NCBI RefSeq assembly: GCF_000449425.2 | Contig: NZ_AVHW01000086.1 | Location: 62,001-126,000, forward strand | Length of the DNA stretch: 64,000 nucleotides | From: Clostridioides difficile CD160 | Lineage (GTDB): Bacteria; Bacillota; Clostridia; Peptostreptococcales; Peptostreptococcaceae | Direction: 5' to 3' | Shown here: in pieces, positions 1 to 64,000 of the stretch | Layout: each line of letters begins with the position of its first letter | Position numbering within the stretch: position 1 is the first letter of the stretch | Position numbers and translations under genes: made by a program | The notes under the pieces: generated by a model | Database searches by the model: none | Told to the model about the DNA's origin: nothing | What the model saw: only the letters and a program-made list of their open reading frames with translations

Positions 1-495
1 TATAAATGCTCCTACATTTACTGCCATATAGAATAAACTGTATGCTGCATCTTTTCTTGACACATCAGTTTTAGGATATATATCCCCAACTATATTTGAA
101 CAACTTGATTTAAAAAAACCATTTCCTAAAATGATTATTGATAGGCCTACCCAAACCATTGCAATAGATGTTGATGAAGCGAATAGTACGAAGTCACCTA
201 TTGCTATTAAAAGTGCACCTATAGAAATACATTTTTGTTGACCTAAAACTTTATCTGCTAACCAGCCACCAACTAATGGTGTAAGATATATAAGACCTGT
301 AAATAACCCAAACATAGATGTTGCTTCTTGAGTAGAAAGGCCTAAACCACCTTGAGCTATGCTTGCTGTAAAAAATAATACCAATAAAGCTGTTAAACCA
401 TAATAACTAAATCTCTCCCATAAAATTGTCATGCAAATAAGCCAAAAACTCTTAGGATGACCACCTTTTTTAGATACGCTTTCTGTATTTGACAT
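1..495 (-). CDS. POT/PTR-family peptide transporter, N-terminal part (runs off left edge)
   Basis: The 165 codons present show a proton-dependent oligopeptide transporter of the MFS fold. The N-terminus has the sequence WERFSYYG, the typical first-helix signature of POT proteins (ExxERFxYY type), followed by hydrophobic helices and a GWLADKVLGQ loop, the MFS loop after helix 2. It would import di- and tripeptides with protons across the cytoplasmic membrane. The ATG at 493-495 is chosen because GAGGGGG (504-511) lies at correct spacing. The C-terminal two thirds lie outside the window, so completeness cannot be judged. The family call is firm; substrate is known only by family. Confidence 0.85.
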   Translation of the reverse strand, partial: MSNTESVSKKGGHPKSFWLICMTILWERFSYYGLTALLVLFFTASIAQGGLGLSTQEATSMFGLFTGLIYLTPLVGGWLADKVLGQQKCISIGALLIAIGDFVLFASSTSIAMVWVGLSIIILGNGFFKSSCSNIVGDIYPKTDVSRKDAAYSLFYMAVNVGAFI

Positions 496-864
496 AAAAA
501 AAACGCCCCCTCATTGTTTTTTATAGTTAAATTTAGTACTAAGATTACTTTAATCATTTTAGTACATACTTATAATATCATCTTTTTTACGTTTACTCAA
601 TAGAATATCATCAGTATTTTCATTTTTTTATTATTATTTTTAAAATTATGAAAAATATTATTTTTACAGTATTTTCAGGCGAAAATATTAATATATATAT
701 ATTTAAATAATATCTTTAATATTTGATTCTTTTTGTATTTATTTTTTTGATTTTTACTTATTTTCATTTAAATAATTCAAATTCAAAATATTTTCTATTA
801 ATGTTTTTTGCAAGTTATTTTTTTATCAATTCATATATGTAAATTGTTTTTATTCTAAAATAAC
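496..864. other. AT-rich intergenic stretch, no gene seen
   Basis: This stretch separates the transporter start from the terminator of the foldase gene. It must hold the transporter promoter, but the AT-rich sequence gives many possible -10 boxes and I cannot single one out. No open frame with a ribosome site was found. Confidence 0.5.
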
Positions 865-912
865 AAAAGCTATTTTAAATTCTCAATATGGAGTATTTAA
901 AATAGCTTTTAT
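865..912 (-). terminator. Rho-independent terminator of the foldase gene
   Basis: A perfect 16-bp inverted repeat (865-880 with 895-910) lies just downstream of the foldase stop codon. On the minus strand the stem is followed by a T-rich tract. The stem is A/T-rich, and the mirrored A/T runs could also stop plus-strand transcription. Confidence 0.75.
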
Positions 913-953
913 CTATATATCAAAACTTTCTTTTTTTAATAAATTGACTTAAT

Positions 954-2096
954 TTATTGTTTAGCTTTCATTTGATATTTATCTGTAATTTTAACTTTAT
1001 CTTTTTCTTTTAAGTTTTTTATAAGTAAATTTTGTTTTTCTGATGTTAGACTACTTACTAAATCTGATTTTATTTCTTCAAAAGGTTGATATTTCTCATC
1101 CGTTTTCTTAATTATATGATATCCATAATCACTTTCTACAAGTTTGCTAGATATTTCGCCTTTTTTCAATGCAAATGCAGCTTTTTCAAAAGACTCTACC
1201 ATCTGACCTTTACCAAAGAAACCTAAATCTCCACCTGATTCTGCACTACTGTCTTCAGAATACTTTTTAGCTAAAGTGGCAAAATCTTCTCCAGCTTGAG
1301 CTTTTTTAAGTATTTCCTCAGCCTCTTTTTTAAGTTCAGCTTTTTTACTATCACTAACTTGTTTACCTTTATCATCAACAGTTTTTATTAAAATATGTGA
1401 AGCTCTAACTTGTAAATAATTGCTCTTGTTTTTATCGTAATAATTCTCAGCTTCTTTATCAGTCACTTTTGCTTTTTCATTTAAATATTTTGATGCTATT
1501 AGTTCTTTTTTCATATCATCTTTTATATATTTTTCAGTCAAATCAAACTGTTTTAAAAACTCTTCTTTAGTCATACCCATTGCAGATTCTATACTAGTCA
1601 TTAAATTATTATATTGAGCATCTAGTTCATCATCCGTTATACTTATTTTTTCTTTTGTTGCTTCAGTAGATAGTATATCAGATGTAATCATAGTCTCAAT
1701 CATATTTGATTCATATGAACGTATTTCGTCATCACTCATAGTAGTCTTTGCATTCAAATAAAATAATGGCTCCATTCTTTTTCTTAGCATCTCACCTGTT
1801 ATTTTTTTGTCTCCAATAGTAGCCACTACTTCATTACTATTATAGTGTTTTGAAGTAGCTGGTAACTTTCTTCCAGCTTCTTTGCCAGAAATGTAACCTC
1901 CACCTAGGCATATAGCTCCTACTGCTACAATTGCTACAACTGCTTTAAGTGTTTTATTATTTAATTTTATTTCTCTTTTTTTGACTTTGTTGTCAGTGCT
2001 CTTTTTATCTGACACATCATCTTTTTTAGAACTTACATTATCTGATTTTTTAATTTCATCTAATGTATTTTCTTTTGGATTTTTTTCTTCAGACAT
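954..2096 (-). CDS. prsA: Membrane-anchored PrsA/parvulin-type peptidyl-prolyl isomerase (foldase)
   Basis: A 380-aa foldase that assists folding of exported proteins outside the membrane. A charged Lys/Glu/Asp-rich cytoplasmic segment (about 1-47) is followed by one membrane helix (about 50-68), a SurA/PrsA N-domain, and a parvulin domain at about 232-332 that opens with ASHILIK and ends with GYHIIK. The GGDLGFFGKGQMV segment is the conserved parvulin core. There is no convincing lipobox: the Cys in GAICLGG lacks the usual residues before it. The protein is therefore probably a single-pass anchored protein, unlike the lipoprotein PrsA of Bacillus. The start has AGGAGG at good spacing. It is monocistronic, with its own terminator. 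Confidence 0.88.
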   Translation of the reverse strand: MSEEKNPKENTLDEIKKSDNVSSKKDDVSDKKSTDNKVKKREIKLNNKTLKAVVAIVAVGAICLGGGYISGKEAGRKLPATSKHYNSNEVVATIGDKKITGEMLRKRMEPLFYLNAKTTMSDDEIRSYESNMIETMITSDILSTEATKEKISITDDELDAQYNNLMTSIESAMGMTKEEFLKQFDLTEKYIKDDMKKELIASKYLNEKAKVTDKEAENYYDKNKSNYLQVRASHILIKTVDDKGKQVSDSKKAELKKEAEEILKKAQAGEDFATLAKKYSEDSSAESGGDLGFFGKGQMVESFEKAAFALKKGEISSKLVESDYGYHIIKKTDEKYQPFEEIKSDLVSSLTSEKQNLLIKNLKEKDKVKITDKYQMKAKQ

Positions 2097-2206
2097 TAAT
2101 ATCCTCCTTAATTTTGATTGTACAATACTTCACTTTTATTATTTTACATTAAAATAATATTAAATGTGTGAATCAGAAATGAAACTCTCATGAATTTAAA
2201 ATGAAA

Positions 2207-3334
2207 TTAAATATTTCTCAAACTATATCTTATAAAATTTCTTCCTACTTTTGTATCTCCATACTTTAACATCTGTATAACTTCATTTTTTTCTTTTTGT
2301 AAATAAATAGAACATTCTTCTAAAGACTTAAATATCTCTAATACTTCACCTTTTTTATTTACTAGTTCAATCTTTTTCTTTCCACCTCTTTTGATTATAG
2401 ACTTATATTTTTTAAAATATTCATCATATTCTTCATCGATACATTCAAATTTATAATTCATTTTTAATGCTTCAATTTTATCATTGGTCAAAATTTCATT
2501 TCTCTTTTTATCAGAAAGTCTTGTACTAAATATTTTATCATTGAGAATATTAAATATCTCAGATGGAGATTTATTATTTTCTAAATAGCTCCATTCATTT
2601 TTACAGTACTCTTCCACATTTAACACTTTACTTAAATAGTTTATTGCATCTCCAAAGTAATCCATATATCCATATTTTAAATTTTCTCTTATATATCCTA
2701 GTGGTATTTTAAGGCTTTTGCTACACTGTATATGGGTATCGAAAATCTTCTCTTCTTTAGTATACAAGTTTATTGCTTTTATACTTTTTCCTCTTTTTAT
2801 TTTTATTTCTTTTATGTAATCTAAATCTTCTTCTGTCAAGCATTCACTTATTTCTTTTTTTTCAATAATATTTTTTACTATATTATTACTTTCATTTTGG
2901 TTAAATTCTTCAAATCTCTTTAAATTTGTTTTTTCACTTTCAATTTGAACTTCTTTTTTACATAAGTTCATGTTTTTATCAGTAATAAACACTTCTTTTT
3001 CATCTGATTCTATAGTCTTTTTGCTAATTAACCACTCTTCCTCTACTATTTTATTATCATCACCCACTACTTCCACTTTAGTTAATATTTCGTTATCAAT
3101 ATTAGCCATTACGTCTTCTGTAAATGATGTTTCATTCAATATTAATCTTTCTTGTTCTAAAACTCCATCTTCTTTATTTATAGTTTTGTCTTTATTGATT
3201 AATGTCTTTTCTTCTTCATCTATTGACTTTTCTTCGGACGATATTTTTTTGTTTTTTAATATTATTTCACCTTCTTCTTTTACTGCATCACTTTTTTGTC
3301 TTTTTTTCATAATACCAAACCACTTTTTTAACAC
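2207..3334 (-). CDS. Acidic hypothetical protein with two NUMOD1-like repeats
   Basis: A 375-aa protein of unknown function. Residues about 10-150 are a repetitive Glu/Lys/Ile-rich region with no predicted globular domain. Two later segments (about 183-222 and 320-372) each run from a short beta strand through a KEEKIFDTHIQCSKSL- or GEVLEIFKSLEECS-like turn into a helix and a KYG motif. This resembles NUMOD1, a small DNA-binding module of homing endonucleases. No GIY-YIG, HNH or other nuclease motif is visible. The start is GTG at 3332-3334, with AGGAGGAA (3341-3349) correctly spaced; the ATG eight codons later has no comparable site. It stands alone between two intergenic stretches. The NUMOD1 reading is by eye and could be wrong. 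Confidence 0.6.
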   Translation of the reverse strand: MLKKWFGIMKKRQKSDAVKEEGEIILKNKKISSEEKSIDEEEKTLINKDKTINKEDGVLEQERLILNETSFTEDVMANIDNEILTKVEVVGDDNKIVEEEWLISKKTIESDEKEVFITDKNMNLCKKEVQIESEKTNLKRFEEFNQNESNNIVKNIIEKKEISECLTEEDLDYIKEIKIKRGKSIKAINLYTKEEKIFDTHIQCSKSLKIPLGYIRENLKYGYMDYFGDAINYLSKVLNVEEYCKNEWSYLENNKSPSEIFNILNDKIFSTRLSDKKRNEILTNDKIEALKMNYKFECIDEEYDEYFKKYKSIIKRGGKKKIELVNKKGEVLEIFKSLEECSIYLQKEKNEVIQMLKYGDTKVGRNFIRYSLRNI

Positions 3335-3613
3335 TCAATGTTCCTCCTAATACTTTATCTACTATTTTATATTATCACATAAAATATTTACTATTCCTAT
3401 AAATCCTTTAATTTTTTATATTTCTATAACTATAAAGTTTTATTTACACAAATTACTTTTTATACTTGTACACTTATGAAATTTCTATCTAATGCATTTT
3501 CATACTTACAATGTAGCATTTATTTCATAGTAATTATATCATGTTTTTATAAAATATCGTATTTTTAAATCTTTTACACTAAAAGTCATAATAAATATAT
3601 CTAATAATCATCA

Positions 3614-3666
3614 CAAAAAAGGACTTAATTAATCATATAAACCCTGAAACTATATGATTAATCAAA
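3614..3666 (-). terminator. Rho-independent terminator of the YjdF-like/oxidoreductase operon
   Basis: A 15-bp inverted repeat (3625-3639 with 3651-3665) is followed on the minus strand by GTCCTTTTTTG. It lies about 30 nt beyond the stop of the membrane-protein gene. The rest of the 363-bp gap up to 3334 shows no gene. Confidence 0.8.
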
Positions 3667-3697
3667 TCCATTATAATTAATATAAAAAAATTTAAAT

Positions 3698-4255
3698 CTA
3701 TATGTTAGATTTTTTTACTATAAAAGGGATAGTTATAATTGTACCTATTAAAGCATCTATCATATCAATCATAGTATCTTCTAATCCACCAGCTTGCGTC
3801 GTAGTGCCAATAAAAGTATCCATTAAAAATTCACCTATTTCCCACAAACTAGCTACTCCCATACTAAACATAAATACAAATATAACTAAAAATATTTTGC
3901 TCATTTTGCTTATATCTTTTTGTATATAAAAATATCTAATCATAGAAAATGCTACAATACTAGATATTATACCTGACCATAAATGTAAAAAATCATCGTA
4001 ATAATTTATATCGTAAAAATTAAAACAAGTTCCCAACAATGATGAAAACATTATAAATAAGGCAAGAACAATATATAATTCTTTACTTAAAAGTCTTTCA
4101 TTATGCTTATTTAAAAGTCTAAGTATAAAAGTACCAATTAAACTGATTGCTACTAATCCTACACTTCCAAAAGCCCTATTTATAGCAAAAAATATAGCAC
4201 AGACAACATATACTATATATAATAATATAGTTATTGGTTTTAAAAGTTTATTCAT
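3698..4255 (-). CDS. YjdF/DUF2238-like integral membrane protein
   Basis: About 185 aa, with five or so hydrophobic helices. Motifs match the DUF2238 (YjdF) family: YYDDFLHLWSGI in the middle, WEIGEFLMDTF, and DTMIDMIDALIG near the C-terminus. The acidic and His residues in these helices are conserved in the family; its function is not established. A GTG two codons upstream (4261) is in frame, but AAAGG lies too close to it, so the ATG at 4255 is preferred. The gene sits 26 bp behind the FAD/Rieske gene and shares its terminator, so the two are probably one transcript. Confidence 0.75.
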   Translation of the reverse strand: MNKLLKPITILLYIVYVVCAIFFAINRAFGSVGLVAISLIGTFILRLLNKHNERLLSKELYIVLALFIMFSSLLGTCFNFYDINYYDDFLHLWSGIISSIVAFSMIRYFYIQKDISKMSKIFLVIFVFMFSMGVASLWEIGEFLMDTFIGTTTQAGGLEDTMIDMIDALIGTIITIPFIVKKSNI

Positions 4256-4281
4256 ACACACTTTACCTTTCTAAAACAATT

Positions 4282-5808
4282 CTATAATAGCTTAGGATTG
4301 ACATCATTATCACCATGTCCATAAAGCTTTAATGGCTTAAGAGCTGGTCCTTCAAGTATATTTCCCTTATAGTCGAATCTAGAACCATGACATGGACAAT
4401 CCCATGTTTTTTCTTCACTATTAAAATTAAGTTCACATCCTAAATGAGTACATGTAGTATCTACAATATAAAAATCTCCTATATCATCTTTATACACACC
4501 ATACCTTTTTCCATCAATATTAACAATCTTCCCTTCTCCATTATTTTTAGGCATATCTCCACTACCTATTTTTAACTTTCCACTTACATAATTCATTGCT
4601 ACATTAGCATTTTCCTTTATAAAGTCTTTTGAAAAATAACTTCCTAATCTTGATGGATTAAAAGTATCCTTATAATTGGAATTACTGTTTATTATCAAAT
4701 CCTTTATTATTATTCCTGCAACAGTTCCATTAGTAATTCCCCATTTAGAGAATCCTGTAGCCACATAAATATTATTTTCTCTTTTATTAATATAACCTAT
4801 ATAAGGAACATTATCGAAACTCATATTATCTTGAGCTGACCATTTGCATTTAAAATCTTTTACCTTAAATACCTTTTTTCCATAATGTTCTAAGTCATCA
4901 AATATGTCTTTTTCAGTTCCTCCCTGACCAACTTTATGGTCTCCTCCTCCAAAAATCAGTAAATTTTCATTTCCATCATTATATTGCCTAAAAGTTATTG
5001 ATGGGTCATCTATACTTATAAACATACCATCTGGTAATTTATTTTCTAAAACTGCTGCCATTAAGTAAGCACGTTCTGCATATTCTTTTGCAAAATAAAA
5101 ATTCAACCCATCATACCATGGACTATGAGATGAAATTATAACATTTTCAGCTTCTATTATATTATTTTCTCTTGTCTTAACTCTACATATTTTCCCTTTT
5201 TCTAAATCTATTACTGGTGTCTCTTCATATATTTTTACACCTAAATGTACTCCCATTTCTGCTAATCCATCAATATACTTCTTTGGATTAAATTGACCTT
5301 GATTAGTGAAACTAATAGCTCCCTTTATGTCTAATGGAATATCTGATATAGTTTCATGATACTCACAATCTACTCCTATTTTCTTGCATGTACGATATTC
5401 ATCCTTTATGTCTTTTATAGTTTCTTCTTTTTCTGTAAATACAAAAGATGGTTCTCTTTTAAAATCACATTTGATATTATTCTCTTTTATTATTTGCTCA
5501 ATTAAGTCTAGAGCTTCATTATTTGCATTATAATATGATTTTGCTTTATCTAATCCATATTTTTTCTCTATCTTAGAATAAAATATGTCATGCTGACAAG
5601 TTACCTTACCAGTATTTCTTCCTGAAGTTCCATATCCTATTTTATCAGCTTCAACAAGTGCTACTTTTTTACCCTCTTTTGCTAATAAATATGCAGTTGT
5701 CAATCCAGTTATTCCTCCACCTACTATAAGACACTCTACTTTTATATTTTCGCCTAACTTTTTATATTCCTTTGGACTTGAATTTAAAAACCAATACGAT
5801 TCGTTCAT
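4282..5808 (-). CDS. FAD-dependent oxidoreductase with C-terminal Rieske [2Fe-2S] domain
   Basis: A 508-aa soluble redox protein of the DAO/GlpO type fused to a Rieske domain. The N-terminus has the dinucleotide motif VGGGITGLTTAYLLA and the acidic strand end VEAD, followed by GYGTSGRNTGK. The C-terminal 80 residues hold the cluster ligands CTHLGC and CPCHGSRFD, the classic CxH...CxxH pairs. Related proteins oxidise amines or other small molecules and pass electrons through the iron-sulfur centre; the substrate here is unknown. ATG with an upstream AGGAG supports the start. It is transcribed ahead of the YjdF-like membrane protein, suggesting a membrane partner. Confidence 0.87.
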   Translation of the reverse strand: MNESYWFLNSSPKEYKKLGENIKVECLIVGGGITGLTTAYLLAKEGKKVALVEADKIGYGTSGRNTGKVTCQHDIFYSKIEKKYGLDKAKSYYNANNEALDLIEQIIKENNIKCDFKREPSFVFTEKEETIKDIKDEYRTCKKIGVDCEYHETISDIPLDIKGAISFTNQGQFNPKKYIDGLAEMGVHLGVKIYEETPVIDLEKGKICRVKTRENNIIEAENVIISSHSPWYDGLNFYFAKEYAERAYLMAAVLENKLPDGMFISIDDPSITFRQYNDGNENLLIFGGGDHKVGQGGTEKDIFDDLEHYGKKVFKVKDFKCKWSAQDNMSFDNVPYIGYINKRENNIYVATGFSKWGITNGTVAGIIIKDLIINSNSNYKDTFNPSRLGSYFSKDFIKENANVAMNYVSGKLKIGSGDMPKNNGEGKIVNIDGKRYGVYKDDIGDFYIVDTTCTHLGCELNFNSEEKTWDCPCHGSRFDYKGNILEGPALKPLKLYGHGDNDVNPKLL

Positions 5809-6052
5809 TTAAAATACTCCTTTACATATTAAATAATAATAGTTTTCCCATCATCAAGTTTATTTATTATAAATAGCATAAAAATAAATATATTATTGTA
5901 ATAAATAAACTGTTACATTACTTAATATATAAATAGAAATAACTATATAATTAAGTCAATACAATTAAGAACACATTGTAAAATTTAGTGTATAAAATCT
6001 AAAAATTTTACAAAATAGAAATTCCAGAACCTTTGATTAACTTTTTCTAGTT
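5809..6052. other. Intergenic stretch with no gene
   Basis: AT-rich spacer holding the presumed promoter of the oxidoreductase operon. No open frame or convincing RNA structure seen. Confidence 0.45.
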
Positions 6053-6094
6053 ACAAAAAAATATTACTGGAAATCAAATTTTCCAGTAATATTT
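6053..6094 (-). terminator. Rho-independent terminator of the amino-acid ABC operon
   Basis: The hairpin pairs AATATTACTGGAAA with TTTCCAGTAATATT around a short loop. On the minus strand it is followed by a run of seven T. It lies about 50 nt past the permease stop. Confidence 0.85.
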
Positions 6095-6141
6095 AATAAC
6101 AAAACACATCTACACAATTTTATGAATATCTCTTATAATAT

Positions 6142-6810
6142 TTAATATACCTCACTAAGTCTTTCTTCTAGCTTGGTCTGAACAAAACCTAATATAAGAT
6201 TTACAATCCAGTATACTACTATTACACAAGTAAAAGCTTCTAAATATTTATAACTTGCTGCTGCTTCCGATTGGGCAACTGCCATAATTTCTGTAACCCC
6301 AATAGTAAAAGCAAGAGAAGTTCCTTTTATAATATCTGCAAAAGTATTTGTAAAAGGTGGGATTGCAACCCTTATAGCTTGTGGTAAGACAATTCTTTTC
6401 ATTGTTTGTACATACGTCATTCCAAATGCTAGACTTGCATCTATTTGACCTTTATCTACAGATGTTATAGCACCTCTTAAACTCTCTGCAAAATAAGCAG
6501 AAGAATTTAAACCAATTACTATTACTGCTGCTGAAAATGATTCCAATGCTTTAAGTTCTGGTACTAATTGAATTAGACCAAAGTATATAAAGAAAAGTTG
6601 AGCAGCAAGAGGAGTACCTCTAAAAAATGATATATATATTCTTGATACTGTTTTTAAAATAGGAACTTTAGCATCTACAATTAATGCTATGAGTAAAGCT
6701 ATAACAATTCCCAATCCCAAAGATAACAGAGACATTTTAAATGTTACTGTCAAATATTTTAATATTAATGGAAATATATCTGCTGCAAATCCAAAATCAA
6801 ATACTTGCAT
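6142..6810 (-). CDS. Amino-acid ABC transporter permease (HisM/GlnP type)
   Basis: A 222-aa polar-amino-acid ABC permease with about five helices. It shows the N-terminal YLTVTFKMSLLSLGLG start typical of the HisMQ family, SFFRGTPLAAQLFF, and the cytoplasmic EAA loop (DASLAFGMTYVQTMKRIVLPQAIR) that docks with the ATPase. It would form the membrane channel for the binding protein encoded 13 bp upstream. No ATP-binding subunit is encoded on either side, so the transporter must borrow one or use an ATPase encoded elsewhere. Confidence 0.9.
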   Translation of the reverse strand: MQVFDFGFAADIFPLILKYLTVTFKMSLLSLGLGIVIALLIALIVDAKVPILKTVSRIYISFFRGTPLAAQLFFIYFGLIQLVPELKALESFSAAVIVIGLNSSAYFAESLRGAITSVDKGQIDASLAFGMTYVQTMKRIVLPQAIRVAIPPFTNTFADIIKGTSLAFTIGVTEIMAVAQSEAAASYKYLEAFTCVIVVYWIVNLILGFVQTKLEERLSEVY

Positions 6811-6823
6811 CCTTAACCTCCAA

Positions 6824-7645
6824 TTAATTTTCCTTAGTTGTATCTAAACCAAACCACTTTTCAGATAATTTTGTAAATGTTCCATCTTCATGCATTGCTT
6901 TTATAGCCTTATTTACGTCCTCTATAATGACTTTACTTTTCTCTTCTTTTCTAAATGGATATTGATTTACTTCATATACACCAGTATCTATATCTGCAAC
7001 CTTTAATTTAAGTTTACCTTGTTCTATAGTTGTTTTAGCTTTAACTTCTGAAAGCCATGCAACATCAATTCTTCCATTTTCTACATCCTTTTCCATAGGT
7101 ACTCCATCATATGTAACTATATCAATCCCTAAGTTATGTTTTTCATTTAAATCTCTTATAGTTTTTTCTCCATTACCACCTAGAACACACCCTACCTTTT
7201 TACCTTTTACGTCTTCTATCTTACTTATAGTACTATCCTCTGGTACTATAAACTTATACTTACTATATGCGTAAGTATCTGAAAAATCATATTTTTCTAC
7301 TCTTTCAGGAGTAGTTGACATTTGGTGTGCTACTGTGTCAACTTTACCAGCGTCTAACATGCCCATAAGCCCACTAAATTTAGCAGTTTTAAACTCTACT
7401 TTATAACCAGTTCTTTTTGATATTTCCTTCCATACATCAATTTCAAAACCTTTATTTTCATCATTTTCTTTATAACACCATGGTGCATATTCTACTGATA
7501 CACCTACATTTAAAGTCCCTTTATCTTTTTTAGAAGTATCTTCTTTTGTAGTTTCACCATCTTTACTTGAACAGCCAACTAACATTGTTGTTCCTAAAAC
7601 TAATGTCAATAATAATGAGAATACTTTTTTACTTTTTAATTTCAA
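6824..7645 (-). CDS. Amino-acid ABC transporter substrate-binding lipoprotein
   Basis: About 273 aa. The signal peptide ends in a lipobox (TTMLVGCSS), so the protein is anchored to the outer face of the membrane. The mature part has SBP_bac_3 hallmarks: GVSVEYAPWCY, KGFEIDVWKEI, GLMGMLDAGKVDTVA and FSDTYAYS. It captures an amino acid, possibly cystine or another polar one, for the adjacent permease. A GTG at 7654 is in frame, but the AGAGGGA site (7655-7664) abuts it. The TTG at 7643-7645 has proper spacing and gives a normal signal peptide, so it is preferred. Confidence 0.87.
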   Translation of the reverse strand: MKLKSKKVFSLLLTLVLGTTMLVGCSSKDGETTKEDTSKKDKGTLNVGVSVEYAPWCYKENDENKGFEIDVWKEISKRTGYKVEFKTAKFSGLMGMLDAGKVDTVAHQMSTTPERVEKYDFSDTYAYSKYKFIVPEDSTISKIEDVKGKKVGCVLGGNGEKTIRDLNEKHNLGIDIVTYDGVPMEKDVENGRIDVAWLSEVKAKTTIEQGKLKLKVADIDTGVYEVNQYPFRKEEKSKVIIEDVNKAIKAMHEDGTFTKLSEKWFGLDTTKEN

Positions 7646-7898
7646 AAATAACACTCCCTCTTCCTATATTTTTACTTACTAAAACATAATATCATAATTT
7701 GAAAAGGTTTTTTATTGCTTTTCTCTATGTAATTCGACAGCAATATTCTTTTTTTCTATACTTTCTTTATAATTTATTTATTTTTGAAATTAATACTATT
7801 TTGCTAAATTTATCTTTATTTTCTATAAATAATTAATAGTTTAGTTAAAAAATTTAACTTATATGTTAAAAATTATGAAGCTATTAATATCCCTTTAC

Positions 7899-7937
7899 AC
7901 AAAAAGTGAACTTTGAATATCAAAGTTCACTTTTATA
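7899..7937 (-). terminator. Rho-independent terminator, probably bidirectional
   Basis: A perfect 14-bp stem (7902-7915 with 7921-7934) with a 5-nt loop. On the minus strand it is followed by T-rich sequence. It lies about 85 nt downstream of fruABC and closes that operon. The rest of the 366-bp gap (7655-8021) contains only the promoter region of the upstream ABC gene, with no distinct box identified. Confidence 0.8.
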
Positions 7938-8021
7938 TAAATTTCCTACTTTAGAATAATTCAGTAATATATTAATTTTTATAAAACATAACATTTTTAA
8001 TTGTTAAATAATCTTTATTTA

Positions 8022-9941
8022 CTATGCTTCTTGATTTAATGGTTTTTTAAGTAATGCTAAAAGCATCATTCCAACCACAGCACCTATTGCTATAGATAAT
8101 ATATATCCAAGTGGATGAGTAACTACTGGTATAACAAATACTCCTCCATGAGGTGCACGAAGAGCTGCATTAAACAACATACTAAGTGCTCCTGCTACTG
8201 CTGAACCGCCAACACAGGCTGGAATAACATGAAGCGGGTCTCCAGCTGCAAAAGGTATCGCTCCTTCAGTTACAAAAGATAATCCCATTACATAGTTAAC
8301 TTTACCAGAATCTCTTTCTTCTCTTGTAAATCTATTTTTAAAAAATGTAGTTGCAAGAGCTATAGCAAGAGGTGGAACCATTCCACCAGCCATTACTGCT
8401 GCCATTATTTCAAATTGTCCTGATTCAAGTGATGCAACCCCAAAAACATATGCTGCTTTATTTACAGGTCCACCCATATCGACAGCCATCATTCCACCTA
8501 AAACTAATCCTAAAACTATTTTTGAAGTTCCTCCTAAACCATTTAAAAATCCAACCATTGCGTTATTAATAGCTGTGACTGGAGGTATTACTAAAAATGT
8601 CATTATAATACCCATCAAAAGTGTTCCAAATAGAGGGTATAATAACACTGGTTTTATTCCTTCCAATGAAGTTGGTAATACGCTAAATATTTTCTTAAGC
8701 CCTTCTACTAAATAGCCTGCTATAAAACCTGCAAGTAATGCACCTAAAAAACCTGAACCACCATCACCTGCAAGAGCTCCTCCTACAAAACCTACAACAA
8801 ATGCTGGTCTATCAGATATAGAATATGCTATATATCCAGCAAGTACAGGTAACATAAATCCAAAAGCTTTATCTCCTATTCCTTTAAAAAAGGCTGCTGT
8901 TGGCGTATTTGAGCCAAAATGTGAAGGGTCAATAGAATAATCATCAAGTAAAAATGCTATGGCTATAAGTATTCCTCCACCAATAACAAATGGTAACATG
9001 TTAGATACACCATTCATTAAGTGTTTGTACACTTTTCTAAATCCACTTTCACTTTCTTCATTTGATTCGTTGTGATTTATCTCTCCTCCATGATAGATTG
9101 GAGCATCTCCATTTACAGCTTTATCTATAAGTTCCTCTGATTTGTGTATACCATCAGCTACCTTAGTTTTTATGACCTTTTTTCCATTGAATCTAGCCAT
9201 TTCAACATTTTTATCTGCTGCCACTATTATACATGTTGCATTTTCTATCTCTTCTTTTGTAAGTCTATTTTTAACACCTGCTGAACCATTAGTTTCTACT
9301 TTTATTGATATCCCTTTACTTTCAGCCATTTTACTTAAGCTTTCAGCCGCCATAAATGTATGTGCTATTCCAGTTGGGCATGCTGTTACTGCCAAAACTT
9401 GAGGATATTTATTAATACTTTTATTTTTAACATCTACTATATTTTCTTCACTAATTATTTCATCTTGATATTCTTCGCTGAACTTCTCTCTCTCTTTTTT
9501 ATCTATTATTTCCTTAAATTCTTTTTCAGAAGTTGAATTTATAAGTTTGTTTCTAAAATCTTCATCCATAAGTATTGTAGATAATCTTGATAATACTTCT
9601 AGATGGGTATTATTAGCTCCATCTGGTGCAGCTATCATAAAAAATAGATTTGATAAGCTTCCATCAAATGATTCATAGTCTATACCTTCTTTTGATATTG
9701 CTGCTGCTATACAAGCTTTAGTAACTGATGTATTCTTAGCATGAGGAATAGCTACACCTTCTCCAATTCCTGTTGTACTCATTTCCTCACGAGCTAAAAT
9801 AGCTTTTTTGTAAGTTTCTTTGTCTTTTAAGTTGCCACTGTTTGCAACTAATTCAACTAATTCTTCTATTGCTTCTGACTTGTTTTTTGACTTTAAATTT
9901 AACTTAATTGATTTTTCATCTAATAAATCTATAATTTTCAT
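8022..9941 (-). CDS. fruABC: Fructose PTS permease FruABC (EIIA-EIIB-EIIC fusion)
   Basis: A 639-aa three-domain enzyme II that imports fructose and delivers fructose-1-phosphate. EIIA occupies residues 1-145, with the phospho-His in VAIPHAKN (H67). EIIB begins around 180, with the phospho-Cys in AVTACPTGIAHTFMA (C188). EIIC follows from about 300 with many helices and the MAVDMGGPVNKAAYVFG and GDPLHVIPACVGG signatures of the Fru family. The start has a reasonable AAAGG upstream. It follows FruK by 36 bp, so the two form the fructose operon (kinase first). Confidence 0.95.
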   Translation of the reverse strand: MKIIDLLDEKSIKLNLKSKNKSEAIEELVELVANSGNLKDKETYKKAILAREEMSTTGIGEGVAIPHAKNTSVTKACIAAAISKEGIDYESFDGSLSNLFFMIAAPDGANNTHLEVLSRLSTILMDEDFRNKLINSTSEKEFKEIIDKKEREKFSEEYQDEIISEENIVDVKNKSINKYPQVLAVTACPTGIAHTFMAAESLSKMAESKGISIKVETNGSAGVKNRLTKEEIENATCIIVAADKNVEMARFNGKKVIKTKVADGIHKSEELIDKAVNGDAPIYHGGEINHNESNEESESGFRKVYKHLMNGVSNMLPFVIGGGILIAIAFLLDDYSIDPSHFGSNTPTAAFFKGIGDKAFGFMLPVLAGYIAYSISDRPAFVVGFVGGALAGDGGSGFLGALLAGFIAGYLVEGLKKIFSVLPTSLEGIKPVLLYPLFGTLLMGIIMTFLVIPPVTAINNAMVGFLNGLGGTSKIVLGLVLGGMMAVDMGGPVNKAAYVFGVASLESGQFEIMAAVMAGGMVPPLAIALATTFFKNRFTREERDSGKVNYVMGLSFVTEGAIPFAAGDPLHVIPACVGGSAVAGALSMLFNAALRAPHGGVFVIPVVTHPLGYILSIAIGAVVGMMLLALLKKPLNQEA

Positions 9942-9977
9942 AATTCCTAATTTCCTTTCTATATATTTTAAAATATT

Positions 9978-10895
9978 TTAAAATCTATTTACAGATATTT
10001 CATTTACCAATTCATCAATGTATTCTCTTTTAGCTAAGTCATACGAAAAAGCAGTTGCACTACCTGATGCTGCTCCCAATTTAAGAGCATAATCATATTT
10101 GCCTGTATTTAAATATCCAGATATAAATCCTGCCACCATTGAATCACCTGCTCCTACAGAATTTTTAACTTTTCCTTTAGGTACATTACTTATAAGTACC
10201 TCATCTTCTTCTGTAACCAACAATGCCCCATCTTTACCCATTGATACTAAAACATTTATGGCACCCATTTTCTTTAACTTTCTAGCATATTTTACTATGT
10301 CTTCATTTGAGTTTAATTTAACATCAAATAAATCTTCTAATTCATCACTATTAGGCTTAATTAGAAAAGGATTATATTTTAAAACATTAAGAAGGAGCTT
10401 TTTAGTTGCATCTACTACAACTTTTATATTTTTTCCTTCTAATCTAGACATTATATTTTCATATAGTTTTTCATCTAAAGTGGATGGAATACTCCCTGCC
10501 AATATTAAAATATCATTTTGATTTAATTTATCGAGTTTTTTATACAACAAGTCAATATATTCTTCATCTATATTTGGTCCTTGCCCATTAATCTCAGTTT
10601 CCTCTGATTCTTTTATTTTTACATTTATCCTTGTAAAACCATTTTTTAACCTTATAAAATCTGTATTTAAATTTTTTTCTTCTAATGTTTTTATTATATA
10701 TTCTCCAGTAAAACCACTTATAAAACCTAACGATGTATTATCATTCCCAAGCTCTTTAAGTATACGAGATACATTTATACCCTTTCCTCCTGGATAAACG
10801 TATTCTTCATTTACACGATTTGTACTCCCTGTATTTAATTTATCTAGTTTAACTATATAATCTATTGATGGATTTAATGTCACTGTATAAATCAT
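9978..10895 (-). CDS. fruK: 1-phosphofructokinase
   Basis: A 305-aa PfkB-family sugar kinase converting fructose-1-phosphate to fructose-1,6-bisphosphate. It has the N-terminal TVTLNPSIDYIV, the substrate glycine motif YPGGKGINVSRIL, and the C-terminal catalytic motif NSVGAGDSMVAGFISG with its base Asp. LacC-type tagatose-6-phosphate kinases look alike, but fusion into an operon with FruABC favours FruK. Start ATG with AAAGAGGTGG at good spacing. Confidence 0.93.
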   Translation of the reverse strand: MIYTVTLNPSIDYIVKLDKLNTGSTNRVNEEYVYPGGKGINVSRILKELGNDNTSLGFISGFTGEYIIKTLEEKNLNTDFIRLKNGFTRINVKIKESEETEINGQGPNIDEEYIDLLYKKLDKLNQNDILILAGSIPSTLDEKLYENIMSRLEGKNIKVVVDATKKLLLNVLKYNPFLIKPNSDELEDLFDVKLNSNEDIVKYARKLKKMGAINVLVSMGKDGALLVTEEDEVLISNVPKGKVKNSVGAGDSMVAGFISGYLNTGKYDYALKLGAASGSATAFSYDLAKREYIDELVNEISVNRF

Positions 10896-10961
10896 CTTGC
10901 CACCTCTTTTTTATTTATTTACTTTATATTTATATCTTAACTTCATATTAATATCTCTGAA

Positions 10962-10996
10962 AGTCAAAAAATTTCTCTTAATTAAAAGAGAAATTT
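10962..10996 (-). terminator. Terminator separating the PRD regulator from fruK
   Basis: An 11-bp stem, AAATTTCTCTT (10968-10978) with AAGAGAAATTT (10985-10995), is followed on the minus strand by TTTTTTG. It implies that the regulator/phosphatase message ends here and that fruK-fruABC starts from its own promoter in 10896-10961. Confidence 0.78.
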
Positions 10997-11068
10997 ATCG
11001 TTTTTATTTTATTTAGTTTTATATTATCCAAACTTATAGGTGTATATGCAATGCTATATTATATATCT

Positions 11069-12847
11069 CTACTTAAATAGGTTTACAAACTTTTCAAAAT
11101 TACTATTTTCACATATACTTATAACTTTTACTATAGAATCTACTCTTTTATATATATTTGAAAATATAACTTCATAATCTAATATTTTGTCCTTATCGAG
11201 TGCTAACATTATTATTAAACGAACATCCGATATTTCCCAAGCAATAGGAGTCTTTAATATACCAATTGCTATCTTGTTTTCAAAAACTTTTCCAATCGCT
11301 CCATGTGGTATGGTTACCATATTTCCTATTTCAGTTGTAGCTATTTTTTCTCTTTCAAAGTAAGAATTTTTCATATCATCATCTATATAACCTTTTTGTA
11401 CAAGTTTACTCGCCATAAAATCTATAACTTCTTCTTTACTTTTAAAATCTAAATTAGTAAAAAACAACTCATTGTCAAGCAAATTTTTTATATCTAAATC
11501 TAAATATATATTTCCTGTTTCTATATATTTTTCAATTAATTTAATTTCTTTTTCACTTAAAATTGGAGATATATTTATTACTGGTATATCTCCTATTTCA
11601 ACAGGAACAGTAGATATTACAAAATCAACATCTATAACTTTTATATATTCAACTAAGTATGAAGGAATGACCTTTAATATTTCCAGTTTTTCTTTGAATA
11701 TATTTTCCAATTTAGCCTTTATTAACATTGATGTACCTATCCCTGAGGTACAAACTATTATCGTCTTGAAAACCTTATCTTTATTGTTATAAGATGCCCT
11801 TTCAACAGCTCCTCCTATATGTAGAGCTATGTTTGCAACCTCATCCTCATTGATTTCTATATTTAAATCTTTTTCTATTGTTTTTTTAGCTATATTAGCT
11901 AGTTCAAAAGCAAATGGATATTTTATTTTGATATCTTGAGCTATTATAGGTGATTGATTTATACCTAGCTTTATTTTTTTACACAGACTACTAATATGCT
12001 TATATAAAAATTCCTCAAATATCTCATCACGACTTATATCTATTGATGTAGCCAATTTTAAATTTTTACAAAAGGTTTTTATTGAGTTTATTATAATTTC
12101 TTTGTTTTGTTCATTTTCTAGAATTGAACTTCTTTTATTGCTATAATTTTCTACAAAACTCTCTATAAATTCTTTTTCGTCACATTTATGTCTACTTAAC
12201 ATAACCAGTATGTTATTCAACACATTTTTAAATTCTACATCAGTTAATACCAACCCATTTTCATTTAATATATCTAGTAACATTTTTTTTATTATTAATC
12301 TTTTTTCTTTTATATCATTATTTAAAAAATCATTTAGAGTCAACTGATTGTCTCTCTTGTTACTCAAATCAATTATACAATTTAATATCCTGTCTTCACT
12401 TTCAGAAATACAGATACCTTGCTTATGCTTGGACTTAATTGAAATTGAATATTTTTCCAATATTCTTTTTACTTCTTTTAAATCATTTTTTACTGTTGAA
12501 ACGCTTACATACATAGAATCTGCTAAATCTTCAAGCCTTATAGTATTTTTTTCTTCATTACTCAAGGTTAATATTTTTCGGATTATATATTCTACCCTAT
12601 CTACATCATCATACAGATTACTATTTAAATTTACTTCATCAAAACTTCCCTCTAGTTTATAACCAACACCTCGTATTGATAGAATTTTACCATTTTTAAG
12701 CTGTTTATTAATATCCTTTATTTCATTTTGTATAGTTTTTGAAGAACATCCTATTTCTTGACTTAAGGCAAGTCCACTAATTGTATCTTTAGAATTTAAC
12801 AGGATTTTTATTATACTTATCTGTCTTGCTGTTATATTTAAACTCAT
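11069..12847 (-). CDS. PRD-containing PTS operon transcriptional regulator (HTH-PRD-EIIB-EIIA)
   Basis: A 592-aa regulator of the BglG/MtlR/LicR group. The N-terminal HTH_11 (LSQEIGCSSKTIQNEIKDIN) is followed by a second HTH/Mga-like segment and two PRDs; PRD2 holds IALHIGGAVERA with its His. Next comes an EIIB-Gat-like domain with CTSGIGTSMLIKAKL (Cys), then a C-terminal EIIA-Fru-like domain with VTIPHGAIG (His). Activity would be set by PTS phosphorylation of these residues. It lies directly upstream of fruK-fruABC and is the likely fructose-operon activator. It follows the tyrosine phosphatase by 11 bp. Confidence 0.9.
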   Translation of the reverse strand: MSLNITARQISIIKILLNSKDTISGLALSQEIGCSSKTIQNEIKDINKQLKNGKILSIRGVGYKLEGSFDEVNLNSNLYDDVDRVEYIIRKILTLSNEEKNTIRLEDLADSMYVSVSTVKNDLKEVKRILEKYSISIKSKHKQGICISESEDRILNCIIDLSNKRDNQLTLNDFLNNDIKEKRLIIKKMLLDILNENGLVLTDVEFKNVLNNILVMLSRHKCDEKEFIESFVENYSNKRSSILENEQNKEIIINSIKTFCKNLKLATSIDISRDEIFEEFLYKHISSLCKKIKLGINQSPIIAQDIKIKYPFAFELANIAKKTIEKDLNIEINEDEVANIALHIGGAVERASYNNKDKVFKTIIVCTSGIGTSMLIKAKLENIFKEKLEILKVIPSYLVEYIKVIDVDFVISTVPVEIGDIPVINISPILSEKEIKLIEKYIETGNIYLDLDIKNLLDNELFFTNLDFKSKEEVIDFMASKLVQKGYIDDDMKNSYFEREKIATTEIGNMVTIPHGAIGKVFENKIAIGILKTPIAWEISDVRLIIMLALDKDKILDYEVIFSNIYKRVDSIVKVISICENSNFEKFVNLFK

Positions 12848-12858
12848 AAAATCACCTT

Positions 12859-13599
12859 TTACTCTAGATATTGATTTCTTAATTTTTTTATTTCTTCTTT
12901 ATCTAAATTAAATTCTCCATATAAATATTTTTCCACACTACTGTATTCTTCATCAATTCTTCTAAAAGCAGTTTTCATATATTCTTCATTTACACCAAAT
13001 ATATAATTTAATTTTTCTTTTGGAATTCCTTTAAATTTAGGCTTATATTCTATAAATCGTTCTATTTCTTTATCTGCAAATTCATTACTTTTTAGATAAT
13101 CTTTCATTATATTCTCTCTTGATACACCTAAAATCATAAGAATTATAGCACTACCTACCCCAGTTCTATCTTTGCCTGCTGTACAATGATTTAATATTGG
13201 TAAATTAGAATAGTCCTTTATGAGTTCTACTAATTTTTTATAGGATGGATTATTTACAGGTAAATTATAGTAACTATTATTTAACATATTAAACGCACCA
13301 TCTTTTTCAAACAATCCATCAATCATATCTTCAATAGAGCCAAAACTCCCTCCCGATTCTTCTAGCTCTCTCATAGCTGGAATTCTTATATTTTTTATAT
13401 TTGATATTATTGTTGATGGATGTTTACGAGCTTCTTCATCACTTCTATAATCAAATATATATTTAATATTTAATTCTTTTAAAATCTTTATATCGTTCTT
13501 ACTTAGATTTGATAGTTTTGCAGACCTATAAAATAAACCATACTTTACAATCCTACCATCTTCTGTTTTATTACCACCTAAATCTCTAAAGTTTTTCAT
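12859..13599 (-). CDS. Tyrosine-protein phosphatase (LipA/PTP3-like)
   Basis: A 246-aa soluble phosphatase. It begins with the family signature NFRDLGGNKTEDGRIVKYG and carries the P-loop NHCTAGKDRTG, a CX5R motif with C139 and R145. Such enzymes dephosphorylate phosphotyrosine or phosphoinositides. It is the first gene of a two-gene transcript with the PRD regulator (11-bp gap), an unusual pairing that may tie the phosphatase to PTS control. Start ATG with AGAGGTGG upstream. Confidence 0.87.
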   Translation of the reverse strand: MKNFRDLGGNKTEDGRIVKYGLFYRSAKLSNLSKNDIKILKELNIKYIFDYRSDEEARKHPSTIISNIKNIRIPAMRELEESGGSFGSIEDMIDGLFEKDGAFNMLNNSYYNLPVNNPSYKKLVELIKDYSNLPILNHCTAGKDRTGVGSAIILMILGVSRENIMKDYLKSNEFADKEIERFIEYKPKFKGIPKEKLNYIFGVNEEYMKTAFRRIDEEYSSVEKYLYGEFNLDKEEIKKLRNQYLE

Positions 13600-13873
13600 C
13601 TTACCACCTCTTAAAAACTATCTATTGTCCTTCTGTTTAATATTTATAAATTAATTTTATCACAATTTCATATTGTTTATTTAAAATATTTTTTAGTATT
13701 TGGTTAGCAATTGTAAAATATAAAAGTATATCTTTATACAAAATTAACCTAAATTTTACATAATTTATTTACTTTGCAGAAGCTTTATAGTTTATAATCA
13801 ATATACAGTAGTATATTTTATGTAAAAAAGACCATATTTAGAATAATATCAAATACATTGGAGGTTTTATATT

Positions 13874-14935
13874 ATGGACATTCAAAAGCAAAAGAATTTT
13901 ATAATTAAATTTACATATGTTGTCTTAATAGCAAGTATTGTATATATTGCGTTAAAGTTCTTATTACCATTGTTGATGCCTTTTGTAATTAGTTTTATAA
14001 TTGCATCCATCTTAAGACCTATTATAAGACTTATTACAGATAGTACAAACCTAAATCGTACATTTATTTCTGTAGTAGTACTTTTAGCTTTTTATGGATT
14101 ATGCATATTTTTATTAGTTAGTTTTGGTGCAAAAATATTTACAAGTGTAAGTGATATATTTTTTAGGCTTCCTGAAATATATAAATCAAATATACAGCCA
14201 ACACTAAATACTTTATTTTCTAAAATAGATGCTAGTACACCGAATGTTAACCTAGCATTGATACTTGGTTGGGATAATATAAGCCAATCAATGATGTCTT
14301 TAGTAGCCTCTGTTTCAACAAATGCACTTAATGCCATCGCAAGTATTGCAAGCAAAACACCTGCATTTATGCTAAAACTTATTATTACTTTAATTGCTTC
14401 TTTTTTCTTTACTTTTGACTATCAAAAAATAGTAAATTTTATCTTAAAACAATTTCCAGAAAAGAGTCAATTAATGATAATAAATATAAAAAATAGTAGC
14501 ATTAATGCTCTTTTAAAACTATTAAAAGCCTACGCAATACTACTATCAGTGACATTTATAGAACTACTTATTGGACTTAATATCCTGAGAGTTGAAAATT
14601 CATTTACTGTAGCTGTCATAATAGCACTTGTTGATATTTTACCAGTCTTAGGGACAGGAAGTATTTTGACACCTTGGATGATTATTTCATTAATTAATGG
14701 TAATATCCACTTAGCAGTAGGGCTTCTAATACTATATATCATTATAACTGTTGTTAGACAAATACTAGAACCAAAGGTAGTAGGACACCAAATTGGTCTA
14801 TATCCTTTAATAACCTTAATGTGTATGTTTGTTGGAGCTCAACTTTTTGGAATAGCTGGATTATTTGGATTTCCTATTGCAGCTACAATCATAAAAAATC
14901 TACACGATAATGGTATTATTACTGCATTTAAATAA
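13874..14935 (+). CDS. AI-2E family transporter (YtvI/PerM-like membrane protein)
   Basis: A 353-aa integral membrane protein with about eight helices. Two helices open the N-terminus (YIALKFLLPLLMPFVISFII), a middle amphipathic region follows, and the C-terminal block contains DILPVLGTGSILTPW, RQILEPKVVGHQIG and GLFGFPIAATII, all typical of the UPF0118/AI-2E family. Members export small molecules, and some relatives are sodium/proton antiporters or sporulation proteins; the function here is open. TTGGAGG lies eight nt before the ATG. The gene is alone and transcribed against its neighbours, sharing a bidirectional terminator with the next gene. Confidence 0.87.
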   Translation: MDIQKQKNFIIKFTYVVLIASIVYIALKFLLPLLMPFVISFIIASILRPIIRLITDSTNLNRTFISVVVLLAFYGLCIFLLVSFGAKIFTSVSDIFFRLPEIYKSNIQPTLNTLFSKIDASTPNVNLALILGWDNISQSMMSLVASVSTNALNAIASIASKTPAFMLKLIITLIASFFFTFDYQKIVNFILKQFPEKSQLMIINIKNSSINALLKLLKAYAILLSVTFIELLIGLNILRVENSFTVAVIIALVDILPVLGTGSILTPWMIISLINGNIHLAVGLLILYIIITVVRQILEPKVVGHQIGLYPLITLMCMFVGAQLFGIAGLFGFPIAATIIKNLHDNGIITAFK

Positions 14936-14983
14936 ATTAATTTTTGTATTTTTATTTAAATATATTTTCATCATTTCAACAAT

Positions 14984-15022
14984 GAAAAAGAGGCTTCTCT
15001 ATTTTGAGACAGCCTCTTTTTT
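14984..15022. terminator. Bidirectional rho-independent terminator
   Basis: AAAAGAGGCT (14986-14995) pairs with AGCCTCTTTT (15011-15020) and an inner TCTC/GAGA stem extends it. A-runs and T-runs flank both sides, so it serves the AI-2E gene (plus) and the isoprenoid-enzyme gene (minus), whose stop codon abuts it. Confidence 0.9.
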
Positions 15023-16276
15023 CTAATCTTTACAGATAATATCAATCATTTCTTTATATTCGTTTTCATTATTTAAAACATCTACATTTTTAAATTTTTT
15101 CTTTATTTTTTCTTTAATATCTAATGAATAAGATATTGTATATGGAATAAATTTCTCTATTTCTTTTATATATTCTTTAGAAAAAAATTCAGCATTATAC
15201 ACTACAGAAAATAAAATCAACATTAAGCAATCATTCTTTACCATACTTATTACAGATTCATTTTTATCATTAATTTTAAAACTATCTATTAATTCAATAG
15301 TAAAATTTATTAATTTATTTGCAATTTTATCTAAAGTTCCATTTTTTGCTGTTTCTGTCATAACAGTTTTATGATTGTATTTTAAATCTTCTTTTATATC
15401 CTGTAAGTCATCTGATATCTGTAATAAAAAACCATATCCAATGCAAAACTCTACTTCTTCCTTTGTCATCAGTCCGCTTATTAAGTATCCATCTACTAAA
15501 ACAGAGGAACCACCTTTTTCAATAGAAATGGATAATAATTCTTCTTTACACAAATAACTTTCTATATCTTGTTGTCTTAAACTCTTCACTTGACTTTTAA
15601 ATATTAATAATAGTGACTCATATACTTCTTTAAATTTTTTTCTAGGATAAACACTTTCAATATAGTCTATCATTTGAGATACTTTACTTTCATGATGATT
15701 ATTAGTTTTAATTTTTTCTCCCAGTAGCCTTTTTTTTAACCAGCTATTAAATAAAACCTTATCAGTTTCATTTATATTTGTATCATCTAAATAATTATCT
15801 GTATATGGATATAACATGCTATATGCAAAGTTGGCTTTAGAATAATAGACTTCTTTACCAAACAATAATTGTAATGCATTTGAAATCCATACATTTCTCA
15901 TAGCTTGCATAATATCACCTACAGGCAAAGCATCATCAAATTCTCTGGCATCTCTAATAAACTGTTTTGTTATATCTAAAAATTTTTTTCTATCTTCAAT
16001 ATCCATTTTTTCTAACTTAAAGATATTTTCTTTTTCTAAGGTTTTTTGTAAGAAAACCTCACCTTTTTTTACCCACATTCTTCTTAATACAAAATCACTT
16101 GGATATTTTTCTAAATGAAGTGCTAATGTATCTATCAATTTATCCAGTTCTTTTTCACTCTTTTTTTGCGAATTTTTACTATATATTTCTATATTCTCAG
16201 ATAATTCAACACTTGAATTATTCCATGTATTCTCACATTTTTTACAATAATATTCAAATATTTCATTCAAATCCAT
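15023..16276 (-). CDS. Divergent class-I isoprenoid-synthase-like enzyme
   Basis: A 417-aa, mostly helical protein. Two acid-rich motifs are spaced as in trans-prenyl/terpene synthases: YTDNYLDD (D160, D164, D165) and LLQISDDLQDIKED (D289, D290, D293, D297), the second close to the DDxxD motif of polyprenyl synthases. A GGSSVLVDGYLISG segment lies just before it. The residues would bind magnesium and an allylic diphosphate. An N-terminal YCKKCENTW (CxxC) is unusual. The protein is longer than typical polyprenyl synthases (about 300 aa). No isoprenoid genes lie nearby, so the product is unknown. The start ATG at 16274-16276 has only a modest ribosome site. Confidence 0.62.
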   Translation of the reverse strand: MDLNEIFEYYCKKCENTWNNSSVELSENIEIYSKNSQKKSEKELDKLIDTLALHLEKYPSDFVLRRMWVKKGEVFLQKTLEKENIFKLEKMDIEDRKKFLDITKQFIRDAREFDDALPVGDIMQAMRNVWISNALQLLFGKEVYYSKANFAYSMLYPYTDNYLDDTNINETDKVLFNSWLKKRLLGEKIKTNNHHESKVSQMIDYIESVYPRKKFKEVYESLLLIFKSQVKSLRQQDIESYLCKEELLSISIEKGGSSVLVDGYLISGLMTKEEVEFCIGYGFLLQISDDLQDIKEDLKYNHKTVMTETAKNGTLDKIANKLINFTIELIDSFKINDKNESVISMVKNDCLMLILFSVVYNAEFFSKEYIKEIEKFIPYTISYSLDIKEKIKKKFKNVDVLNNENEYKEMIDIICKD

Positions 16277-16379
16277 TCAACAGCCCTACTTTCATGCCTA
16301 AATTATACACTATATTATATCAGTACATATAACTAATATATAGTTAAAGTTCTAATTGTGTATAATAATAACATAAAAA

Positions 16380-18500
16380 TTATTTATTTTTCAATTTAGC
16401 TAGTGCTTCTGCAAATGGATTGTTAAATGTTTCTTGATTTTTGTTTTGATTTTTTAAGTATTGATTTACATCTTTTTTTGATGCTTTCTTTTTTTCTTCC
16501 TGCTTTCTTTTATTGAAAGATGACATTTTTTCTCTATATCCACAACTACAAGTGAAGACTCTTCCCTCTCCTTCTCCACGAAGTTCTAATTTTTTATGAC
16601 AATTAGGACATCTTGAATTAGTTACTTGTGATATAGTTTTTCTAGTATTACATTCTCTATCTTCACAAATCAACATTTTACCTTTCTTACCATTTACCTC
16701 TAGCATAAATTTACCACATTCTGGACATCTATTTTTAGTTAAGTTGTCATGCTTAAATTTATTAGCACTATTTTTTACTTCTAAGACAATGTCTTTTGAA
16801 TAATCTTTCATGTCATTTATAAATGTATTTTTATTAAGTTTTCCCTTTGAAATCTCCAGCAATTTTTTTTCCCATGAAGCTGTAAGTTCTGGTGTTTTCA
16901 AATCTACTGGAACTAAATCTAATAATTGTCTACCTTTTGATGTTATATATATATCTTTATTTTTCTTTTCCATTAAAAATGAATTGAATAATTTTTCTAT
17001 TATATCTGCTCTTGTAGCAACTGTGCCAAGCCCATTTTTTTCCATAGCTGTTAATAGTGTCCCCTCATTTAAGTATGGAGGTGGATTTGTTTTACCTGAA
17101 GTCATCTTTAGTTCCTTAACTTTAAGTACATCCTTTTCTAAAACATTTGGGATACTTTCATACACATCTTCATCCTCAATATCCTTATAACTTTCCTTCC
17201 AACCTAAATTGATTACTTTGTTTCCCTTCGCTTTAAATACTTCTCCTTCTACATTTGCATTTATAGTTGTCTGTTCATATTCAAAAGGAGGAGACAATAC
17301 TGCTAAAAATCTTTTTACTACAAGATTATATATTTTTCGCTCTTTATCACTAAAATCACTCATAAATACCTTCTGCTCTGTTGGTATTATTGCATGATGG
17401 TCTGTTACCTTTGAATTATCAACAAAAGATTTATTAGCTGTAATATTGCTTTTTAATAATTTATTACATATTTTTGAATAATCACTAACATTTACAGCTT
17501 TTATCCTGTCTTTTAATGTTCCAACAATATCTGATGTTAAATATCTAGAATCAGTTCTAGGATAAGTAAGTACTTTATGATGCTCATATAGTTTTTGCAT
17601 TATAGATAAAGTTTCTTTTGCTGAGAATCCAAACATTTTATTTGCATCTCTTTGCAACTCTGTTAAATCATATAATGCAGGTGAATATTTTTTCTTATAC
17701 GATTTGCTTACTTCAGATATTTTTATATCTAAATTTTTAACCTTTTTTAATATAGACTCTATCTTTTCTTTACTAAATGTTGAAGAGTTATTATTTTTAT
17801 CACTCCAAATAAACTTTATATCTGAATTTCCCTTTGTAGCAATTAACTCTATTCCATAATACTCTTTTGATTTAAAATTTCTTATTTCCTCTTCTCTCTT
17901 AAGTAACATAGCAAGAGTAGGTGTCTGAACTCTTCCACAAGAAAGTTGTGCATTATACTTTGTTGTCAAAGCTCTAGTTGCATTTATTCCAATAATCCAG
18001 TCAGCTTCTGCTCGTGCTATTGCTGAATGATATAGATTTTCATATTCTTTTCCATTTTTTAATTTTGCAAAACCTTCTTTTATCGCTTTATCTGTACTTG
18101 ATGAAATCCAAAGACGTTTTAGAGGCTTTTTTACTTGTGATTTTTCTATTATCCATCTTGCTACAAGCTCTCCCTCACGACCTGCATCTGTTGCTATAAC
18201 TATTTCATCTATATCATTTCTATTCATTTGAGCTTTGACTGTATTAAACTGTTTTCCACTCTTTTTTATTACAACAGTCTTTAGGTGCTTAGGAAGTATT
18301 GGCAAGTCTTCTAAGCTCCATGATTTATATTTTTCTCCATAACTTTCAGGGTCGGCAAGCGTAACCAAATGGCCTAATGCCCAAGTAACCACATACTTTG
18401 GACCCTCTATATACCCATTTTTTTCATTTTTTGAACCCAAAACTTTTGCTATATCTCTTCCAACAGAAGGTTTTTCTGCTAGTACTAATACTTTTCCCAT
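16380..18500 (-). CDS. topB: DNA topoisomerase III
   Basis: A 706-aa type IA topoisomerase that decatenates and relaxes DNA through a covalent 5'-phosphotyrosine. It has the Toprim start VLVLAEKPSVGRDIAKVLG with the ATDAGREGELVAR acidic cluster, and the catalytic tyrosine in VLTYPRTDSRYL (around residue 310). The C-terminal tail contains two zinc-finger-like blocks, CPECGKF...CEDREC and CPNCHKK...CSCGY, then a basic linker. The plain ATG start has a moderate AGGAAG upstream. Not part of an obvious operon. In Firmicutes TopB genes are found both on the chromosome and in mobile elements; nothing here points to a mobile element. Confidence 0.95.
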   Translation of the reverse strand: MGKVLVLAEKPSVGRDIAKVLGSKNEKNGYIEGPKYVVTWALGHLVTLADPESYGEKYKSWSLEDLPILPKHLKTVVIKKSGKQFNTVKAQMNRNDIDEIVIATDAGREGELVARWIIEKSQVKKPLKRLWISSSTDKAIKEGFAKLKNGKEYENLYHSAIARAEADWIIGINATRALTTKYNAQLSCGRVQTPTLAMLLKREEEIRNFKSKEYYGIELIATKGNSDIKFIWSDKNNNSSTFSKEKIESILKKVKNLDIKISEVSKSYKKKYSPALYDLTELQRDANKMFGFSAKETLSIMQKLYEHHKVLTYPRTDSRYLTSDIVGTLKDRIKAVNVSDYSKICNKLLKSNITANKSFVDNSKVTDHHAIIPTEQKVFMSDFSDKERKIYNLVVKRFLAVLSPPFEYEQTTINANVEGEVFKAKGNKVINLGWKESYKDIEDEDVYESIPNVLEKDVLKVKELKMTSGKTNPPPYLNEGTLLTAMEKNGLGTVATRADIIEKLFNSFLMEKKNKDIYITSKGRQLLDLVPVDLKTPELTASWEKKLLEISKGKLNKNTFINDMKDYSKDIVLEVKNSANKFKHDNLTKNRCPECGKFMLEVNGKKGKMLICEDRECNTRKTISQVTNSRCPNCHKKLELRGEGEGRVFTCSCGYREKMSSFNKRKQEEKKKASKKDVNQYLKNQNKNQETFNNPFAEALAKLKNK

Positions 18501-18771
18501 CTAAAAATACTTCCTTTCTCTATATTCAATCTCATATTACACTTAAAATCTAAATAAATAGAACCTTTCTTAATATCGTAACTATAATATTACCATAATT
18601 TAATCATATCTAATTAATTATTTAAGATTTTTTTATTTAAAACTTGTTTTATGCCTAATTTGTATGCTTATTACGATATCCATTTTCACGTATATTACTT
18701 ATATTTTTAAATTTATAATTCGTAATTAGACTTACATTTTTATATTTTTTTACTATTTTTTAATTTTTCAG

Positions 18772-18801
18772 TTGACAAAACATAAAAACTTATATTAATA
18801 T
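18772..18801 (+). promoter_or_regulatory. Sigma-A type promoter of the glycine riboswitch
   Basis: TTGACA at 18772-18777 is a perfect -35 box. A -10 such as TAATAT (18796-18801) follows at 18 bp, about 40 nt upstream of the riboswitch. The exact -10 is uncertain because the region is all A/T. Confidence 0.55.
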
Positions 18802-18843
18802 TATTAATACAATAAGCTATGACAAATCAATATCCGGTTAAGA

Positions 18844-19001
18844 TTTTATAGAAGAGTTGCTATATAGCACACCGAAGGAGTAACACTCTCAGGTACTTTT
18901 TAAAAGTAGGACTGTAAAATTTACGGAACTCTGGAGAGACCCATTATGGGCGCCGAAGGGGCAAGGCTTTTATGCTCAATCTCTCAGGCAAAAGGACAGG
19001 G
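18844..19001 (+). promoter_or_regulatory. Tandem glycine riboswitch
   Basis: Two glycine aptamers in series. Aptamer I has P1 formed by TTTTATAG (18844-18851) with CTGTAAAA (18912-18919) and the core ACCGAAGGAGTAA...ACTCTCAGGTA...AGGACTG. Aptamer II has the core GCCGAAGGGGCAAGG...TCTCTCAGGCAAAAGGACAGGG, with P1 from CUCU (18929-18932) and AGGG (18998-19001). The short linker between them is the usual arrangement. It senses glycine in the nascent leader of the downstream symporter gene. Confidence 0.95.
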
Positions 19002-19064
19002 ATTATCTACCAAAATCAGTATTATTAATACTTTTATTTTGGTTGCTAATTAGTGTATATCCAG

Positions 19065-19095
19065 AGCTGAATCTTTTTTAGATTTAGCTTTTTTT
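19065..19095 (+). terminator. Riboswitch expression-platform terminator
   Basis: AGCTGAATC (19065-19073) pairs with GATTTAGCT (19081-19089) and runs into seven T. It lies between the aptamers and the symporter. CCAGAG (19061-19066) overlaps its 5' arm and is complementary to CTCTGG (18929-18934) at the start of aptamer II, which gives a plausible antiterminator. Confidence 0.85.
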
Positions 19096-19195
19096 ATTAC
19101 ACTAGAAATTATAATAAATTATACTTATTTCCTGTCAATTACTTCATTAAAAATTCTATTGATTGTACAAAGCAAAAAAATGAGGGAGTGTTTTT

Positions 19196-20563
19196 ATGAA
19201 TCTAATTGATATTTTAAACAAAGTTGATGCTTTTATTTGGGGACCACCCTTGCTAGTACTACTAGTTGGTACTGGTATATTACTTACTGTTAAACTTGGA
19301 GTTATACAGATAACTAAACTTCCAAGAGCTCTTAAATTAATCTTCTCTGCTGAAAACAAAGGTAGTGGTGATGTTTCAAGTTTTGCAGCCTTATGTACTG
19401 CACTAGCTGCTACAGTTGGTACTGGTAATATTGTTGGTGTTGCTACAGCTATTAAAGCTGGTGGACCTGGTGCTCTTTTTTGGATGTGGATAGCAGCATT
19501 CTTTGGAATGGCTACTAAGTATTCAGAAGGTGTTCTTGCAATAAAATATAGAACTAAAGACAAAAATGGTCAAGTATCTGGTGGACCAATGTATTACATA
19601 GTAAATGGTATGGGTGAAAAATGGAGACCTCTTGCAATATTTTTCGCTATAAGTGGTATATTGGTTGCACTTTTAGGAATAGGTACTTTTACCCAAGTAA
19701 ATTCAATAACAGATGCGATAAATAGCAGCTTTGGTGTAGACCCTAGAATCACAGGTGTTATATTAGCAGTATTTGTAGCGTTAGTCGTATTTGGAGGTCT
19801 TAAAAGTATATCTAATGTAGCTACTAAGATAGTACCTTTTATGGCTGTTATATACATTGTAATCTGTGGAATCATTTTAATATCTTTTTGGAACAAGATA
19901 CCAGAAACTTTTATGTTAATAATTAAAAGTGCTTTTACAACTACTGCTGCAACTGGTGGTTTCCTAGGAGCAACTATTTCACTGGCTATTAGAAATGGTA
20001 TAGCTCGTGGTGTATTTTCAAACGAATCTGGTCTAGGTAGTGCTCCAATAGCTGCAGCTGCGGCTAAAACTGAATGGCCAGCAGAACAAGGTCTTATATC
20101 TATGACAGGTACTTTTATAGATACTATTATAATCTGTACTCTTACTGGATTCTCTCTTGTTATTTCAGGAGTATGGTGTTCTGACCTTAATGGAGCTGTT
20201 ATGACACAAGCAGCTTTTAATGGAGCAATTCCTACATTTGGACCAATATTACTTACAGTTAGTTTGACATTATTTGCATTTACTACAATTTTAGGTTGGA
20301 GTTATTATGGAGAAAGATGCTTTGAATTCCTATTTGGTGTAAAAGGTATGAATGGATATAGAACTGTATTTGTCGCTATGGTACTTTTAGGTGCATTCTT
20401 AAAATTAGAAGTTGTTTGGATAATTGCCGATATTGTAAATGGACTTATGGCAATACCTAACCTAATAGCTTTACTTGCACTATCTCCGATAATAGTGTCT
20501 GAAACAAAAAAATACTTTGAATATATAAATTCGCCAGAAAACCAGTTAAAAAATAATGCATAA
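19196..20563 (+). CDS. Alanine/glycine:sodium symporter (AGCS family)
   Basis: A 455-aa secondary transporter with about eleven helices. Signatures include FAALCTALAATVGTGNIVGV near residue 65, GPGALFWMWIAAFFGMATKY, SGGPMYYI and GVFSNESGLGSAPIAAAAA, all conserved in the AGCS (DagA/AlsT) family. It imports alanine or glycine with sodium. Control by the upstream glycine riboswitch favours glycine as the physiological substrate; glycine is a Stickland acceptor in amino-acid-fermenting clostridia. GAGGGAG lies before the ATG. Monocistronic, with a terminator directly after it. Confidence 0.93.
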   Translation: MNLIDILNKVDAFIWGPPLLVLLVGTGILLTVKLGVIQITKLPRALKLIFSAENKGSGDVSSFAALCTALAATVGTGNIVGVATAIKAGGPGALFWMWIAAFFGMATKYSEGVLAIKYRTKDKNGQVSGGPMYYIVNGMGEKWRPLAIFFAISGILVALLGIGTFTQVNSITDAINSSFGVDPRITGVILAVFVALVVFGGLKSISNVATKIVPFMAVIYIVICGIILISFWNKIPETFMLIIKSAFTTTAATGGFLGATISLAIRNGIARGVFSNESGLGSAPIAAAAAKTEWPAEQGLISMTGTFIDTIIICTLTGFSLVISGVWCSDLNGAVMTQAAFNGAIPTFGPILLTVSLTLFAFTTILGWSYYGERCFEFLFGVKGMNGYRTVFVAMVLLGAFLKLEVVWIIADIVNGLMAIPNLIALLALSPIIVSETKKYFEYINSPENQLKNNA

Positions 20564-20567
20564 ATAA

Positions 20568-20620
20568 CAAATATAGAATTCCAAGTCAAATTTATATGAC
20601 TTTGGAATTCTATATTTGTT
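20568..20620. terminator. Bidirectional terminator between symporter and aldolase genes
   Basis: A long stem pairs AATATAGAATTCCAAGTC (20570-20587) with GACTTTGGAATTCTATATT (20598-20616), with one bulge and T-rich ends on both strands. It lies at the junction of convergent genes. Confidence 0.8.
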
Positions 20621-20714
20621 TAAAAAGTATACTAAATATATTTACAAAAAACACTAATTCATATAAATAGCATATCTAGACTTTAATTAATCTTCTTAAT
20701 GTAAATTATCTATA

Positions 20715-21362
20715 TTAAAATTTTACTTCTTCTGGATATTCCCATGATTTAAATTCATCAATATCTAATACTTCAGGCTCCTTAAACTGATTTAACATTA
20801 AAGACCTATAATATATTTCTGCTACCTCTTCTACATATCTTGATTTTAAAAATGCCTCTTCTAAGTCATTACCTACAGTTGTTAATCCATGTCTTTCTAA
20901 TAAACATGCATCTGTATCTAGCAATAATTTTGAAACATTTTTAGCTAGTTTCAAAGTTCCTGGTCTCTCATATGGAGCAATATCCACATAACCACCATAA
21001 TTAACAGATTCATATACAATTGGTATAATAGGTTTCTTTGCTACCGAAAATGATGTTGCATATAAAGAGTGAGTATGTGATATAGCATTTACATTGTCTC
21101 TTACTTTATATATTTCAATATGCATCAATACCTCACTACTCGGTTTAATACCTTTCTTTACTTCTATTACATTACCATCTAAATCCAACACACAAATATG
21201 CTCAATTTTCAATTCTTCTCTCCCTATACCTGAAGGTGTTATAAGAACATATCCAGTCTCTCTATCTCTAATACTAAAATTACCAGCCTTTTCTTTACAT
21301 AAACCATAATGTTCTGCTTTAATTGCTATTTTCACAATTTTGACCTTTAAAGACTCCAGCAT
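20715..21362 (-). CDS. Class II aldolase/adducin family protein (FucA-like)
   Basis: A 215-aa zinc-dependent class II aldolase-fold enzyme. It has AGNFSIRD...ITPSGIG near the N-terminus, the metal ligands in ISHTHSLYATSF, and the third His in ERHGLTTVG. L-fuculose-phosphate aldolase and L-ribulose-5-phosphate 4-epimerase share this fold, so the reaction (aldol cleavage of a ketose-1-phosphate, or epimerisation) cannot be fixed from sequence. It lies 17 bp after a clearer AraD-like paralogue and ends the first polyol operon. Confidence 0.82.
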   Translation of the reverse strand: MLESLKVKIVKIAIKAEHYGLCKEKAGNFSIRDRETGYVLITPSGIGREELKIEHICVLDLDGNVIEVKKGIKPSSEVLMHIEIYKVRDNVNAISHTHSLYATSFSVAKKPIIPIVYESVNYGGYVDIAPYERPGTLKLAKNVSKLLLDTDACLLERHGLTTVGNDLEEAFLKSRYVEEVAEIYYRSLMLNQFKEPEVLDIDEFKSWEYPEEVKF

Positions 21363-21379
21363 AATTTACCTCCAGATAA

Positions 21380-22066
21380 TCATTTTTGACCATAGTATGC
21401 ATTTTTTCCATGTTTTCTCGAAAAATGTTTATTCATAAGCACTTTATCCATAATATTGTCAGGACTCATTAATTCTGTATAATAGGCCATTTTTGAAACT
21501 TCTTCCAAAACTACTGCATTATGTACAGCCTCTTTTGCATTTTTGCCCCATGTAAAAGGACCATGGTCATTCACAATTATTCCTGGACAATAAATTGGAT
21601 TTTTACCTATAAACTCTTCGACAATTACATTTCCAGTTTCCTTTTCATAATCATTGCAAATTTCTTCTCTAATCATTTTTCTGGTACATGGTATACTTCC
21701 ATAAAAATAATCTGCATGAGTAGTACCACATGCTGGTATAGATTTTCCTATCTGAGCCCAAATCGTTGCCCAGCTTGAATGTGTATGTACTATTCCTCCT
21801 AATTCTTCAAACTCTTTATATAAAACGAGATGAGTAGGAGTATCTGAGGACGGTTTTAATTTACCATCAATTATATTTCCTTCTAAATCAACAACTACCA
21901 TATCTTCTACAGTCATACTACTGTACTCTACACCACTTGGTTTTATCACTACCAATCCTTTTTCTCTGTCTATGCCACTTACATTTCCCCAAGTATAAGT
22001 AATTAGTCCTTTTGCAGGTAATTCTAAATTTGCTTTTAATACCTCTTCTTTTAAACTTTCTAACAT
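21380..22066 (-). CDS. araD: L-ribulose-5-phosphate 4-epimerase (AraD/UlaF/SgbE type)
   Basis: A 228-aa class II aldolase-fold epimerase that converts L-ribulose-5-phosphate to D-xylulose-5-phosphate. It carries [46 protein letters not shown] and [13 protein letters not shown] with the zinc-binding [21 protein letters not shown] and NDHGPFTWG are diagnostic of AraD rather than FucA. It links the polyol cluster to the pentose phosphate pathway. The start has AGGAGG. Confidence 0.9.
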
Positions 22067-22161
22067 TTTTCTTCCTCCTATAGTTTGTTTAGAAAAATTA
22101 TTTTTATTTTATCTAATATCCGAATTATAGAGTTTAATTATTTTTTATATTTGTTTAATGT

Positions 22162-23220
22162 TTATATCTCTACTAGGATTTTATTGAAATTAATCTCTCT
22201 CTTGCTCATTTTGCTTAAAAAGTCTCCTACTTCATTAAGACCTATTTTGTGTGAAATCATTGGTGTAAAAACAATATCACCCTTTTCCATAAAATCCAAT
22301 GTTGCTGTCCACGCCCTTCCAGGATAAGGACTTGTATATGAATTCCAAGAACCTTGCAAAGTAAGTTCTCCACGTAATATACACTCAGTAGCTTCTACAC
22401 TAAGTGGTAGTTCTGTGTGTGATATTCCCACAAAGACTATTTTCCCTCTTTTTTTTGCTATGAGCAAAGATTGCTCTTGTGTAAACCTACTACCAGCAGT
22501 TTCTATAACAACATCAGCACCCTCATTTGTTATTTTTTTTATTTCTTTAATTACATTTACTTCTTTTGAATTCAATGTATAATTTGCCCCTAGAGATTTA
22601 GAAAGTTCTAACTTTTCATCAAAAATATCAATAGCTATAATTTTAGATGCACCAAAGACCTTTGCCCATTGTATAGTAAACTGACCTATTGGACCACATC
22701 CTAACACAACTACACTATCTCCTACGTTAATATCCGACTTTGAAATTCCATGATAAGCTATAGTTGCTGGTTCAATTCCAGCAGCAGTTTCATAATCCAG
22801 TGTATCTGGTAATTTTAAAATGTGTTCTTCAGGTACTCTCACATACTCTGCCAATGCTCCATTCACTCTCGTACCAATTATATTGTAATCATCACACAAA
22901 CCAAAATTACCATTTTTACAGTAATCACATTTTTTACAAGGTACTAATGGGGCAACAGTTACTCTATCTCCTACCCTAACATTTTTTACTCTGTGTCCAA
23001 CTTTAGCAACTTCTCCAGAAAATTCATGACCTAAAATTAGTGGATAAGCCGTATTTCCACTCAGACCACTTACCATAGACCTAGGTAAATCCGAACCACA
23101 TATTCCAACATACTTTACATTTACAAGTACTTCTTTCTCTGCTATTTCTGGTATATCAACCATTTCATATCTAACATCACCTACATTGTATAATACTGAT
23201 GCTCTCATTTTATCTGCCAT
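22162..23220 (-). CDS. Zinc-dependent polyol-phosphate dehydrogenase (GatD-like)
   Basis: About 352 aa, medium-chain dehydrogenase. Catalytic zinc motif VGICGSD with GHEFSGEVAKVG; structural-zinc loop CKKCDYCKNGNFGLC; NAD-binding VLGCGPIGQFTIQWAK. Family members oxidise galactitol-1-phosphate, arabitol phosphate or similar. An ATG at 23238 is in frame, but AAAGGAG (about 23228-23234) sits between it and the ATG at 23220, which is therefore the start. A sigma-54 promoter lies 36 bp upstream. The operon partner AraD suggests a pentitol-phosphate substrate. Confidence 0.88.
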   Translation of the reverse strand: MADKMRASVLYNVGDVRYEMVDIPEIAEKEVLVNVKYVGICGSDLPRSMVSGLSGNTAYPLILGHEFSGEVAKVGHRVKNVRVGDRVTVAPLVPCKKCDYCKNGNFGLCDDYNIIGTRVNGALAEYVRVPEEHILKLPDTLDYETAAGIEPATIAYHGISKSDINVGDSVVVLGCGPIGQFTIQWAKVFGASKIIAIDIFDEKLELSKSLGANYTLNSKEVNVIKEIKKITNEGADVVIETAGSRFTQEQSLLIAKKRGKIVFVGISHTELPLSVEATECILRGELTLQGSWNSYTSPYPGRAWTATLDFMEKGDIVFTPMISHKIGLNEVGDFLSKMSKREINFNKILVEI

Positions 23221-23255
23221 ATAAATATCTCCTTTCATGCTATATACTTATATAT

Positions 23256-23271
23256 AGCAATATCTATGCCA
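23256..23271 (-). promoter_or_regulatory. Sigma-54 (-24/-12) promoter of the dehydrogenase-araD genes
   Basis: On the minus strand the sequence reads TGGCAT-AGATA-TTGCT, matching TGGCAY-N5-TTGCW with invariant GG and GC at the right spacing. It lies 36 bp before the dehydrogenase ATG. An imperfect palindrome ACAAA-GTGT-TTTGT (23312-23325) about 50 bp further upstream could be an activator site. Confidence 0.8.
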
Positions 23272-23449
23272 TACAAAAAACAAATAGCTTATTCAAGCAA
23301 ATACCTTATATACAAAGTGTTTTGTTAATATGAATTACATTTTATAAAATCAAATTACATTATTGTATAAACATAAAAGAGTATGTTTTAAATAGTAAAA
23401 CAAATTTTAAAAAGTCGACTATAAGAATACAGCAAATTATAAATATATG

Positions 23450-23533
23450 CAAAATAAAAAGGAATCTATATTTCATTTAAATACTTATCAAATATTCTCT
23501 GATACTTATATAAAATCAGCTATAAACTCCTTT
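23450..23533 (-). terminator. Terminator between gatC and the dehydrogenase gene
   Basis: A 12-bp stem with two wobble pairs (23521-23532 with 23459-23470) encloses a large loop, and on the minus strand TTTTTATTTT follows. It separates IIC from the dehydrogenase, which fits a second sigma-54 promoter after it. Confidence 0.6.
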
Positions 23534-23561
23534 AGTTATTATTCTCTTATTACTTATAAAT

Positions 23562-24968
23562 TTAAACTGCGACAGAATCTTCTGCAACATTTTTAAGTGC
23601 TTGTTTTTCTAAATAGTCAAGTATACTTGTTTTATTTTTTCTAAATAATGCCCATAAAATAAAGTAACTTACAACTGCAAGACCTATATAAATTGGGTTT
23701 GCACTTAAAAATGCAAAGAAAACTAATCCCATTAAAGGTTTCCCTAATATATTGAAACTTGTTATTAACATTGCCCCTGCTGGTATAGCAACCCCTATAC
23801 CTGTAGCCATGTCTGTAAATAATGGTGCTGTAGATGTGCAAATATATAATCCTAGACCAAACCAAATTATACCTGAAACTAACACTTTTGTGATATTACC
23901 ATTATGTATAGCAACTAGACCTTGTACCATATATGGAATTGCCAATAAATCTACAACTGGTAATACCTTATTACCAGGAAGTATCATAGCTACTACAAGC
24001 ATTATTGGTATTAAGATAAGACCTGATATTAGAGTTGCTGGTTCCCCATATCCAACAGCATCATTTACTGCTATATACCACTCACGATTTCCAGCTTTTT
24101 GCATAATTTTTCTAGCAGCTTCTGTTATAGGTGCAAATGCCTGAGCAAACATACTTGCTACTTTAGGGAAAATTGCCATAACAGCACTTGTAGATATCCC
24201 CACTTTCATTATTTCTCCCCAAGCTTCCATAGTAGTTATTCTTGTCATATTACCTAATATACCAATAAACATACCTAAAAAAAGGCCTAAAGTAATTGGT
24301 TCACCCAAAAATCCTAGTTTTTTCTCTAATTCTTTAGGATTTAACTTAATTTTGTTTAATCCCAATTTATTGTATATAGGGTCTGCAAACACTGCAAATA
24401 CGGAAGCTTCAACATTATGCATGGCTATTATTGTACAATTAGGATATCTATAGTAACTAGACCATCTCTTTGCAACTAATTCTGATATTAATAAACTATA
24501 TAAATTTAATAAAACCATACAACCTATACCCAAAGGAAAATTTCCTGTTACTCCTATAACCATTGCTCCCCATACCATATATGAGTAATTATTCCACAAA
24601 TCTGAGGGCTGAAATACGTCTGTCCATTTTATTAAAAATAAAATTGTTTGTAATAATATTCCAAGCCCTAAATATATCATTCCTGCACTTGTTGAAAATG
24701 CAACCAATGATGTAGCTTGCCAGCCTACATCGAAAACTGGTAGATTTACTCCTGAACCTTCAACCATTCTATTAATAACTGGTGTTATTATTGGTGTAAA
24801 AGAATTTAATATCAGTGTAAAACCTTGTAAAGCAACTCCTGCATATACCGCAGAAAGAAACGATTTCTTAGTAGTCACTTTAAATATCTTTGCTATTATG
24901 AATATTATAATTGGAACTATAATTGCAGAACCAAATGTATCGATTATAGATTTCATAAATTCTAACAT
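23562..24968 (-). CDS. gatC: PTS galactitol-type enzyme IIC
   Basis: A 468-aa membrane channel of the EIIC-Gat family with about ten helices. It has FNSFTPIITPVINRMVEGSG near the N-terminus, YPNCTIIAMHNVEAS with the conserved His, and GEPATLISGLILIPIML, AIPYMVQGLVAIHNGNI and PLFTDMATGIGVAIP in the C-terminal half. It transports a polyol while IIB phosphorylates it. The gene follows IIB by 189 bp and has AGGAGG before ATG. The galactitol name is a family label; the downstream enzymes suggest another polyol. Confidence 0.9.
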   Translation of the reverse strand: MLEFMKSIIDTFGSAIIVPIIIFIIAKIFKVTTKKSFLSAVYAGVALQGFTLILNSFTPIITPVINRMVEGSGVNLPVFDVGWQATSLVAFSTSAGMIYLGLGILLQTILFLIKWTDVFQPSDLWNNYSYMVWGAMVIGVTGNFPLGIGCMVLLNLYSLLISELVAKRWSSYYRYPNCTIIAMHNVEASVFAVFADPIYNKLGLNKIKLNPKELEKKLGFLGEPITLGLFLGMFIGILGNMTRITTMEAWGEIMKVGISTSAVMAIFPKVASMFAQAFAPITEAARKIMQKAGNREWYIAVNDAVGYGEPATLISGLILIPIMLVVAMILPGNKVLPVVDLLAIPYMVQGLVAIHNGNITKVLVSGIIWFGLGLYICTSTAPLFTDMATGIGVAIPAGAMLITSFNILGKPLMGLVFFAFLSANPIYIGLAVVSYFILWALFRKNKTSILDYLEKQALKNVAEDSVAV

Positions 24969-25110
24969 CTTTTATCCTCCTATTTATAAATACTTATCAG
25001 ATTCATTAAATAACTTTTAAATGCCTATCTTTTTTTCTGTTGTTTTTCATTTACAACAATATATAAAAAACAGTTTATTTATAGGTATTTAATTAAGTTT
25101 TAGACTAATT

Positions 25111-25141
25111 ATAGTATCTAAATCATAGATTTAAATACTAT
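25111..25141 (-). other. Hairpin between gatB and gatC
   Basis: A 14-bp near-perfect stem (25111-25124 with 25128-25141) with a 3-nt loop begins 17 nt after the IIB stop codon. No T-run follows on the minus strand, so it is more likely an mRNA-stability or processing hairpin than a terminator. Confidence 0.5.
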
Positions 25142-25157
25142 AATTCACTCCCAAGTA

Positions 25158-25460
25158 TTACTTGTTTATTCCTTCAATAACACTTAAAACCTCTTCAAAA
25201 AATGCATCTTCACCTATACCAGTTAAGCAAGCAAATGCATTTATAGTTGGTATTCCATAATCACCTGTTTGAAGTGGGCTGGTAAATGTTATAAAATCAA
25301 ATCTTCCTGATTGTGCCAAATTTAGTGCTTCTGTTGGTCTAGCTTCTGTTGTTGTAATAGAAATTCCCTTACTCCCTAATACTTCTTTTAATTTTCCTGC
25401 CACCATTGATGATGTAACTGTTCCTGAACCACAAACTGATAATACGTTGAATTGTTTCAT
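25158..25460 (-). CDS. gatB: PTS galactitol-type enzyme IIB
   Basis: A 100-aa soluble phosphotransfer protein. The phospho-Cys P-loop is NVLSVCGSGTVTSSMVAGKL (C10). The length and the TFTSPLQTGDYGIPTINAFACLTGIG region match EIIB-Gat. It takes phosphate from the IIA encoded upstream and passes it to the sugar in IIC. AGGAGG lies before the ATG. Confidence 0.9.
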   Translation of the reverse strand: MKQFNVLSVCGSGTVTSSMVAGKLKEVLGSKGISITTTEARPTEALNLAQSGRFDFITFTSPLQTGDYGIPTINAFACLTGIGEDAFFEEVLSVIEGINK

Positions 25461-25581
25461 AATAATTTCCTCCTAATTTTATAATTTAAGTTTCTATTTT
25501 ATATAGATTAAATTGATTTAAAAAATGATACTTACTTTTGATTATTTAAATTTTCATTTTCATTTCTAGAATAGACTTCCA

Positions 25582-26028
25582 CTATAATTCTATAAAATCC
25601 AATAATTGAGCTACTTCTTCTTTTGTTGATGCATTTTTTATGCTTTTTAATAGTTTTATATTTTGAAAAACTGACATTAAATCTTTTAACAGTTTTACTT
25701 GTGAATCTGGATTCTTTACTGCTAATAAGAATACAAGTTCTACATCTAGTCTATCTGTTGGGTCTATCATTGAATTAAACTTTACTGGTTTTTTCAATAT
25801 ACCTACAGCTACATTGGATTCATTTATATGTTTTGAATCTGTGTGTGGAATAGCAACACACATTTCGCCAATATCAAGACCTGTTGGTAATGTCTTTTCC
25901 CTTTCTAATACAGCACTTATGTATGTGTTTTTTACGTATTTTTTTTGGTACATTTTATTTCCTAATTCTTTAATAACACTTTCATAATCATTAGATTCTA
26001 GGCCTAATGATATTAAATCTACATTCAT
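25582..26028 (-). CDS. gatA: PTS galactitol/fructose-type enzyme IIA
   Basis: A 148-aa EIIA domain of the PTS_EIIA_2 family. The phospho-His is in MCVAIPHTDSKH, with GLDIGE just before it and LAVKNPDSQVKLLKDL later. The reading frame stays open for 33 codons further upstream, but the ATG at 26026-26028 has AGGAG at 9-nt spacing and avoids overlapping the regulator gene, so it is preferred. It follows the LevR-like gene by 31 bp and is probably co-transcribed with it. Confidence 0.88.
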   Translation of the reverse strand: MNVDLISLGLESNDYESVIKELGNKMYQKKYVKNTYISAVLEREKTLPTGLDIGEMCVAIPHTDSKHINESNVAVGILKKPVKFNSMIDPTDRLDVELVFLLAVKNPDSQVKLLKDLMSVFQNIKLLKSIKNASTKEEVAQLLDFIEL

Positions 26029-26059
26029 TACCCTAACTCCTCTCAATTTTTTGCTGTAG

Positions 26060-28963
26060 CTACAGATGTTTAAATTTATCCAATATAATATTTCTGAAAT
26101 CATCTTTATTAAAACACTGCTTAGCATTATTCATAAATTCTTCATCTTTTAATATCTCAAGGACATTTTTAACAATGTCTTTATCATTAGTCTTAAAAAC
26201 TGGCATAAATATAAAATTTACATTCCCTACACTCCAATCAATAGGATTTTTTAGTTTAACAAAAACAAACCTTGTGCTATTTACAGTAGAGGAATCTCCA
26301 TGAGGTACTCCTATAGCTCCTTTAGAATATGTTGGAAGCATTTCTTCTCTATGTAAAACAGAATCCAAATAATCTTTTTCTACATATCCTTTATTTATAA
26401 GAATTGAGCATATATACTCTAATAAATCCTTTTTAAAATATATATCTGGTTCAAAAATTACTAAATCCTCATCAAGCATTCTTTCATACGCTTTAATTGG
26501 TTTCTCTTCTTGTTTTTTTGAGTTTGATAAGTATATATCTAAATTTTTGAAAAGTTCCTTATTATATGGGATAAAATTTATACCTGGTATCTTAGGATTT
26601 ATTGTCCCAACAATAGCTAATATATTGTTTGTCTCCTTTAAATTTTCAATTTTACAAAATAAATTTTCATCCAATGCACTCATTTGATAACATTTAGTAT
26701 TATCATACTTTTCTTCTAATGTTTTACTTATATACTTGGCAGTTCCTTCTCCAGTAAGACACAAGGTTACAATTGCATTTGTTTTATCTATGTGTTTTTC
26801 CAACTCATAGTTATATCCCATCCTATCTTTTAACAGAGAAAAAAACATTTCATCTAATTCTTCATCTCCCATAGAAACCTTTCTAGCTGCTTCTAATGCC
26901 ATTAATAAGTCTACTCTATCAATAGTTTTAGTATTTATATTAGTTCTCTTATTTACTATTTGCCCTATGTTTGTAAGTGAACCAATATCTACCAAAAATA
27001 ATATTCCTTTTCCTTGGTCTATTATTTTTGATAATTCTACGGCCTTATTGTATATATTTATTGGTTTTTCATTTAAAGGCATATCTATAGCTACAGGAAA
27101 CTTTACTCCTAAAAGTTCTTTAACCACATTTACAGTTTCTGTAGCTATACGTCCATGAGAAATTATTATTAATCCTACTTTATCTTTTTTTACTTCATTT
27201 TTTAGAGCTGACTTTATATAGAGTGTTATAAATCCAACTTCATCATCTGGAATCTTAATACCAACTGATTCTTCAATTCTTATTGCAAAACTTTTACCAA
27301 TTTCATATTCTTTTGAAAAATCACTTCTTATCTTTTCTAAATTTACATTTATTATTTTTTGATTTAGCTTAATTCTTTTTATAGCTTCTTCTAAGTGTAT
27401 TGCTAGATATTTGAACATATTTTTATTTACTTCTAAGCTAATGTTTTTTTCAACTATATCATTCATAAGCTCTTTAACTAATTTGACTAAATTATCACTT
27501 ACAAAACTATTTAAATCACTCATTGAAAAAAGCTCTTCATCACTATTAAGATTGAACTTTAAATCAGCAAATCTATTTAAAATAAAAGTCCATAAAATAT
27601 TTTCTATATCTATATCTTCAATATCTAGAGATTTTAAATCATAATATTTTTTTTCAATTGTTTTGTATATATCTTCTGGTAATATATACTCCTCACTCAA
27701 AAGATTTCCCTTTGCTGAGGATTCATCTAAATTAAATGGTATAAATATGGCATTTTTTAAATATTTTCTTATTTCTGTATATTCAATCTCTTGAAATGCT
27801 GCATCTTTAAAAGAATCCTTAAGTTTTAGAACCTCATTTATATCTACTACTACTATTGATTCTTTATCTTCATCTTTGGAATTTATAAACTTCATAAAAG
27901 CTCTTGCACAAAGAACCTGAATCATATTTTGTAATTGCCCTATGTTTCCACTAAACTTTTTTAGTGCAAGTATTTCAATCACATTTTTATCTACAAATAT
28001 TTTCGCATTTATTCTATTACACTCTTGTTGAAAGATATTATATATAAGGTCTATTTTCTCTTTTAGCAGTCTATCATGTAATGGTGGCAAAGTTATTAGC
28101 ATTGGTATTCTTCTTCTGAATGTCAATAATAAATTAGTCTCTACATTTTCAGTAGTAGCTCCAATCAACATAATACTTACTTTCCTTTCAGCATTGGATT
28201 CACCTAATCTTCTAAATTTACCTCTGTCCAATATAGAAAATAGTATTTCTTGACCCTTTGGAGGCAATCTGTGTATTTCATCTAAGAATAAAACTCCTTC
28301 ATCAGCTTCTTCTACAAGACCTGGTGTATCATACTCTGCTCCTGTAAATGCACCTTTTTTATATCCAAATAGTAAAGATAACAATAATTGTGGATTGTCA
28401 CTATAATCAGCACAATTAAATACAACAAAATTTGAACTTTCTTTTATTACCTTTTTCTTCTTTGCAAACTCATACATATGTTTAGAAAATAAACTTTTAC
28501 CAACTCCACTTTCTCCTACAATCAATGTAGGTAAGCCCTTAGGAGGATACAATATAGCAGATTTAGCCTGTTCTACAGCATTTTTAAGACTCCCATTACT
28601 TCCTATTAGAGTTTCAAAGGAATCGCTTGATTCTTCTTTAGGTACTTCTACCACATCCATTTCCAAACTTTCTTTAGGTAAAAGTTCCTCTACAACTCTT
28701 CTTGATATATTAAAACCTTCTGCCATCAATTCTCTTGTAATTTCTGATATAGAAATATTTTTATTTTTTTGTAATATAGCTGAAATTGCTGACTTTAGAT
28801 AAGGATATCTTCTTTGCCTTGAATTACTTATATTAAGCTCTTTTCTTAAATTAGTTATATTCTCTCTAGTTGTACTTAAAAACTTTGCTATTTGAACATC
28901 TGTTAATGGGTCTTTTTTATTTTCTGTATTTATGATGTTTACAAGTTTATCTCTCAACTCCAT
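26060..28963 (-). CDS. LevR-like sigma-54-dependent PTS operon activator
   Basis: A 967-aa multidomain regulator. The N-terminal HTH (about 20-100) is followed by an AAA+ domain with Walker A GESGVGKS (150-157), the sigma-54 contact loop GAFTGA (204-209) and Walker B VLFLDEI (224-230). Then come a PRD, an EIIA-Man domain (GLIIISHGRIATETV), an EIIB-like region, and a C-terminal EIIA-Fru-like domain (GAIGVPHGDSS). PTS phosphorylation of its His residues would tune ATP-driven open-complex formation with sigma-54 polymerase. A -24/-12 site precedes its own gene, suggesting autoactivation together with the gatAB genes. Confidence 0.92.
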   Translation of the reverse strand: MELRDKLVNIINTENKKDPLTDVQIAKFLSTTRENITNLRKELNISNSRQRRYPYLKSAISAILQKNKNISISEITRELMAEGFNISRRVVEELLPKESLEMDVVEVPKEESSDSFETLIGSNGSLKNAVEQAKSAILYPPKGLPTLIVGESGVGKSLFSKHMYEFAKKKKVIKESSNFVVFNCADYSDNPQLLLSLLFGYKKGAFTGAEYDTPGLVEEADEGVLFLDEIHRLPPKGQEILFSILDRGKFRRLGESNAERKVSIMLIGATTENVETNLLLTFRRRIPMLITLPPLHDRLLKEKIDLIYNIFQQECNRINAKIFVDKNVIEILALKKFSGNIGQLQNMIQVLCARAFMKFINSKDEDKESIVVVDINEVLKLKDSFKDAAFQEIEYTEIRKYLKNAIFIPFNLDESSAKGNLLSEEYILPEDIYKTIEKKYYDLKSLDIEDIDIENILWTFILNRFADLKFNLNSDEELFSMSDLNSFVSDNLVKLVKELMNDIVEKNISLEVNKNMFKYLAIHLEEAIKRIKLNQKIINVNLEKIRSDFSKEYEIGKSFAIRIEESVGIKIPDDEVGFITLYIKSALKNEVKKDKVGLIIISHGRIATETVNVVKELLGVKFPVAIDMPLNEKPINIYNKAVELSKIIDQGKGILFLVDIGSLTNIGQIVNKRTNINTKTIDRVDLLMALEAARKVSMGDEELDEMFFSLLKDRMGYNYELEKHIDKTNAIVTLCLTGEGTAKYISKTLEEKYDNTKCYQMSALDENLFCKIENLKETNNILAIVGTINPKIPGINFIPYNKELFKNLDIYLSNSKKQEEKPIKAYERMLDEDLVIFEPDIYFKKDLLEYICSILINKGYVEKDYLDSVLHREEMLPTYSKGAIGVPHGDSSTVNSTRFVFVKLKNPIDWSVGNVNFIFMPVFKTNDKDIVKNVLEILKDEEFMNNAKQCFNKDDFRNIILDKFKHL

Positions 28964-28995
28964 GCTTAATAACTCCTTTCTTAATAAATTATATA

Positions 28996-29011
28996 AGCAA
29001 CTATCATGCCA
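28996..29011 (-). promoter_or_regulatory. Sigma-54 promoter of the LevR-like/gat operon
   Basis: On the minus strand it reads TGGCAT-GATAG-TTGCT, 33 bp before the regulator ATG, and is near-identical in its boxes to the promoter at 23256. Upstream, TATACAA (29072-29078) and TTGTATA (29098-29104) form an inverted pair that may be the activator site. The remainder of the gap to 29446 shows no gene. Confidence 0.82.
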
Positions 29012-29446
29012 TACTTAATTTAATATTTTTAGACATTTAAACCCTGTAAATAACTAGGCATTATTAGCATTTATACAATTTGATAATCATTTACATTTTG
29101 TATAATTAGTAATTCGCTAAATGTATTGACTATTTATAACTTTAAATAATTTAATCCCTTATTTAAATTATAATGTAAAAATATTTATAAATTTATAATT
29201 GAAAAACTTATTCAATCAGATATAATAATACATATCTACTCAACAATAAAAATTATTATAAATTATGCTTTTAACACTTTCTGTTTTGAAATTTTACTTT
29301 TATATAATAGTATAAATGCTTATCTTATACACATATGATTTTAGCTATATACATGAATTTTACATGCTTTTATCTGGCATACTATACTATTTTAACTTAA
29401 AAATTAATTTACAAGTATTAAATTTATATACAGAGAGGAAAACGAT

Positions 29447-29869
29447 ATGAATACATTTAAAACTGAAATCTTATTGAAATATTCTGCAAAAGATATATTT
29501 AACATATTTACAAAATCTGCAAGATTAAATTTTCCTAATTTTAGCAAAAAAAAGGCAGTAGGCTCATTTGTACAACAGAAAAATAACAAAAGATTTAAAG
29601 TTGAAATAACTAGTTTTGAAAAAAATAGAATCTATGAGATAAGAACAAGTAATAACAGAGAAAGTATTATAACTAGATATGAACTTATACATATTGATTT
29701 AGAAAATACAAAACTTATTTTCACTGAAAGTGAAAGTGAAAGAAATTTATTTGGAAAAATTAATTCAGCTCTTGTAAGAGTATTGTTTGGAAAAAGACAT
29801 CCAGAAGAATTCAATAAATTTATCAAGAACTTAGAAATAGAGTTAGAAAATAAGAACATTAATTTATAG
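29447..29869 (+). CDS. DUF3284-like (START/SRPBCC-fold) small protein
   Basis: A 140-aa soluble protein. The opening alternation of strands and the AKDIFNIFTKSARLNF helix, followed by repeated beta strands (KRFKVEITSFEKNRIYEI, TRYELIHIDLENTKLIFTE) and a long C-terminal helix, fit the helix-grip fold, closest to DUF3284 proteins found beside PTS operons in Firmicutes. The role is unknown; a ligand-binding cavity is expected from the fold. GAGAGGAAA precedes the ATG. It is transcribed divergently from the LevR-like gene, which suggests a shared regulatory region. Confidence 0.6.
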   Translation: MNTFKTEILLKYSAKDIFNIFTKSARLNFPNFSKKKAVGSFVQQKNNKRFKVEITSFEKNRIYEIRTSNNRESIITRYELIHIDLENTKLIFTESESERNLFGKINSALVRVLFGKRHPEEFNKFIKNLEIELENKNINL

Positions 29870-30012
29870 ATATAAATTTAGTACTCTTTTCTTGGATAAT
29901 ACTTAATACATCAAATCTAATGTTTAGCTTAAGACTGCTCCATCTATCATTTTTAATATAAAACTCTTACTAACTTTTTATGATACAATATTTTATAAAT
30001 GATTTATATTAC

Positions 30013-30149
30013 ACTAACTTAATCTAAAACTTAATAATAAAACTAAAAATGAATATTGTAAAACTATTTGATAATTAATCTGTGACTTTTAATTATCAAA
30101 TAGTAACTAAAATTAAAAACATAACTTCATTGTTTTAGATAAAGTTAGT
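30013..30149. repeat. Nested inverted repeats upstream of the MocR-type gene
   Basis: An outer pair of 18-bp arms (30013-30030 and 30132-30149, 17 of 18 complementary) flanks an inner perfect 16-bp hairpin (30063-30078 with 30089-30104, 10-nt loop). The element ends 30 bp before the MocR start codon. It may be an operator, a structured leader or a small non-autonomous repeat. Confidence 0.7.
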
Positions 30150-30179
30150 AATTAAATTAATAATAAGAGGTGAAAATTT

Positions 30180-31565
30180 ATGCCAATTAATTCTTTTGAA
30201 AATTATCCTATGAATTGGAAACCAAAACGACCTTCAAAAGGACAAATATTATATAAAGCTATTGCAGAGCAATTAGAACAAGACATCAACAGTGGAATTT
30301 TGTTGCCAGGTACTAAATTACCACCACAGCGTGAATTAGCAGATTTCTTAGATGTTAATGTCAGTACTATCTCTAGAGCTTTTAAAATTTGTGAAAAAAA
30401 AGGATTAGTAAGTGGAGTTACAGGAAGTGGAACCTTTGTATCTTATGATACTCGTTCAAATTTATTCTTAATGTCGAGCAATAATAAAATTACATTTATT
30501 GAAATGGGCACAATGAATCCAGATTTCACACTAGAAGAAATGAATACTTTATTTAAACATATAGTTAAGGAAATAGATTTTAAAACTATATTTCAATATG
30601 GCCAAAGAGATGGTGCCAAGTGGCAAAAAGAAGCTATTGTCAAATTAATGTATAGAGCTGGTCTTGAAACTACAGCAGATAGCTTACTTCCTGCAAGTGG
30701 TGGGCAAAATGCAATTGTAGCTATTTTAGCAGGTCTATTTCAGCATGGAGATAAAATAGGTGTAGACCCATTAACTTATCCTGGAATAAAGACAGCAGCT
30801 AAAATGCTTGGAATACAACTAGTGCCAATTAAACAAAAAAATAGAGAGGTTAGTGAAGAAGGCTTGTTATATGCTTGTAAAAATGAGAATATCAAAGGTT
30901 TATACATAATACCAGATTATCAAAATCCAACTACACATATAATGTCACAAAGTGGACGAAAAATGATTGCAAATATTGCATCTAAATACAATCTAATTGT
31001 GATTGAAGATGCTATTCATAGTTTGCTTAATGAAGCACATTTAAATCCAGTAGCTTCTTACATACCAAATCAAACAATCTATATTACGAGTTTATCAAAA
31101 ATTATTGCACCTAGTCTACGCCTTGCATATATCTCTACACCTAAACAGTATAGAGAGGCATTATCAAGTGCATTATATAATATTAATTTATCTCAGTCTT
31201 ATTTTTTAACAGAAATTGCTTATCGTATGATTAGTTCAGGAGAAGCTGATAAACTAATCAATGCTCGTCGCAAATCTGCAAGGAGAAGAAACAAGATTAT
31301 TAATCAGTATTTATCTGAGTATAATATTTTGGGAAGTGAAGAGTGTATATTTAGATGGTTGATTCTACCTGATAATATAATGGCAGAAAAATTTGAAATA
31401 CAAGCCCTTAAAGAAGGTGTACAAGTTTATGCATCTGAGCGTTTTGCTGTTGGAAAGGAAAAACCTATTTCTGCAATAAGAATAGCTGTATGCGCTACAG
31501 AAAGTACAGAAGAACTTAAAGCAGGTCTTACTGTATTAAAAAGATTATTGGAGAAGAAAAGATAA
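30180..31565 (+). CDS. MocR/PdxR-family regulator (GntR HTH fused to class-I aminotransferase)
   Basis: A 461-aa transcription factor. The N-terminal winged helix (GQILYKAIAEQLEQDI...LPPQRELADFLDVNVSTISRAF, about 20-90) is GntR-like. The remainder is an aminotransferase-fold domain that binds PLP at the Lys of ITSLSKIIAPSLRLAY. Family members sense PLP or amino-acid adducts. It lies 276 bp before azlCD on the same strand, with a terminator between, so it plausibly controls amino-acid export or its own gene. AAGAGGTG precedes the ATG. Confidence 0.9.
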   Translation: MPINSFENYPMNWKPKRPSKGQILYKAIAEQLEQDINSGILLPGTKLPPQRELADFLDVNVSTISRAFKICEKKGLVSGVTGSGTFVSYDTRSNLFLMSSNNKITFIEMGTMNPDFTLEEMNTLFKHIVKEIDFKTIFQYGQRDGAKWQKEAIVKLMYRAGLETTADSLLPASGGQNAIVAILAGLFQHGDKIGVDPLTYPGIKTAAKMLGIQLVPIKQKNREVSEEGLLYACKNENIKGLYIIPDYQNPTTHIMSQSGRKMIANIASKYNLIVIEDAIHSLLNEAHLNPVASYIPNQTIYITSLSKIIAPSLRLAYISTPKQYREALSSALYNINLSQSYFLTEIAYRMISSGEADKLINARRKSARRRNKIINQYLSEYNILGSEECIFRWLILPDNIMAEKFEIQALKEGVQVYASERFAVGKEKPISAIRIAVCATESTEELKAGLTVLKRLLEKKR

Positions 31566-31571
31566 TTGTAT

Positions 31572-31607
31572 TGCACACAATATTTTAATTGTGTGTATTT
31601 TTTTTTG
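31572..31607 (+). terminator. Rho-independent terminator of the MocR gene
   Basis: CACACAAT pairs with ATTGTGTG around a short A/T loop, then a run of T. It starts a few nt after the stop codon. The remaining gap to 31841 holds the azlC promoter, which I cannot define. Confidence 0.85.
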
Positions 31608-31841
31608 TTGTTACAATAAAATTACACCAGATAATAATTAAATTATAGAGATTAATATAGATTATTACATTGTAATAACTAGTGTATAGAATTTGATAGT
31701 ATTTTATAACTAACTCAATTTTATATAGTAAGCCACATATTAATCCAAATTTATTTTTAAGGTATGATTGCAATTATACAACCAATCTATTTTACTGTTT
31801 TACTAATATTTAATACATTAAAACAAAAGGAGTGATTTATC

Positions 31842-32543
31842 ATGGAAAAATCTCAGCAATTAAGAGAAAGTTTTGTTGCTTCAATCCCAATATTTTTAGG
31901 TTATATACCTATAGGCATAGTAGGAGGAATACTATTACAGAAATCTGGGCTTTCACCTTTTCAGATAGCACTAATGGTAACGCTAGTATTTGGAGGTAGC
32001 TCTCAATTTATTGCAGCTTCAATGATTTCTACTGGTGCAAGTGTAACATCTATTGTTTTGACTACATTTATTGTTAATTTAAGACATTTTTTAATGAGTT
32101 CTAATTTGAATATGTATATAAAAAATAAAAGCCCAAAATTTATATTGCCATTTTGCCATACTATAACAGATGAAACTTTTGCAGTGAATTATGAAAAATT
32201 TACTACTGGAAATTGGTCTGATAAAAATGCAATTTATCTCAATTTCTTCTGTTTAGTTTCATCAGTTTTAGCTAATTTTATTGGAGCATTTTTAGGAGAA
32301 AGTATATCTATAGATAGTTCTATTTCTGGTTTCATATTGACTTCTATGTTTATAGCATTAATAGTTTCTCAAATAAAAAATAAAATTTATATTGTGGTAT
32401 TTATATCATCAATTATTATTTCGGTTATCTTATACACATTATTTAAAAATAATTTAGTAGTAATAGTTGCTTCAATTTTAGCATCTTTAATTGGTTTCTT
32501 CATAGAAGAATCTCACTCTAAAAAGGAGGAATCTTATGAATAA
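31842..32543 (+). CDS. azlC: Branched-chain amino-acid exporter subunit AzlC
   Basis: A 233-aa membrane protein with about six helices, of the AzlC/YgaZ family. It has the N-terminal SIPIFLGYIPIGIVGGILLQKSGL, GGSSQFIAASMI, and NLRHFLMSSNL with the conserved RH. Together with AzlD it exports branched-chain amino acids or methionine. AAAGGAG precedes the ATG. The last 8 bp overlap azlD, so translation is coupled. Confidence 0.9.
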   Translation: MEKSQQLRESFVASIPIFLGYIPIGIVGGILLQKSGLSPFQIALMVTLVFGGSSQFIAASMISTGASVTSIVLTTFIVNLRHFLMSSNLNMYIKNKSPKFILPFCHTITDETFAVNYEKFTTGNWSDKNAIYLNFFCLVSSVLANFIGAFLGESISIDSSISGFILTSMFIALIVSQIKNKIYIVVFISSIIISVILYTLFKNNLVVIVASILASLIGFFIEESHSKKEESYE

Positions 32544-32862
32544 TAATTATTACATACTTTGTATTATAATTGGAATGTATATTGTTACATATCTTCCAAG
32601 AGTTCTTCCTATGTTAATTTTCTCAAAAAAAGAAATGCCTGAGTTTTTGAAAAAAATCATGAAATTTATACCTGTAGCAATACTTACTTCTTTGACTGCT
32701 AAAGATGTATTCTTTAATGGAGATAATTTATATTTATCTATATCAAACCCTAAAATTATATCTTTTTTGGTTGTACTTCTTGTTGCTTACAAGTTTAAAT
32801 CTATTGGAATTTCTATTGTTACAGGTGTGATATCTATATATTTATTTGGAATTATCCTATAA
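32536..32862 (+). CDS. azlD: Branched-chain amino-acid exporter subunit AzlD
   Basis: A 108-aa membrane protein with about four helices. The YLPRVLPMLIFSKKEMPEFLKKIMKFIPVAIL block is the AzlD/YgaH core. It forms the exporter with AzlC. The ribosome site AAAGGAGG lies inside the end of azlC. Confidence 0.9.
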   Translation: MNNNYYILCIIIGMYIVTYLPRVLPMLIFSKKEMPEFLKKIMKFIPVAILTSLTAKDVFFNGDNLYLSISNPKIISFLVVLLVAYKFKSIGISIVTGVISIYLFGIIL

Positions 32863-32938
32863 TCTTTAAGTAACTATTTTAAAATTATTTTATAGATTAT
32901 GCTTACAATTTTTAAGTTATTATTATCTCGATTTTAAG

Positions 32939-32974
32939 TAAAAAACAGAATAGTTTAAAACTATTCTGTTTTTT
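32939..32974. terminator. Bidirectional terminator between azlD and the sensor kinase
   Basis: A perfect hairpin, AAACAGAATAGTTT with AAACTATTCTGTTT, flanked by A-runs and T-runs, lies between convergent genes. Confidence 0.88.
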
Positions 32975-33064
32975 ACATTTCAACCTTTATTATCAATATT
33001 TTAATGTCTTATAATAAAATTTTTATACTCTTTATAAAAAACATGCTTATATTCAAATATTATC

Positions 33065-35134
33065 TCAATCCAAACTTGTTAGTTCTTCTTCATATTTTTG
33101 AAACTCTAAATTTGCTTTAAACAAATCTCCATCTATTTCTATATAGAATTTTCCGCCTTGTAAATTTACTAAATCTCTTGCAATGGCAAGTCCTAATCCA
33201 CTACCTTCAGTATTTCTTGATTCATCTGCCCTTTTAAATCTTTCCATAATCTCACTTGGGTCAAAATTTAATTCATAAGAGGATATATTTTTCATAGTTA
33301 CTTTTACCTTTTCATCACAATCGTATACATCAATATAAACTCTAGTTCCTTCTAAAGAATATTTAGCTATATTAGATAAAAGATTTTCAAATACTCTATA
33401 CATTCTTCTTCCATCTGCACATATATATACTTTGTCATTTGGAACATTCAGCTTTATATCTAAATTACTTTTAGATAACTTCTCTTCAAGCTCACCTATA
33501 CTTTGTCTTAATAGTTGCACTAAATCAATCTTACTAATTTGTAATTCTATATTACCACTACTTACTTTACTAGCTTCAAATAAATCTTCTATTAATAGTT
33601 TTAATCTTTTTGACTTTGATTCAAGCACATTTATATAGTCATTTATATATTTTGGTTGTATAGATTCCTCTTTTTTAATCAAGTCTACATAATTTATTAT
33701 AGAAGTAAGTGGAGTTTTCAAATCATGAGATACATTTGTTATAAGGTCAGACTTCATTCTTTCACTTTTTACTTGCTCTTCTATTGCTTTATCAAGGCCT
33801 TCTCCAATATTATTTATATTTTCAGCTAAAGACGTAAAATTATCATTTCCTGTAATTTTTATCTTATAATCTAATTTGCCCTGTTTTATCTTTTCGGTAC
33901 CTTCTATTACATAACTAAGGTAGGAAAGTCTTTTAGTTATATATATTGCAAATCCTAAAAAAATCCATATAGAAACCACTAACCCCAAACTTGTACTTTG
34001 AGTGCTAATTGCCATGATTAAAATTAAAGATGCTATCACTATCATAATAACTTTTCGTGCTAAAGATACTTTCTTTATAGCGTTAATGACCTCCTTTACA
34101 GTCTTTATTAACCATAAAATCACTCTTACTATAATACTCGACTTAAATATGCATATTTTATTTTCCAAATAACTCAATTGAACATGTATAAAAAATATAT
34201 TGTTTGATACTACTAATAAGGATACAAAAGCTAACATCATGATATAAATATCATAAGATATATTAAAAACATACATAATCAAAAGTGCTATTGAAATAGA
34301 TACTAGTATTACATTAAATTCCATAGGTATCTTACTGTATATTAATAAAAATATGTTATTTCTTTTTAAAGCTTCACATTTTATTCTACTATATAAAATT
34401 ATAGATAATAAACATATAATTGCTAAACTTAAACTAGCTACAAAAAATAATCTTACTTTTTCTGTAGCTTGTTTAAAGATTTGAAAGTTGGTATATACTA
34501 TTCCATCATCTATAGTGGGTTCTTCGGGAAAAGATGCATAGACCTCAAAAGCATCCTCTTCTCCATTTAGTTCCATACTAACATTATTTAGTTCAAATTT
34601 TTCTCCATTTATTTTTTTAGTATATGAGCTTCTTTCTCCATCATTTACTATCTCTATATCACAATAACCTTTAATATTTTGCTTAAAATCCTCTAACGAA
34701 CTATATTCTGTATTTGTATAAAATTGGCCTGAATTTATATTTACAATATACATTTTTATATTTTTTAGAGAACTTAAATATTTAGAAGAAGCTTGTACCT
34801 TCTTCATGACTTTATTATAACCAGAAATGCTACTACTTAAATCTAGACTCTTACCTCTTTTGTAAAAGTATTCATAATTTATTTTTTCTTCACTACTTAA
34901 CCCAATACCCATAGATAGCTTAAAATTGTATAATAAATTCAACATTGTCTCATCATCAAACATATTACTGTCATAAAAATCATCAGATATATTAAAAATT
35001 CCATTCTTTGTAGAAGTTTTTTGTATATTGTATTTAGGTTCAGCAAGTCCTATTGTTACCAACAATATAGTTAATGGAAATGAGATAGATATTATGATTA
35101 ATGAGACTAACTTTAATGCTCTATATTTTTCCAA
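33065..35134 (-). CDS. Sensor histidine kinase (multi-pass, HAMP-like linker)
   Basis: About 689 aa. TM1 (about 8-30), an external domain of about 200 residues, then a cluster of about six helices, a HAMP-like segment, and the kinase core: H-box NVSHDLKTPLTS (His around 470), N-box region FENLLSNIAKYS, and the GSGLGLAIARDLVNLQGG ATP lid. It would phosphorylate the response regulator encoded just upstream. A GTG at 35143 is in frame, but GAGGTG abuts it; the TTG at 35134 has better spacing. The external signal is unknown. It ends at a shared terminator. Confidence 0.87.
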   Translation of the reverse strand: MEKYRALKLVSLIIISISFPLTILLVTIGLAEPKYNIQKTSTKNGIFNISDDFYDSNMFDDETMLNLLYNFKLSMGIGLSSEEKINYEYFYKRGKSLDLSSSISGYNKVMKKVQASSKYLSSLKNIKMYIVNINSGQFYTNTEYSSLEDFKQNIKGYCDIEIVNDGERSSYTKKINGEKFELNNVSMELNGEEDAFEVYASFPEEPTIDDGIVYTNFQIFKQATEKVRLFFVASLSLAIICLLSIILYSRIKCEALKRNNIFLLIYSKIPMEFNVILVSISIALLIMYVFNISYDIYIMMLAFVSLLVVSNNIFFIHVQLSYLENKICIFKSSIIVRVILWLIKTVKEVINAIKKVSLARKVIMIVIASLILIMAISTQSTSLGLVVSIWIFLGFAIYITKRLSYLSYVIEGTEKIKQGKLDYKIKITGNDNFTSLAENINNIGEGLDKAIEEQVKSERMKSDLITNVSHDLKTPLTSIINYVDLIKKEESIQPKYINDYINVLESKSKRLKLLIEDLFEASKVSSGNIELQISKIDLVQLLRQSIGELEEKLSKSNLDIKLNVPNDKVYICADGRRMYRVFENLLSNIAKYSLEGTRVYIDVYDCDEKVKVTMKNISSYELNFDPSEIMERFKRADESRNTEGSGLGLAIARDLVNLQGGKFYIEIDGDLFKANLEFQKYEEELTSLD

Positions 35135-35148
35135 CTTGTCCACCTCAT

Positions 35149-35355
35149 CTACATTGTCAGTATTTTATATAATATAAAATTTAATACAAGCATAATTCCC
35201 ATAGAATAAACTAAACTATTGGAGAAAAAGTTAAAACATATAAGAATTCCTAACATTTGTGTAAATGTAAAAATGACCAAAATCAAAATGCAATTAAATA
35301 TTAAACTTTTTTCTTTTATAAGTTTTCCACTAAAATTTTTCAATCTTATAACCAA
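35149..35355 (-). CDS. Small two-helix membrane protein between regulator and kinase genes
   Basis: A 68-aa frame with two hydrophobic segments (about 18-37 and 44-65) and a basic N-terminus. It overlaps the response-regulator 3' end by 26 bp, starts at TTG (35355 or 35343) behind a G-rich GGTGGTGTGGGG stretch inside that gene, and ends 14 bp before the kinase start, so all three are translationally coupled. It could be an accessory membrane subunit of the kinase. The first ten codons are partly forced by the overlapping regulator sequence, so only the later part is independent evidence. Confidence 0.55.
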   Translation of the reverse strand: MVIRLKNFSGKLIKEKSLIFNCILILVIFTFTQMLGILICFNFFSNSLVYSMGIMLVLNFILYKILTM

Positions 35356-36022
35356 CTCCCCACACCACCTTTAAAAATCTTGGTTCTTTTGGATTTATTT
35401 CAATCTTTTCTCTTATTCGCCTAATATGTACTGCGACTGTATTTTCTGAATTAAAGCTTTCTTCATTCCATACTTTTTCGTATATCTCATCTATTGAAAA
35501 AACTCGTCCTTTATTTTCTAAAAGAAGTTCAATGATTTTGTACTCAATTGGAGTCATTTTTATATTTTCACCATCAATTTTCACTTCTTTTGTTAGTGTA
35601 TTTAATTCTAAAGCTCCACTTTTTAAAATTTCTTTACATGTATCTTCGTAATTGCCTAAAGTTACATATCGTCTTAAGTTTGATTTAACTCTAGCTATAA
35701 GCTCTAATAAGTTAAATGGCTTTGTTATATAATCATCAGCTCCAATATTTAATCCCATTATTTTATCTGTATCTTCACTTTTTGCTGAAATTAAAATTAT
35801 TGGTATGTTTCTTTCTTCTCGTATTTTTACAGTTGCTTTGATTCCATCTAATTTAGGCATCATTATATCCATTAATATTAGATGAATGTCATTCTCTGTT
35901 ATTATTTCCAAAGCTTTCATTCCATCATATGCTTTATATATTTTAAATCCTTCTGATTTAAGATATATTTCTATTGAATCAACAATTTCTTTATCATCAT
36001 CTACTACTAATATATTGTACAT
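35330..36022 (-). CDS. OmpR-family response regulator
   Basis: A 230-aa two-domain regulator. The receiver domain has VVDDDKE acidic residues, the phosphoacceptor in ILMDIMMPKLDG (D52), the switch Ser/Thr region ILISAKS and the Lys in DDYITKPFN. The C-terminal winged helix ends with HIRRIREKIEINPKEP and VVWGVGYKIEKF. It is a close paralogue of the regulator at 52479. GGAAGTG precedes the ATG. It is first in an operon with the small membrane ORF and the kinase, and probably autoregulated through the AAATCTTAA repeats upstream. Confidence 0.93.
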   Translation of the reverse strand: MYNILVVDDDKEIVDSIEIYLKSEGFKIYKAYDGMKALEIITENDIHLILMDIMMPKLDGIKATVKIREERNIPIILISAKSEDTDKIMGLNIGADDYITKPFNLLELIARVKSNLRRYVTLGNYEDTCKEILKSGALELNTLTKEVKIDGENIKMTPIEYKIIELLLENKGRVFSIDEIYEKVWNEESFNSENTVAVHIRRIREKIEINPKEPRFLKVVWGVGYKIEKF

Positions 36023-36163
36023 ATTTTCACTTCCTCTATTGTATAATAATACTTATCTCTATTATACAATATCTTTCACTCCCTTTCTCAACAATGACTA
36101 AATTGTTATATTACATTAGCTTACATTTTTGTAACTTTCCCTTATAATTATATAATAAAACAT

Positions 36164-36211
36164 AAATCTTAAGAAAATATTATCCTAAATCTTAAATATT
36201 TCTTAAGATTT
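36164..36211 (-). promoter_or_regulatory. AAATCTTAA repeats upstream of the response-regulator operon
   Basis: AAATCTTAA occurs at 36164-36172 and 36187-36195, 23 bp apart, with an inverted copy TTAAGATTT at 36203-36211. OmpR-family regulators bind such repeats, so this is a candidate autoregulatory site 140-190 bp upstream of the start codon. Confidence 0.4.
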
Positions 36212-36343
36212 ATACTAAAATCATGTTTATTTGAATTAATTGATTTGAATTATGTTGTTTTCAGATTACTTTCATTTAAGTGTTTTGATTGGATTCATCT
36301 GAATTAATGTATATTAATTCTTATTGAGCAGTTTTTATTTTCT

Positions 36344-36403
36344 GGGTGAAAGAATGGTGGAAGAATCATATTTTACTAATTTTCTTCCACCATTCTTCCA
36401 TCC
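36344..36403. repeat. Long G/C-richer hairpin in intergenic DNA
   Basis: A perfect 16-bp stem (36350-36365 with 36382-36397) extends past one mismatch by five more pairs (36344-36348 with 36399-36403), around a 16-nt loop. It is less A/T-rich than its surroundings and has no T-run on either side, so it does not look like a terminator. No gene is seen between 36212 and 36805. Confidence 0.65.
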
Positions 36404-36563
36404 GAATAGACTTAGAAGTATTTATTTCACTGCAATAATAGCTACTTACTTAAATTCTATTTTTATACATCCTATCTATTATGTACTATACATATCCTAT
36501 TAAAATTTATATAAATAGAATACAAATTTATTTCATTTTTTTAACATGTTCAGAATAATAAAC

Positions 36564-36605
36564 AAAATGAAGGTAGAAAAAGTTATAATTTCATACCTTC
36601 ATTTT
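36564..36605. terminator. Hairpin, possible weak terminator
   Basis: AAAATGAAGGTA (36564-36575) pairs with TACCTTCATTTT (36594-36605). The flanks are T-rich on the plus side (ATTTATT) but there is no clear upstream plus-strand gene; it may close a lost gene. Confidence 0.4.
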
Positions 36606-36805
36606 ATTTATTATGTATCTATTTGTAATTTTTTCTTTCAAACTCTTAAAATGTTATTCGAGTTCAATTAATTTATCTTCATACACTCATCCCTTTTCAT
36701 ATGAAGATGATTGTACATCAAATATCTATCCTATATCTTAATTATACAGTTTTTGATATATATGATATAATTATCACAAACATCAAACTAAGGAGGAATA
36801 AATAA

Positions 36806-37819
36806 ATGAATTTTAATCGTGAATTTAATTACTACCTTGAAACACTAGGACTGCTTTCTTATTGTAATAATTTTTCGACAACAAAAATAGAATTAATAGA
36901 AGAGTTAAATGGGTTGGGCTTTGCTGGCGAGAAAGTATACGATGCTCATTTGATTGATTGGGAGAAACTAATTACCTCTTTTGACAAAATGAAGACCACA
37001 AATGGAGATTACAATTTCTATTTTAAGAATGTCATTAATGAAGAAAAGAATTTCTATACATTCATGGTTGCTCTAGTGGCAGAATATTTCGAGCTATTTG
37101 ATAGTGAAGAAAAATCTGATGAATATTTTAGGAAAATTTTTATTGAATTAATTTGTGCTATCGCAGAAAAAAGTAGTATAAATAAACAACTTTCATCTTT
37201 AGAGTTCTATGAATTTCTATCTGTATCAGATTTTAATGAAAGTGAAAAATGGAAATTCTTTTCATTCTATCAGTCACCTAAAGAGCTGATTAATAAACTT
37301 TTTATACTAATAAATTCAAATTTATCTGTATGTAAAAAATTATATCTCGAAATTGATATTGAAACGCTAATTTCAAAATGTTCCATTTTACTTGAGAGCA
37401 CAAGAGAAAAAAATATGATATCAAAACAAGGGGAAGGACTTCCGATTTATCCAACTTTCATAAATCCTCTGTCTCAAATTGTTTTAAAGACAAAACGTTA
37501 TTTTGGGTTGTTAAATTTAGATATATTTAGTGACAATGATTTCTCTAAAGAAATTGATGATAACATATTAATTAAACTAAAAGCACTTTCAGATAAAAGT
37601 AAGTTTCAAATATTAATTTCTTTAAAAAATAAACCAATGTATAGCCTAGAATTAGCTAATAAGCTTGGATTATCTGCTGGGACAATTTCACATCATATGG
37701 CGGTTCTGCTACAAGTAAATTTAGTCAATATCGATAAGAAATCTGGACGAGTTTATTATCATCTAAATAGTGACGAAATTGAAAAAACAATAAAAGGACT
37801 TGAAAATCTATTAATTTGA
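36806..37819 (+). CDS. ArsR-type winged-helix transcriptional regulator with large N-terminal domain
   Basis: A 337-aa protein. The last 85 residues are an ArsR-like winged helix: IKLKALSDKSKFQILISL, ELANKLGLSAGTISHHMAVL and the wing KKSGRVYYHL. The first 250 residues form a helical, acidic domain I cannot assign; it contains no clear metal-binding Cys pairs. It starts 27 bp after AAACATCAAAC with AGGAGG before the ATG. Two matching palindromes over the promoter of the next gene are its likely operators. The gene probably represses the CPBP protease and perhaps itself. Confidence 0.8.
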   Translation: MNFNREFNYYLETLGLLSYCNNFSTTKIELIEELNGLGFAGEKVYDAHLIDWEKLITSFDKMKTTNGDYNFYFKNVINEEKNFYTFMVALVAEYFELFDSEEKSDEYFRKIFIELICAIAEKSSINKQLSSLEFYEFLSVSDFNESEKWKFFSFYQSPKELINKLFILINSNLSVCKKLYLEIDIETLISKCSILLESTREKNMISKQGEGLPIYPTFINPLSQIVLKTKRYFGLLNLDIFSDNDFSKEIDDNILIKLKALSDKSKFQILISLKNKPMYSLELANKLGLSAGTISHHMAVLLQVNLVNIDKKSGRVYYHLNSDEIEKTIKGLENLLI

Positions 37820-37864
37820 TATACATCAAATTAATTTGACCTACTTCAAATTTAATGTTATAAT
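37814..37864 (+). promoter_or_regulatory. Promoter with two tandem palindromic operators
   Basis: TTGACC (37836-37841) and TATAAT (37859-37864) are spaced 17 bp apart. Two palindromes of the form ATTTGA-N6-TCAAAT occupy 37814-37831 and 37834-37851, exactly 20 bp apart, so they lie on the same face of the helix and the second covers the -35 box. A repressor bound there would block transcription of the CPBP gene. Confidence 0.78.
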
Positions 37865-37895
37865 CCTCTTACATACAATTAGAGGAGGTCTTTTC

Positions 37896-38696
37896 ATGAA
37901 AAAAGTAAAAAAATCAATTTTGTTATTTCTTATCATTTGTTTTGCTCTAAGCTCAATTTTCTACTACCTGATTATTGTCCACGGAATGTTGCAACTTAAT
38001 TACTTTCTTATGTGGTGTCCTGGTGTTGCTGCCATTATTGTAAGTATGATATACCACCGTGGCGATAATGGAGTAAACTTTAGAAGATGCCATGCGAAAT
38101 ATATTTTGGGTGGTATATTAATTCCATTAGCATATTGGGGAATCTCATATAGTATCTACTTGCTGATTTATGGTAAGGGCGTAATCGTAGGTAATATGGC
38201 TCTGACTCTTATAAAAGCGCCAAGTATGTTGCTGACATATCTGGCAATCTATTTTGTCACTGCAATGGGTGAAGAAATAGGCTGGGGTGGCTACTTAGTA
38301 CCAAAGCTTAATGAACTCTTTGGGTTTAACAAAGGTGCTTTTGTTTCTGGTGTGATTTGGTTTTTGTGGCATTTCCCGTTGTTTGTGGTTGGATATATGT
38401 CTGATATCCCACTTTGGTATCAGCTTCCAGTTCTAGCACTAATGTGTATCTCAGTATCCTATTCGAGATTTTATTTAAGTATGAAATCAAAGAGCACATG
38501 GCCTGCTGTTTGGCTTCATTTCGTACATAACTTTGTCGCACAATTGCTTTTAGACCAATCCATAGGCGGTGAAATGCGTCCCTATCTTGTTGGCGAAATT
38601 GGGATTATTTCACTTATTGTAGTGGTGATTATTGCCCTTATCTGTGTATTAAAATATCGTAACGCAGGGAGTGAAATCGTTGCATCACAGAAATAA
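37896..38696 (+). CDS. CPBP-family intramembrane metalloprotease (CAAX/Abi type)
   Basis: A 266-aa membrane protein with about eight helices. Active-site motifs are EEIGWGGYLVPKL (double Glu), WFLWHFPLF (His) and HFVHNFV (His), as in the CPBP family. Members process prenylated or bacteriocin-related proteins, or confer bacteriocin immunity. AGAGGAGG lies eight nt before the ATG; a longer open frame to 37836 runs through the promoter and is discarded. The gene looks richer in G+C (GGC, GCG, CGT codons) than its neighbours, a hint of recent transfer with the ArsR-type gene. Confidence 0.85.
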   Translation: MKKVKKSILLFLIICFALSSIFYYLIIVHGMLQLNYFLMWCPGVAAIIVSMIYHRGDNGVNFRRCHAKYILGGILIPLAYWGISYSIYLLIYGKGVIVGNMALTLIKAPSMLLTYLAIYFVTAMGEEIGWGGYLVPKLNELFGFNKGAFVSGVIWFLWHFPLFVVGYMSDIPLWYQLPVLALMCISVSYSRFYLSMKSKSTWPAVWLHFVHNFVAQLLLDQSIGGEMRPYLVGEIGIISLIVVVIIALICVLKYRNAGSEIVASQK

Positions 38697-38763
38697 ATAT
38701 TGTTCGAAAAAATGAAAAAAGCACTCTCCATAACGGAAAATGCTCTCTTTAATATCGGTTGAC

Positions 38764-38803
38764 TTAGTAAAGATGTATTGAAAGTGCATCTTTACTTTTT
38801 TTA
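38764..38803 (+). terminator. Rho-independent terminator of the CPBP transcript
   Basis: AGTAAAGATG (38766-38775) pairs with CATCTTTACT (38787-38796), followed by a run of T. Confidence 0.88.
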
Positions 38804-38887
38804 TTATACCATATAATTTATGTTGTTAAAAAGACCTATTTAAATCGTTTTTAATTAATAGAATATATTGTAAAGGAGATATGTAAT

Positions 38888-39205
38888 ATGAATTTTTGGA
38901 ATGGACTATTTTTATTTTTTGGAATAATATTCATAATAGGGAATGTAATAAAAGGTTTAGCTAAACATAAATTCAACTATTTTAGGAAAAAATATTTTAA
39001 CAAATTAGAATTAAAATATGGAAAAATAGATAGAGAAAAAACTATTAAACTAGAGATGTTTTATCAATATTTAATAGACTTGGAATACATAATAATGGGC
39101 TTATTAATAAAAAGATTAAATACTGCAATAATATCATTAATATTAGTATCCATTATCACAATAGTATCCCATTGTTTAATTAGAAAGAAATATATAACTA
39201 TATAA
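38888..39205 (+). CDS. Small hypothetical membrane protein
   Basis: A 105-aa protein I do not recognise. A first hydrophobic helix (about 4-24) is followed by a basic amphipathic stretch (KHKFNYFRKKYFNKLELKYGKI) and a C-terminal hydrophobic pair (about 64-98) ending in a basic tail. AAAGGAG precedes the ATG. It lies alone after the CPBP terminator and has the A/T-rich codon use of the region. Confidence 0.6.
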   Translation: MNFWNGLFLFFGIIFIIGNVIKGLAKHKFNYFRKKYFNKLELKYGKIDREKTIKLEMFYQYLIDLEYIIMGLLIKRLNTAIISLILVSIITIVSHCLIRKKYITI

Positions 39206-39237
39206 ACTATTTATAATAAAACGCTGATATAATCAAT

Positions 39238-39272
39238 AAAGAAGGTAACAACTATCTCCAGTCGCTACCTTC
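39238..39272 (-). terminator. Terminator of the 95-aa hypothetical gene
   Basis: AGAAGGTA pairs with TACCTTCT around a loop, and the minus strand continues TTTATTG. A relative of this hairpin occurs at 41388-41430 with the duplicated gene end. Confidence 0.7.
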
Positions 39273-39278
39273 TAATCA

Positions 39279-39566
39279 TCAATTTTTAAGTTTTGATATA
39301 CTAAAATTTTTAACTTGAGACTTGAATAACTGCTCAATCTCATCAACTATACTCTGTATCTTATCTTCATATTCTAAATCATAATATATATTTATCTCAC
39401 CTATACTATTTATACTTACAGAATATTCTTTTCTTTCTATTATACATATACTTCCACAATCTGATAAATCATTTTTGTATATTGATTTTAATTGTCTTTT
39501 TATCTTGGGAAAGTCTATTGTTGGATAAATATTATTTGGATAAAAACTCTTATCATTTATTAACAT
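39279..39566 (-). CDS. Hypothetical small protein
   Basis: A 95-aa soluble protein of unknown function. It shows an alternating strand pattern (CGSICIIERKEYSVSINSIGEINIYY) and a C-terminal amphipathic helix (DKIQSIVDEIEQLFKSQVKNF). A GTG at 39575 is in frame but the AAGGGG site overlaps it; the ATG at 39566 has 8-nt spacing and is preferred. A fragment of a near-copy of its last 26 codons lies at 41432-41517, so the gene was once duplicated with its terminator. Confidence 0.6.
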   Translation of the reverse strand: MLINDKSFYPNNIYPTIDFPKIKRQLKSIYKNDLSDCGSICIIERKEYSVSINSIGEINIYYDLEYEDKIQSIVDEIEQLFKSQVKNFSISKLKN

Positions 39567-39671
39567 CCTATCCACCCCTTATCATTCTATTTATTTAAAT
39601 TTATACCTTAATCAAAACGATATTAAACATATTTTCCCATATTTTCATAATCATTTTATATAGTATCTAAT

Positions 39672-39866
39672 CTATCTATTAATAAAATCTAGTGCTTTGT
39701 AAAGTGTATCAAATCTATCATTACCTTTTATCATGGTGTATCTCTCTTTAGTTATAGAACTTATCTTATTGCATGCTCCTCCACCTATAACATATAAATT
39801 TTCTGTCTGACCTGGTACATAATCTTTTATATCACATATTAATATTTTTCCGTCATTATACCCCAA
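39672..39866 (-). pseudogene. Remnant resembling a cell-wall-binding repeat 2 (CWB2) end
   Basis: A 64-codon frame beginning with TTG and no good ribosome site. NLYVIGGGACNKISS followed by GNDRFDTLYKALDFINR recalls the VVGG...DRYDT pattern of CWB2 modules in clostridial surface proteins. A separate upstream frame with an ATG near 39930 (about 29 codons) runs into this region out of phase, suggesting a broken gene. The CWB2 link is weak and by eye. Confidence 0.35.
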
Positions 39867-40049
39867 CCAAATACAGTTACAGAGATTTTGCCAACCTCTC
39901 CATCATAAACGATTGTATATTTATACATTATTTTTCCCTCACCATTCTCTTTAGGGAAGTTTTACCATACATTCTACATATTTAGTCTATTTTTTTAAAG
40001 TAAAATAACGTTCATATATATAAATTTATTCAATTTTCAAACAAGTCTA

Positions 40050-40078
40050 TTGAATAATAATTAATTCTATTGTATTAT
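40050..40078 (+). promoter_or_regulatory. Promoter of c-di-GMP riboswitch copy 1
   Basis: TTGAAT (40050-40055) and TATTAT (40073-40078), 17 bp apart. The same boxes with the same spacing occur before copy 2, although the spacer differs, which supports the call. Confidence 0.65.
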
Positions 40079-40099
40079 TGTAATTGTAGAATAAAACTA

Positions 40100-40188
40100 A
40101 ATCGGCAAAACTAGAGAAATTTAGTGACGCAAAGCTATAGGGACTAAGACTTATAAAATAAGTTATAAGTTATGTCAGCCAGTTGCCA
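40100..40188 (+). promoter_or_regulatory. Class-I cyclic di-GMP riboswitch (GEMM-I), copy 1
   Basis: The aptamer closes with GGCAA (40104-40108) and TTGCC (40183-40187). P1b is ACTAGA-GAAA-TTTAGT with its GNRA loop, then GACGCAAAGC...AGGGACTAAG, a P2 stem ACTTATAA/TTATAAGT, and GTCAGCCAG. By alignment with the Vc2 RNA, the ligand-contacting G20, A47 and C92 are kept. It controls the 58-aa gene downstream. Confidence 0.93.
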
Positions 40189-40212
40189 AAAAGATATTTT
40201 CTTTTTGTTTTT
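40187..40212 (+). terminator. Expression-platform terminator of riboswitch copy 1
   Basis: CAAAAAGA (40187-40194) pairs with TCTTTTTG (40200-40207) and runs into TTTTTA. Its 5' base is shared with the end of aptamer P1. The stem is weak (A/T), so the switch direction cannot be read with certainty; class-I c-di-GMP switches studied in C. difficile act as off switches. Confidence 0.7.
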
Positions 40213-40243
40213 ATGAAAGTTTTTTAGGGGGATAATAATATAT

Positions 40244-40420
40244 ATGTTTAGAGATAAAATGGATAGATGTACACATATGTTAACTGCTTATATTGCTAGT
40301 TCATATGATTATTGTGATTTTATAGATACACAGCTAGATGATTTTATCCTAGAGTACGGAGAAAATGTGGTAGAATCATGTTTGCATCAAGTGATGGTAT
40401 TGGTAAGTAAATATAATTAA
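40244..40420 (+). CDS. 58-aa protein controlled by a c-di-GMP riboswitch
   Basis: A small soluble, acidic protein with three Cys (C9, C24, C46), rich in Tyr/Asp (IASSYDYCDFIDTQLDDF) and ending in an amphipathic ESCLHQVMVLVSKYN. No known family recognised. AGGGGGAT (40226-40233) precedes the ATG at slightly long spacing. It is the only gene between the riboswitch and a terminator at 40731. A decayed copy with matching codons lies behind the second riboswitch, which supports that this frame is a true gene. Confidence 0.65.
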   Translation: MFRDKMDRCTHMLTAYIASSYDYCDFIDTQLDDFILEYGENVVESCLHQVMVLVSKYN

Positions 40421-40730
40421 ATAGACATTATTTTCTAGAATATCCTTTTTAGTTTTTTCTACTTTTAAAAATTAATTCTTGCTAAAGATTTTATTAAAAT
40501 ATATTTATTAAAAAGAAACATAATATTAATGATTTTAAAACTTATATATTAAAAGAATTATAGTTATAAAGTAACTATAAGTTACAAGAAATTTCGATTT
40601 AGACAATCTTGTTGATATTACAAAATAAACATTAAGAGAGAATGAGATTGATTTAATAATTATTGATGAAAAAATAATATTGTTTGGAAAATAAAAAAGC
40701 AATCCAAATGAGAATGCTTAATTATAATGA
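40421..40730 (+). other. Spacer with a short open remnant
   Basis: No intact gene. A plus-strand stretch ending at 40694 reads RENEIDLIIIDEKIILFGK before a stop, preceded closely by stop codons. It could be the tail of a lost gene (PLD-like proteins have a similar LIIIDEKI segment), but it is too short to name. Confidence 0.3.
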
Positions 40731-40766
40731 TAGAAGTGTACTACAAATACACTTCCATTTTTTATT
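40731..40766 (+). terminator. Rho-independent terminator
   Basis: GAAGTGTA (40733-40740) pairs with TACACTTC (40748-40755), followed by CATTTTTTATT. It ends plus-strand transcription from riboswitch 1. Confidence 0.85.
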
Positions 40767-40931
40767 ACATAATATAGTTTTATTTTTCAGAATAAATTTC
40801 ATTCGTCTTATTACTATTCAATATATTTTGTTTGATTGAAAAAATATAATTCTTTACAAATAGTATTATATTAAATGTTTTATTTGATTTTTATCTATAA
40901 CATTTTAATTTATATATTTATAATTAAAATG

Positions 40932-41256
40932 TTATAATTGAGTTCCATTTATGACTATATCACAAATTCTTGCTCCTCCATTAGACTTGCCTTTTTTTAA
41001 TCTTTCTACATAGGTGGGAGAATTTGAAGTCTTACCAGTAATACTTTTTACATTTAATCTATTATCATTATTAAATTCCAAGTATCCATTGTAACCGCCA
41101 ATATATATCAAGATTATTGACATTTGAATCTAACAAAACATTTTTTCTATTTGATATATCCGTTTCTAAAAAATTATTTGCAAAGATATTAATAGAAAAA
41201 CTCCTCCCTAATATTACTGTTGATAATAATAAAAATATTACTTTCTTAAAGTTCAT
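40932..41256 (-). pseudogene. Frameshifted small secreted protein
   Basis: The ATG at 41256 begins a signal peptide (MNFKKVIFLLLSTVILGRSF) and a mature segment that reaches NVNNLDIY. The frame then runs to an early stop, while the overlapping frame continues as GGYNGYLEFNNDNRLNVKS...GGARICDIVINGTQL to 40932. A single-base change around 41090-41110 would join them to a protein of about 100 aa. GGGGGAAAG precedes the ATG. Family unknown. It could also be programmed frameshifting, but no slippery heptamer stands out. Confidence 0.55.
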
Positions 41257-41387
41257 AATTTACTTTCCCCCTAGTTAAAATTAAAGCTATCTATAAAAAA
41301 TTTTGTGATTTTACAATGTTTATATTTAGCTCCCCTTCTAGTAACATTATAACTTCCATATGATGATATCTAAATATATTTATTTAT

Positions 41388-41430
41388 CAAAAAGAAGGTA
41401 ACAACATTCTCCAGTTGTTATCTTATAATA
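41388..41430 (-). terminator. Degenerate duplicate of the 39238 terminator
   Basis: GGTAACAAC pairs with GTTGTTATC. The segment is similar to 39238-39272 and follows a copied gene end, so it came with the duplication. Confidence 0.6.
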
Positions 41431-41431
41431 G

Positions 41432-41517
41432 TCAATGCTTAAATTTTGATACACTAAAATTTTTAACTTGAGATTTAAATAACTGTTCAATCTCATCAAT
41501 TGTAGCGTTTATAAAAC
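41432..41517 (-). pseudogene. Truncated copy of the 3' end of the gene at 39279
   Basis: The minus strand reads TIDEIEQLFKSQVKNFSVSK, near-identical to the C-terminus of the 95-aa protein, then a stop. The 5' part is missing: the response-regulator stop lies 1 bp away at 41519. Confidence 0.75.
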
Positions 41518-41518
41518 T

Positions 41519-42199
41519 TTATATCTTATTAAAATAATATCCTGCTTTTCTTATTGTTATAATCTTTTGAGGGTTTTTATAATTTTTTTCTATTTTCTTT
41601 CTTAATCCATTTACTGCAACTACCACACTATAGTTATCCTCTAAATATTCATTCATCCATACATGTTCATATATCTCTTTAGTAGTTAAGGTCTTTTCAG
41701 GATTTTCCATAAAGAAGTTTAATAACTTATTCTCTATTGGAGTTAATTTTATTATTTTATTTTCTAATTTTATAACTCCACTATTTCTATTATAATTCTC
41801 TAACTCAGTATTATGTTTATTATTATTTACATATAAATTCTCTCTTCTTAAAAGTGCTTTTACTTTTGCATATAATATTTCTAAATTTAAAGGCTTTGTT
41901 AAATAATCATCTCCACCAGAATCCAAAGCATTTAAAATACTTTGTACTTTATTTATACAAGTCATATGAATAATTGGGCAAGTCGTTATATTTCTGATTT
42001 TTTTACAAAAAGTCCAGCCATCACCATCAGTTAAAATTATCTCTAAAAATATTAAATCAAATTTATTACTAAATAGTTTTGTAATAGCTTCTTCACAGTT
42101 ATATGCTAGATCAACATTTATCCCTTTTCCTTCTAAAAAATTTTTCAATTCCTGACAATTATCCTTATCTCCATCTATTATCAATATATTAGCTTGCAT
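41519..42199 (-). CDS. Orphan OmpR-type response regulator with Glu at the phosphoacceptor site
   Basis: A 226-aa receiver plus winged-helix protein. The receiver keeps IIDGDKDN at the N-terminus, the HMTCI Thr and the Lys of DDYLTKPLN, but the usual Asp in the LxD motif is Glu: DLIFLEIILTDGDG (E53), where the two other regulators in this window have D52 and D53. Pro after the motif is also lost (Thr). The C-terminal winged helix (LTPIENKLLNFFMENPE, VVAVNGLRKKIEKNYKNP, IRKAGYYF) looks intact. A GTG at 42208 overlaps the AGGAG, so the ATG at 42199 is preferred. No kinase is adjacent. It may act without phosphorylation. Confidence 0.82.
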   Translation of the reverse strand: MQANILIIDGDKDNCQELKNFLEGKGINVDLAYNCEEAITKLFSNKFDLIFLEIILTDGDGWTFCKKIRNITTCPIIHMTCINKVQSILNALDSGGDDYLTKPLNLEILYAKVKALLRRENLYVNNNKHNTELENYNRNSGVIKLENKIIKLTPIENKLLNFFMENPEKTLTTKEIYEHVWMNEYLEDNYSVVVAVNGLRKKIEKNYKNPQKIITIRKAGYYFNKI

Positions 42200-42380
42200 T
42201 ATAATCACTCCTAAATATAATTATTTCTTTCTATAAAGAATCAGACAAATATCTTTAGTCTATTTTCTGATAGTTTGTCTTTACTGTTATAAGAAACTTT
42301 AACAATTATAAGTCTATTTTCTTTATTATTTGTATATATATTTTTAAATTTGAACACTTCAAAATTAACACAATGTCCTT

Positions 42381-42434
42381 GTATGTCTAGTAATTTATTT
42401 TAGTATACATAGTAAAATAAATTACTAGACATAC
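42381..42434 (+). repeat. Perfect 22-bp hairpin with T-run
   Basis: GTATGTCTAGTAATTTATTTTA (42381-42402) is exactly mirrored at 42413-42434 around a 10-nt loop, followed by TTTTTAAC on the plus strand. It is formally a strong terminator, but no plus-strand gene lies upstream; it may be the relic of a lost unit or a small repeat. Confidence 0.7.
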
Positions 42435-43022
42435 TTTTTAACTAAAATCAATATTTTTATATTTTAATGTAAATTATTGTAGACTATAGATTTTATTTTG
42501 TCTTCATTTGGTTTTTGATTTACTGTATAAGAATAAGTTTATTTTTAGAAAAAGTATAACCACCTATAGTTAAAAGTCCATTATTTGCTCTAAAAAGTTA
42601 TATTGGTACTTATTATCATACTTATACATAAATTTTAATTTTCATTACATCGACCACACATCTACTAAATAAAAACTATTTATTAATTATAGTTTCTCAC
42701 TTATAGAACAAACTTATATCCTTTTCCCTATACAGTCTGAATATATTAATACTCTTTTCTTAAAGAATTAATTTTATTCTTAATCTATGCAATATGAACC
42801 TGTGCCATATGTTATCTTCTAATATCAAGCATTTCCTAGATTTGATTAGATATTTCTAATTTCGAGAACATTGGTTCTTTGCTTCCAGCTATAAACAATA
42901 ATATTTCAAACTACATAATGGTCAAATAAATGATTTTCCATCAAAAGCACTTTTCTTAAGCTCACATTTATTACTAAAAATGAAAGCTTTAATACATTAG
43001 AAACTAATGTAATCTTTTTATA
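42435..43022. other. Decayed DNA with no intact gene
   Basis: On the minus strand, fragments such as MENHLFDHY and NVLEIRNI are interrupted by stops and may be the ruined DNA-binding part of the response-regulator pseudogene that follows. Nothing else supported. Confidence 0.35.
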
Positions 43023-43370
43023 TTACCTCATATGGAAATATATTCTAAGCTTAAGTTCTTTTAAGCTATATGGTTTTGTCATATACTCATCTCCTCCAGC
43101 TAAGAATTCTCGAACTCTTTCTTCTCTATATACATAATTAGATAAAATATTATATGTATTTTAAACTTTTTTTTATAGCATTACACATCTTATATTCATC
43201 TGAATCTAGTAATGTAACATCTAGAATTATACAATTCAAAACTATATTTTTACTATCACAATTTCAACTTTAGCAATTTCATAGGTATATATATTAAAAC
43301 CTTTATTAGAAAAATAAATTTGATTTATATTTAAAATATCAGCACCATATACAATCAATAGGTTATACAT
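43023..43370 (-). pseudogene. Response-regulator pseudogene (receiver domain remnants)
   Basis: The ATG at 43370 reads MYNLLIVYGADILNINQIYF, a degraded receiver start. Further down, after stops and shifts, come LNCIILDVTLLDSDEYKMC (phosphoacceptor Asp region) and REFLAGGDEYMTKPYSLKEL (switch Lys region), ending at TAA 43023-43025. Order and spacing match a receiver domain, but at least two stops interrupt it. Confidence 0.75.
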
Positions 43371-43532
43371 TTCACTACTCTATTCAAAACTATTTTCAAA
43401 GTATCAAGTTTTAATTATTACAGATTATAGTGCTTCATTTTTATAATACCTTTATAAACTAGGCTTTAAAACTTAAGTATTTTTAAATAATACTTAAATA
43501 TTATCTTAAATAATATTATTAAATACTAATCA

Positions 43533-43798
43533 AAGTCTCCTATTTTGGGGAAAAGGAGCTTAAGATAGTTTTGTATTATAAATATATTGTTTTTTTTAAA
43601 ACACCTATATCACTCTGTTTAAGTATTGATTTCTATGATTTATATAGTTATAATATAAGATATATTGTATTATTTTGGTAAATATATTATTATGAATGTT
43701 TTGGATTCTAATCTTAATCTTTATAAAAACATTACTTTTCTGTTATAATTATATTATATTTCAAAAAAAGTTTCCCTTTCCCCAAAAATGGCTACTTT
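43533..43798. repeat. Imperfect inverted repeats bounding 266 bp (MITE-like)
   Basis: About 30 bp at 43533-43563 (AAAGTCTCCTATTTTGGGG...) is mirrored with a few mismatches at 43769-43798. The interior has no coding potential. No target-site duplication was evident. Confidence 0.45.
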
Positions 43799-43872
43799 AG
43801 AAAATTAATGTTCCATTGTCTAACTATTAATATAATAATTTTTAAATATTAACTGGAAATTATATAATTAAG

Positions 43873-43901
43873 TAGACATCTTTATTAATTTATGATACAA
43901 T
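43873..43901 (+). promoter_or_regulatory. Promoter and 5' leader of the cold-shock gene
   Basis: TAGACA (43873-43878) and TACAAT (43896-43901), 17 bp apart. A small hairpin TTGTGT-TAGT-ACACAA (43908-43922) follows in a leader of about 60 nt, as often found on cold-shock mRNAs. Confidence 0.6.
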
Positions 43902-43966
43902 AGTATTTGTGTTAGTACACAATTAAATCAAGTATATCTTGATATAGGTTAATAGGAGTATTTTTA

Positions 43967-44167
43967 ATGAATAATGGAATAGTGAAATGGTTCAACAACG
44001 AAAAAGGATTTGGATTTATATCAGTAGAAAATGGAGATGACGTATTTGCTCATTTCTCAGCTATACAAACTTCAGGATTTAAATCATTAGAAGAAGGTCA
44101 AAAAGTAAGCTTTGATATAGTTAAAGGCGCTAGAGGTCCTCAAGCAGAAAATATAACTATATTATAA
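43967..44167 (+). CDS. cspA: Cold-shock protein (CspA/CspB family)
   Basis: A 66-aa OB-fold protein binding single-stranded RNA and DNA as an RNA chaperone. It opens with [18 protein letters not shown] (RNP1 KGFGFI) and holds RNP2 DVFAHF, then [12 protein letters not shown] and GPQAENI. Full family length. ATAGGAG precedes the ATG. A leader hairpin and strong terminator bound a single-gene transcript. Confidence 0.95.
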
Positions 44168-44181
44168 TATATAGATTTTTC

Positions 44182-44211
44182 GGAAAAGACTCTTTTTAGA
44201 GTCTTTTTTTA
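44182..44211 (+). terminator. Rho-independent terminator of the cold-shock gene
   Basis: AAAAGACTC (44184-44192) pairs with GAGTCTTTT (44199-44207) and runs into T. The following 44212-44483 has no gene. Confidence 0.92.
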
Positions 44212-44483
44212 TTTAGTTATTTATATTTTTGCACATAATCCTAAAACTTTATGAACAACTCCAAATAAAAATAACTATTCTAATATTAAACTTGTTAAAA
44301 TATCTTCCATAGTTTGGTGATGTTGTCATACTATAATATCAATTCAATTTAGCTATAAACATTCTTCTATCCACTTAGATATCTTTTAATATTAATACTA
44401 AGTTGAAATTAATTGGTCATTAATCTTTCTCGAAAAAATAATTTTTTCATATCCATAAATTTTTCAATTTTCAAATAAGTCTA

Positions 44484-44512
44484 TTGAATAATGCTTCATT
44501 CTGTTGTATTAT
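44484..44512 (+). promoter_or_regulatory. Promoter of c-di-GMP riboswitch copy 2
   Basis: TTGAAT (44484-44489) and TATTAT (44507-44512) at 17 bp, the same boxes as copy 1. Confidence 0.65.
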
Positions 44513-44532
44513 ATAATTGTAGAGTAAAACTA

Positions 44533-44620
44533 AATCGGCAAAACTAGAGAAATTTAGTGACGCAAAACTATAGGGACTAAGGCTTATAAAATTTTTATAA
44601 GTTATGTTAGCCAGTTGCCA
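44533..44620 (+). promoter_or_regulatory. Class-I cyclic di-GMP riboswitch (GEMM-I), copy 2
   Basis: A near-copy of the aptamer at 40100, closed by GGCAA (44537-44541) with TTGCC (44615-44619). Compared with copy 1, G becomes A at 44567 and C becomes T at 44608, compatible with a conserved base pair. P2 also differs but still pairs. The predicted ligand contacts are kept, so the aptamer looks functional although its gene is broken. Confidence 0.9.
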
Positions 44621-44645
44621 AAAAGATATTTTCTTTTTGTTTTTA
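44619..44645 (+). terminator. Expression-platform terminator of riboswitch copy 2
   Basis: CAAAAAGA (44619-44626) and TCTTTTTG (44632-44639) plus T-run, identical to copy 1. Confidence 0.7.
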
Positions 44646-44673
44646 TGAAATTTTTTTAGGGGGATATGATAGT

Positions 44674-44849
44674 ACATTTACAAATAATATAGATAGACAC
44701 ACTCATATATTATCTACCTATATTGGTAGTGCATATGATTATTACGATTTTATACATACACAATTAGGTAATTTTATACTACAGAGCGGATAAAAATAGT
44801 AGAAAATTATTTACATCAAGTTATGTTATTAGTAAACATAATTAGATAG
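44674..44849 (+). pseudogene. Decayed copy of the 58-aa riboswitch-controlled gene
   Basis: The codon aligned with the start of copy 1 is ACA instead of ATG. The frame then reads NNIDRHTHILSTYIGSAYDY and DFIHTQLGNFILQSG before a stop, and the rest (VENYLHQVMLLV) continues in another frame. The ribosome site AGGGGGAT is still present. Three independent defects make it a pseudogene. Confidence 0.85.
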
Positions 44850-44998
44850 ATTTTATTTTCTAGAAAACCCTTTTTAGTTTTATCTACTTTTAAGAAATGT
44901 TTGATGAAAATTAATTGATATATTCTTATCATTTCAGAGTTTTATTTTTTAATGAAATATAACAAATCTAAAATAGCTTGAAGTACCCACTTATTTAT

Positions 44999-45035
44999 TA
45001 AAATCGTCTTGATTTAACTTAAGGCGATTTTTTAA
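44999..45035 (+). terminator. Rho-independent terminator after the riboswitch-2 unit
   Basis: AAAATCGTCTT (45001-45011) pairs with AAGGCGATTTT (45022-45032), one G-U pair, then TT. Confidence 0.8.
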
Positions 45036-45037
45036 GT

Positions 45038-45200
45038 TATGTAAAAATGAATTCTTCTAATTTAATGGGATATTTTTCAAATATAATCCCCTTGCCTTTT
45101 ATCAATGTAGCTGTTGGAATTTGTAATGACTCATAAAGAAAGTATTTTATGATAATATCAAATATAAAGAAATGAAAATACTTTCTTATATCAATTTATT
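45038..45200 (-). pseudogene. Unidentified gene remnant
   Basis: A minus-strand frame with no start codon reads KYFLYESLQIPTATLIKG and IIFEKYPIKLEEFIFT before a stop at 45038-45040. It has protein-like composition but no ribosome site. No family assigned. Confidence 0.3.
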
Positions 45201-45232
45201 TACAATACTACAAATTAAATTGATATAGTTGC

Positions 45233-45273
45233 CTCCTCATAGTATTCTAGACTCATACTGATTCTATGAGGAG
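45233..45273. other. Hairpin in gene-free DNA
   Basis: CTCCTCATAG (45233-45242) pairs with CTATGAGGAG (45264-45273). No T-run on either strand. The stretch 45274-45580 has no gene. Confidence 0.5.
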
Positions 45274-45580
45274 ATTAAATTAAGGACTATTATCCTATAT
45301 CCTATTTGTGTGATAAACTAAGGAAAATAGTTGCTTTATATGCATCTAAAAAAATTTAATTTATTTTTTCATATACTTTATAGTGTTTTTTAACATTTTT
45401 ATTTTATGTAATTTTTTTGATACTTTCTGTTAATATACTTAAAACTTTTTTATAAAATATCTTTTTTCTTCCACTACTAATGAGATAAAAACTAAAAATC
45501 ATACTAAAAAATACATGCTTTTATTTAAAATATATTTCACTTAATTATTCTTAGAATTTCAAAGAATTTCTTACTTGGAA

Positions 45581-46648
45581 TTATTCTTTTTTTTGATTTT
45601 TAATTTGATTTTTATTTATATACATTTTTTTATCAACCATATGTAGTATTTCCTCAAGGTCATCTTCTTTATTATATTCACTTACTCCACATGCAAAACT
45701 GAGGTCATATTTTTCTAACTGTATCTTAGATTTATTAAGAGCATTTAAGAGTACTTCTTCATTTACTTTAGTTGATATCAACATGAATTCATCTCCACCC
45801 GTACGATAAAGAGATGCAATATCTTTAACATTCTTATTAATAATATCAACAAATAAAATTAATACTTTATCGCCCTCATCATGCCCATAATTATCATTGA
45901 TATACTTGAAATTGTTAATATCTAAAAGAGCAATCACACAATTTAAAGAATTATTAATTTTATCTAGCATATAATTATACATTTGGCGATTGTATGCTCC
46001 TGTCAGTGAATCTTTTGAAAAGAAATTAATATTTTGTAGTATGTAATAAATAATAAGTCCTAATGCTGAAAACCCATAACTTAGAAAATGATAGTAATAA
46101 AAAATTTCTAAAAGTAATCCTACAATTATTGTAACAGCAATAGATGTAACAATAATACGTTCCATTCTCTTTTCTTGCACATGAGAAGTAACTGGATTGA
46201 TTATAAATATTAAAATATATAATAATACTGTAAAAGAAGGTATAAAAAATAGACACCCTCTTTCATAATAATTATTTATATCTATAAAAAATATAATTTT
46301 AATAAACATACTAAAAAAACAAATAATAAAATTTATCAAAAATGGCAAATAAAATATAATTGTATCCTTTTTTTGTTTAAATATCTTTATAAGTAAAATA
46401 GGAATCAATGGACTTATTGCAAAATTTAAAAAAGATGTAATCCTACGAACCATCCATAGTGATGAATTTGTCTGTTTTGATATTATGTAATCAGTAGATG
46501 TAACTATAATAAGTATTAAATTAATCACTATTGATATTATAAACAATTTACTCTGCTCCTTATTAAATAAATGATTCATTTTAATAAGAAATATCAAAAA
46601 AATCAATCCTATAAATGGTATCAAATAGGCATAAATAATGGTACTCAA
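45581..46648 (-). CDS. Membrane-bound diguanylate cyclase (GGDEF domain)
   Basis: About 355 aa. Seven or so N-terminal helices (to about residue 205) form a membrane sensor, followed by a GGDEF domain (about 215-350) with LTGAYNRQMYN, ALLDINNFKYINDNYGHDEGD and the signature YRTGGDEFML. It would make c-di-GMP from two GTP. The RxxD inhibition site is not present (the position 9 residues before the signature is Lys). A longer frame starts at 46678, but AGGAGGAGG sits seven nt before TTG 46648, which is preferred. It lies beside two c-di-GMP riboswitches. Confidence 0.88.
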   Translation of the reverse strand: MSTIIYAYLIPFIGLIFLIFLIKMNHLFNKEQSKLFIISIVINLILIIVTSTDYIISKQTNSSLWMVRRITSFLNFAISPLIPILLIKIFKQKKDTIIFYLPFLINFIICFFSMFIKIIFFIDINNYYERGCLFFIPSFTVLLYILIFIINPVTSHVQEKRMERIIVTSIAVTIIVGLLLEIFYYYHFLSYGFSALGLIIYYILQNINFFSKDSLTGAYNRQMYNYMLDKINNSLNCVIALLDINNFKYINDNYGHDEGDKVLILFVDIINKNVKDIASLYRTGGDEFMLISTKVNEEVLLNALNKSKIQLEKYDLSFACGVSEYNKEDDLEEILHMVDKKMYINKNQIKNQKKE

Positions 46649-47083
46649 ATTTTGTCCTCCTCCTATATACATTATCAATTAAAATATACTTCTATACTTA
46701 AAAATTTCTATGATTTACGCTTTATAACGCCTATTTCATATAATATATTATACACTAGAAAAATGACTTATTATATTATAATATGTAAATATTTACCATA
46801 TTTTTATAAAAAATAAATATAAACTTTATATCAATTAAATAGAAGATTAAAACTCTAATTCCATAATATATAATATTTTTATTATGCAAAAATAAATTTA
46901 TTATTTGAATTTATTCAATAGATTATAATTATTTTACATAATAGCTCTTAGTTCATATTTTATTAATTAAATTCATATGAACTAAGTTAACACTAGAAAT
47001 TTTAAACAATAATTAATACAGTAAACTCTTTACAATCTAGACACTATATTATATCTACCCCCTCAAATAAATCTTTTTAACAC
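46649..47083. other. Divergent intergenic region, no gene
   Basis: A/T-rich DNA between the GGDEF gene and the molybdate operon. Promoters for both are expected; only the mod promoter could be proposed. No RNA motif recognised; in particular nothing resembling a molybdenum-cofactor riboswitch. Confidence 0.45.
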
Positions 47084-47162
47084 AACAAAACATAACTAAA
47101 CATTATAAAATATAACAAAACATAACAAAAACTTAGACATCGTTTTCTTAATATGATATACT
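47084..47162 (+). promoter_or_regulatory. Promoter and direct-repeat operator of the mod operon
   Basis: AACAAAACATAAC occurs at 47084-47096 and again at 47114-47126, 30 bp apart (about three helical turns). TAGACA (47134-47139) and TATACT (47157-47162), 17 bp apart, follow directly. The repeats are a candidate site for a regulator of molybdate uptake. Confidence 0.55.
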
Positions 47163-47201
47163 GAAAAAGAATTTACATTAATTACTAAGGGGGAATATAT
47201 T

Positions 47202-48014
47202 ATGTTAAAAAAATTTTCGGTATTAGCTTTAGCTATGATTATTTCGTTAAGTATTACTGCATGTAATTCTAAAGAAAAGAAAGTTAATAATGAAACTAAT
47301 ACTAAAGTTATAACAACTAATGATTCAAAAGAAAAAGAAACGCTTTTTGTCTATTCAGGGGCAGGCTTAAAAAAGCCAATGGATGAAATAGCTCAAAAAT
47401 TTGAGAAAGAAAATAATGTAAAGATTGAATATAGTTATGCAGGTTCTGCACAACTAATAGCCCAAATTGAAACAAGTCACAAAGGTGATGCATTTATTGT
47501 TGGCTCTGAACCAATTTACTCAAAAGCATTTGAAAAAGAACTTGTAAGTGAACATAAAACAGTGGCACATCATACACCTGCAATGGTTGTACCTAAAGGA
47601 AATCCCGCTAATATTGAAAAACTAGAAGATCTAAATAAAGATGGCATAAAACTTATTTTCGGAGATAAAGAATCTAATGCTATAGGTAAGACTACTCAAA
47701 AAATACTTGAAAAAAATAATTTAAAATCTATAAATGATAATGTTGTTTCTACAGCTGCAACTGTAAATGAAATGATTGTACAGTTAACATCAGGTAAAGC
47801 AGATGCTACAATAGCCACAAAAGACTCTGTTTTTGGTAATAATGATGTAGAAGTTATAGAAATTGCTCCAGACAAAAACATAGACCAAATTATATCAGCA
47901 GGAACTGTAAACTATAGTGATAAAAAAGATTTAGCTAATAAATTTATAAATTATGTAGCATCAGATGAAGCTAAACAAATATTTAAAAAATATGGTTTTG
48001 AACCAGTTAAGTAG
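47202..48014 (+). CDS. modA: Molybdate/tungstate-type ABC transporter binding lipoprotein
   Basis: A 270-aa extracellular solute-binding lipoprotein. The signal peptide ends in a lipobox (SLSITACNSK). The mature part begins LFVYSGAGLKKPMDEIAQKF, then NNVKIEYSYAGSAQLIAQIE, GDAFIVGSE and VPKGNPANIEKLEDL, all typical of ModA/WtpA proteins that bind oxyanions. It delivers the ion to ModB. AAGGGGGAA precedes the ATG. First gene of the operon. Confidence 0.87.
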   Translation: MLKKFSVLALAMIISLSITACNSKEKKVNNETNTKVITTNDSKEKETLFVYSGAGLKKPMDEIAQKFEKENNVKIEYSYAGSAQLIAQIETSHKGDAFIVGSEPIYSKAFEKELVSEHKTVAHHTPAMVVPKGNPANIEKLEDLNKDGIKLIFGDKESNAIGKTTQKILEKNNLKSINDNVVSTAATVNEMIVQLTSGKADATIATKDSVFGNNDVEVIEIAPDKNIDQIISAGTVNYSDKKDLANKFINYVASDEAKQIFKKYGFEPVK

Positions 48015-48017
48015 TGC

Positions 48018-48815
48018 TTGAATTTGAGAAATAAAATTTTTACTATACTACTCACTGGATTTTTTGCTATAGTTTTTTTATTTATTGTATCCCCACTTTT
48101 TATGCTAATAATCAAAGGTCTGAGTTATGTTCCTATATGTTTAAATTCAGTGGAAGTACAATATGCAGTAGTACTCAGCATCAAGACATCTTTAACATCT
48201 ACCATATTATGTCTTTTATTAGCTGTTCCAACAGCTTACTTTTTACATATTACTAAATTACCATTTAAAAAACTAATTATACAGATAATAAATCTTCCGA
48301 TGTCTCTTCCTCACCTAGTATCAGGAATTGCTCTTTTACTTTTGTTTGGTAGAATGGGTATTGGAGATTCCATTTACAAAATTCTTAAACTTGATTTTGT
48401 GTTCACAAGACAAGGAATAGTTTTAGCTCAGGTATTTGTAAATCTGCCACTTACTATTAAAATACTTCACACTTCATTAAGTGAAGGTAATGAAAAAATG
48501 ATATTTGTTGCACGTACTCTTGGATGTAATAGTTGGGAGGCATTTAAGTTTGTAATTCTTCCAAATCTAAAAATTGGAATAATATCTGCAACTGTAATGA
48601 CTTGGTCAAGAGCACTTGGTGAATTTGGTGCAGTAGCTATGATAGCAGGGTCTACACGTATGAAAACTGAAATTATACCTACTTCAATATATTTAAATAT
48701 GTCTACTGGTGATATAGATATTGCAATAGGTATAGCTGTAATTTTAATATTTATATCACTTACATGCTTGATGTTCTTTGAGATATTTTTTAATAGAGAG
48801 GTTGATGAAAACTAA
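48018..48815 (+). CDS. modB: Molybdate-type ABC transporter permease
   Basis: A 265-aa permease with about six helices. It has SLPHLVSGIALLLLFGRMGIG and the EAA loop region ARTLGCNSWEAFKFVILPNLK, then TWSRALGEFGAVAMIAG, a strong ModB/CysT signature. The start is TTG at 48018 (or 48024), close behind modA and without a good ribosome site, so translation is probably coupled. It overlaps modC by about 11 bp. Confidence 0.9.
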   Translation: MNLRNKIFTILLTGFFAIVFLFIVSPLFMLIIKGLSYVPICLNSVEVQYAVVLSIKTSLTSTILCLLLAVPTAYFLHITKLPFKKLIIQIINLPMSLPHLVSGIALLLLFGRMGIGDSIYKILKLDFVFTRQGIVLAQVFVNLPLTIKILHTSLSEGNEKMIFVARTLGCNSWEAFKFVILPNLKIGIISATVMTWSRALGEFGAVAMIAGSTRMKTEIIPTSIYLNMSTGDIDIAIGIAVILIFISLTCLMFFEIFFNREVDEN

Positions 48816-49512
48816 TATGTTGGAAATTAAAAATTTATCACTTGATTTGCCTAATTTTAAGTTAAAAAAAAATAGTTTAAACATTAATAACCACGAGTAC
48901 TTTGTTTTATTAGGCTCCAGTGGTTCAGGTAAAACTCTATTTCTAGAAACATTAGCAGGAAGATACTCATCTGCTAAAGGTGATGTAAGATACAAAGAAA
49001 ATTTAATATCAAATTTGCCTCCAGAAAACAGAAATATAGGATTTGTATATCAAAACTTTGAACTCTTTCCAAATATGAGTGTTGAAGATAATATAAGATT
49101 CCCACTTAAATTGAGAAAAATATCTAAAGATGAGCAAATATTTAAAGTTAATCACTTATCTAAGTTAATGCAGATAGAAAATATAAAAAACAGGTATCCT
49201 AAAAATTTAAGTGGAGGAGAAAAACAACGAGTTGCATTTGCACGTGCATTGATAGGTGAGCCAGACATATTACTTCTAGATGAGCCTATGAGCTCATTAG
49301 ATTATATTACAAAAAAACATATAAGTAAAATACTAAAAGATGTTTACTTAAAGTACAGACCAACAGTGATTCATGTTACTCATGATATTTCTGAAGCAAT
49401 GTTTTTTGCTCATAAGATAGGAATAATGAACAATGGAAAAATAAACCATATTTTTGAGTTAAATGAACAAGTAAAACAGAAAGGAGAGTCTTTTTTCTAT
49501 GAATATATTTGA
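48805..49512 (+). CDS. modC: Molybdate-type ABC transporter ATP-binding protein
   Basis: About 235 aa. Walker A is LLGSSGSGKTLFLE, the signature LSGGEKQRVAFARAL, and Walker B ILLLDEPMSSLD; the H-loop is VIHVTHD. It energises ModB. It is shorter than E. coli ModC and lacks the C-terminal molybdate-binding MOP domain. The start is uncertain: ATG 48805 is three nt behind AGAGAGG, ATG 48817 fifteen nt. It overlaps the next gene by 14 bp. Confidence 0.87.
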   Translation: MKTNMLEIKNLSLDLPNFKLKKNSLNINNHEYFVLLGSSGSGKTLFLETLAGRYSSAKGDVRYKENLISNLPPENRNIGFVYQNFELFPNMSVEDNIRFPLKLRKISKDEQIFKVNHLSKLMQIENIKNRYPKNLSGGEKQRVAFARALIGEPDILLLDEPMSSLDYITKKHISKILKDVYLKYRPTVIHVTHDISEAMFFAHKIGIMNNGKINHIFELNEQVKQKGESFFYEYI

Positions 49513-50230
49513 TACCTTGAAAGATTACTTATTAGAACACGTTGACAAATATAATTTAGATATGGATATGATAAGTATTGTATCTAAATCTCTATCTGCT
49601 AAAGAAGCAATTGGAAATACCAAACGTAAAGATTTTCCAATTATAGTTGGTAAAGAAATAATGCTTGAAGCCGATTTTAAAGGAGCTAAAGGACAAGCAT
49701 TTACTTCTACACCATCTACATTTGAAGGTTCTTTGAAAGAAATACTATCATTAGATTTACATGGTAGCTCTCATGATAGAAGCCTTTTTATAGCATCATT
49801 AAATGCGGTTATGAAGTACTTAGGCATGACAGATAGAACCATTCACTGTAAAAATAATGAGCCAGAAGTATGCGCAAAGAACTTTCCTAAATTTATAAAA
49901 AATGAATTTGATAATCCAAAAGTAGCAATTATAGGATATCAACCAGCTATAATTGATAATATTAAAGATTGTTTTGAAACTAGAGTATTAGATTTAAATC
50001 CTGAGTTTATAGATACTATTCAGTACAATATTAAGATTGAAGATGGCATACGAGATTATGAAGATGTAATATCTTGGGCTGAGATAATCATTTGTACAGG
50101 AAGTACATTATGTAATAACTCAATCATAAACTTTATATCATTGAATAAACCAGTTTACTATTATGGAACTACGATAGCTGGTGCATCAAGTATTTTAGGA
50201 CTTAAAAGACTCTGTTTTTGTAGCAAATAA
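49499..50230 (+). CDS. DUF4213/DUF364 protein (putative metal-chelating, in mod operon)
   Basis: A 243-aa soluble protein. The first part (about 1-100, with DLHGSSHDRSLFIASLNAVMKYLG) matches DUF4213; the second (KVAIIGYQPAIIDNI, IICTGSTLCNNSIINF) matches DUF364, called a putative heavy-metal chelation domain. Such genes often accompany molybdate or metal transporters in anaerobes. AAAGGAGAG lies inside the end of modC and the genes overlap, so it is the fourth gene of the operon. It may handle or sense the imported oxyanion; this is inference. Confidence 0.8.
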   Translation: MNIFDTLKDYLLEHVDKYNLDMDMISIVSKSLSAKEAIGNTKRKDFPIIVGKEIMLEADFKGAKGQAFTSTPSTFEGSLKEILSLDLHGSSHDRSLFIASLNAVMKYLGMTDRTIHCKNNEPEVCAKNFPKFIKNEFDNPKVAIIGYQPAIIDNIKDCFETRVLDLNPEFIDTIQYNIKIEDGIRDYEDVISWAEIIICTGSTLCNNSIINFISLNKPVYYYGTTIAGASSILGLKRLCFCSK

Positions 50231-50246
50231 TCAATTATACTAATAA

Positions 50247-50279
50247 GGAGTGCACAAATATCAATGTGCACTTTTTATA
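50247..50279 (+). terminator. Rho-independent terminator of the mod operon
   Basis: AGTGCAC (50249-50255) pairs with GTGCACT (50266-50272), followed by TTTTTAT. Confidence 0.88.
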
Positions 50280-50466
50280 TTTATGCCTAGATTCCTATCA
50301 ATTCCCCATTCTTTTTATTAGTTTTACATATAAATATTTTTTTAAATTTTAAACTAGTAAAAAAATTTTATTCCATTAATCCACTCTATATTTTTTAGGA
50401 TTTGAGAAATAATTTTTAGGATTTTGTTTGATAATATAACTAAGACAGCTTTCAGGAGATGATTAA

Positions 50467-51267
50467 ATGACACTTAAGAATAAAAAATTTACTATAAATA
50501 AGTATGGAATTTTATCTATCATTTTAATTTTATGCTTGATTTTAACAGGTTTCAATAGTTATGTGAATTATAGTAATAGAAAATTTAAAGATTATGTTGT
50601 CTTCTATGTACAACATCAAGATGATGAAGTATTGTGGGCTGGAAGTGCTATTGTAAACGCTATAAAAGAAAGAGGAAAAAATCATGTATTTGTAGTTTTG
50701 GTGTCTACTGGATGTGGTATATCTGTTTTTAATAAATATAAAAAATATGAAAATCTTACAGACATACAAAAATCAGAGTACAGAAATAGAGAATTTTTAG
50801 CTTCTCTTAACAATCTTGGAGTAAAAAGAGAAAATATAATATTATTACCAGAAAAAAATACACATGGTAATACTGATTTCAATTATATGGAGAAAATTGC
50901 TCTCACTTTTGAAGAAAATCTCAAAAGTGTAACTCATATAGCACATACCTACAAGTTAGATGACCATTTACAACATTTAAAAAATGGTTCTGTTATCCAA
51001 AATTTATATAATGCTGGTCAGATAAAAGATGTTAAATATTTTGTAAAACCCAAATTTGCTGATAAGATAACTTTTAATAATAAGATAGTTTACAAAGCTC
51101 ATTCTTCTGAAGATTATGAAAAAGTAAAAAATGCTTGTGAACAATATAAGCTTGTTGACGAGTTAGAATGTAGAGAAGGTATCGGCTACAAATCTGACCA
51201 TAAATCATTTGATGAATTACTTAGTGATAAAAACGTCCCTGCTATACTTCATACTCCTAATTTATAA
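50467..51267 (+). CDS. PIG-L/LmbE-family deacetylase, membrane-anchored
   Basis: A 266-aa protein. One N-terminal helix (about 14-33) would anchor it outside the cytoplasm. The metal site is VQHQDDEVLWAG (H50, D52, D53), where most relatives have HPDDE, followed by VVLVSTGCG and HTYKLDDHLQH. Family members remove N-acetyl groups from glucosamine derivatives; the substrate here may be a cell-surface sugar. AGGAGATG precedes the ATG. It is alone, with a weak hairpin after it. Confidence 0.83.
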   Translation: MTLKNKKFTINKYGILSIILILCLILTGFNSYVNYSNRKFKDYVVFYVQHQDDEVLWAGSAIVNAIKERGKNHVFVVLVSTGCGISVFNKYKKYENLTDIQKSEYRNREFLASLNNLGVKRENIILLPEKNTHGNTDFNYMEKIALTFEENLKSVTHIAHTYKLDDHLQHLKNGSVIQNLYNAGQIKDVKYFVKPKFADKITFNNKIVYKAHSSEDYEKVKNACEQYKLVDELECREGIGYKSDHKSFDELLSDKNVPAILHTPNL

Positions 51268-51317
51268 TATTCATTTTAACTTAATTCATGATAAAGATAT
51301 TTATTTGAGATTTTGTA

Positions 51318-51341
51318 ATATAGCACTTTTTTGTGCTATAC
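51318..51341. other. Small hairpin between convergent genes
   Basis: TATAGCAC pairs with GTGCTATA around T6. The T-rich loop and lack of a downstream T-run make it a doubtful terminator. Confidence 0.4.
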
Positions 51342-51372
51342 TACCTTTTCTCGTTTACTTATGATATTTATT

Positions 51373-52026
51373 CTAATCAAATTTTGTTTCCCAATTCTTA
51401 TCTCTATATGCTTCAAAGCACATCTCTATTTGCTTTTGAGTATTTTTTTCTTCTGCAAGTAAAGGTAATTCATCAACTGTAAAATAATCAAATCCAATTG
51501 TTTCAATATTTTCTATAAATTCTCCACTAATTACCTCACAAAGTACAAATACTTTACATACTCCATAAGCGTATGTAGGTATGTTATGCTTATTTCTATC
51601 TTGTATAGCAATAATTTTCTTTGCTTTTACCTCAAGACCAGATTCTTCTCTTACTTCTTTCACTGTGTTCGATTCGATAGATTCAAGCACATCAACCCAT
51701 CCACCAGGCAAAGACCACTTACCATTATTTTCATGGACAAGTAGTATTTTCCCATCTTTAAATATAGCTGCCCTCGTATCTAATTTAGGAGTTTGATACC
51801 CTTGTTCATTACAAAAAAGGGATTTAATTTTTTCAATTGGAATATCAGTTTTATAGCTCAACATTTCTGCTGATATATTTCGTAACTGTTCATATCGTTC
51901 TATATCATATACATCTTTTGAATATGTTAAACCACATTGAGCAATACTCTGAATCTCCATAGCCCATTTTAGCCAAGGTTCTGATAAAATAGTATTTTTA
52001 GATGTTCTAGTAAGTTTATATGACAT
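51373..52026 (-). CDS. NUDIX hydrolase with N-terminal NUDIX-associated domain
   Basis: A 217-aa protein. An N-terminal helical part (WLKWAMEIQSIAQCGLTY...YDIERYEQLR) is typical of NUDIX_N_2 proteins such as YjhB. The NUDIX box (about 118-140) reads GGWVDVLESIESNTVKEVRE followed by ESGL; the first Arg of the usual REUxEE is replaced by Lys, but the metal-binding Glu residues are present. Substrates are nucleoside diphosphates linked to another moiety, for example ADP-ribose. GGAAGTGAG precedes the ATG. Monocistronic. Confidence 0.87.
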   Translation of the reverse strand: MSYKLTRTSKNTILSEPWLKWAMEIQSIAQCGLTYSKDVYDIERYEQLRNISAEMLSYKTDIPIEKIKSLFCNEQGYQTPKLDTRAAIFKDGKILLVHENNGKWSLPGGWVDVLESIESNTVKEVREESGLEVKAKKIIAIQDRNKHNIPTYAYGVCKVFVLCEVISGEFIENIETIGFDYFTVDELPLLAEEKNTQKQIEMCFEAYRDKNWETKFD

Positions 52027-52478
52027 GATAATCTCACTTCCTTTGTTTATTTCCTATATTCTACCATATGAATACATCTAAATTGAAGAATATAAACATG
52101 TTATCCTTAAAATCTATAAATTTTGTTCTTAAATGTTTTATATGTATTTATAATGAACTACATCAAAATAATTATTTGTTATAAATTCTTAATAATTATG
52201 AAACTCATTTGTTATTTATATTTGTTAATATATCTTTATACCTAAGAAATTAATAAATCTAAAACAAGGTAAGGAGTGTGATAAATTATACTAAACACTT
52301 TCATAAACTTTTAAGTTCATATTAATATAGACGTCTATACTTCAACATTTACTATATTCATTAGCAATATAAAAATACTAGTTTTATTTCATAATGAGTA
52401 TGCTTACTGTTTTCTAATACCTGTTTTTAGTATAAAATAAAAATTGGTTAAAATAAAATTTCAAGGGGGATTAATAAA
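52027..52478. other. Intergenic region before the second two-component system
   Basis: A/T-rich, no gene. It contains a perfect 14-bp palindrome TATAGACGTCTATA (52326-52339), a possible operator, about 140 bp before the regulator start. Confidence 0.4.
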
Positions 52479-53195
52479 TTGATTCAAAATATATTGGTTG
52501 TGGATGATGATAAGGAAATAGTTGATGCTATAGAATTCTATTTAAGACCTGATAACTTTAATATTTTAAAGGCATATGATGGATTGGAAGCATTAGATAT
52601 ATTGATTGGAAATGATGTTAAATTAATAATAATGGATGTAATGATGCCCAATTTAGATGGACTTAAAACTACACTTAAGATAAGAGAAAAAAAGAATATT
52701 CCTATAATACTCTTGTCTGCAAAATCAGAAGATATGGATAAAATTATAGGTCTGAACATGGGTGCTGATGACTATATAACTAAACCATTTAATCCACTAG
52801 AACTTACTGCACGAGTAAAATCTCAACTTAGAAGATATATAAATTTAGGCGATTTTAGCAATTTAAACAATTCAAAGGATACTAATTATATTCTAAAAAG
52901 TGGTGGTCTAGAGTTAAATACAGATACAAAAATAATTTCTTTAGATGGCGAGGAAGTTAAAATGACACCTATTGAATATAAAATACTTACACTTCTTCTA
53001 TCAAGAAAAGGTAAAATTTTCTCTTCTCGCGAGATTTATGAAAATGTCTGGAATGAAGATGCTTTCAGCTGTGAAAGAACAGTTGCTGTTCACATCAGAA
53101 GAATTCGAGAAAAAATTGAAATTAATCCAAAAGAACCAAAATATTTAAAGGTGGTGTGGGGTATTGGTTACAAAATTGAAAAACTTAATTATTAA
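52479..53195 (+). CDS. OmpR-family response regulator (paralogue of the one at 35330)
   Basis: A 238-aa regulator. Acidic pocket VVDDDKE, phosphoacceptor IIMDVMMPN (D53), ILLSAKS and DDYITKPFN, then a winged helix ending in HIRRIREKIEINPKEP and VVWGIGYKIEKLNY. It starts with TTG (52479) behind AAGGGGGA. The kinase frame overlaps its 3' end by 32 bp, an arrangement shared with the 35 kb system. It probably controls an envelope response; targets are unknown. Confidence 0.92.
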   Translation: MIQNILVVDDDKEIVDAIEFYLRPDNFNILKAYDGLEALDILIGNDVKLIIMDVMMPNLDGLKTTLKIREKKNIPIILLSAKSEDMDKIIGLNMGADDYITKPFNPLELTARVKSQLRRYINLGDFSNLNNSKDTNYILKSGGLELNTDTKIISLDGEEVKMTPIEYKILTLLLSRKGKIFSSREIYENVWNEDAFSCERTVAVHIRRIREKIEINPKEPKYLKVVWGIGYKIEKLNY

Positions 53196-54756
53196 TGACT
53201 CTAAAGCAAAATTTATTTTATTATTATTACTATTTCTATTAGTTTCTATATTATTTGAAGCAGTTTATGATTTGAATAATAACTTTGTTTATAATATTAA
53301 CTATTATTATAGAGACTTTGCTATACCTTGCTTTTATTTTTTCGGCACTTCTCTGCATTTATCAAAAACAGAGTTACAGTTTTTTTGTATAGGTATTATA
53401 CTATCAAGTTTTTTACTGACTATACTATGTTTTACATTGTATAAAAAAAATAAACAGACTAAAGTCAAATTCTTAGAAAATGTCATAAATATTTTTTCTA
53501 AGGTAAAAATAGAACTTACACTTATCTTAATTTTGATACTATTATTCTTAAGGTTTCATGCATTTACAAGTACTAAAATGTTTTATAATACTAATTTAAC
53601 AATCTACAATTTTATCATTATATCTATAGTCTACATAATATATGAAAATATTAAACATAATAGCTATAATCTAAAAGATATGTCTATAACATATATATTC
53701 TTTTCAAACTTATTTAGTATGTATAATAGAAAAACTATAAATAAAAAATTAGCTATAGTATTTTTAATATCTATAGTTATACAAGCTGTTATTCAATATC
53801 TAGTTTTGATATTATTTATGTACATATATTACACTGAGGCAATAGCTATAGTTATTTTATTTACACTTGTAAACACAATTTTTCACTTTTATATATATAA
53901 CTTTTTAGCTTCCAAGTTTAATTATGTAAACAACATATCAAAGAATATAAAAAATATTGAGAATGGAAATTTAAAATACAAGCTAGAAGTAATAGGAGAC
54001 GATGAAATATCTGACTTATCCAAAAGTATAAATAATATAACAGATGGTCTTGAAGCTGCTGTAGATTCTAATATAAAAAATGAAAGGATGAAAACAGAAC
54101 TTATCACAAATGTATCTCATGACTTAAAAACTCCACTTACATCTATATTAAGCTATGTAGATATGTTAAAAAATAATGAATTTGATAAAGAAACTATAAA
54201 TGATTATATAAGTATTTTAGATAAAAAAGCACAAAGATTAAAGTTATTGATAGAAGATATATTTGAAGCTTCTAAACTCAGTAGTGGTGATGTAGAATTT
54301 AATATAACAAAAACTGATATAAGGGAACTTTTAATTCAGAGTACAGTAGAGTTTGAAGATAAAATTCAAAGTAGTGATTTAGATTTTATAATAGAAACAC
54401 CAGAACATGCTGTATTTACTATGATAGATGGTAAAAAAACTTGGAGAGTTTTTGAGAATCTAATTAGCAATATACTAAAATACTCTATGCCAAATACTAG
54501 AGTCTATATAGATATGCTTGTAGAAAAAGAAACTATAATATTAACATTTAAAAATATTTCAAATGACAAATTAAATTTAAAACCAGAAGAACTGCTAGAA
54601 AGATTTAGAAGAGGTGATATATCTAGAAAAACCGATGGCTCTGGTCTTGGTTTATCAATAGCTCAAAATATAATTGAATTAGAAGATGCGAGCATGGAAA
54701 TAATTATAGATGCTGATTTATTTAAGGTAATGCTTACTTTCAGAAAAATTAATTAA
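53164..54756 (+). CDS. Sensor histidine kinase (multi-pass, paralogue of the one at 33065)
   Basis: A 530-aa membrane kinase. TM1 (about 16-36), a short external loop, then about five helices to residue 265, a HAMP-like region (NISKNIKNIENGNLKYKLEV), the H-box NVSHDLKTPLTS (H319), ENLISNILKYS and the GSGLGLSIAQNIIE lid. It starts at TTG 53164 or 53176 inside the regulator gene, behind GGTGGTGTGGGG. It is shorter than its paralogue, lacking the roughly 200-residue external domain, so it probably senses within or near the membrane. Confidence 0.88.
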   Translation: MVTKLKNLIINDSKAKFILLLLLFLLVSILFEAVYDLNNNFVYNINYYYRDFAIPCFYFFGTSLHLSKTELQFFCIGIILSSFLLTILCFTLYKKNKQTKVKFLENVINIFSKVKIELTLILILILLFLRFHAFTSTKMFYNTNLTIYNFIIISIVYIIYENIKHNSYNLKDMSITYIFFSNLFSMYNRKTINKKLAIVFLISIVIQAVIQYLVLILFMYIYYTEAIAIVILFTLVNTIFHFYIYNFLASKFNYVNNISKNIKNIENGNLKYKLEVIGDDEISDLSKSINNITDGLEAAVDSNIKNERMKTELITNVSHDLKTPLTSILSYVDMLKNNEFDKETINDYISILDKKAQRLKLLIEDIFEASKLSSGDVEFNITKTDIRELLIQSTVEFEDKIQSSDLDFIIETPEHAVFTMIDGKKTWRVFENLISNILKYSMPNTRVYIDMLVEKETIILTFKNISNDKLNLKPEELLERFRRGDISRKTDGSGLGLSIAQNIIELEDASMEIIIDADLFKVMLTFRKIN

Positions 54757-54770
54757 TATAAAATTATATA

Positions 54771-54858
54771 AGGTTGTAAATTGTAAGATAGCTGTCATTT
54801 TGTATTACATTACAAATTGTATTACATTACAAAATAGTTATATTGCAACTTACAACCT
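54771..54858. repeat. Imperfect 88-bp hairpin with two tandem 17-bp repeats
   Basis: AGGTTGTAA at 54771-54779 and TTACAACCT at 54850-54858 close a long imperfect hairpin. Inside are two adjacent copies of TTGTATTACATTACAAA (54800-54816, 54817-54833). It lies between convergent genes and may act as a bidirectional terminator or be a small mobile repeat. Confidence 0.65.
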
Positions 54859-54869
54859 AAAAAACTTTG

Positions 54870-55865
54870 TTAATATATAGTCCTGTCTTTGCCTAATTTT
54901 TTGGCTTTATATAATTTTTTGTCTGCTTCACTTAAAAAAATTTCGAAAGAACTAAAATTTTTCCACTCAGAGATACCAATACTTACAGTTATTTTATGTC
55001 CTATACCTTCGAAGTTATATTCAAGTAAATTACTATGGACCTTAGATTCTATATACAGTGCTTTCTCTATATTTTCTGATAAGATAATAAACTCATCTCC
55101 ACCATACCTTCCAGAAAATAAGTAGTGAGATTCAAATGATTGAACCATATGACCTACCGCTCTTATAACTTCATTACCTATTAAGTGTCCATAATTGTCA
55201 TTTACACTTTTAAAATTATCTATATCAATTATCATTATTGCATATTGTTTAAAATTTTCTTTAATAGCTTTTCTTATATTTCCAATAATTGCTCTCTGGT
55301 TTAATAAACCTGTTAATTCATCAGTGATGGCTAATTGCTGTAGTTTTTTATTTGCCTCTATTAACATAACTTTCTGTGCTTCTATTTCCCTCGTTTTTTC
55401 ATGAACAATTGCTTCTAATCTATTATTTTCTGCTTCCATCAAACTTATTGGAAAATACTCCCCTACCTTCTGTAAGTCATTTGCAACAGAAGTATGAACA
55501 CTACTTATTAATATCTCCCCTTCACATTCGATACATAAATAGGTTACTCTTATTTCTACTTGAAAATTATAGCCTTTCCTAGTTTTCTTACCAACCAAAT
55601 ATTCGCCAAACACCATATATAAATTTTTTGAATATTCTCTACTATCCAGCCATAATTTCTCTATGCTAAAACCTTCTGGAGACTGTTTTACATATGCCTT
55701 TAATAACTGTTCTACTTCTTCTATACTATTCCCTACTTCAAACTTTCCAGTGCCAACCCAACAGATATTTTTATGAAAAAAAGACATACATTTTTTCACA
55801 TCTCTCTCTACAAAATATGAATTTATAAATTCTTCAACTCGCTTAATATATTCACTTTTAACCAT
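54870..55865 (-). CDS. NTF2/SnoaL-like domain fused to GGDEF diguanylate cyclase
   Basis: A 331-aa soluble protein. Residues about 5-130 resemble a SnoaL/NTF2-like fold (YIKRVEEFINSYFVERDVKK, FFHKNICWVGTGKFEVG). A coiled coil (about 145-178, MEAENNRLEAIVHEKTREIE) joins it to a GGDEF domain (ITDELTGLLNQRAI, IIDIDNFKSVNDNYGH, RYGGDEFIILSE). The catalytic signature is intact; the RxxD inhibition site is absent. It should make c-di-GMP in response to a small ligand bound by the N-domain. It starts at ATG 55865 with a weak AAGGGGATAA. Convergent with the kinase gene. Confidence 0.85.
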   Translation of the reverse strand: MVKSEYIKRVEEFINSYFVERDVKKCMSFFHKNICWVGTGKFEVGNSIEEVEQLLKAYVKQSPEGFSIEKLWLDSREYSKNLYMVFGEYLVGKKTRKGYNFQVEIRVTYLCIECEGEILISSVHTSVANDLQKVGEYFPISLMEAENNRLEAIVHEKTREIEAQKVMLIEANKKLQQLAITDELTGLLNQRAIIGNIRKAIKENFKQYAIMIIDIDNFKSVNDNYGHLIGNEVIRAVGHMVQSFESHYLFSGRYGGDEFIILSENIEKALYIESKVHSNLLEYNFEGIGHKITVSIGISEWKNFSSFEIFLSEADKKLYKAKKLGKDRTIY

Positions 55866-55929
55866 ATTATTATTATCCCCTTATCATTCAACTAAAGTTA
55901 TTATATCATGACATTGTATGTTTTTAAAA

Positions 55930-55956
55930 AAGAAAAAAACCTCCTTGGAGGTCTCT
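55930..55956 (-). terminator. Rho-independent terminator downstream of the phosphohexomutase gene
   Basis: ACCTCC (55939-55944) pairs with GGAGGT (55947-55952) around TT, and on the minus strand the stem is followed by seven T. It lies before the GGDEF start, so it ends transcripts arriving from the right. Confidence 0.75.
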
Positions 55957-56116
55957 TTCTAAATGTTGGGGTTTATATTTACATATTTTTTTGATTATAC
56001 CTTTTTGGTTTGATATTAATACATTTTAAATTATATTTCTCTATAATTCATCATGTATTTCATCTCTCTGTATTTATAATATCACATAGAGTTTCCATAA
56101 TCAGTTACATCTCTGT

Positions 56117-56157
56117 TACCTAAGATTACAATTTTGTAATATTTGTAATCTTAGGTA
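56117..56157. other. Strong hairpin after the phosphohexomutase gene
   Basis: A perfect 15-bp stem (56117-56131 with 56143-56157), 11-nt loop, no T-run. Probably a 3'-end mRNA structure. No gene in 55957-56204. Confidence 0.55.
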
Positions 56158-56204
56158 TAAATTTACATCCATTCTTTAATATAAATATATGCTTTTTATT
56201 AATC

Positions 56205-57707
56205 TTAAAGACCTTTTAAATCATATTTTTCTAAGAAAATTTTTAACTTAGAATAAATTTGTTCTGCTCCACCAATCTTATTTGATTCAATATTTAAAGC
56301 CAACAATGGTTCATGTAGTGATATTCTAAGTAAAAACCATCCATCACCATTTGATTCATCACAATTAACTCTTATACCCTCGAAATTATTTGGTGCAACA
56401 GACCATCCATCAATACCTTCAACATTAGAATCTAAATCTCTTAATATATCTTCTGCATATGGTCTAAAATCTTCTTTATTAATGCCTATTCTAACTTCTT
56501 TTTCTTCTTTTGCTTCTTCAAGATTTTCTATTAATTCTTCTATCGTCTTGTCTTCTAAAGACAGTTTTGCTACTTTTATTAAAATTTTAGCTATTAAGTA
56601 TGCACCATCATCTAAGAAATAATTTTCTTTTAATGCTGCATGTCCAGATGTCTCTATTGCTAAATGGCATTCTTCGCCTTCACTGTTTAATCTTATGGCT
56701 TCATTTATTACATTTTTATATCCTCTTTTAAACCTATGATGTCTTCCTCCTAATTCATTTATGAACTTAGCAAGACCTTCTGAAGTAATAGAATCAGTTA
56801 CTATAGCTGTTTTTGGATGTTCTTCTAATATTATTGATGATATAACAGCTATAAGGGCATTTTTATTTATTGGTTTGCCATTTTTACCTACAATAGCAGC
56901 TCTATCTACGTCTGTATCAAATATTATTCCTAAGTCGCTCTTATTATCCACTACTGCTTTACATATGCTTTCCATTGCTTCTTTATTTTCAGGATTTGGT
57001 ATATGATTTGGGAACATACCATCTGGGTTCAAAAATTGACTACCTGTTGTATCTGCTCCCAGTATGTGTAAAACTTTTTCAGCAAAAAATCCTCCAGCTC
57101 CATTTCCTGCATCAACTAATATCTTAAGCCCAGAAAAAGGCTTTTCATAGTTTTTACTTGAATTTACACCCTTTCTAATCTTATCTATTAATAAATTAGA
57201 GTAATCTTCTATTAGATTTTTTACTACCACTTCACCTTTTTTATCTACTTCTTCACAATCTACACTAACACTCTTAACAGCTATATCCAACATCTCTTTT
57301 ATGTCAACTTTTTCTAGACCACCATTTTCTGTAAAAAACTTTAAACCATTATAATAATATGGTAAGTGACTAGCTGTAATCATAATCGACCCATCAGAAT
57401 TGTATCCATCCATAATAGTTGTCATAAACATTGCTGGAGTTGTAGCAATATCACAATCAATTACATTACAATTATCATTAGTTAAAGTTTCAATAACAGT
57501 ATTTCTAAATTGGCTTCCTGTTATTCTAGAATCAGTTCCTATAGCAACAGTTACCTTATCTTTCTTCGTCTTTTCTTTTAGCCAAATATGAAATGCTTTA
57601 GCTATTTTTTTTACTTCTTCTACAGTTAGATTAACTTCCTTAGAATCATTTTCATATGCTATTCCTCTAATATCAGTACCATTTTGCAGTTTATATAGGT
57701 CACCCAT
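56205..57707 (-). CDS. Phosphomannomutase/phosphoglucomutase (phosphohexomutase)
   Basis: A 500-aa alpha-D-phosphohexomutase that moves phosphate between C1 and C6 of a sugar. It begins KLQNGTDIRGIAYE; the phospho-Ser is in MITASHLPYYYNGLKFF, the metal loop is DTDVDRAAIV, and the sugar-binding loop is ETSGHAALKENYF. The C-terminal domain contains RVNCDESNGDGWFLLR. It is the last gene of the polyol/pentose-phosphate cluster, 110 bp after Rpe. The substrate may be mannose, glucose or a pentose phosphate. ATG with AAGGAG. Confidence 0.88.
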   Translation of the reverse strand: MGDLYKLQNGTDIRGIAYENDSKEVNLTVEEVKKIAKAFHIWLKEKTKKDKVTVAIGTDSRITGSQFRNTVIETLTNDNCNVIDCDIATTPAMFMTTIMDGYNSDGSIMITASHLPYYYNGLKFFTENGGLEKVDIKEMLDIAVKSVSVDCEEVDKKGEVVVKNLIEDYSNLLIDKIRKGVNSSKNYEKPFSGLKILVDAGNGAGGFFAEKVLHILGADTTGSQFLNPDGMFPNHIPNPENKEAMESICKAVVDNKSDLGIIFDTDVDRAAIVGKNGKPINKNALIAVISSIILEEHPKTAIVTDSITSEGLAKFINELGGRHHRFKRGYKNVINEAIRLNSEGEECHLAIETSGHAALKENYFLDDGAYLIAKILIKVAKLSLEDKTIEELIENLEEAKEEKEVRIGINKEDFRPYAEDILRDLDSNVEGIDGWSVAPNNFEGIRVNCDESNGDGWFLLRISLHEPLLALNIESNKIGGAEQIYSKLKIFLEKYDLKGL

Positions 57708-57817
57708 AAAAAATTCTCCTTACTTAATTAAAATTTTTATTAAATATTGTAAAATTTCTCTTTTCTATCTAAATTCTTCACTATTAAACAGAATTTTATT
57801 ATAATTTTATCACATAG

Positions 57818-58483
57818 TTACTTTATACTTTCTTTTAGCTCTTTTATCTTATCTTTATATGAAATGGGAGGTTTATCATTAAATAAAGCTGAAGTACCTA
57901 CAACGTATACATCTACTTTTTTACCATTCATAAGTTTGATAGTATCTTTATTTATATTTCCATCAACTTCTATAAATGGAGGATTATCATAATCTTTTAG
58001 TATCTCTGTAAGTTTATCCAACTTATCAAGCACAGAAAGATTAAACTTTTGACCTGCAAATCCTGGATTTACTGTCATTACTAAGATACCCTCAACCAAA
58101 CCTATATATTCTTCTATTTTATCCACACTTGTTTGAGGACTTATTGCTAGCACTGGTCCTATACCATAATCTCTTAACTTTTGTATATCTGCTTTTACAT
58201 CTGCACTTGATTCTACATGAAAAGAAATATATTTTGGTTTTATGTAAGACATCATATCAATATATTTATCTGGAGTTTCTGTAGCTAAATGAATATCTAA
58301 AGGTATCGTTGTATTTTCACTTATTGATTTTAATAGTTCTGGACCCATAGCCAAGTTTTTAACAAATATTCCATCCATAACATCACAATGAAGTAGTTTC
58401 ACATCTGCTTCTTCAAGAGCTTCTAACTCCTTTTTTAACTTCATTTGGTCTGCACACATTATTGAAGCACAAATAATAGACAT
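57818..58483 (-). CDS. rpe: Ribulose-phosphate 3-epimerase
   Basis: A 221-aa TIM-barrel enzyme interconverting D-ribulose-5-phosphate and D-xylulose-5-phosphate. It has ASIMCADQMKLKKELEALEE, HCDVMDGIFVKNLAMGP with metal-binding His/Asp, HLATETPDKYI, and MTVNPGFAGQKF with EVDGNINKDT. Between RpiB (31 bp upstream) and the hexomutase in one transcript. AGGAGGAAAG precedes the ATG. Confidence 0.93.
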   Translation of the reverse strand: MSIICASIMCADQMKLKKELEALEEADVKLLHCDVMDGIFVKNLAMGPELLKSISENTTIPLDIHLATETPDKYIDMMSYIKPKYISFHVESSADVKADIQKLRDYGIGPVLAISPQTSVDKIEEYIGLVEGILVMTVNPGFAGQKFNLSVLDKLDKLTEILKDYDNPPFIEVDGNINKDTIKLMNGKKVDVYVVGTSALFNDKPPISYKDKIKELKESIK

Positions 58484-58514
58484 AACTTTCCTCCTCGTTA
58501 TAAATTTTATATAC

Positions 58515-58961
58515 TTATAAGTTTTCTTTTTCTATGTCATCAATCATTTGTAGTCTTCTTGCATGTCTTTCTCCATTATAACTTGAATTTAACCATTCTT
58601 CAACAATTCTCATTGCCAATCCTTTTCCAATAATTCTTTCCCCTAAACAAAGTACATTTGTATTATTATGTTCTCTAGTAGCTTGAGCTGAAAAACAATC
58701 TGAAACAACAGCAGCTCTAATTCCCTTAAACTTATTTGCTGCAATAGACATACCAATCCCTGTTCCACAACAAAGTATACCTAAATCTGATTTTTTACTT
58801 TGAACATTTTGGCTTACCTTTTTTGCATATATTGGAAAATCAACACTTTCTTTTGAATTTGTCCCTACATCTTCAATTTCTATACCTTTATTTATTAAGT
58901 TTTCCTTTATATATTCCTTTAATTCATAACCACCATGGTCGCATCCAATAGATATTTTCAT
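58515..58961 (-). CDS. rpiB: Ribose-5-phosphate isomerase B
   Basis: A 148-aa enzyme interconverting ribose-5-phosphate and ribulose-5-phosphate. It has ISIGCDHGGYELKEYI, DVGTNSKESVDFPIYA, GILCCGTGIGMSIAANKFKG (the catalytic Cys region) and NVLCLGERIIG. LacAB subunits are related, but the pentose-phosphate neighbours favour RpiB. AGAGGTG before ATG. First gene after a terminator, so it starts a second transcript or is read through. Confidence 0.92.
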   Translation of the reverse strand: MKISIGCDHGGYELKEYIKENLINKGIEIEDVGTNSKESVDFPIYAKKVSQNVQSKKSDLGILCCGTGIGMSIAANKFKGIRAAVVSDCFSAQATREHNNTNVLCLGERIIGKGLAMRIVEEWLNSSYNGERHARRLQMIDDIEKENL

Positions 58962-59039
58962 TAAACAACACCTCTTTTTATAAATTTGTTTGCTTATCTT
59001 TATAATATTTTAAATTATCATAAAAATAAAGTACCGTAA

Positions 59040-59092
59040 AAATAAAGCTGTCCCATTGTAGAAATTTCTTTCTATTTTTAAGACAGCTTTAA
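59040..59092 (-). terminator. Terminator between transketolase and rpiB
   Basis: AAAGCTGTC (59044-59052) pairs with GACAGCTTT (59082-59090); on the minus strand TATTTTTACGG follows. The loop is long and includes a GAAA-rich inner stem. Confidence 0.72.
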
Positions 59093-59135
59093 TTGATTTA
59101 TATTAAATCAATTTGTTAATTGGATATATTTATAT

Positions 59136-60056
59136 CTATAACAATTCTTTTATGTTTTTTACTATATCTTCTGTAGTTAATCCATAATGTTTTAATAAAT
59201 CAGCTGGTGTACCTGATTGACCAAATACATCTTTAACACCAATTCTTCTAATCACTACATCTTTAGTTTCTGCTAAAGCTTCACATACTGCTGAACCTAA
59301 ACCACCTATTATACTGTGTTCCTCTGCTGTAATTACTTTTCCAGTTTTCTTAGCAGTCTCTTTTATTAATGCTTCATCTAGTGGTTTTATTGTAGGCATA
59401 TTGATAACTTCTACGTTTACTCCTTCTTTAGCAAGTTCTTCTGCTGCTTCTAAAGCTTTTGCTACCATTATTCCTGTAGCTATTACTGTTATATCAGAAC
59501 CTTCTCTTAAAACAGTTCCTTTTCCTATTTCAAATTTATAGTTTTCACTGTTTATATCAGGAGTTGCAGCTCTACCTAATCTTATATACACAGGTCCATT
59601 ATAATCAATAGATGCAAGTATAGCTTGTCTTGCTTCTAAAGCATCTGCTGGATTTAATACAACCATATTTGGTATACCTCTCATTAAAGATATATCTTCT
59701 ATAGCTTGATGGCTACCACCATCTTCTCCTACTGTTACACCTGCATGAGTAGCTGCTATTTTAACATTTAAATTTGGATATGCTACAGAGTTTCTTATTT
59801 GCTCATATCCTCTTCCTGCTGCAAATATTGCAAAAGTACTTGCAAAAGGTATTTTCCCACAAGTAGCAAGACCTGCTGCTGTACCAATCATGTCACCTTC
59901 TGCTATCCCCATATCAAAAAATCTATCTGGGGCAACTTCTTTAAATGTTATACTTTTTGTAGCTTTTCCTAAGTCTGCATCTAATACTACTATATCTTTA
60001 TTTTCTGCAAGTTCTTTTAACACTTGTCCGTAAGCTTCTCTAGTTGCTATTCCCAT
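59136..60056 (-). CDS. Transketolase, C-terminal subunit
   Basis: About 306 aa, the pyrimidine-binding and C-terminal domains of a split transketolase. It has DADLGKATKSITF, DRFFDMGIAEGDMIG (the conserved Glu), ATHAGVTVGEDGGSHQAIEDI, and the C-terminal AEEHSIIGGLGSAV. It pairs with the N-terminal subunit encoded just upstream. A longer frame reaches 60128, but GGAGG precedes ATG 60056, two nt after the partner's stop codon. Confidence 0.92.
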   Translation of the reverse strand: MGIATREAYGQVLKELAENKDIVVLDADLGKATKSITFKEVAPDRFFDMGIAEGDMIGTAAGLATCGKIPFASTFAIFAAGRGYEQIRNSVAYPNLNVKIAATHAGVTVGEDGGSHQAIEDISLMRGIPNMVVLNPADALEARQAILASIDYNGPVYIRLGRAATPDINSENYKFEIGKGTVLREGSDITVIATGIMVAKALEAAEELAKEGVNVEVINMPTIKPLDEALIKETAKKTGKVITAEEHSIIGGLGSAVCEALAETKDVVIRRIGVKDVFGQSGTPADLLKHYGLTTEDIVKNIKELL

Positions 60057-60058
60057 TC

Positions 60059-60871
60059 CTATAGACCTCCTTCTAAATCTTTCAATGCTTGTTCTGCTTG
60101 TTCTGCATTTGGAGCTGTTCCATGCCATGCAGCATTATTTTCCATAAATGAAACACCTTTACCTTTTACTGTCTTAGCTATTATTACAGTTGGTTTTCCT
60201 GTAACTTTTTTAGCTTCATCAACTGCATTTCCTATTTCTTCAAAAGAATGTCCATTTATTACCATTACATTCCATCCAAAAGATTTGAATTTGTCATCTA
60301 CTGGATTTACATTCATTACTTCTTCATTAGAACCATCTATTTGTAATCCATTTAAGTCAACAAATGCAATTAAATTATCTAATTTGTAATGTGATGCTGT
60401 CATTGCAGCTTCCCATATTTGACCTTCTTGGATTTCTCCATCACCTAATATAGTATACACTGTATAGTCTTTGTTATCTAATTTTCCTGCAAGTGCCATA
60501 CCATTTGCTGCAGATAGACCTTGACCAAGAGAACCAGTAGACATATCTATCCCTGCTACTTTTTTCATGTCTGGGTGACCTTGTAATTTAGAACCAAATT
60601 TTCTTAATGTTATTAGTTCTTCTTTTGGGAAAAATCCTTTTTCTGCTAATGTGGCATATAAAGCTGGTGCTGCATGACCTTTTGATAGAACAAATCTATC
60701 TCTATCATCCATTTTTGGATTTTCTACACATACATTCATTTTCTCAAAATACAACACTGTCAATATGTCAGCTATTGATAATGAACCACCTGGATGTCCG
60801 CTTTTAGCTTCTGCAACCATTTTTATTATGTTTTTTCTAATGTTATTAGAATGATCTCTAAGAGTGCTCAT
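60059..60871 (-). CDS. Transketolase, N-terminal (thiamine diphosphate-binding) subunit
   Basis: A 270-aa subunit with the ThDP motif [14 protein letters not shown]...[10 protein letters not shown] and [43 protein letters not shown]. It transfers two-carbon units between xylulose-5-phosphate and aldose phosphates together with the C-subunit. AGGAGGAAG before ATG. The subunits are translationally coupled. Confidence 0.93.
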
Positions 60872-60961
60872 ACTTTCTTCCTCCTGTTATTTTTTAAGAC
60901 CTTACATTTCTTATCCTACAGTAGATTTTACAATTTTTTTTAAAATAATACAAATGTTTTT

Positions 60962-61993
60962 TTAAGATTTTACTGCTACTTTTATTTCTTCTCCGTTCAT
61001 TAAAGCTGTAATACCCTCTTTAAATTCGTCTAAACTAACAGTTCTTGTAACTAAAGCTTCTGTATTTACTTTTCCATTATTCATTAAATCCAATGCTATA
61101 ATCCAAGAACTAGGCTTTTGTGATCTACTTCCTATATATTGTAATTCTCTTTGAACTATCGCATCTTGGTCCATTTCATTTAGTTTCTTAGCAAATATTC
61201 CAACTTGAACAAAAGTACCTTTTTTTCTAAGTAATCTTAAAGCTTCATTAACTGCTGGCATAAATCCAGAACAATCAAAGGCTTTACTTACTCCATTTCC
61301 ATCAGTCATTTCATTTATTACATCTGCTAAATTTTCTTCCATTACATTTACTGTTCTATCTACACCAAGATTTTTAGCTATTTCTAATCTTTCTTTATCC
61401 TTTGTAACTCCAGACATTATAACTGTAGCACCTTGAGATTTAACAACTTGAGCTAATAATAAACCGATTGGTCCTGGTCCTATTATTAAAACTGTATCAT
61501 TACTTTCTATAGTAGTCTTTTCAAGAGCAGCATGAACACAACAAGCTAGTGGCTCTGTAAGAGCTGCTGATAATAAAGATACATTTTCAGGAAGCACATG
61601 TATACTTTCCTCTCTTGATAATACATACTCAGCAAAACTTCCATTTACTTGAGTACCAATACCTTTTCTAGTTGAGCATAAGTTATAATCTTTAGTTGCA
61701 CAGTATATACATTTCTCGCAAGTTGCAAAAGTAGTTTCTGATGTAACTCTATCTCCTACTTTTATATTTTTAACATCTTCTCCTATTTCTACAACAATTC
61801 CAGAAAATTCATGACCTAATGTTACAGGAGCTTTTATATTTGCATATTCTCCTTTAAATGAATGTATATCTGAACCACATATACCACTATATTCTACTTT
61901 TATTTTAACCTTGTCTCCTGTAGCTTTTGGTTCTTCTACTTCCAAGACTTCTACATTATCATAACCTGGTTTAGTTTTAACTACTGCCTTCAT
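60962..61993 (-). CDS. Zinc-dependent alcohol/polyol dehydrogenase
   Basis: A 343-aa medium-chain dehydrogenase. VEYSGICGSDIH with GHEFSGIVVEIG forms the catalytic zinc site; the structural lobe is CEKCIYCATKDYNLC; NAD binding is IIGPGPIGLLLAQ. Relatives act on sorbitol, L-threonine or pentitols. It overlaps the upstream dehydrogenase by 1 bp (TAATG), so they are coupled. Two related dehydrogenases in one operon suggest two related substrates. Confidence 0.88.
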   Translation of the reverse strand: MKAVVKTKPGYDNVEVLEVEEPKATGDKVKIKVEYSGICGSDIHSFKGEYANIKAPVTLGHEFSGIVVEIGEDVKNIKVGDRVTSETTFATCEKCIYCATKDYNLCSTRKGIGTQVNGSFAEYVLSREESIHVLPENVSLLSAALTEPLACCVHAALEKTTIESNDTVLIIGPGPIGLLLAQVVKSQGATVIMSGVTKDKERLEIAKNLGVDRTVNVMEENLADVINEMTDGNGVSKAFDCSGFMPAVNEALRLLRKKGTFVQVGIFAKKLNEMDQDAIVQRELQYIGSRSQKPSSWIIALDLMNNGKVNTEALVTRTVSLDEFKEGITALMNGEEIKVAVKS

Positions 61994-63045
61994 TATTTTT
62001 CAACCCCTTGTGGTAAAATTAATATCTTATTAAATTCTTCTTTTCTATCTCTTATCATCTCAAACGCTTTGTATGTGTCTTCAAGCGAAAATCTATGAGA
62101 TACCATTTCTTTTAATTTTATTTTTCCTTCATTAACTAGGTTGATTCCTTTAGTCCATTCTTGTCCTGGGAATGGTGCTGAATAAGAATTCCAGAAACCT
62201 TTTAATTCTAGTTCTTTTCTAAATATATTTTCAAATGCTTCTTCTGATAAAGTTATATCTGAATATGCTATTCCTAAAAATCCTATTTTACTTTTCTTTT
62301 TAGTTATAAGTAAGCATTGTTCTTGAGTTATTTTTGAACCTGCACATTCAAGAGCTATATCAACACCTTTTCCATCAGTAAGTTCTTTTATTTTTTCTAC
62401 TGGGTTAACATCTTTAGCATTGATTATTATATCAGCCCCTAGTTCCTTTGATTCTCTTAATTTATTATCAGATATATCAACTGCTATAATTTTTCCTGCT
62501 CCTGCTATTTTAAGTCCTTGTATTACTAATTGTCCCATTGTTCCACTACCCATTACAGCTACAGTGTCTCCAACTTGAACACCTATATTAAGTACTCCAT
62601 GCATAGCAACTGCTAATGGCTCTATCATAGCTGCATCTTCAAAATCCATGTCTCCTATTGGTAATACATTTGTAGCTTTTATATTTGCATACTCTGCAAA
62701 AGCTCCAAAAGTCTTAGCTCCTAACATTCCATGGTCATCACATAGTGAAAATAATCCTCTTTTACAATATTCACATTCATTACAAGGTATAAAAGGAATT
62801 GCAACTACTCTATCTCCAACTTTTACATTCTTTACATCCTTACCAACTTCAGCAATTACTCCAGAAAATTCATGTCCTGGTATAGCTGGAACTGGATATT
62901 TCCAATGTTTTAATACTCTTGGAGGATCTGACCCACATATTCCTGCTGCCATAACTTTTATTTTTACTTCATCACTTTCACATGGTTTTATTTCTATATC
63001 TTCAAATCTCATATCATTTGTGCCATGTAATACTGCTGCTTTCAC
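61993..63045 (-). CDS. Zinc-dependent polyol-phosphate dehydrogenase (GatD-like)
   Basis: A 350-aa medium-chain dehydrogenase. VMAAGICGSDPPRV and PGHEFSGVIAEVG hold the catalytic zinc ligands; CNECEYCKRGLFSLC is the structural-zinc loop; VMGSGTMGQLVIQGLK binds NAD. It is similar to the dehydrogenase at 22162 (both have GICGSD-P-R and the AYSD/GISHTELPL-type region). It follows IIC across an attenuator-like hairpin. AGGAGGAG before the ATG. The likely substrate is a polyol phosphate made by the PTS. Confidence 0.89.
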   Translation of the reverse strand: MKAAVLHGTNDMRFEDIEIKPCESDEVKIKVMAAGICGSDPPRVLKHWKYPVPAIPGHEFSGVIAEVGKDVKNVKVGDRVVAIPFIPCNECEYCKRGLFSLCDDHGMLGAKTFGAFAEYANIKATNVLPIGDMDFEDAAMIEPLAVAMHGVLNIGVQVGDTVAVMGSGTMGQLVIQGLKIAGAGKIIAVDISDNKLRESKELGADIIINAKDVNPVEKIKELTDGKGVDIALECAGSKITQEQCLLITKKKSKIGFLGIAYSDITLSEEAFENIFRKELELKGFWNSYSAPFPGQEWTKGINLVNEGKIKLKEMVSHRFSLEDTYKAFEMIRDRKEEFNKILILPQGVEK

Positions 63046-63084
63046 GATAAATCTCCTCCTCTTGTATTTTGTATTTTTTAAAAA

Positions 63085-63160
63085 TTTATAAAAAATATTA
63101 CTCTTTTCTAGTAGCTGCTAAATGTTAAATTTTCGCATACTTTACTAAAAAAGAGTAATC
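63085..63160 (-). terminator. Hairpin between IIC and the dehydrogenase genes, possible attenuator
   Basis: ATTACTCTTTT near 63097 pairs with AAAAGAGTAAT near 63149-63159, and on the minus strand ATTTTTTATAAA follows. The loop is about 40 nt. It may reduce expression of the enzymes relative to the permease. Confidence 0.55.
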
Positions 63161-63175
63161 TCTATTAACTACATA

Positions 63176-64000
63176 TTAGAATATTCCAAATGAAGAAACT
63201 AATTGAGATAATTTCAATATTCCCCATTTTAGCAAGTTACCACCTGTATCTATACTTGTAACCATTGTTGTTCCTTTTGGCATCATATCTGCTTGTTGTA
63301 ATAATTGTGTATGAACATCTGCAAAGTTTGTAGCCATGTAAAGTGATATAGCTATTACTATAGTTCCTGTTATAACTGATTGAACTATATTACCTTTTCT
63401 AAAGCATACTATAAATGCCATATAGAATGGTATTGTCGCTAAGTCTCCAAATGGTAAAACTTTATTTCCTGGTAATATAACAGCTAAGAATAGAGTTATA
63501 GGAACAAGTATAAGAGCTGTTGATATAACTGCTGGATGTCCAGTTGCTACTGCTGCATCTAGTCCTATATAAAGTTCTCTGTCTCCATATTTTGCTTGTA
63601 AGAAATCTCTTATTGATTCTGAAATTGGAATTAAACCTTCCATTAATATTCTAACCATTCTAGGCATAAGTAACATTACTGCACCCATTGATATACCTAC
63701 ATTGAATATTCCTGCTACATCATATCCAGCAAGTGCTCCAAGTATTATACCTAATATAATACCCATCATCATTGGTTCCCCAAATATACCAAATCTTTTT
63801 TGTATAGAGTCTGGGTCTGCTTGTATTTTATTTATTCCTGGTATTTTTTCAACAAATTTTCCTACTAAATATCCAAGTGGAGCAAATGAAGCTGTTGAAC
63901 CAGTTGGTAATGCTATACCTTCTAAATCGTAAAATTCCTGGACGTTTTTGGCTGTTTTTTCTGCAATAAATAGTACTAATAATTCCATTAATATCGCACA
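63176..64000 (-). CDS. gatC: PTS galactitol-type enzyme IIC (C-terminal part, runs off right edge)
   Basis: The 274 codons present are the C-terminal part of an EIIC-Gat protein: KRFGIFGEPMMMGIILGIILG, GDRELYIGLDAAVATGHPAVIS and ILPGNKVLPFGDLATIPFYM, resembling the IIC at 23562 but diverged. The frame stays open to the edge, so the N-terminus and presumably IIA, IIB and a regulator lie outside. It is the most upstream visible gene of the second polyol cluster. Confidence 0.87.
   Translation of the reverse strand, partial: CAILMELLVLFIAEKTAKNVQEFYDLEGIALPTGSTASFAPLGYLVGKFVEKIPGINKIQADPDSIQKRFGIFGEPMMMGIILGIILGALAGYDVAGIFNVGISMGAVMLLMPRMVRILMEGLIPISESIRDFLQAKYGDRELYIGLDAAVATGHPAVISTALILVPITLFLAVILPGNKVLPFGDLATIPFYMAFIVCFRKGNIVQSVITGTIVIAISLYMATNFADVHTQLLQQADMMPKGTTMVTSIDTGGNLLKWGILKLSQLVSSFGIF

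What the first reader, a model, noticed from the sequence alone, without database searches (positions are those of the whole stretch)
40050..44849. Duplicated c-di-GMP riboswitch with a 58-aa gene; one copy's gene has decayed but its riboswitch is intact
Two c-di-GMP-I aptamers with the same promoter boxes, terminators and ribosome sites each precede a copy of a small gene. Copy 1 (40244-40420) is intact. Copy 2 has lost its start codon (ATG to ACA), gained a stop and shifted frame, yet its aptamer keeps the ligand contacts and its changes fall in pairing positions (G/C to A/U). Either the duplication is young, or the second RNA has a role without the protein, such as a c-di-GMP-responsive small RNA or a decoy for c-di-GMP. 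The 58-aa Cys/Tyr/Asp-rich protein fits no family I know.
Basis: partly seen in the sequence, partly recalled or inferred. Interest (0 to 1): 0.72.

Follow-up and report, generated by a model that had tools for sequence, protein, structure and literature searches.

The report
Orphaned c-di-GMP riboswitch beside intact twin
A Clostridioides genome carries two copies of a known RNA switch that senses the messenger c-di-GMP; one still precedes its small gene, while the other has kept a recognisable switch long after its gene died, an example of a pattern already known in this genus whose purpose is unsettled.

Summary
Rfam finds two c-di-GMP-I aptamers (76.7 and 74.5 bits). Copy 1 leads into an intact 58-aa frame. 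Copy 2's frame lost its start, gained a stop and has 1-nt and 4-nt deletions. The basic system is known: in C. difficile 630 three class I riboswitches control 177-nt genes as OFF switches and five others have no detected gene (PMC6200980). Added here: (1) the 58-aa family (phrog_9888) was found only in this genus, 8 of 297 genomes of the order. (2) The cassette is carried by prophages: 25 of 25 viral-contig loci hold an endolysin within about 5 kb; copy 1 lies beside an endolysin relic. (3) The duplication is not young. Copy 2 was found in four of eight genomes; three share its lesions, the fourth has no frame, yet aptamers differ at 1-3% (6-7% to the fourth) against 9.5-12.5% (21-22.5%) at fourfold sites. 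(4) The reciprocal paralogue, intact gene without aptamer, occurs in 8 of 8 genomes. Retained RNA function is plausible, not shown.

The parts
40050..40078 (+). promoter-like boxes of copy 1 (TTGAAT-17-TATTAT)
   Evidence: same spacing in copy 2; not above chance on its own
40094..40190 (+). copy 1 c-di-GMP-I riboswitch aptamer
   Evidence: RF01051, 76.7 bits
40187..40212 (+). copy 1 A-U terminator-like hairpin and U run
   Evidence: fold -6.7 kcal/mol; not listed by the consensus scan, which asks for G-C pairs
40226..40231 (+). copy 1 ribosome site AGGGGG
   Evidence: sequence
40244..40420 (+). copy 1 58-aa gene, intact, phrog_9888 family
40431..40464 (+). conserved 3' element of the cassette (TTTTCTAGAA..CCTTTTTAGTTTTxTCTAC)
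   Evidence: alignments
39672..39866 (-). relic: C-terminal part of a phage endolysin
   Evidence: up to 90.6% identical in phage records (21 records matched); 79% to phiC2 endolysin residues 201-270
39279..39575 (-). 98-aa gene that lies beside the endolysin in some prophages
   Evidence: 87-88% identity in viral loci L198, L213, L214; 67-72% in L206, L207, L215
38888..39205 (+). 105-aa gene also found near the cassette in two viral loci
   Evidence: 79% in L211, 66% in L217
44484..44512 (+). promoter-like boxes of copy 2
   Evidence: not above chance on its own
44527..44622 (+). copy 2 c-di-GMP-I riboswitch aptamer (orphan)
   Evidence: RF01051, 74.5 bits
44619..44644 (+). copy 2 terminator-like hairpin and U run
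   Evidence: fold -6.7 kcal/mol
44658..44663 (+). copy 2 ribosome site AGGGGG
   Evidence: sequence
44674..44845 (+). dead 58-aa frame of copy 2 (start lost, stop, two deletions)
44856..44887 (+). conserved 3' element of copy 2
43967..44167 (+). cold-shock gene whose homologues lie next to cassettes in several genomes
   Evidence: Pfam CSD

Best explanation
Both copies belong to a dispersed cassette of the genus Clostridioides: promoter, c-di-GMP-I riboswitch, terminator, and a gene for a 58-aa protein predicted to be all-helical. Copy 1 is intact and most likely works as a transcriptional OFF switch: at low c-di-GMP the polymerase reads through and the protein is made; at high c-di-GMP transcription stops after the aptamer and a leader RNA of about 140 nt is left (shown by others for members in strain 630; inferred here from the same anatomy). 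Copy 2 is an old member whose gene died before at least three lineages parted, while promoter, aptamer and terminator were kept by selection. It most likely still makes the c-di-GMP-terminated leader RNA and, at low c-di-GMP, a longer transcript that encodes no protein (inferred). Cassettes are carried by prophages and left behind in prophage relics, which helps to account for the many copies and for copy 1; copy 2 itself groups with chromosomal copies.
For: RF01051 hits; intact frame of a family present in 8 of 8 genomes of the genus. OFF switching of 177-nt genes under Cdi-1-8, -9, -11 (7.78-, 4.66- and 8.90-fold down by RNA-seq; PMC6200980 section 8) and a 140-nt terminated RNA for Cdi1_9 (PMC3649979 passages). 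Copy 2: lesions shared by G000, G002 and G005; riboswitch without frame at the same place in G007; the four leaders form a clade with support 0.99. Aptamer differences 1/96, 3/96, 2/96 against fourfold sites 181/1486, 185/1475, 142/1497 (Fisher p 1.8e-4, 3.1e-3, 9.3e-3); to G007 7/96, 6/96, 6/96 against 96/455, 100/456, 102/453 (p 8.8e-4, 1.7e-4, 1.1e-4). Changes in the first 39 codons of the dead frame by codon position [5,2,0], [6,3,1], [3,1,1]: no third-position excess. Prophage link: an endolysin in 25 of 25 viral loci; phage genes within about 2 kb in 23 of 81 units against 0 of 30 other c-di-GMP-I loci (p 3.8e-4).
Against: No transcript data for this genome. Aptamer against dead frame alone is not significant in any pair (p 0.17, 0.19, 0.34), and the pairwise comparisons are not independent. 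The pair counts carry no statistical weight with four sequences (245 of 500 shuffles as good). G007's copy is weakening (64.7 bits; pair 49-82 lost). Some other dead cassettes also have a well-kept leader (identity 0.92-0.98 to an intact one in L043, L084, L128), so lag in decay cannot be excluded. By qRT-PCR only four of the seven class I genes of strain 630 fell significantly (which four is not marked in the text I saw). McKee et al. saw no sign of function in cis for five orphan class I riboswitches. The 30 controls are four orthologous groups, and 8 of them contain stretches that read N, so that test is weaker than its p value.
Confidence: 0.6

Rival explanations
1. Plain decay with a lag: the copy 2 aptamer has no function and simply has not yet collected enough changes.
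For: G007's orthologue is weakening (64.7 bits); dead cassettes span stages from 76 bits to no hit above threshold; five class I riboswitches of strain 630 have no detected gene and very low reads (PMC6200980).
Against: Fourfold sites changed 4 to 12 times as much as the aptamer among G000, G002 and G005 and about 3 to 3.6 times as much against G007; two other dead cassettes in the same locus of G002 score only 46.6 and 45.0 bits.
Confidence: 0.3
2. The copy 2 aptamer was refreshed by gene conversion from intact paralogues.
For: Several similar cassettes sit in each genome, and two lie 4.4 kb apart here.
Against: The four orphan leaders form their own clade (0.99) and share states that copy 1 lacks at positions 56, 67, 68 and 82.
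Confidence: 0.05
3. The copy 2 RNA is a decoy that soaks up c-di-GMP.
For: The aptamer is intact by model score.
Against: It is one of nine c-di-GMP-I hits in this genome; the baseline c-di-GMP level quoted for C. difficile is 632 nM (passage), so one ordinary promoter would hardly change the free pool (inference).
Confidence: 0.03
4. Copy 2 is still translated into a short peptide from another start (ATG at 44666-44668 gives eight codons, or a non-standard start).
For: The ribosome site is kept in all four lineages; the dead frame differs less than fourfold sites (5.1, 7.9, 5.1% against 12.2, 12.5, 9.5%; p 0.0038, 0.087, 0.052).
Against: That ATG is only two bases from AGGGGG; in G007 the homology ends a few bases after it; changes fall mainly at codon positions 1 and 2 of the old frame.
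Confidence: 0.05

Closest known systems
Cdi-1-8, Cdi-1-9 and Cdi-1-11 of C. difficile 630 with CD630_19903, CD630_23090 and CD630_33682
   Same: class I c-di-GMP riboswitch followed by a 177-nt gene 142-151 nt after the riboswitch start (Table 1 of PMC6200980; copy 1: 150 nt); described as duplicated (PMC3649979) and as encoding 58-aa proteins without conserved domains (PMC11477304)
   Different: no difference of copy 1 was found; the strain 630 sequences were not compared here
Class I riboswitches of strain 630 without a detected gene (Cdi-1-4, -5, -6, -7, -10)
   Same: riboswitch without a detected downstream gene, as copy 2
   Different: copy 2 keeps a recognisable dead 58-aa frame and was found in four lineages; its place was not compared with those in strain 630. 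Sources differ on Cdi-1-10, to which PMC3649979 assigns CD1424
Cdi1_4/Cdi1_5 before the RCd11/RCd12 antitoxin RNAs in prophages phiCD630-1 and -2 (PMC7699646)
   Same: class I riboswitch that drives an RNA without a protein; phiCD27, phiC2 and CD1801 have a similar layout
   Different: no such toxin gene was found beside copy 2 with one query
phrog_9888
   Same: the 58-aa protein matches 58 of 58 positions, E 4.6e-43
   Different: no function is given for the family

Membership tests
c-di-GMP-I riboswitch (RF01051), copy 1 and copy 2 | covariance-model score above gathering over the full model | tested here: met
   76.7 and 74.5 bits, gathering 35, 1-87/87
c-di-GMP-I riboswitch (RF01051), copy 1 and copy 2 | c-di-GMP binding | not testable with these tools
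   needs in-line probing; only sequence and pairing were checked
transcriptional OFF switch of the C. difficile class I type | terminator between aptamer and gene | tested here: inconclusive
   A-U hairpin followed by U in both copies; not listed by the consensus scan, which asks for G-C pairs
177-nt (58-aa) genes under class I riboswitches of strain 630 | 177-nt gene that starts 142-151 nt after the riboswitch start (Table 1 of PMC6200980) | tested here: met
   copy 1: 40244-40420 is 177 nt and starts 150 nt after 40094 (table)
177-nt (58-aa) genes under class I riboswitches of strain 630 | sequence similarity to the strain 630 proteins | not tested
   those sequences were not fetched; no record named strain 630 appeared among the loci
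phrog_9888 | profile match over the whole length | tested here: met
   E 4.6e-43, 1-58 of 58
riboswitch-antitoxin arrangement (RCd11 type), copy 2 | type I toxin gene convergent downstream of the riboswitch | tested here: inconclusive
   no match in the window at E 1e-3 with one query, phiCD27 orf41; other toxin types were not sought

The most novel reading that the evidence does not exclude
Copy 2 is a c-di-GMP-gated noncoding RNA: a riboswitch that outlived its gene and was kept, in four lineages of the genus, as a regulatory transcript in its own right. Not only its aptamer but also its dead frame differs less than fourfold sites in all three comparisons, though clearly so in only one (p 0.0038, 0.087, 0.052).
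Probability: 0.2. Interest if true: 0.6.

Novelty: new member of a known kind. Interest (0 to 1): 0.4.

Why it matters
C. difficile senses c-di-GMP largely through riboswitches (passage), and several of them have no known gene. This locus offers a dated case: shared lesions place gene death before the split of three lineages, so one can ask directly whether an orphan riboswitch is kept by selection. The comparison also suggests a route by which riboswitches come to precede antitoxin RNAs: viral contig L209 has riboswitch, 58-aa gene and a small toxin-like gene in a row, and phiCD27, phiC2 and CD1801 have the same row with the 58-aa gene missing.

Tried and rejected
Function of the 58-aa protein: no Pfam, NCBIfam or PADLOC match at E up to 1; best PDB sequence match E 0.46. 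The AlphaFold2 model is confident (pLDDT 90.8, four helices), but no PDB or viral fold reached E 0.001, and the best VIA-align row (YcaO, Z 7.2, rmsd 2.7, 50 residues) is within what that tool says helical bundles give by chance. phrog_3745 (E 0.019 for one member) was not pursued.

Young duplication: rejected. Gene conversion: disfavoured. Covariation as proof of pairing: one pair (41-89) changes on both sides, but shuffles do as well in 245 of 500. The 58-aa gene in free phages: no tblastn match in the phage collection of 50,697 records (at E 0.01; with a distant member at E 1; the tool says that records near the window may be left out); only the leader is there. Spread as an insertion sequence: homology to other copies often starts near 39953 and ends at about 40469-40510; no test for terminal repeats was run. 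The idea that phages integrate within the cassette (in G003 two cassettes flank an endolysin and a holin gene) was not tested against an attachment site.

In one search the codon-position tallies that involve G000 were out of register; one search replaces them. The first prophage-neighbour count (31 of 81 within 3 kb against 0 of 29 riboswitch controls and 0 of 8 window segments) used shorter stretches for the riboswitch controls; one search repeats it at nearly equal extent. Rows dropped: tblastn pieces within 200 nt of a better one were merged to give 81 units, fragments included; the 30 controls are those of the 78 RF01051 hits whose downstream gene was one of four other types.

Names given by eye or recall, from no database match: the response regulator at 35330-36022, the ABC operon from 47202 ('tungstate-type'), the type I toxin (phiCD27 orf41, deposited as hypothetical; named from its size, layout and the description in PMC7699646), the BlaI/CopY-like genes beyond their deposited labels.
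Full report
Observation. cmscan finds two c-di-GMP-I aptamers in the window, 40094-40190 and 44527-44622, both over the whole model. The 58-aa frame of copy 1 (40244-40420) is intact. Copy 2 has ACA for the start codon, a stop in GGATAA, a 1-nt deletion beside it and a 4-nt deletion. Leader, hairpin and ribosome site correspond between the copies.

What the gene is. A tblastn search finds the protein in 8 of 100 genomes, the 8 of the same genus, with 8 to 12 matches each; a profile search finds it in 8 of 297 genomes of the order. The protein matches phrog_9888 over 58 of 58 positions. Of 81 units collected (fragments included), 59 have an intact frame, 32 of these with the motif GACGCAAA in the leader, and 22 are dead. 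AlphaFold2 gives a confident four-helix model without a convincing structural relative. Its function remains unknown.

What is in print. [quoted passage not shown] PMC11477304 (passages) lists small proteins of 58 aa and an orphan riboswitch. PMC6200980 (passages; [quoted passage not shown] PMC7699646 (passages) describes two of these five before prophage antitoxin RNAs and finds them responsive to c-di-GMP, though dispensable for toxin inactivation. I found no statement that the 58-aa cassette is prophage-borne in the listings of searches or in the passages read; the library holds open-access papers only.

Prophage link. In IMG/VR, 25 loci encode the protein, and in 25 of 25 an endolysin cell-wall domain lies within about 5 kb, in 20 of 25 with a holin. 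Several of these contigs are near-identical, so they are not 25 independent events. In stretches of about 2 kb, 23 of 81 units but 0 of 30 other c-di-GMP-I loci have a phiC2 or phiCD27 gene (p 3.8e-4); the controls are four orthologous groups and 8 of them hold stretches that read N, so the p value flatters the test. In the window, 39672-39866 (minus) is the end of such an endolysin, 39279-39575 is a gene found beside it in prophages at 87-88% identity, and 38888-39205 resembles a gene in viral locus L211. No phage gene was found within 3 kb of copy 2. Four named phages (six records) carry the leader without the gene. In phiCD27, phiC2 and CD1801 the leader runs straight into a region with a small toxin-like gene on the other strand; in viral contig L209 an intact 58-aa gene lies between the two. 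Loss of the gene therefore plausibly made the riboswitch-antitoxin layout (inference from the alignment). phiCD27 and CD1801 keep a good aptamer (69.1 bits), phiCD418 a poor one (37.2), and phiC2 none above threshold.

The locus. Between a response-regulator gene and an ABC-transporter operon (both named by eye) the cassette has come and gone repeatedly. G007 has one cassette (start codon ATA), cspA and an orphan aptamer; G003 has two cassettes flanking an endolysin and a holin gene; G002 has three dead cassettes; G005 has an aptamer-like remnant, an intact cassette and copy 2; G000 has copy 1 and copy 2. G006 has no copy 2 between cspA and the operon; in G001, G003 and G004 none was seen in the stretches taken.

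Age and selection of copy 2. G000, G002 and G005 share the loss of the start (ACA, ATA, ATA), the stop and both deletions; G007 has the leader but no homologous frame. The four leaders form one clade (0.99), among chromosomal rather than viral copies. Among the three, aptamers differ by 1/96, 3/96 and 2/96; fourfold sites of neighbouring genes by 181/1486, 185/1475 and 142/1497 (p 1.8e-4, 3.1e-3, 9.3e-3); the dead frame by 9/178, 14/178 and 9/178 (p 0.0038, 0.087, 0.052). Against G007 the aptamer differs by 7/96, 6/96 and 6/96, fourfold sites by 96/455, 100/456 and 102/453. Dead-frame changes show no third-position excess. So the duplication is old, the protein is gone, and the aptamer has been held back from drifting. 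Against this, aptamer and dead frame alone do not differ significantly in any pair, covariation is too thin to count, and G007's aptamer is weakening.

The mirror image. A paralogue at a conserved place in 8 of 8 genomes keeps the gene but lacks the motif GACGCAAA and has no RF01051 hit; in the four of these eight that were aligned the terminator arm is lost as well. Gene and riboswitch can thus be lost separately.

Verdict. Copy 1 is a member of a published OFF-switch family. Copy 2 is one more orphan class I riboswitch, with its gene's death dated relative to the split of lineages. Whether its RNA does something is open: selection for the riboswitch by some use is my preferred reading (0.6, of which 0.2 for the bold noncoding-RNA reading), lagging decay the main rival (0.3).

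Noticed in passing
L209 1-760 against L225 6030-6580 (phiCD27), L224 (phiC2), L227 (CD1801): Riboswitch, 58-aa gene and a small toxin-like gene in a row in L209; the three phages have the same row with the 58-aa gene missing, so the riboswitch sits directly before the presumed antitoxin side.
   Followed up: partly
L044 7197-7669 and orthologues in the other seven genomes (L082, L091, L102, L107, L115, L124, L134): Paralogue with intact 58-aa frame but no aptamer hit: gene without riboswitch.
   Followed up: partly
L043 (G000:C52) 2464-7582: A dead cassette with a 64.9-bit aptamer and cspA lies beside CRISPR repeats; perhaps the counterpart of the orphan riboswitch reported between CD2517 and CD2517.1 (guess).
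   Followed up: no
window 45581-46678 (minus): A GGDEF gene (putative c-di-GMP synthase) lies convergent to copy 2 in G000, G002 and G005, but not between copy 2 and the ABC operon in G007.
   Followed up: no
window 44998-45036: Hairpin-like sequence with a T run downstream of copy 2, with paired changes in G002; by eye only, possibly a shared terminator of the convergent transcripts.
   Followed up: no
window 18921-19009: Glycine riboswitch aptamer, 67 bits.
   Followed up: no
L223 12001-12183 (NZ_CP067354.1, plasmid pESS17301a): A 57%-identical member of the 58-aa family on a Clostridioides plasmid, without a c-di-GMP-I hit in the fetched stretch.
   Followed up: no
window 40932-41256 and 43242-43370 (minus): Short frames that look, by eye, like remnants of a secreted protein and of a response-regulator receiver domain.
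   Followed up: no
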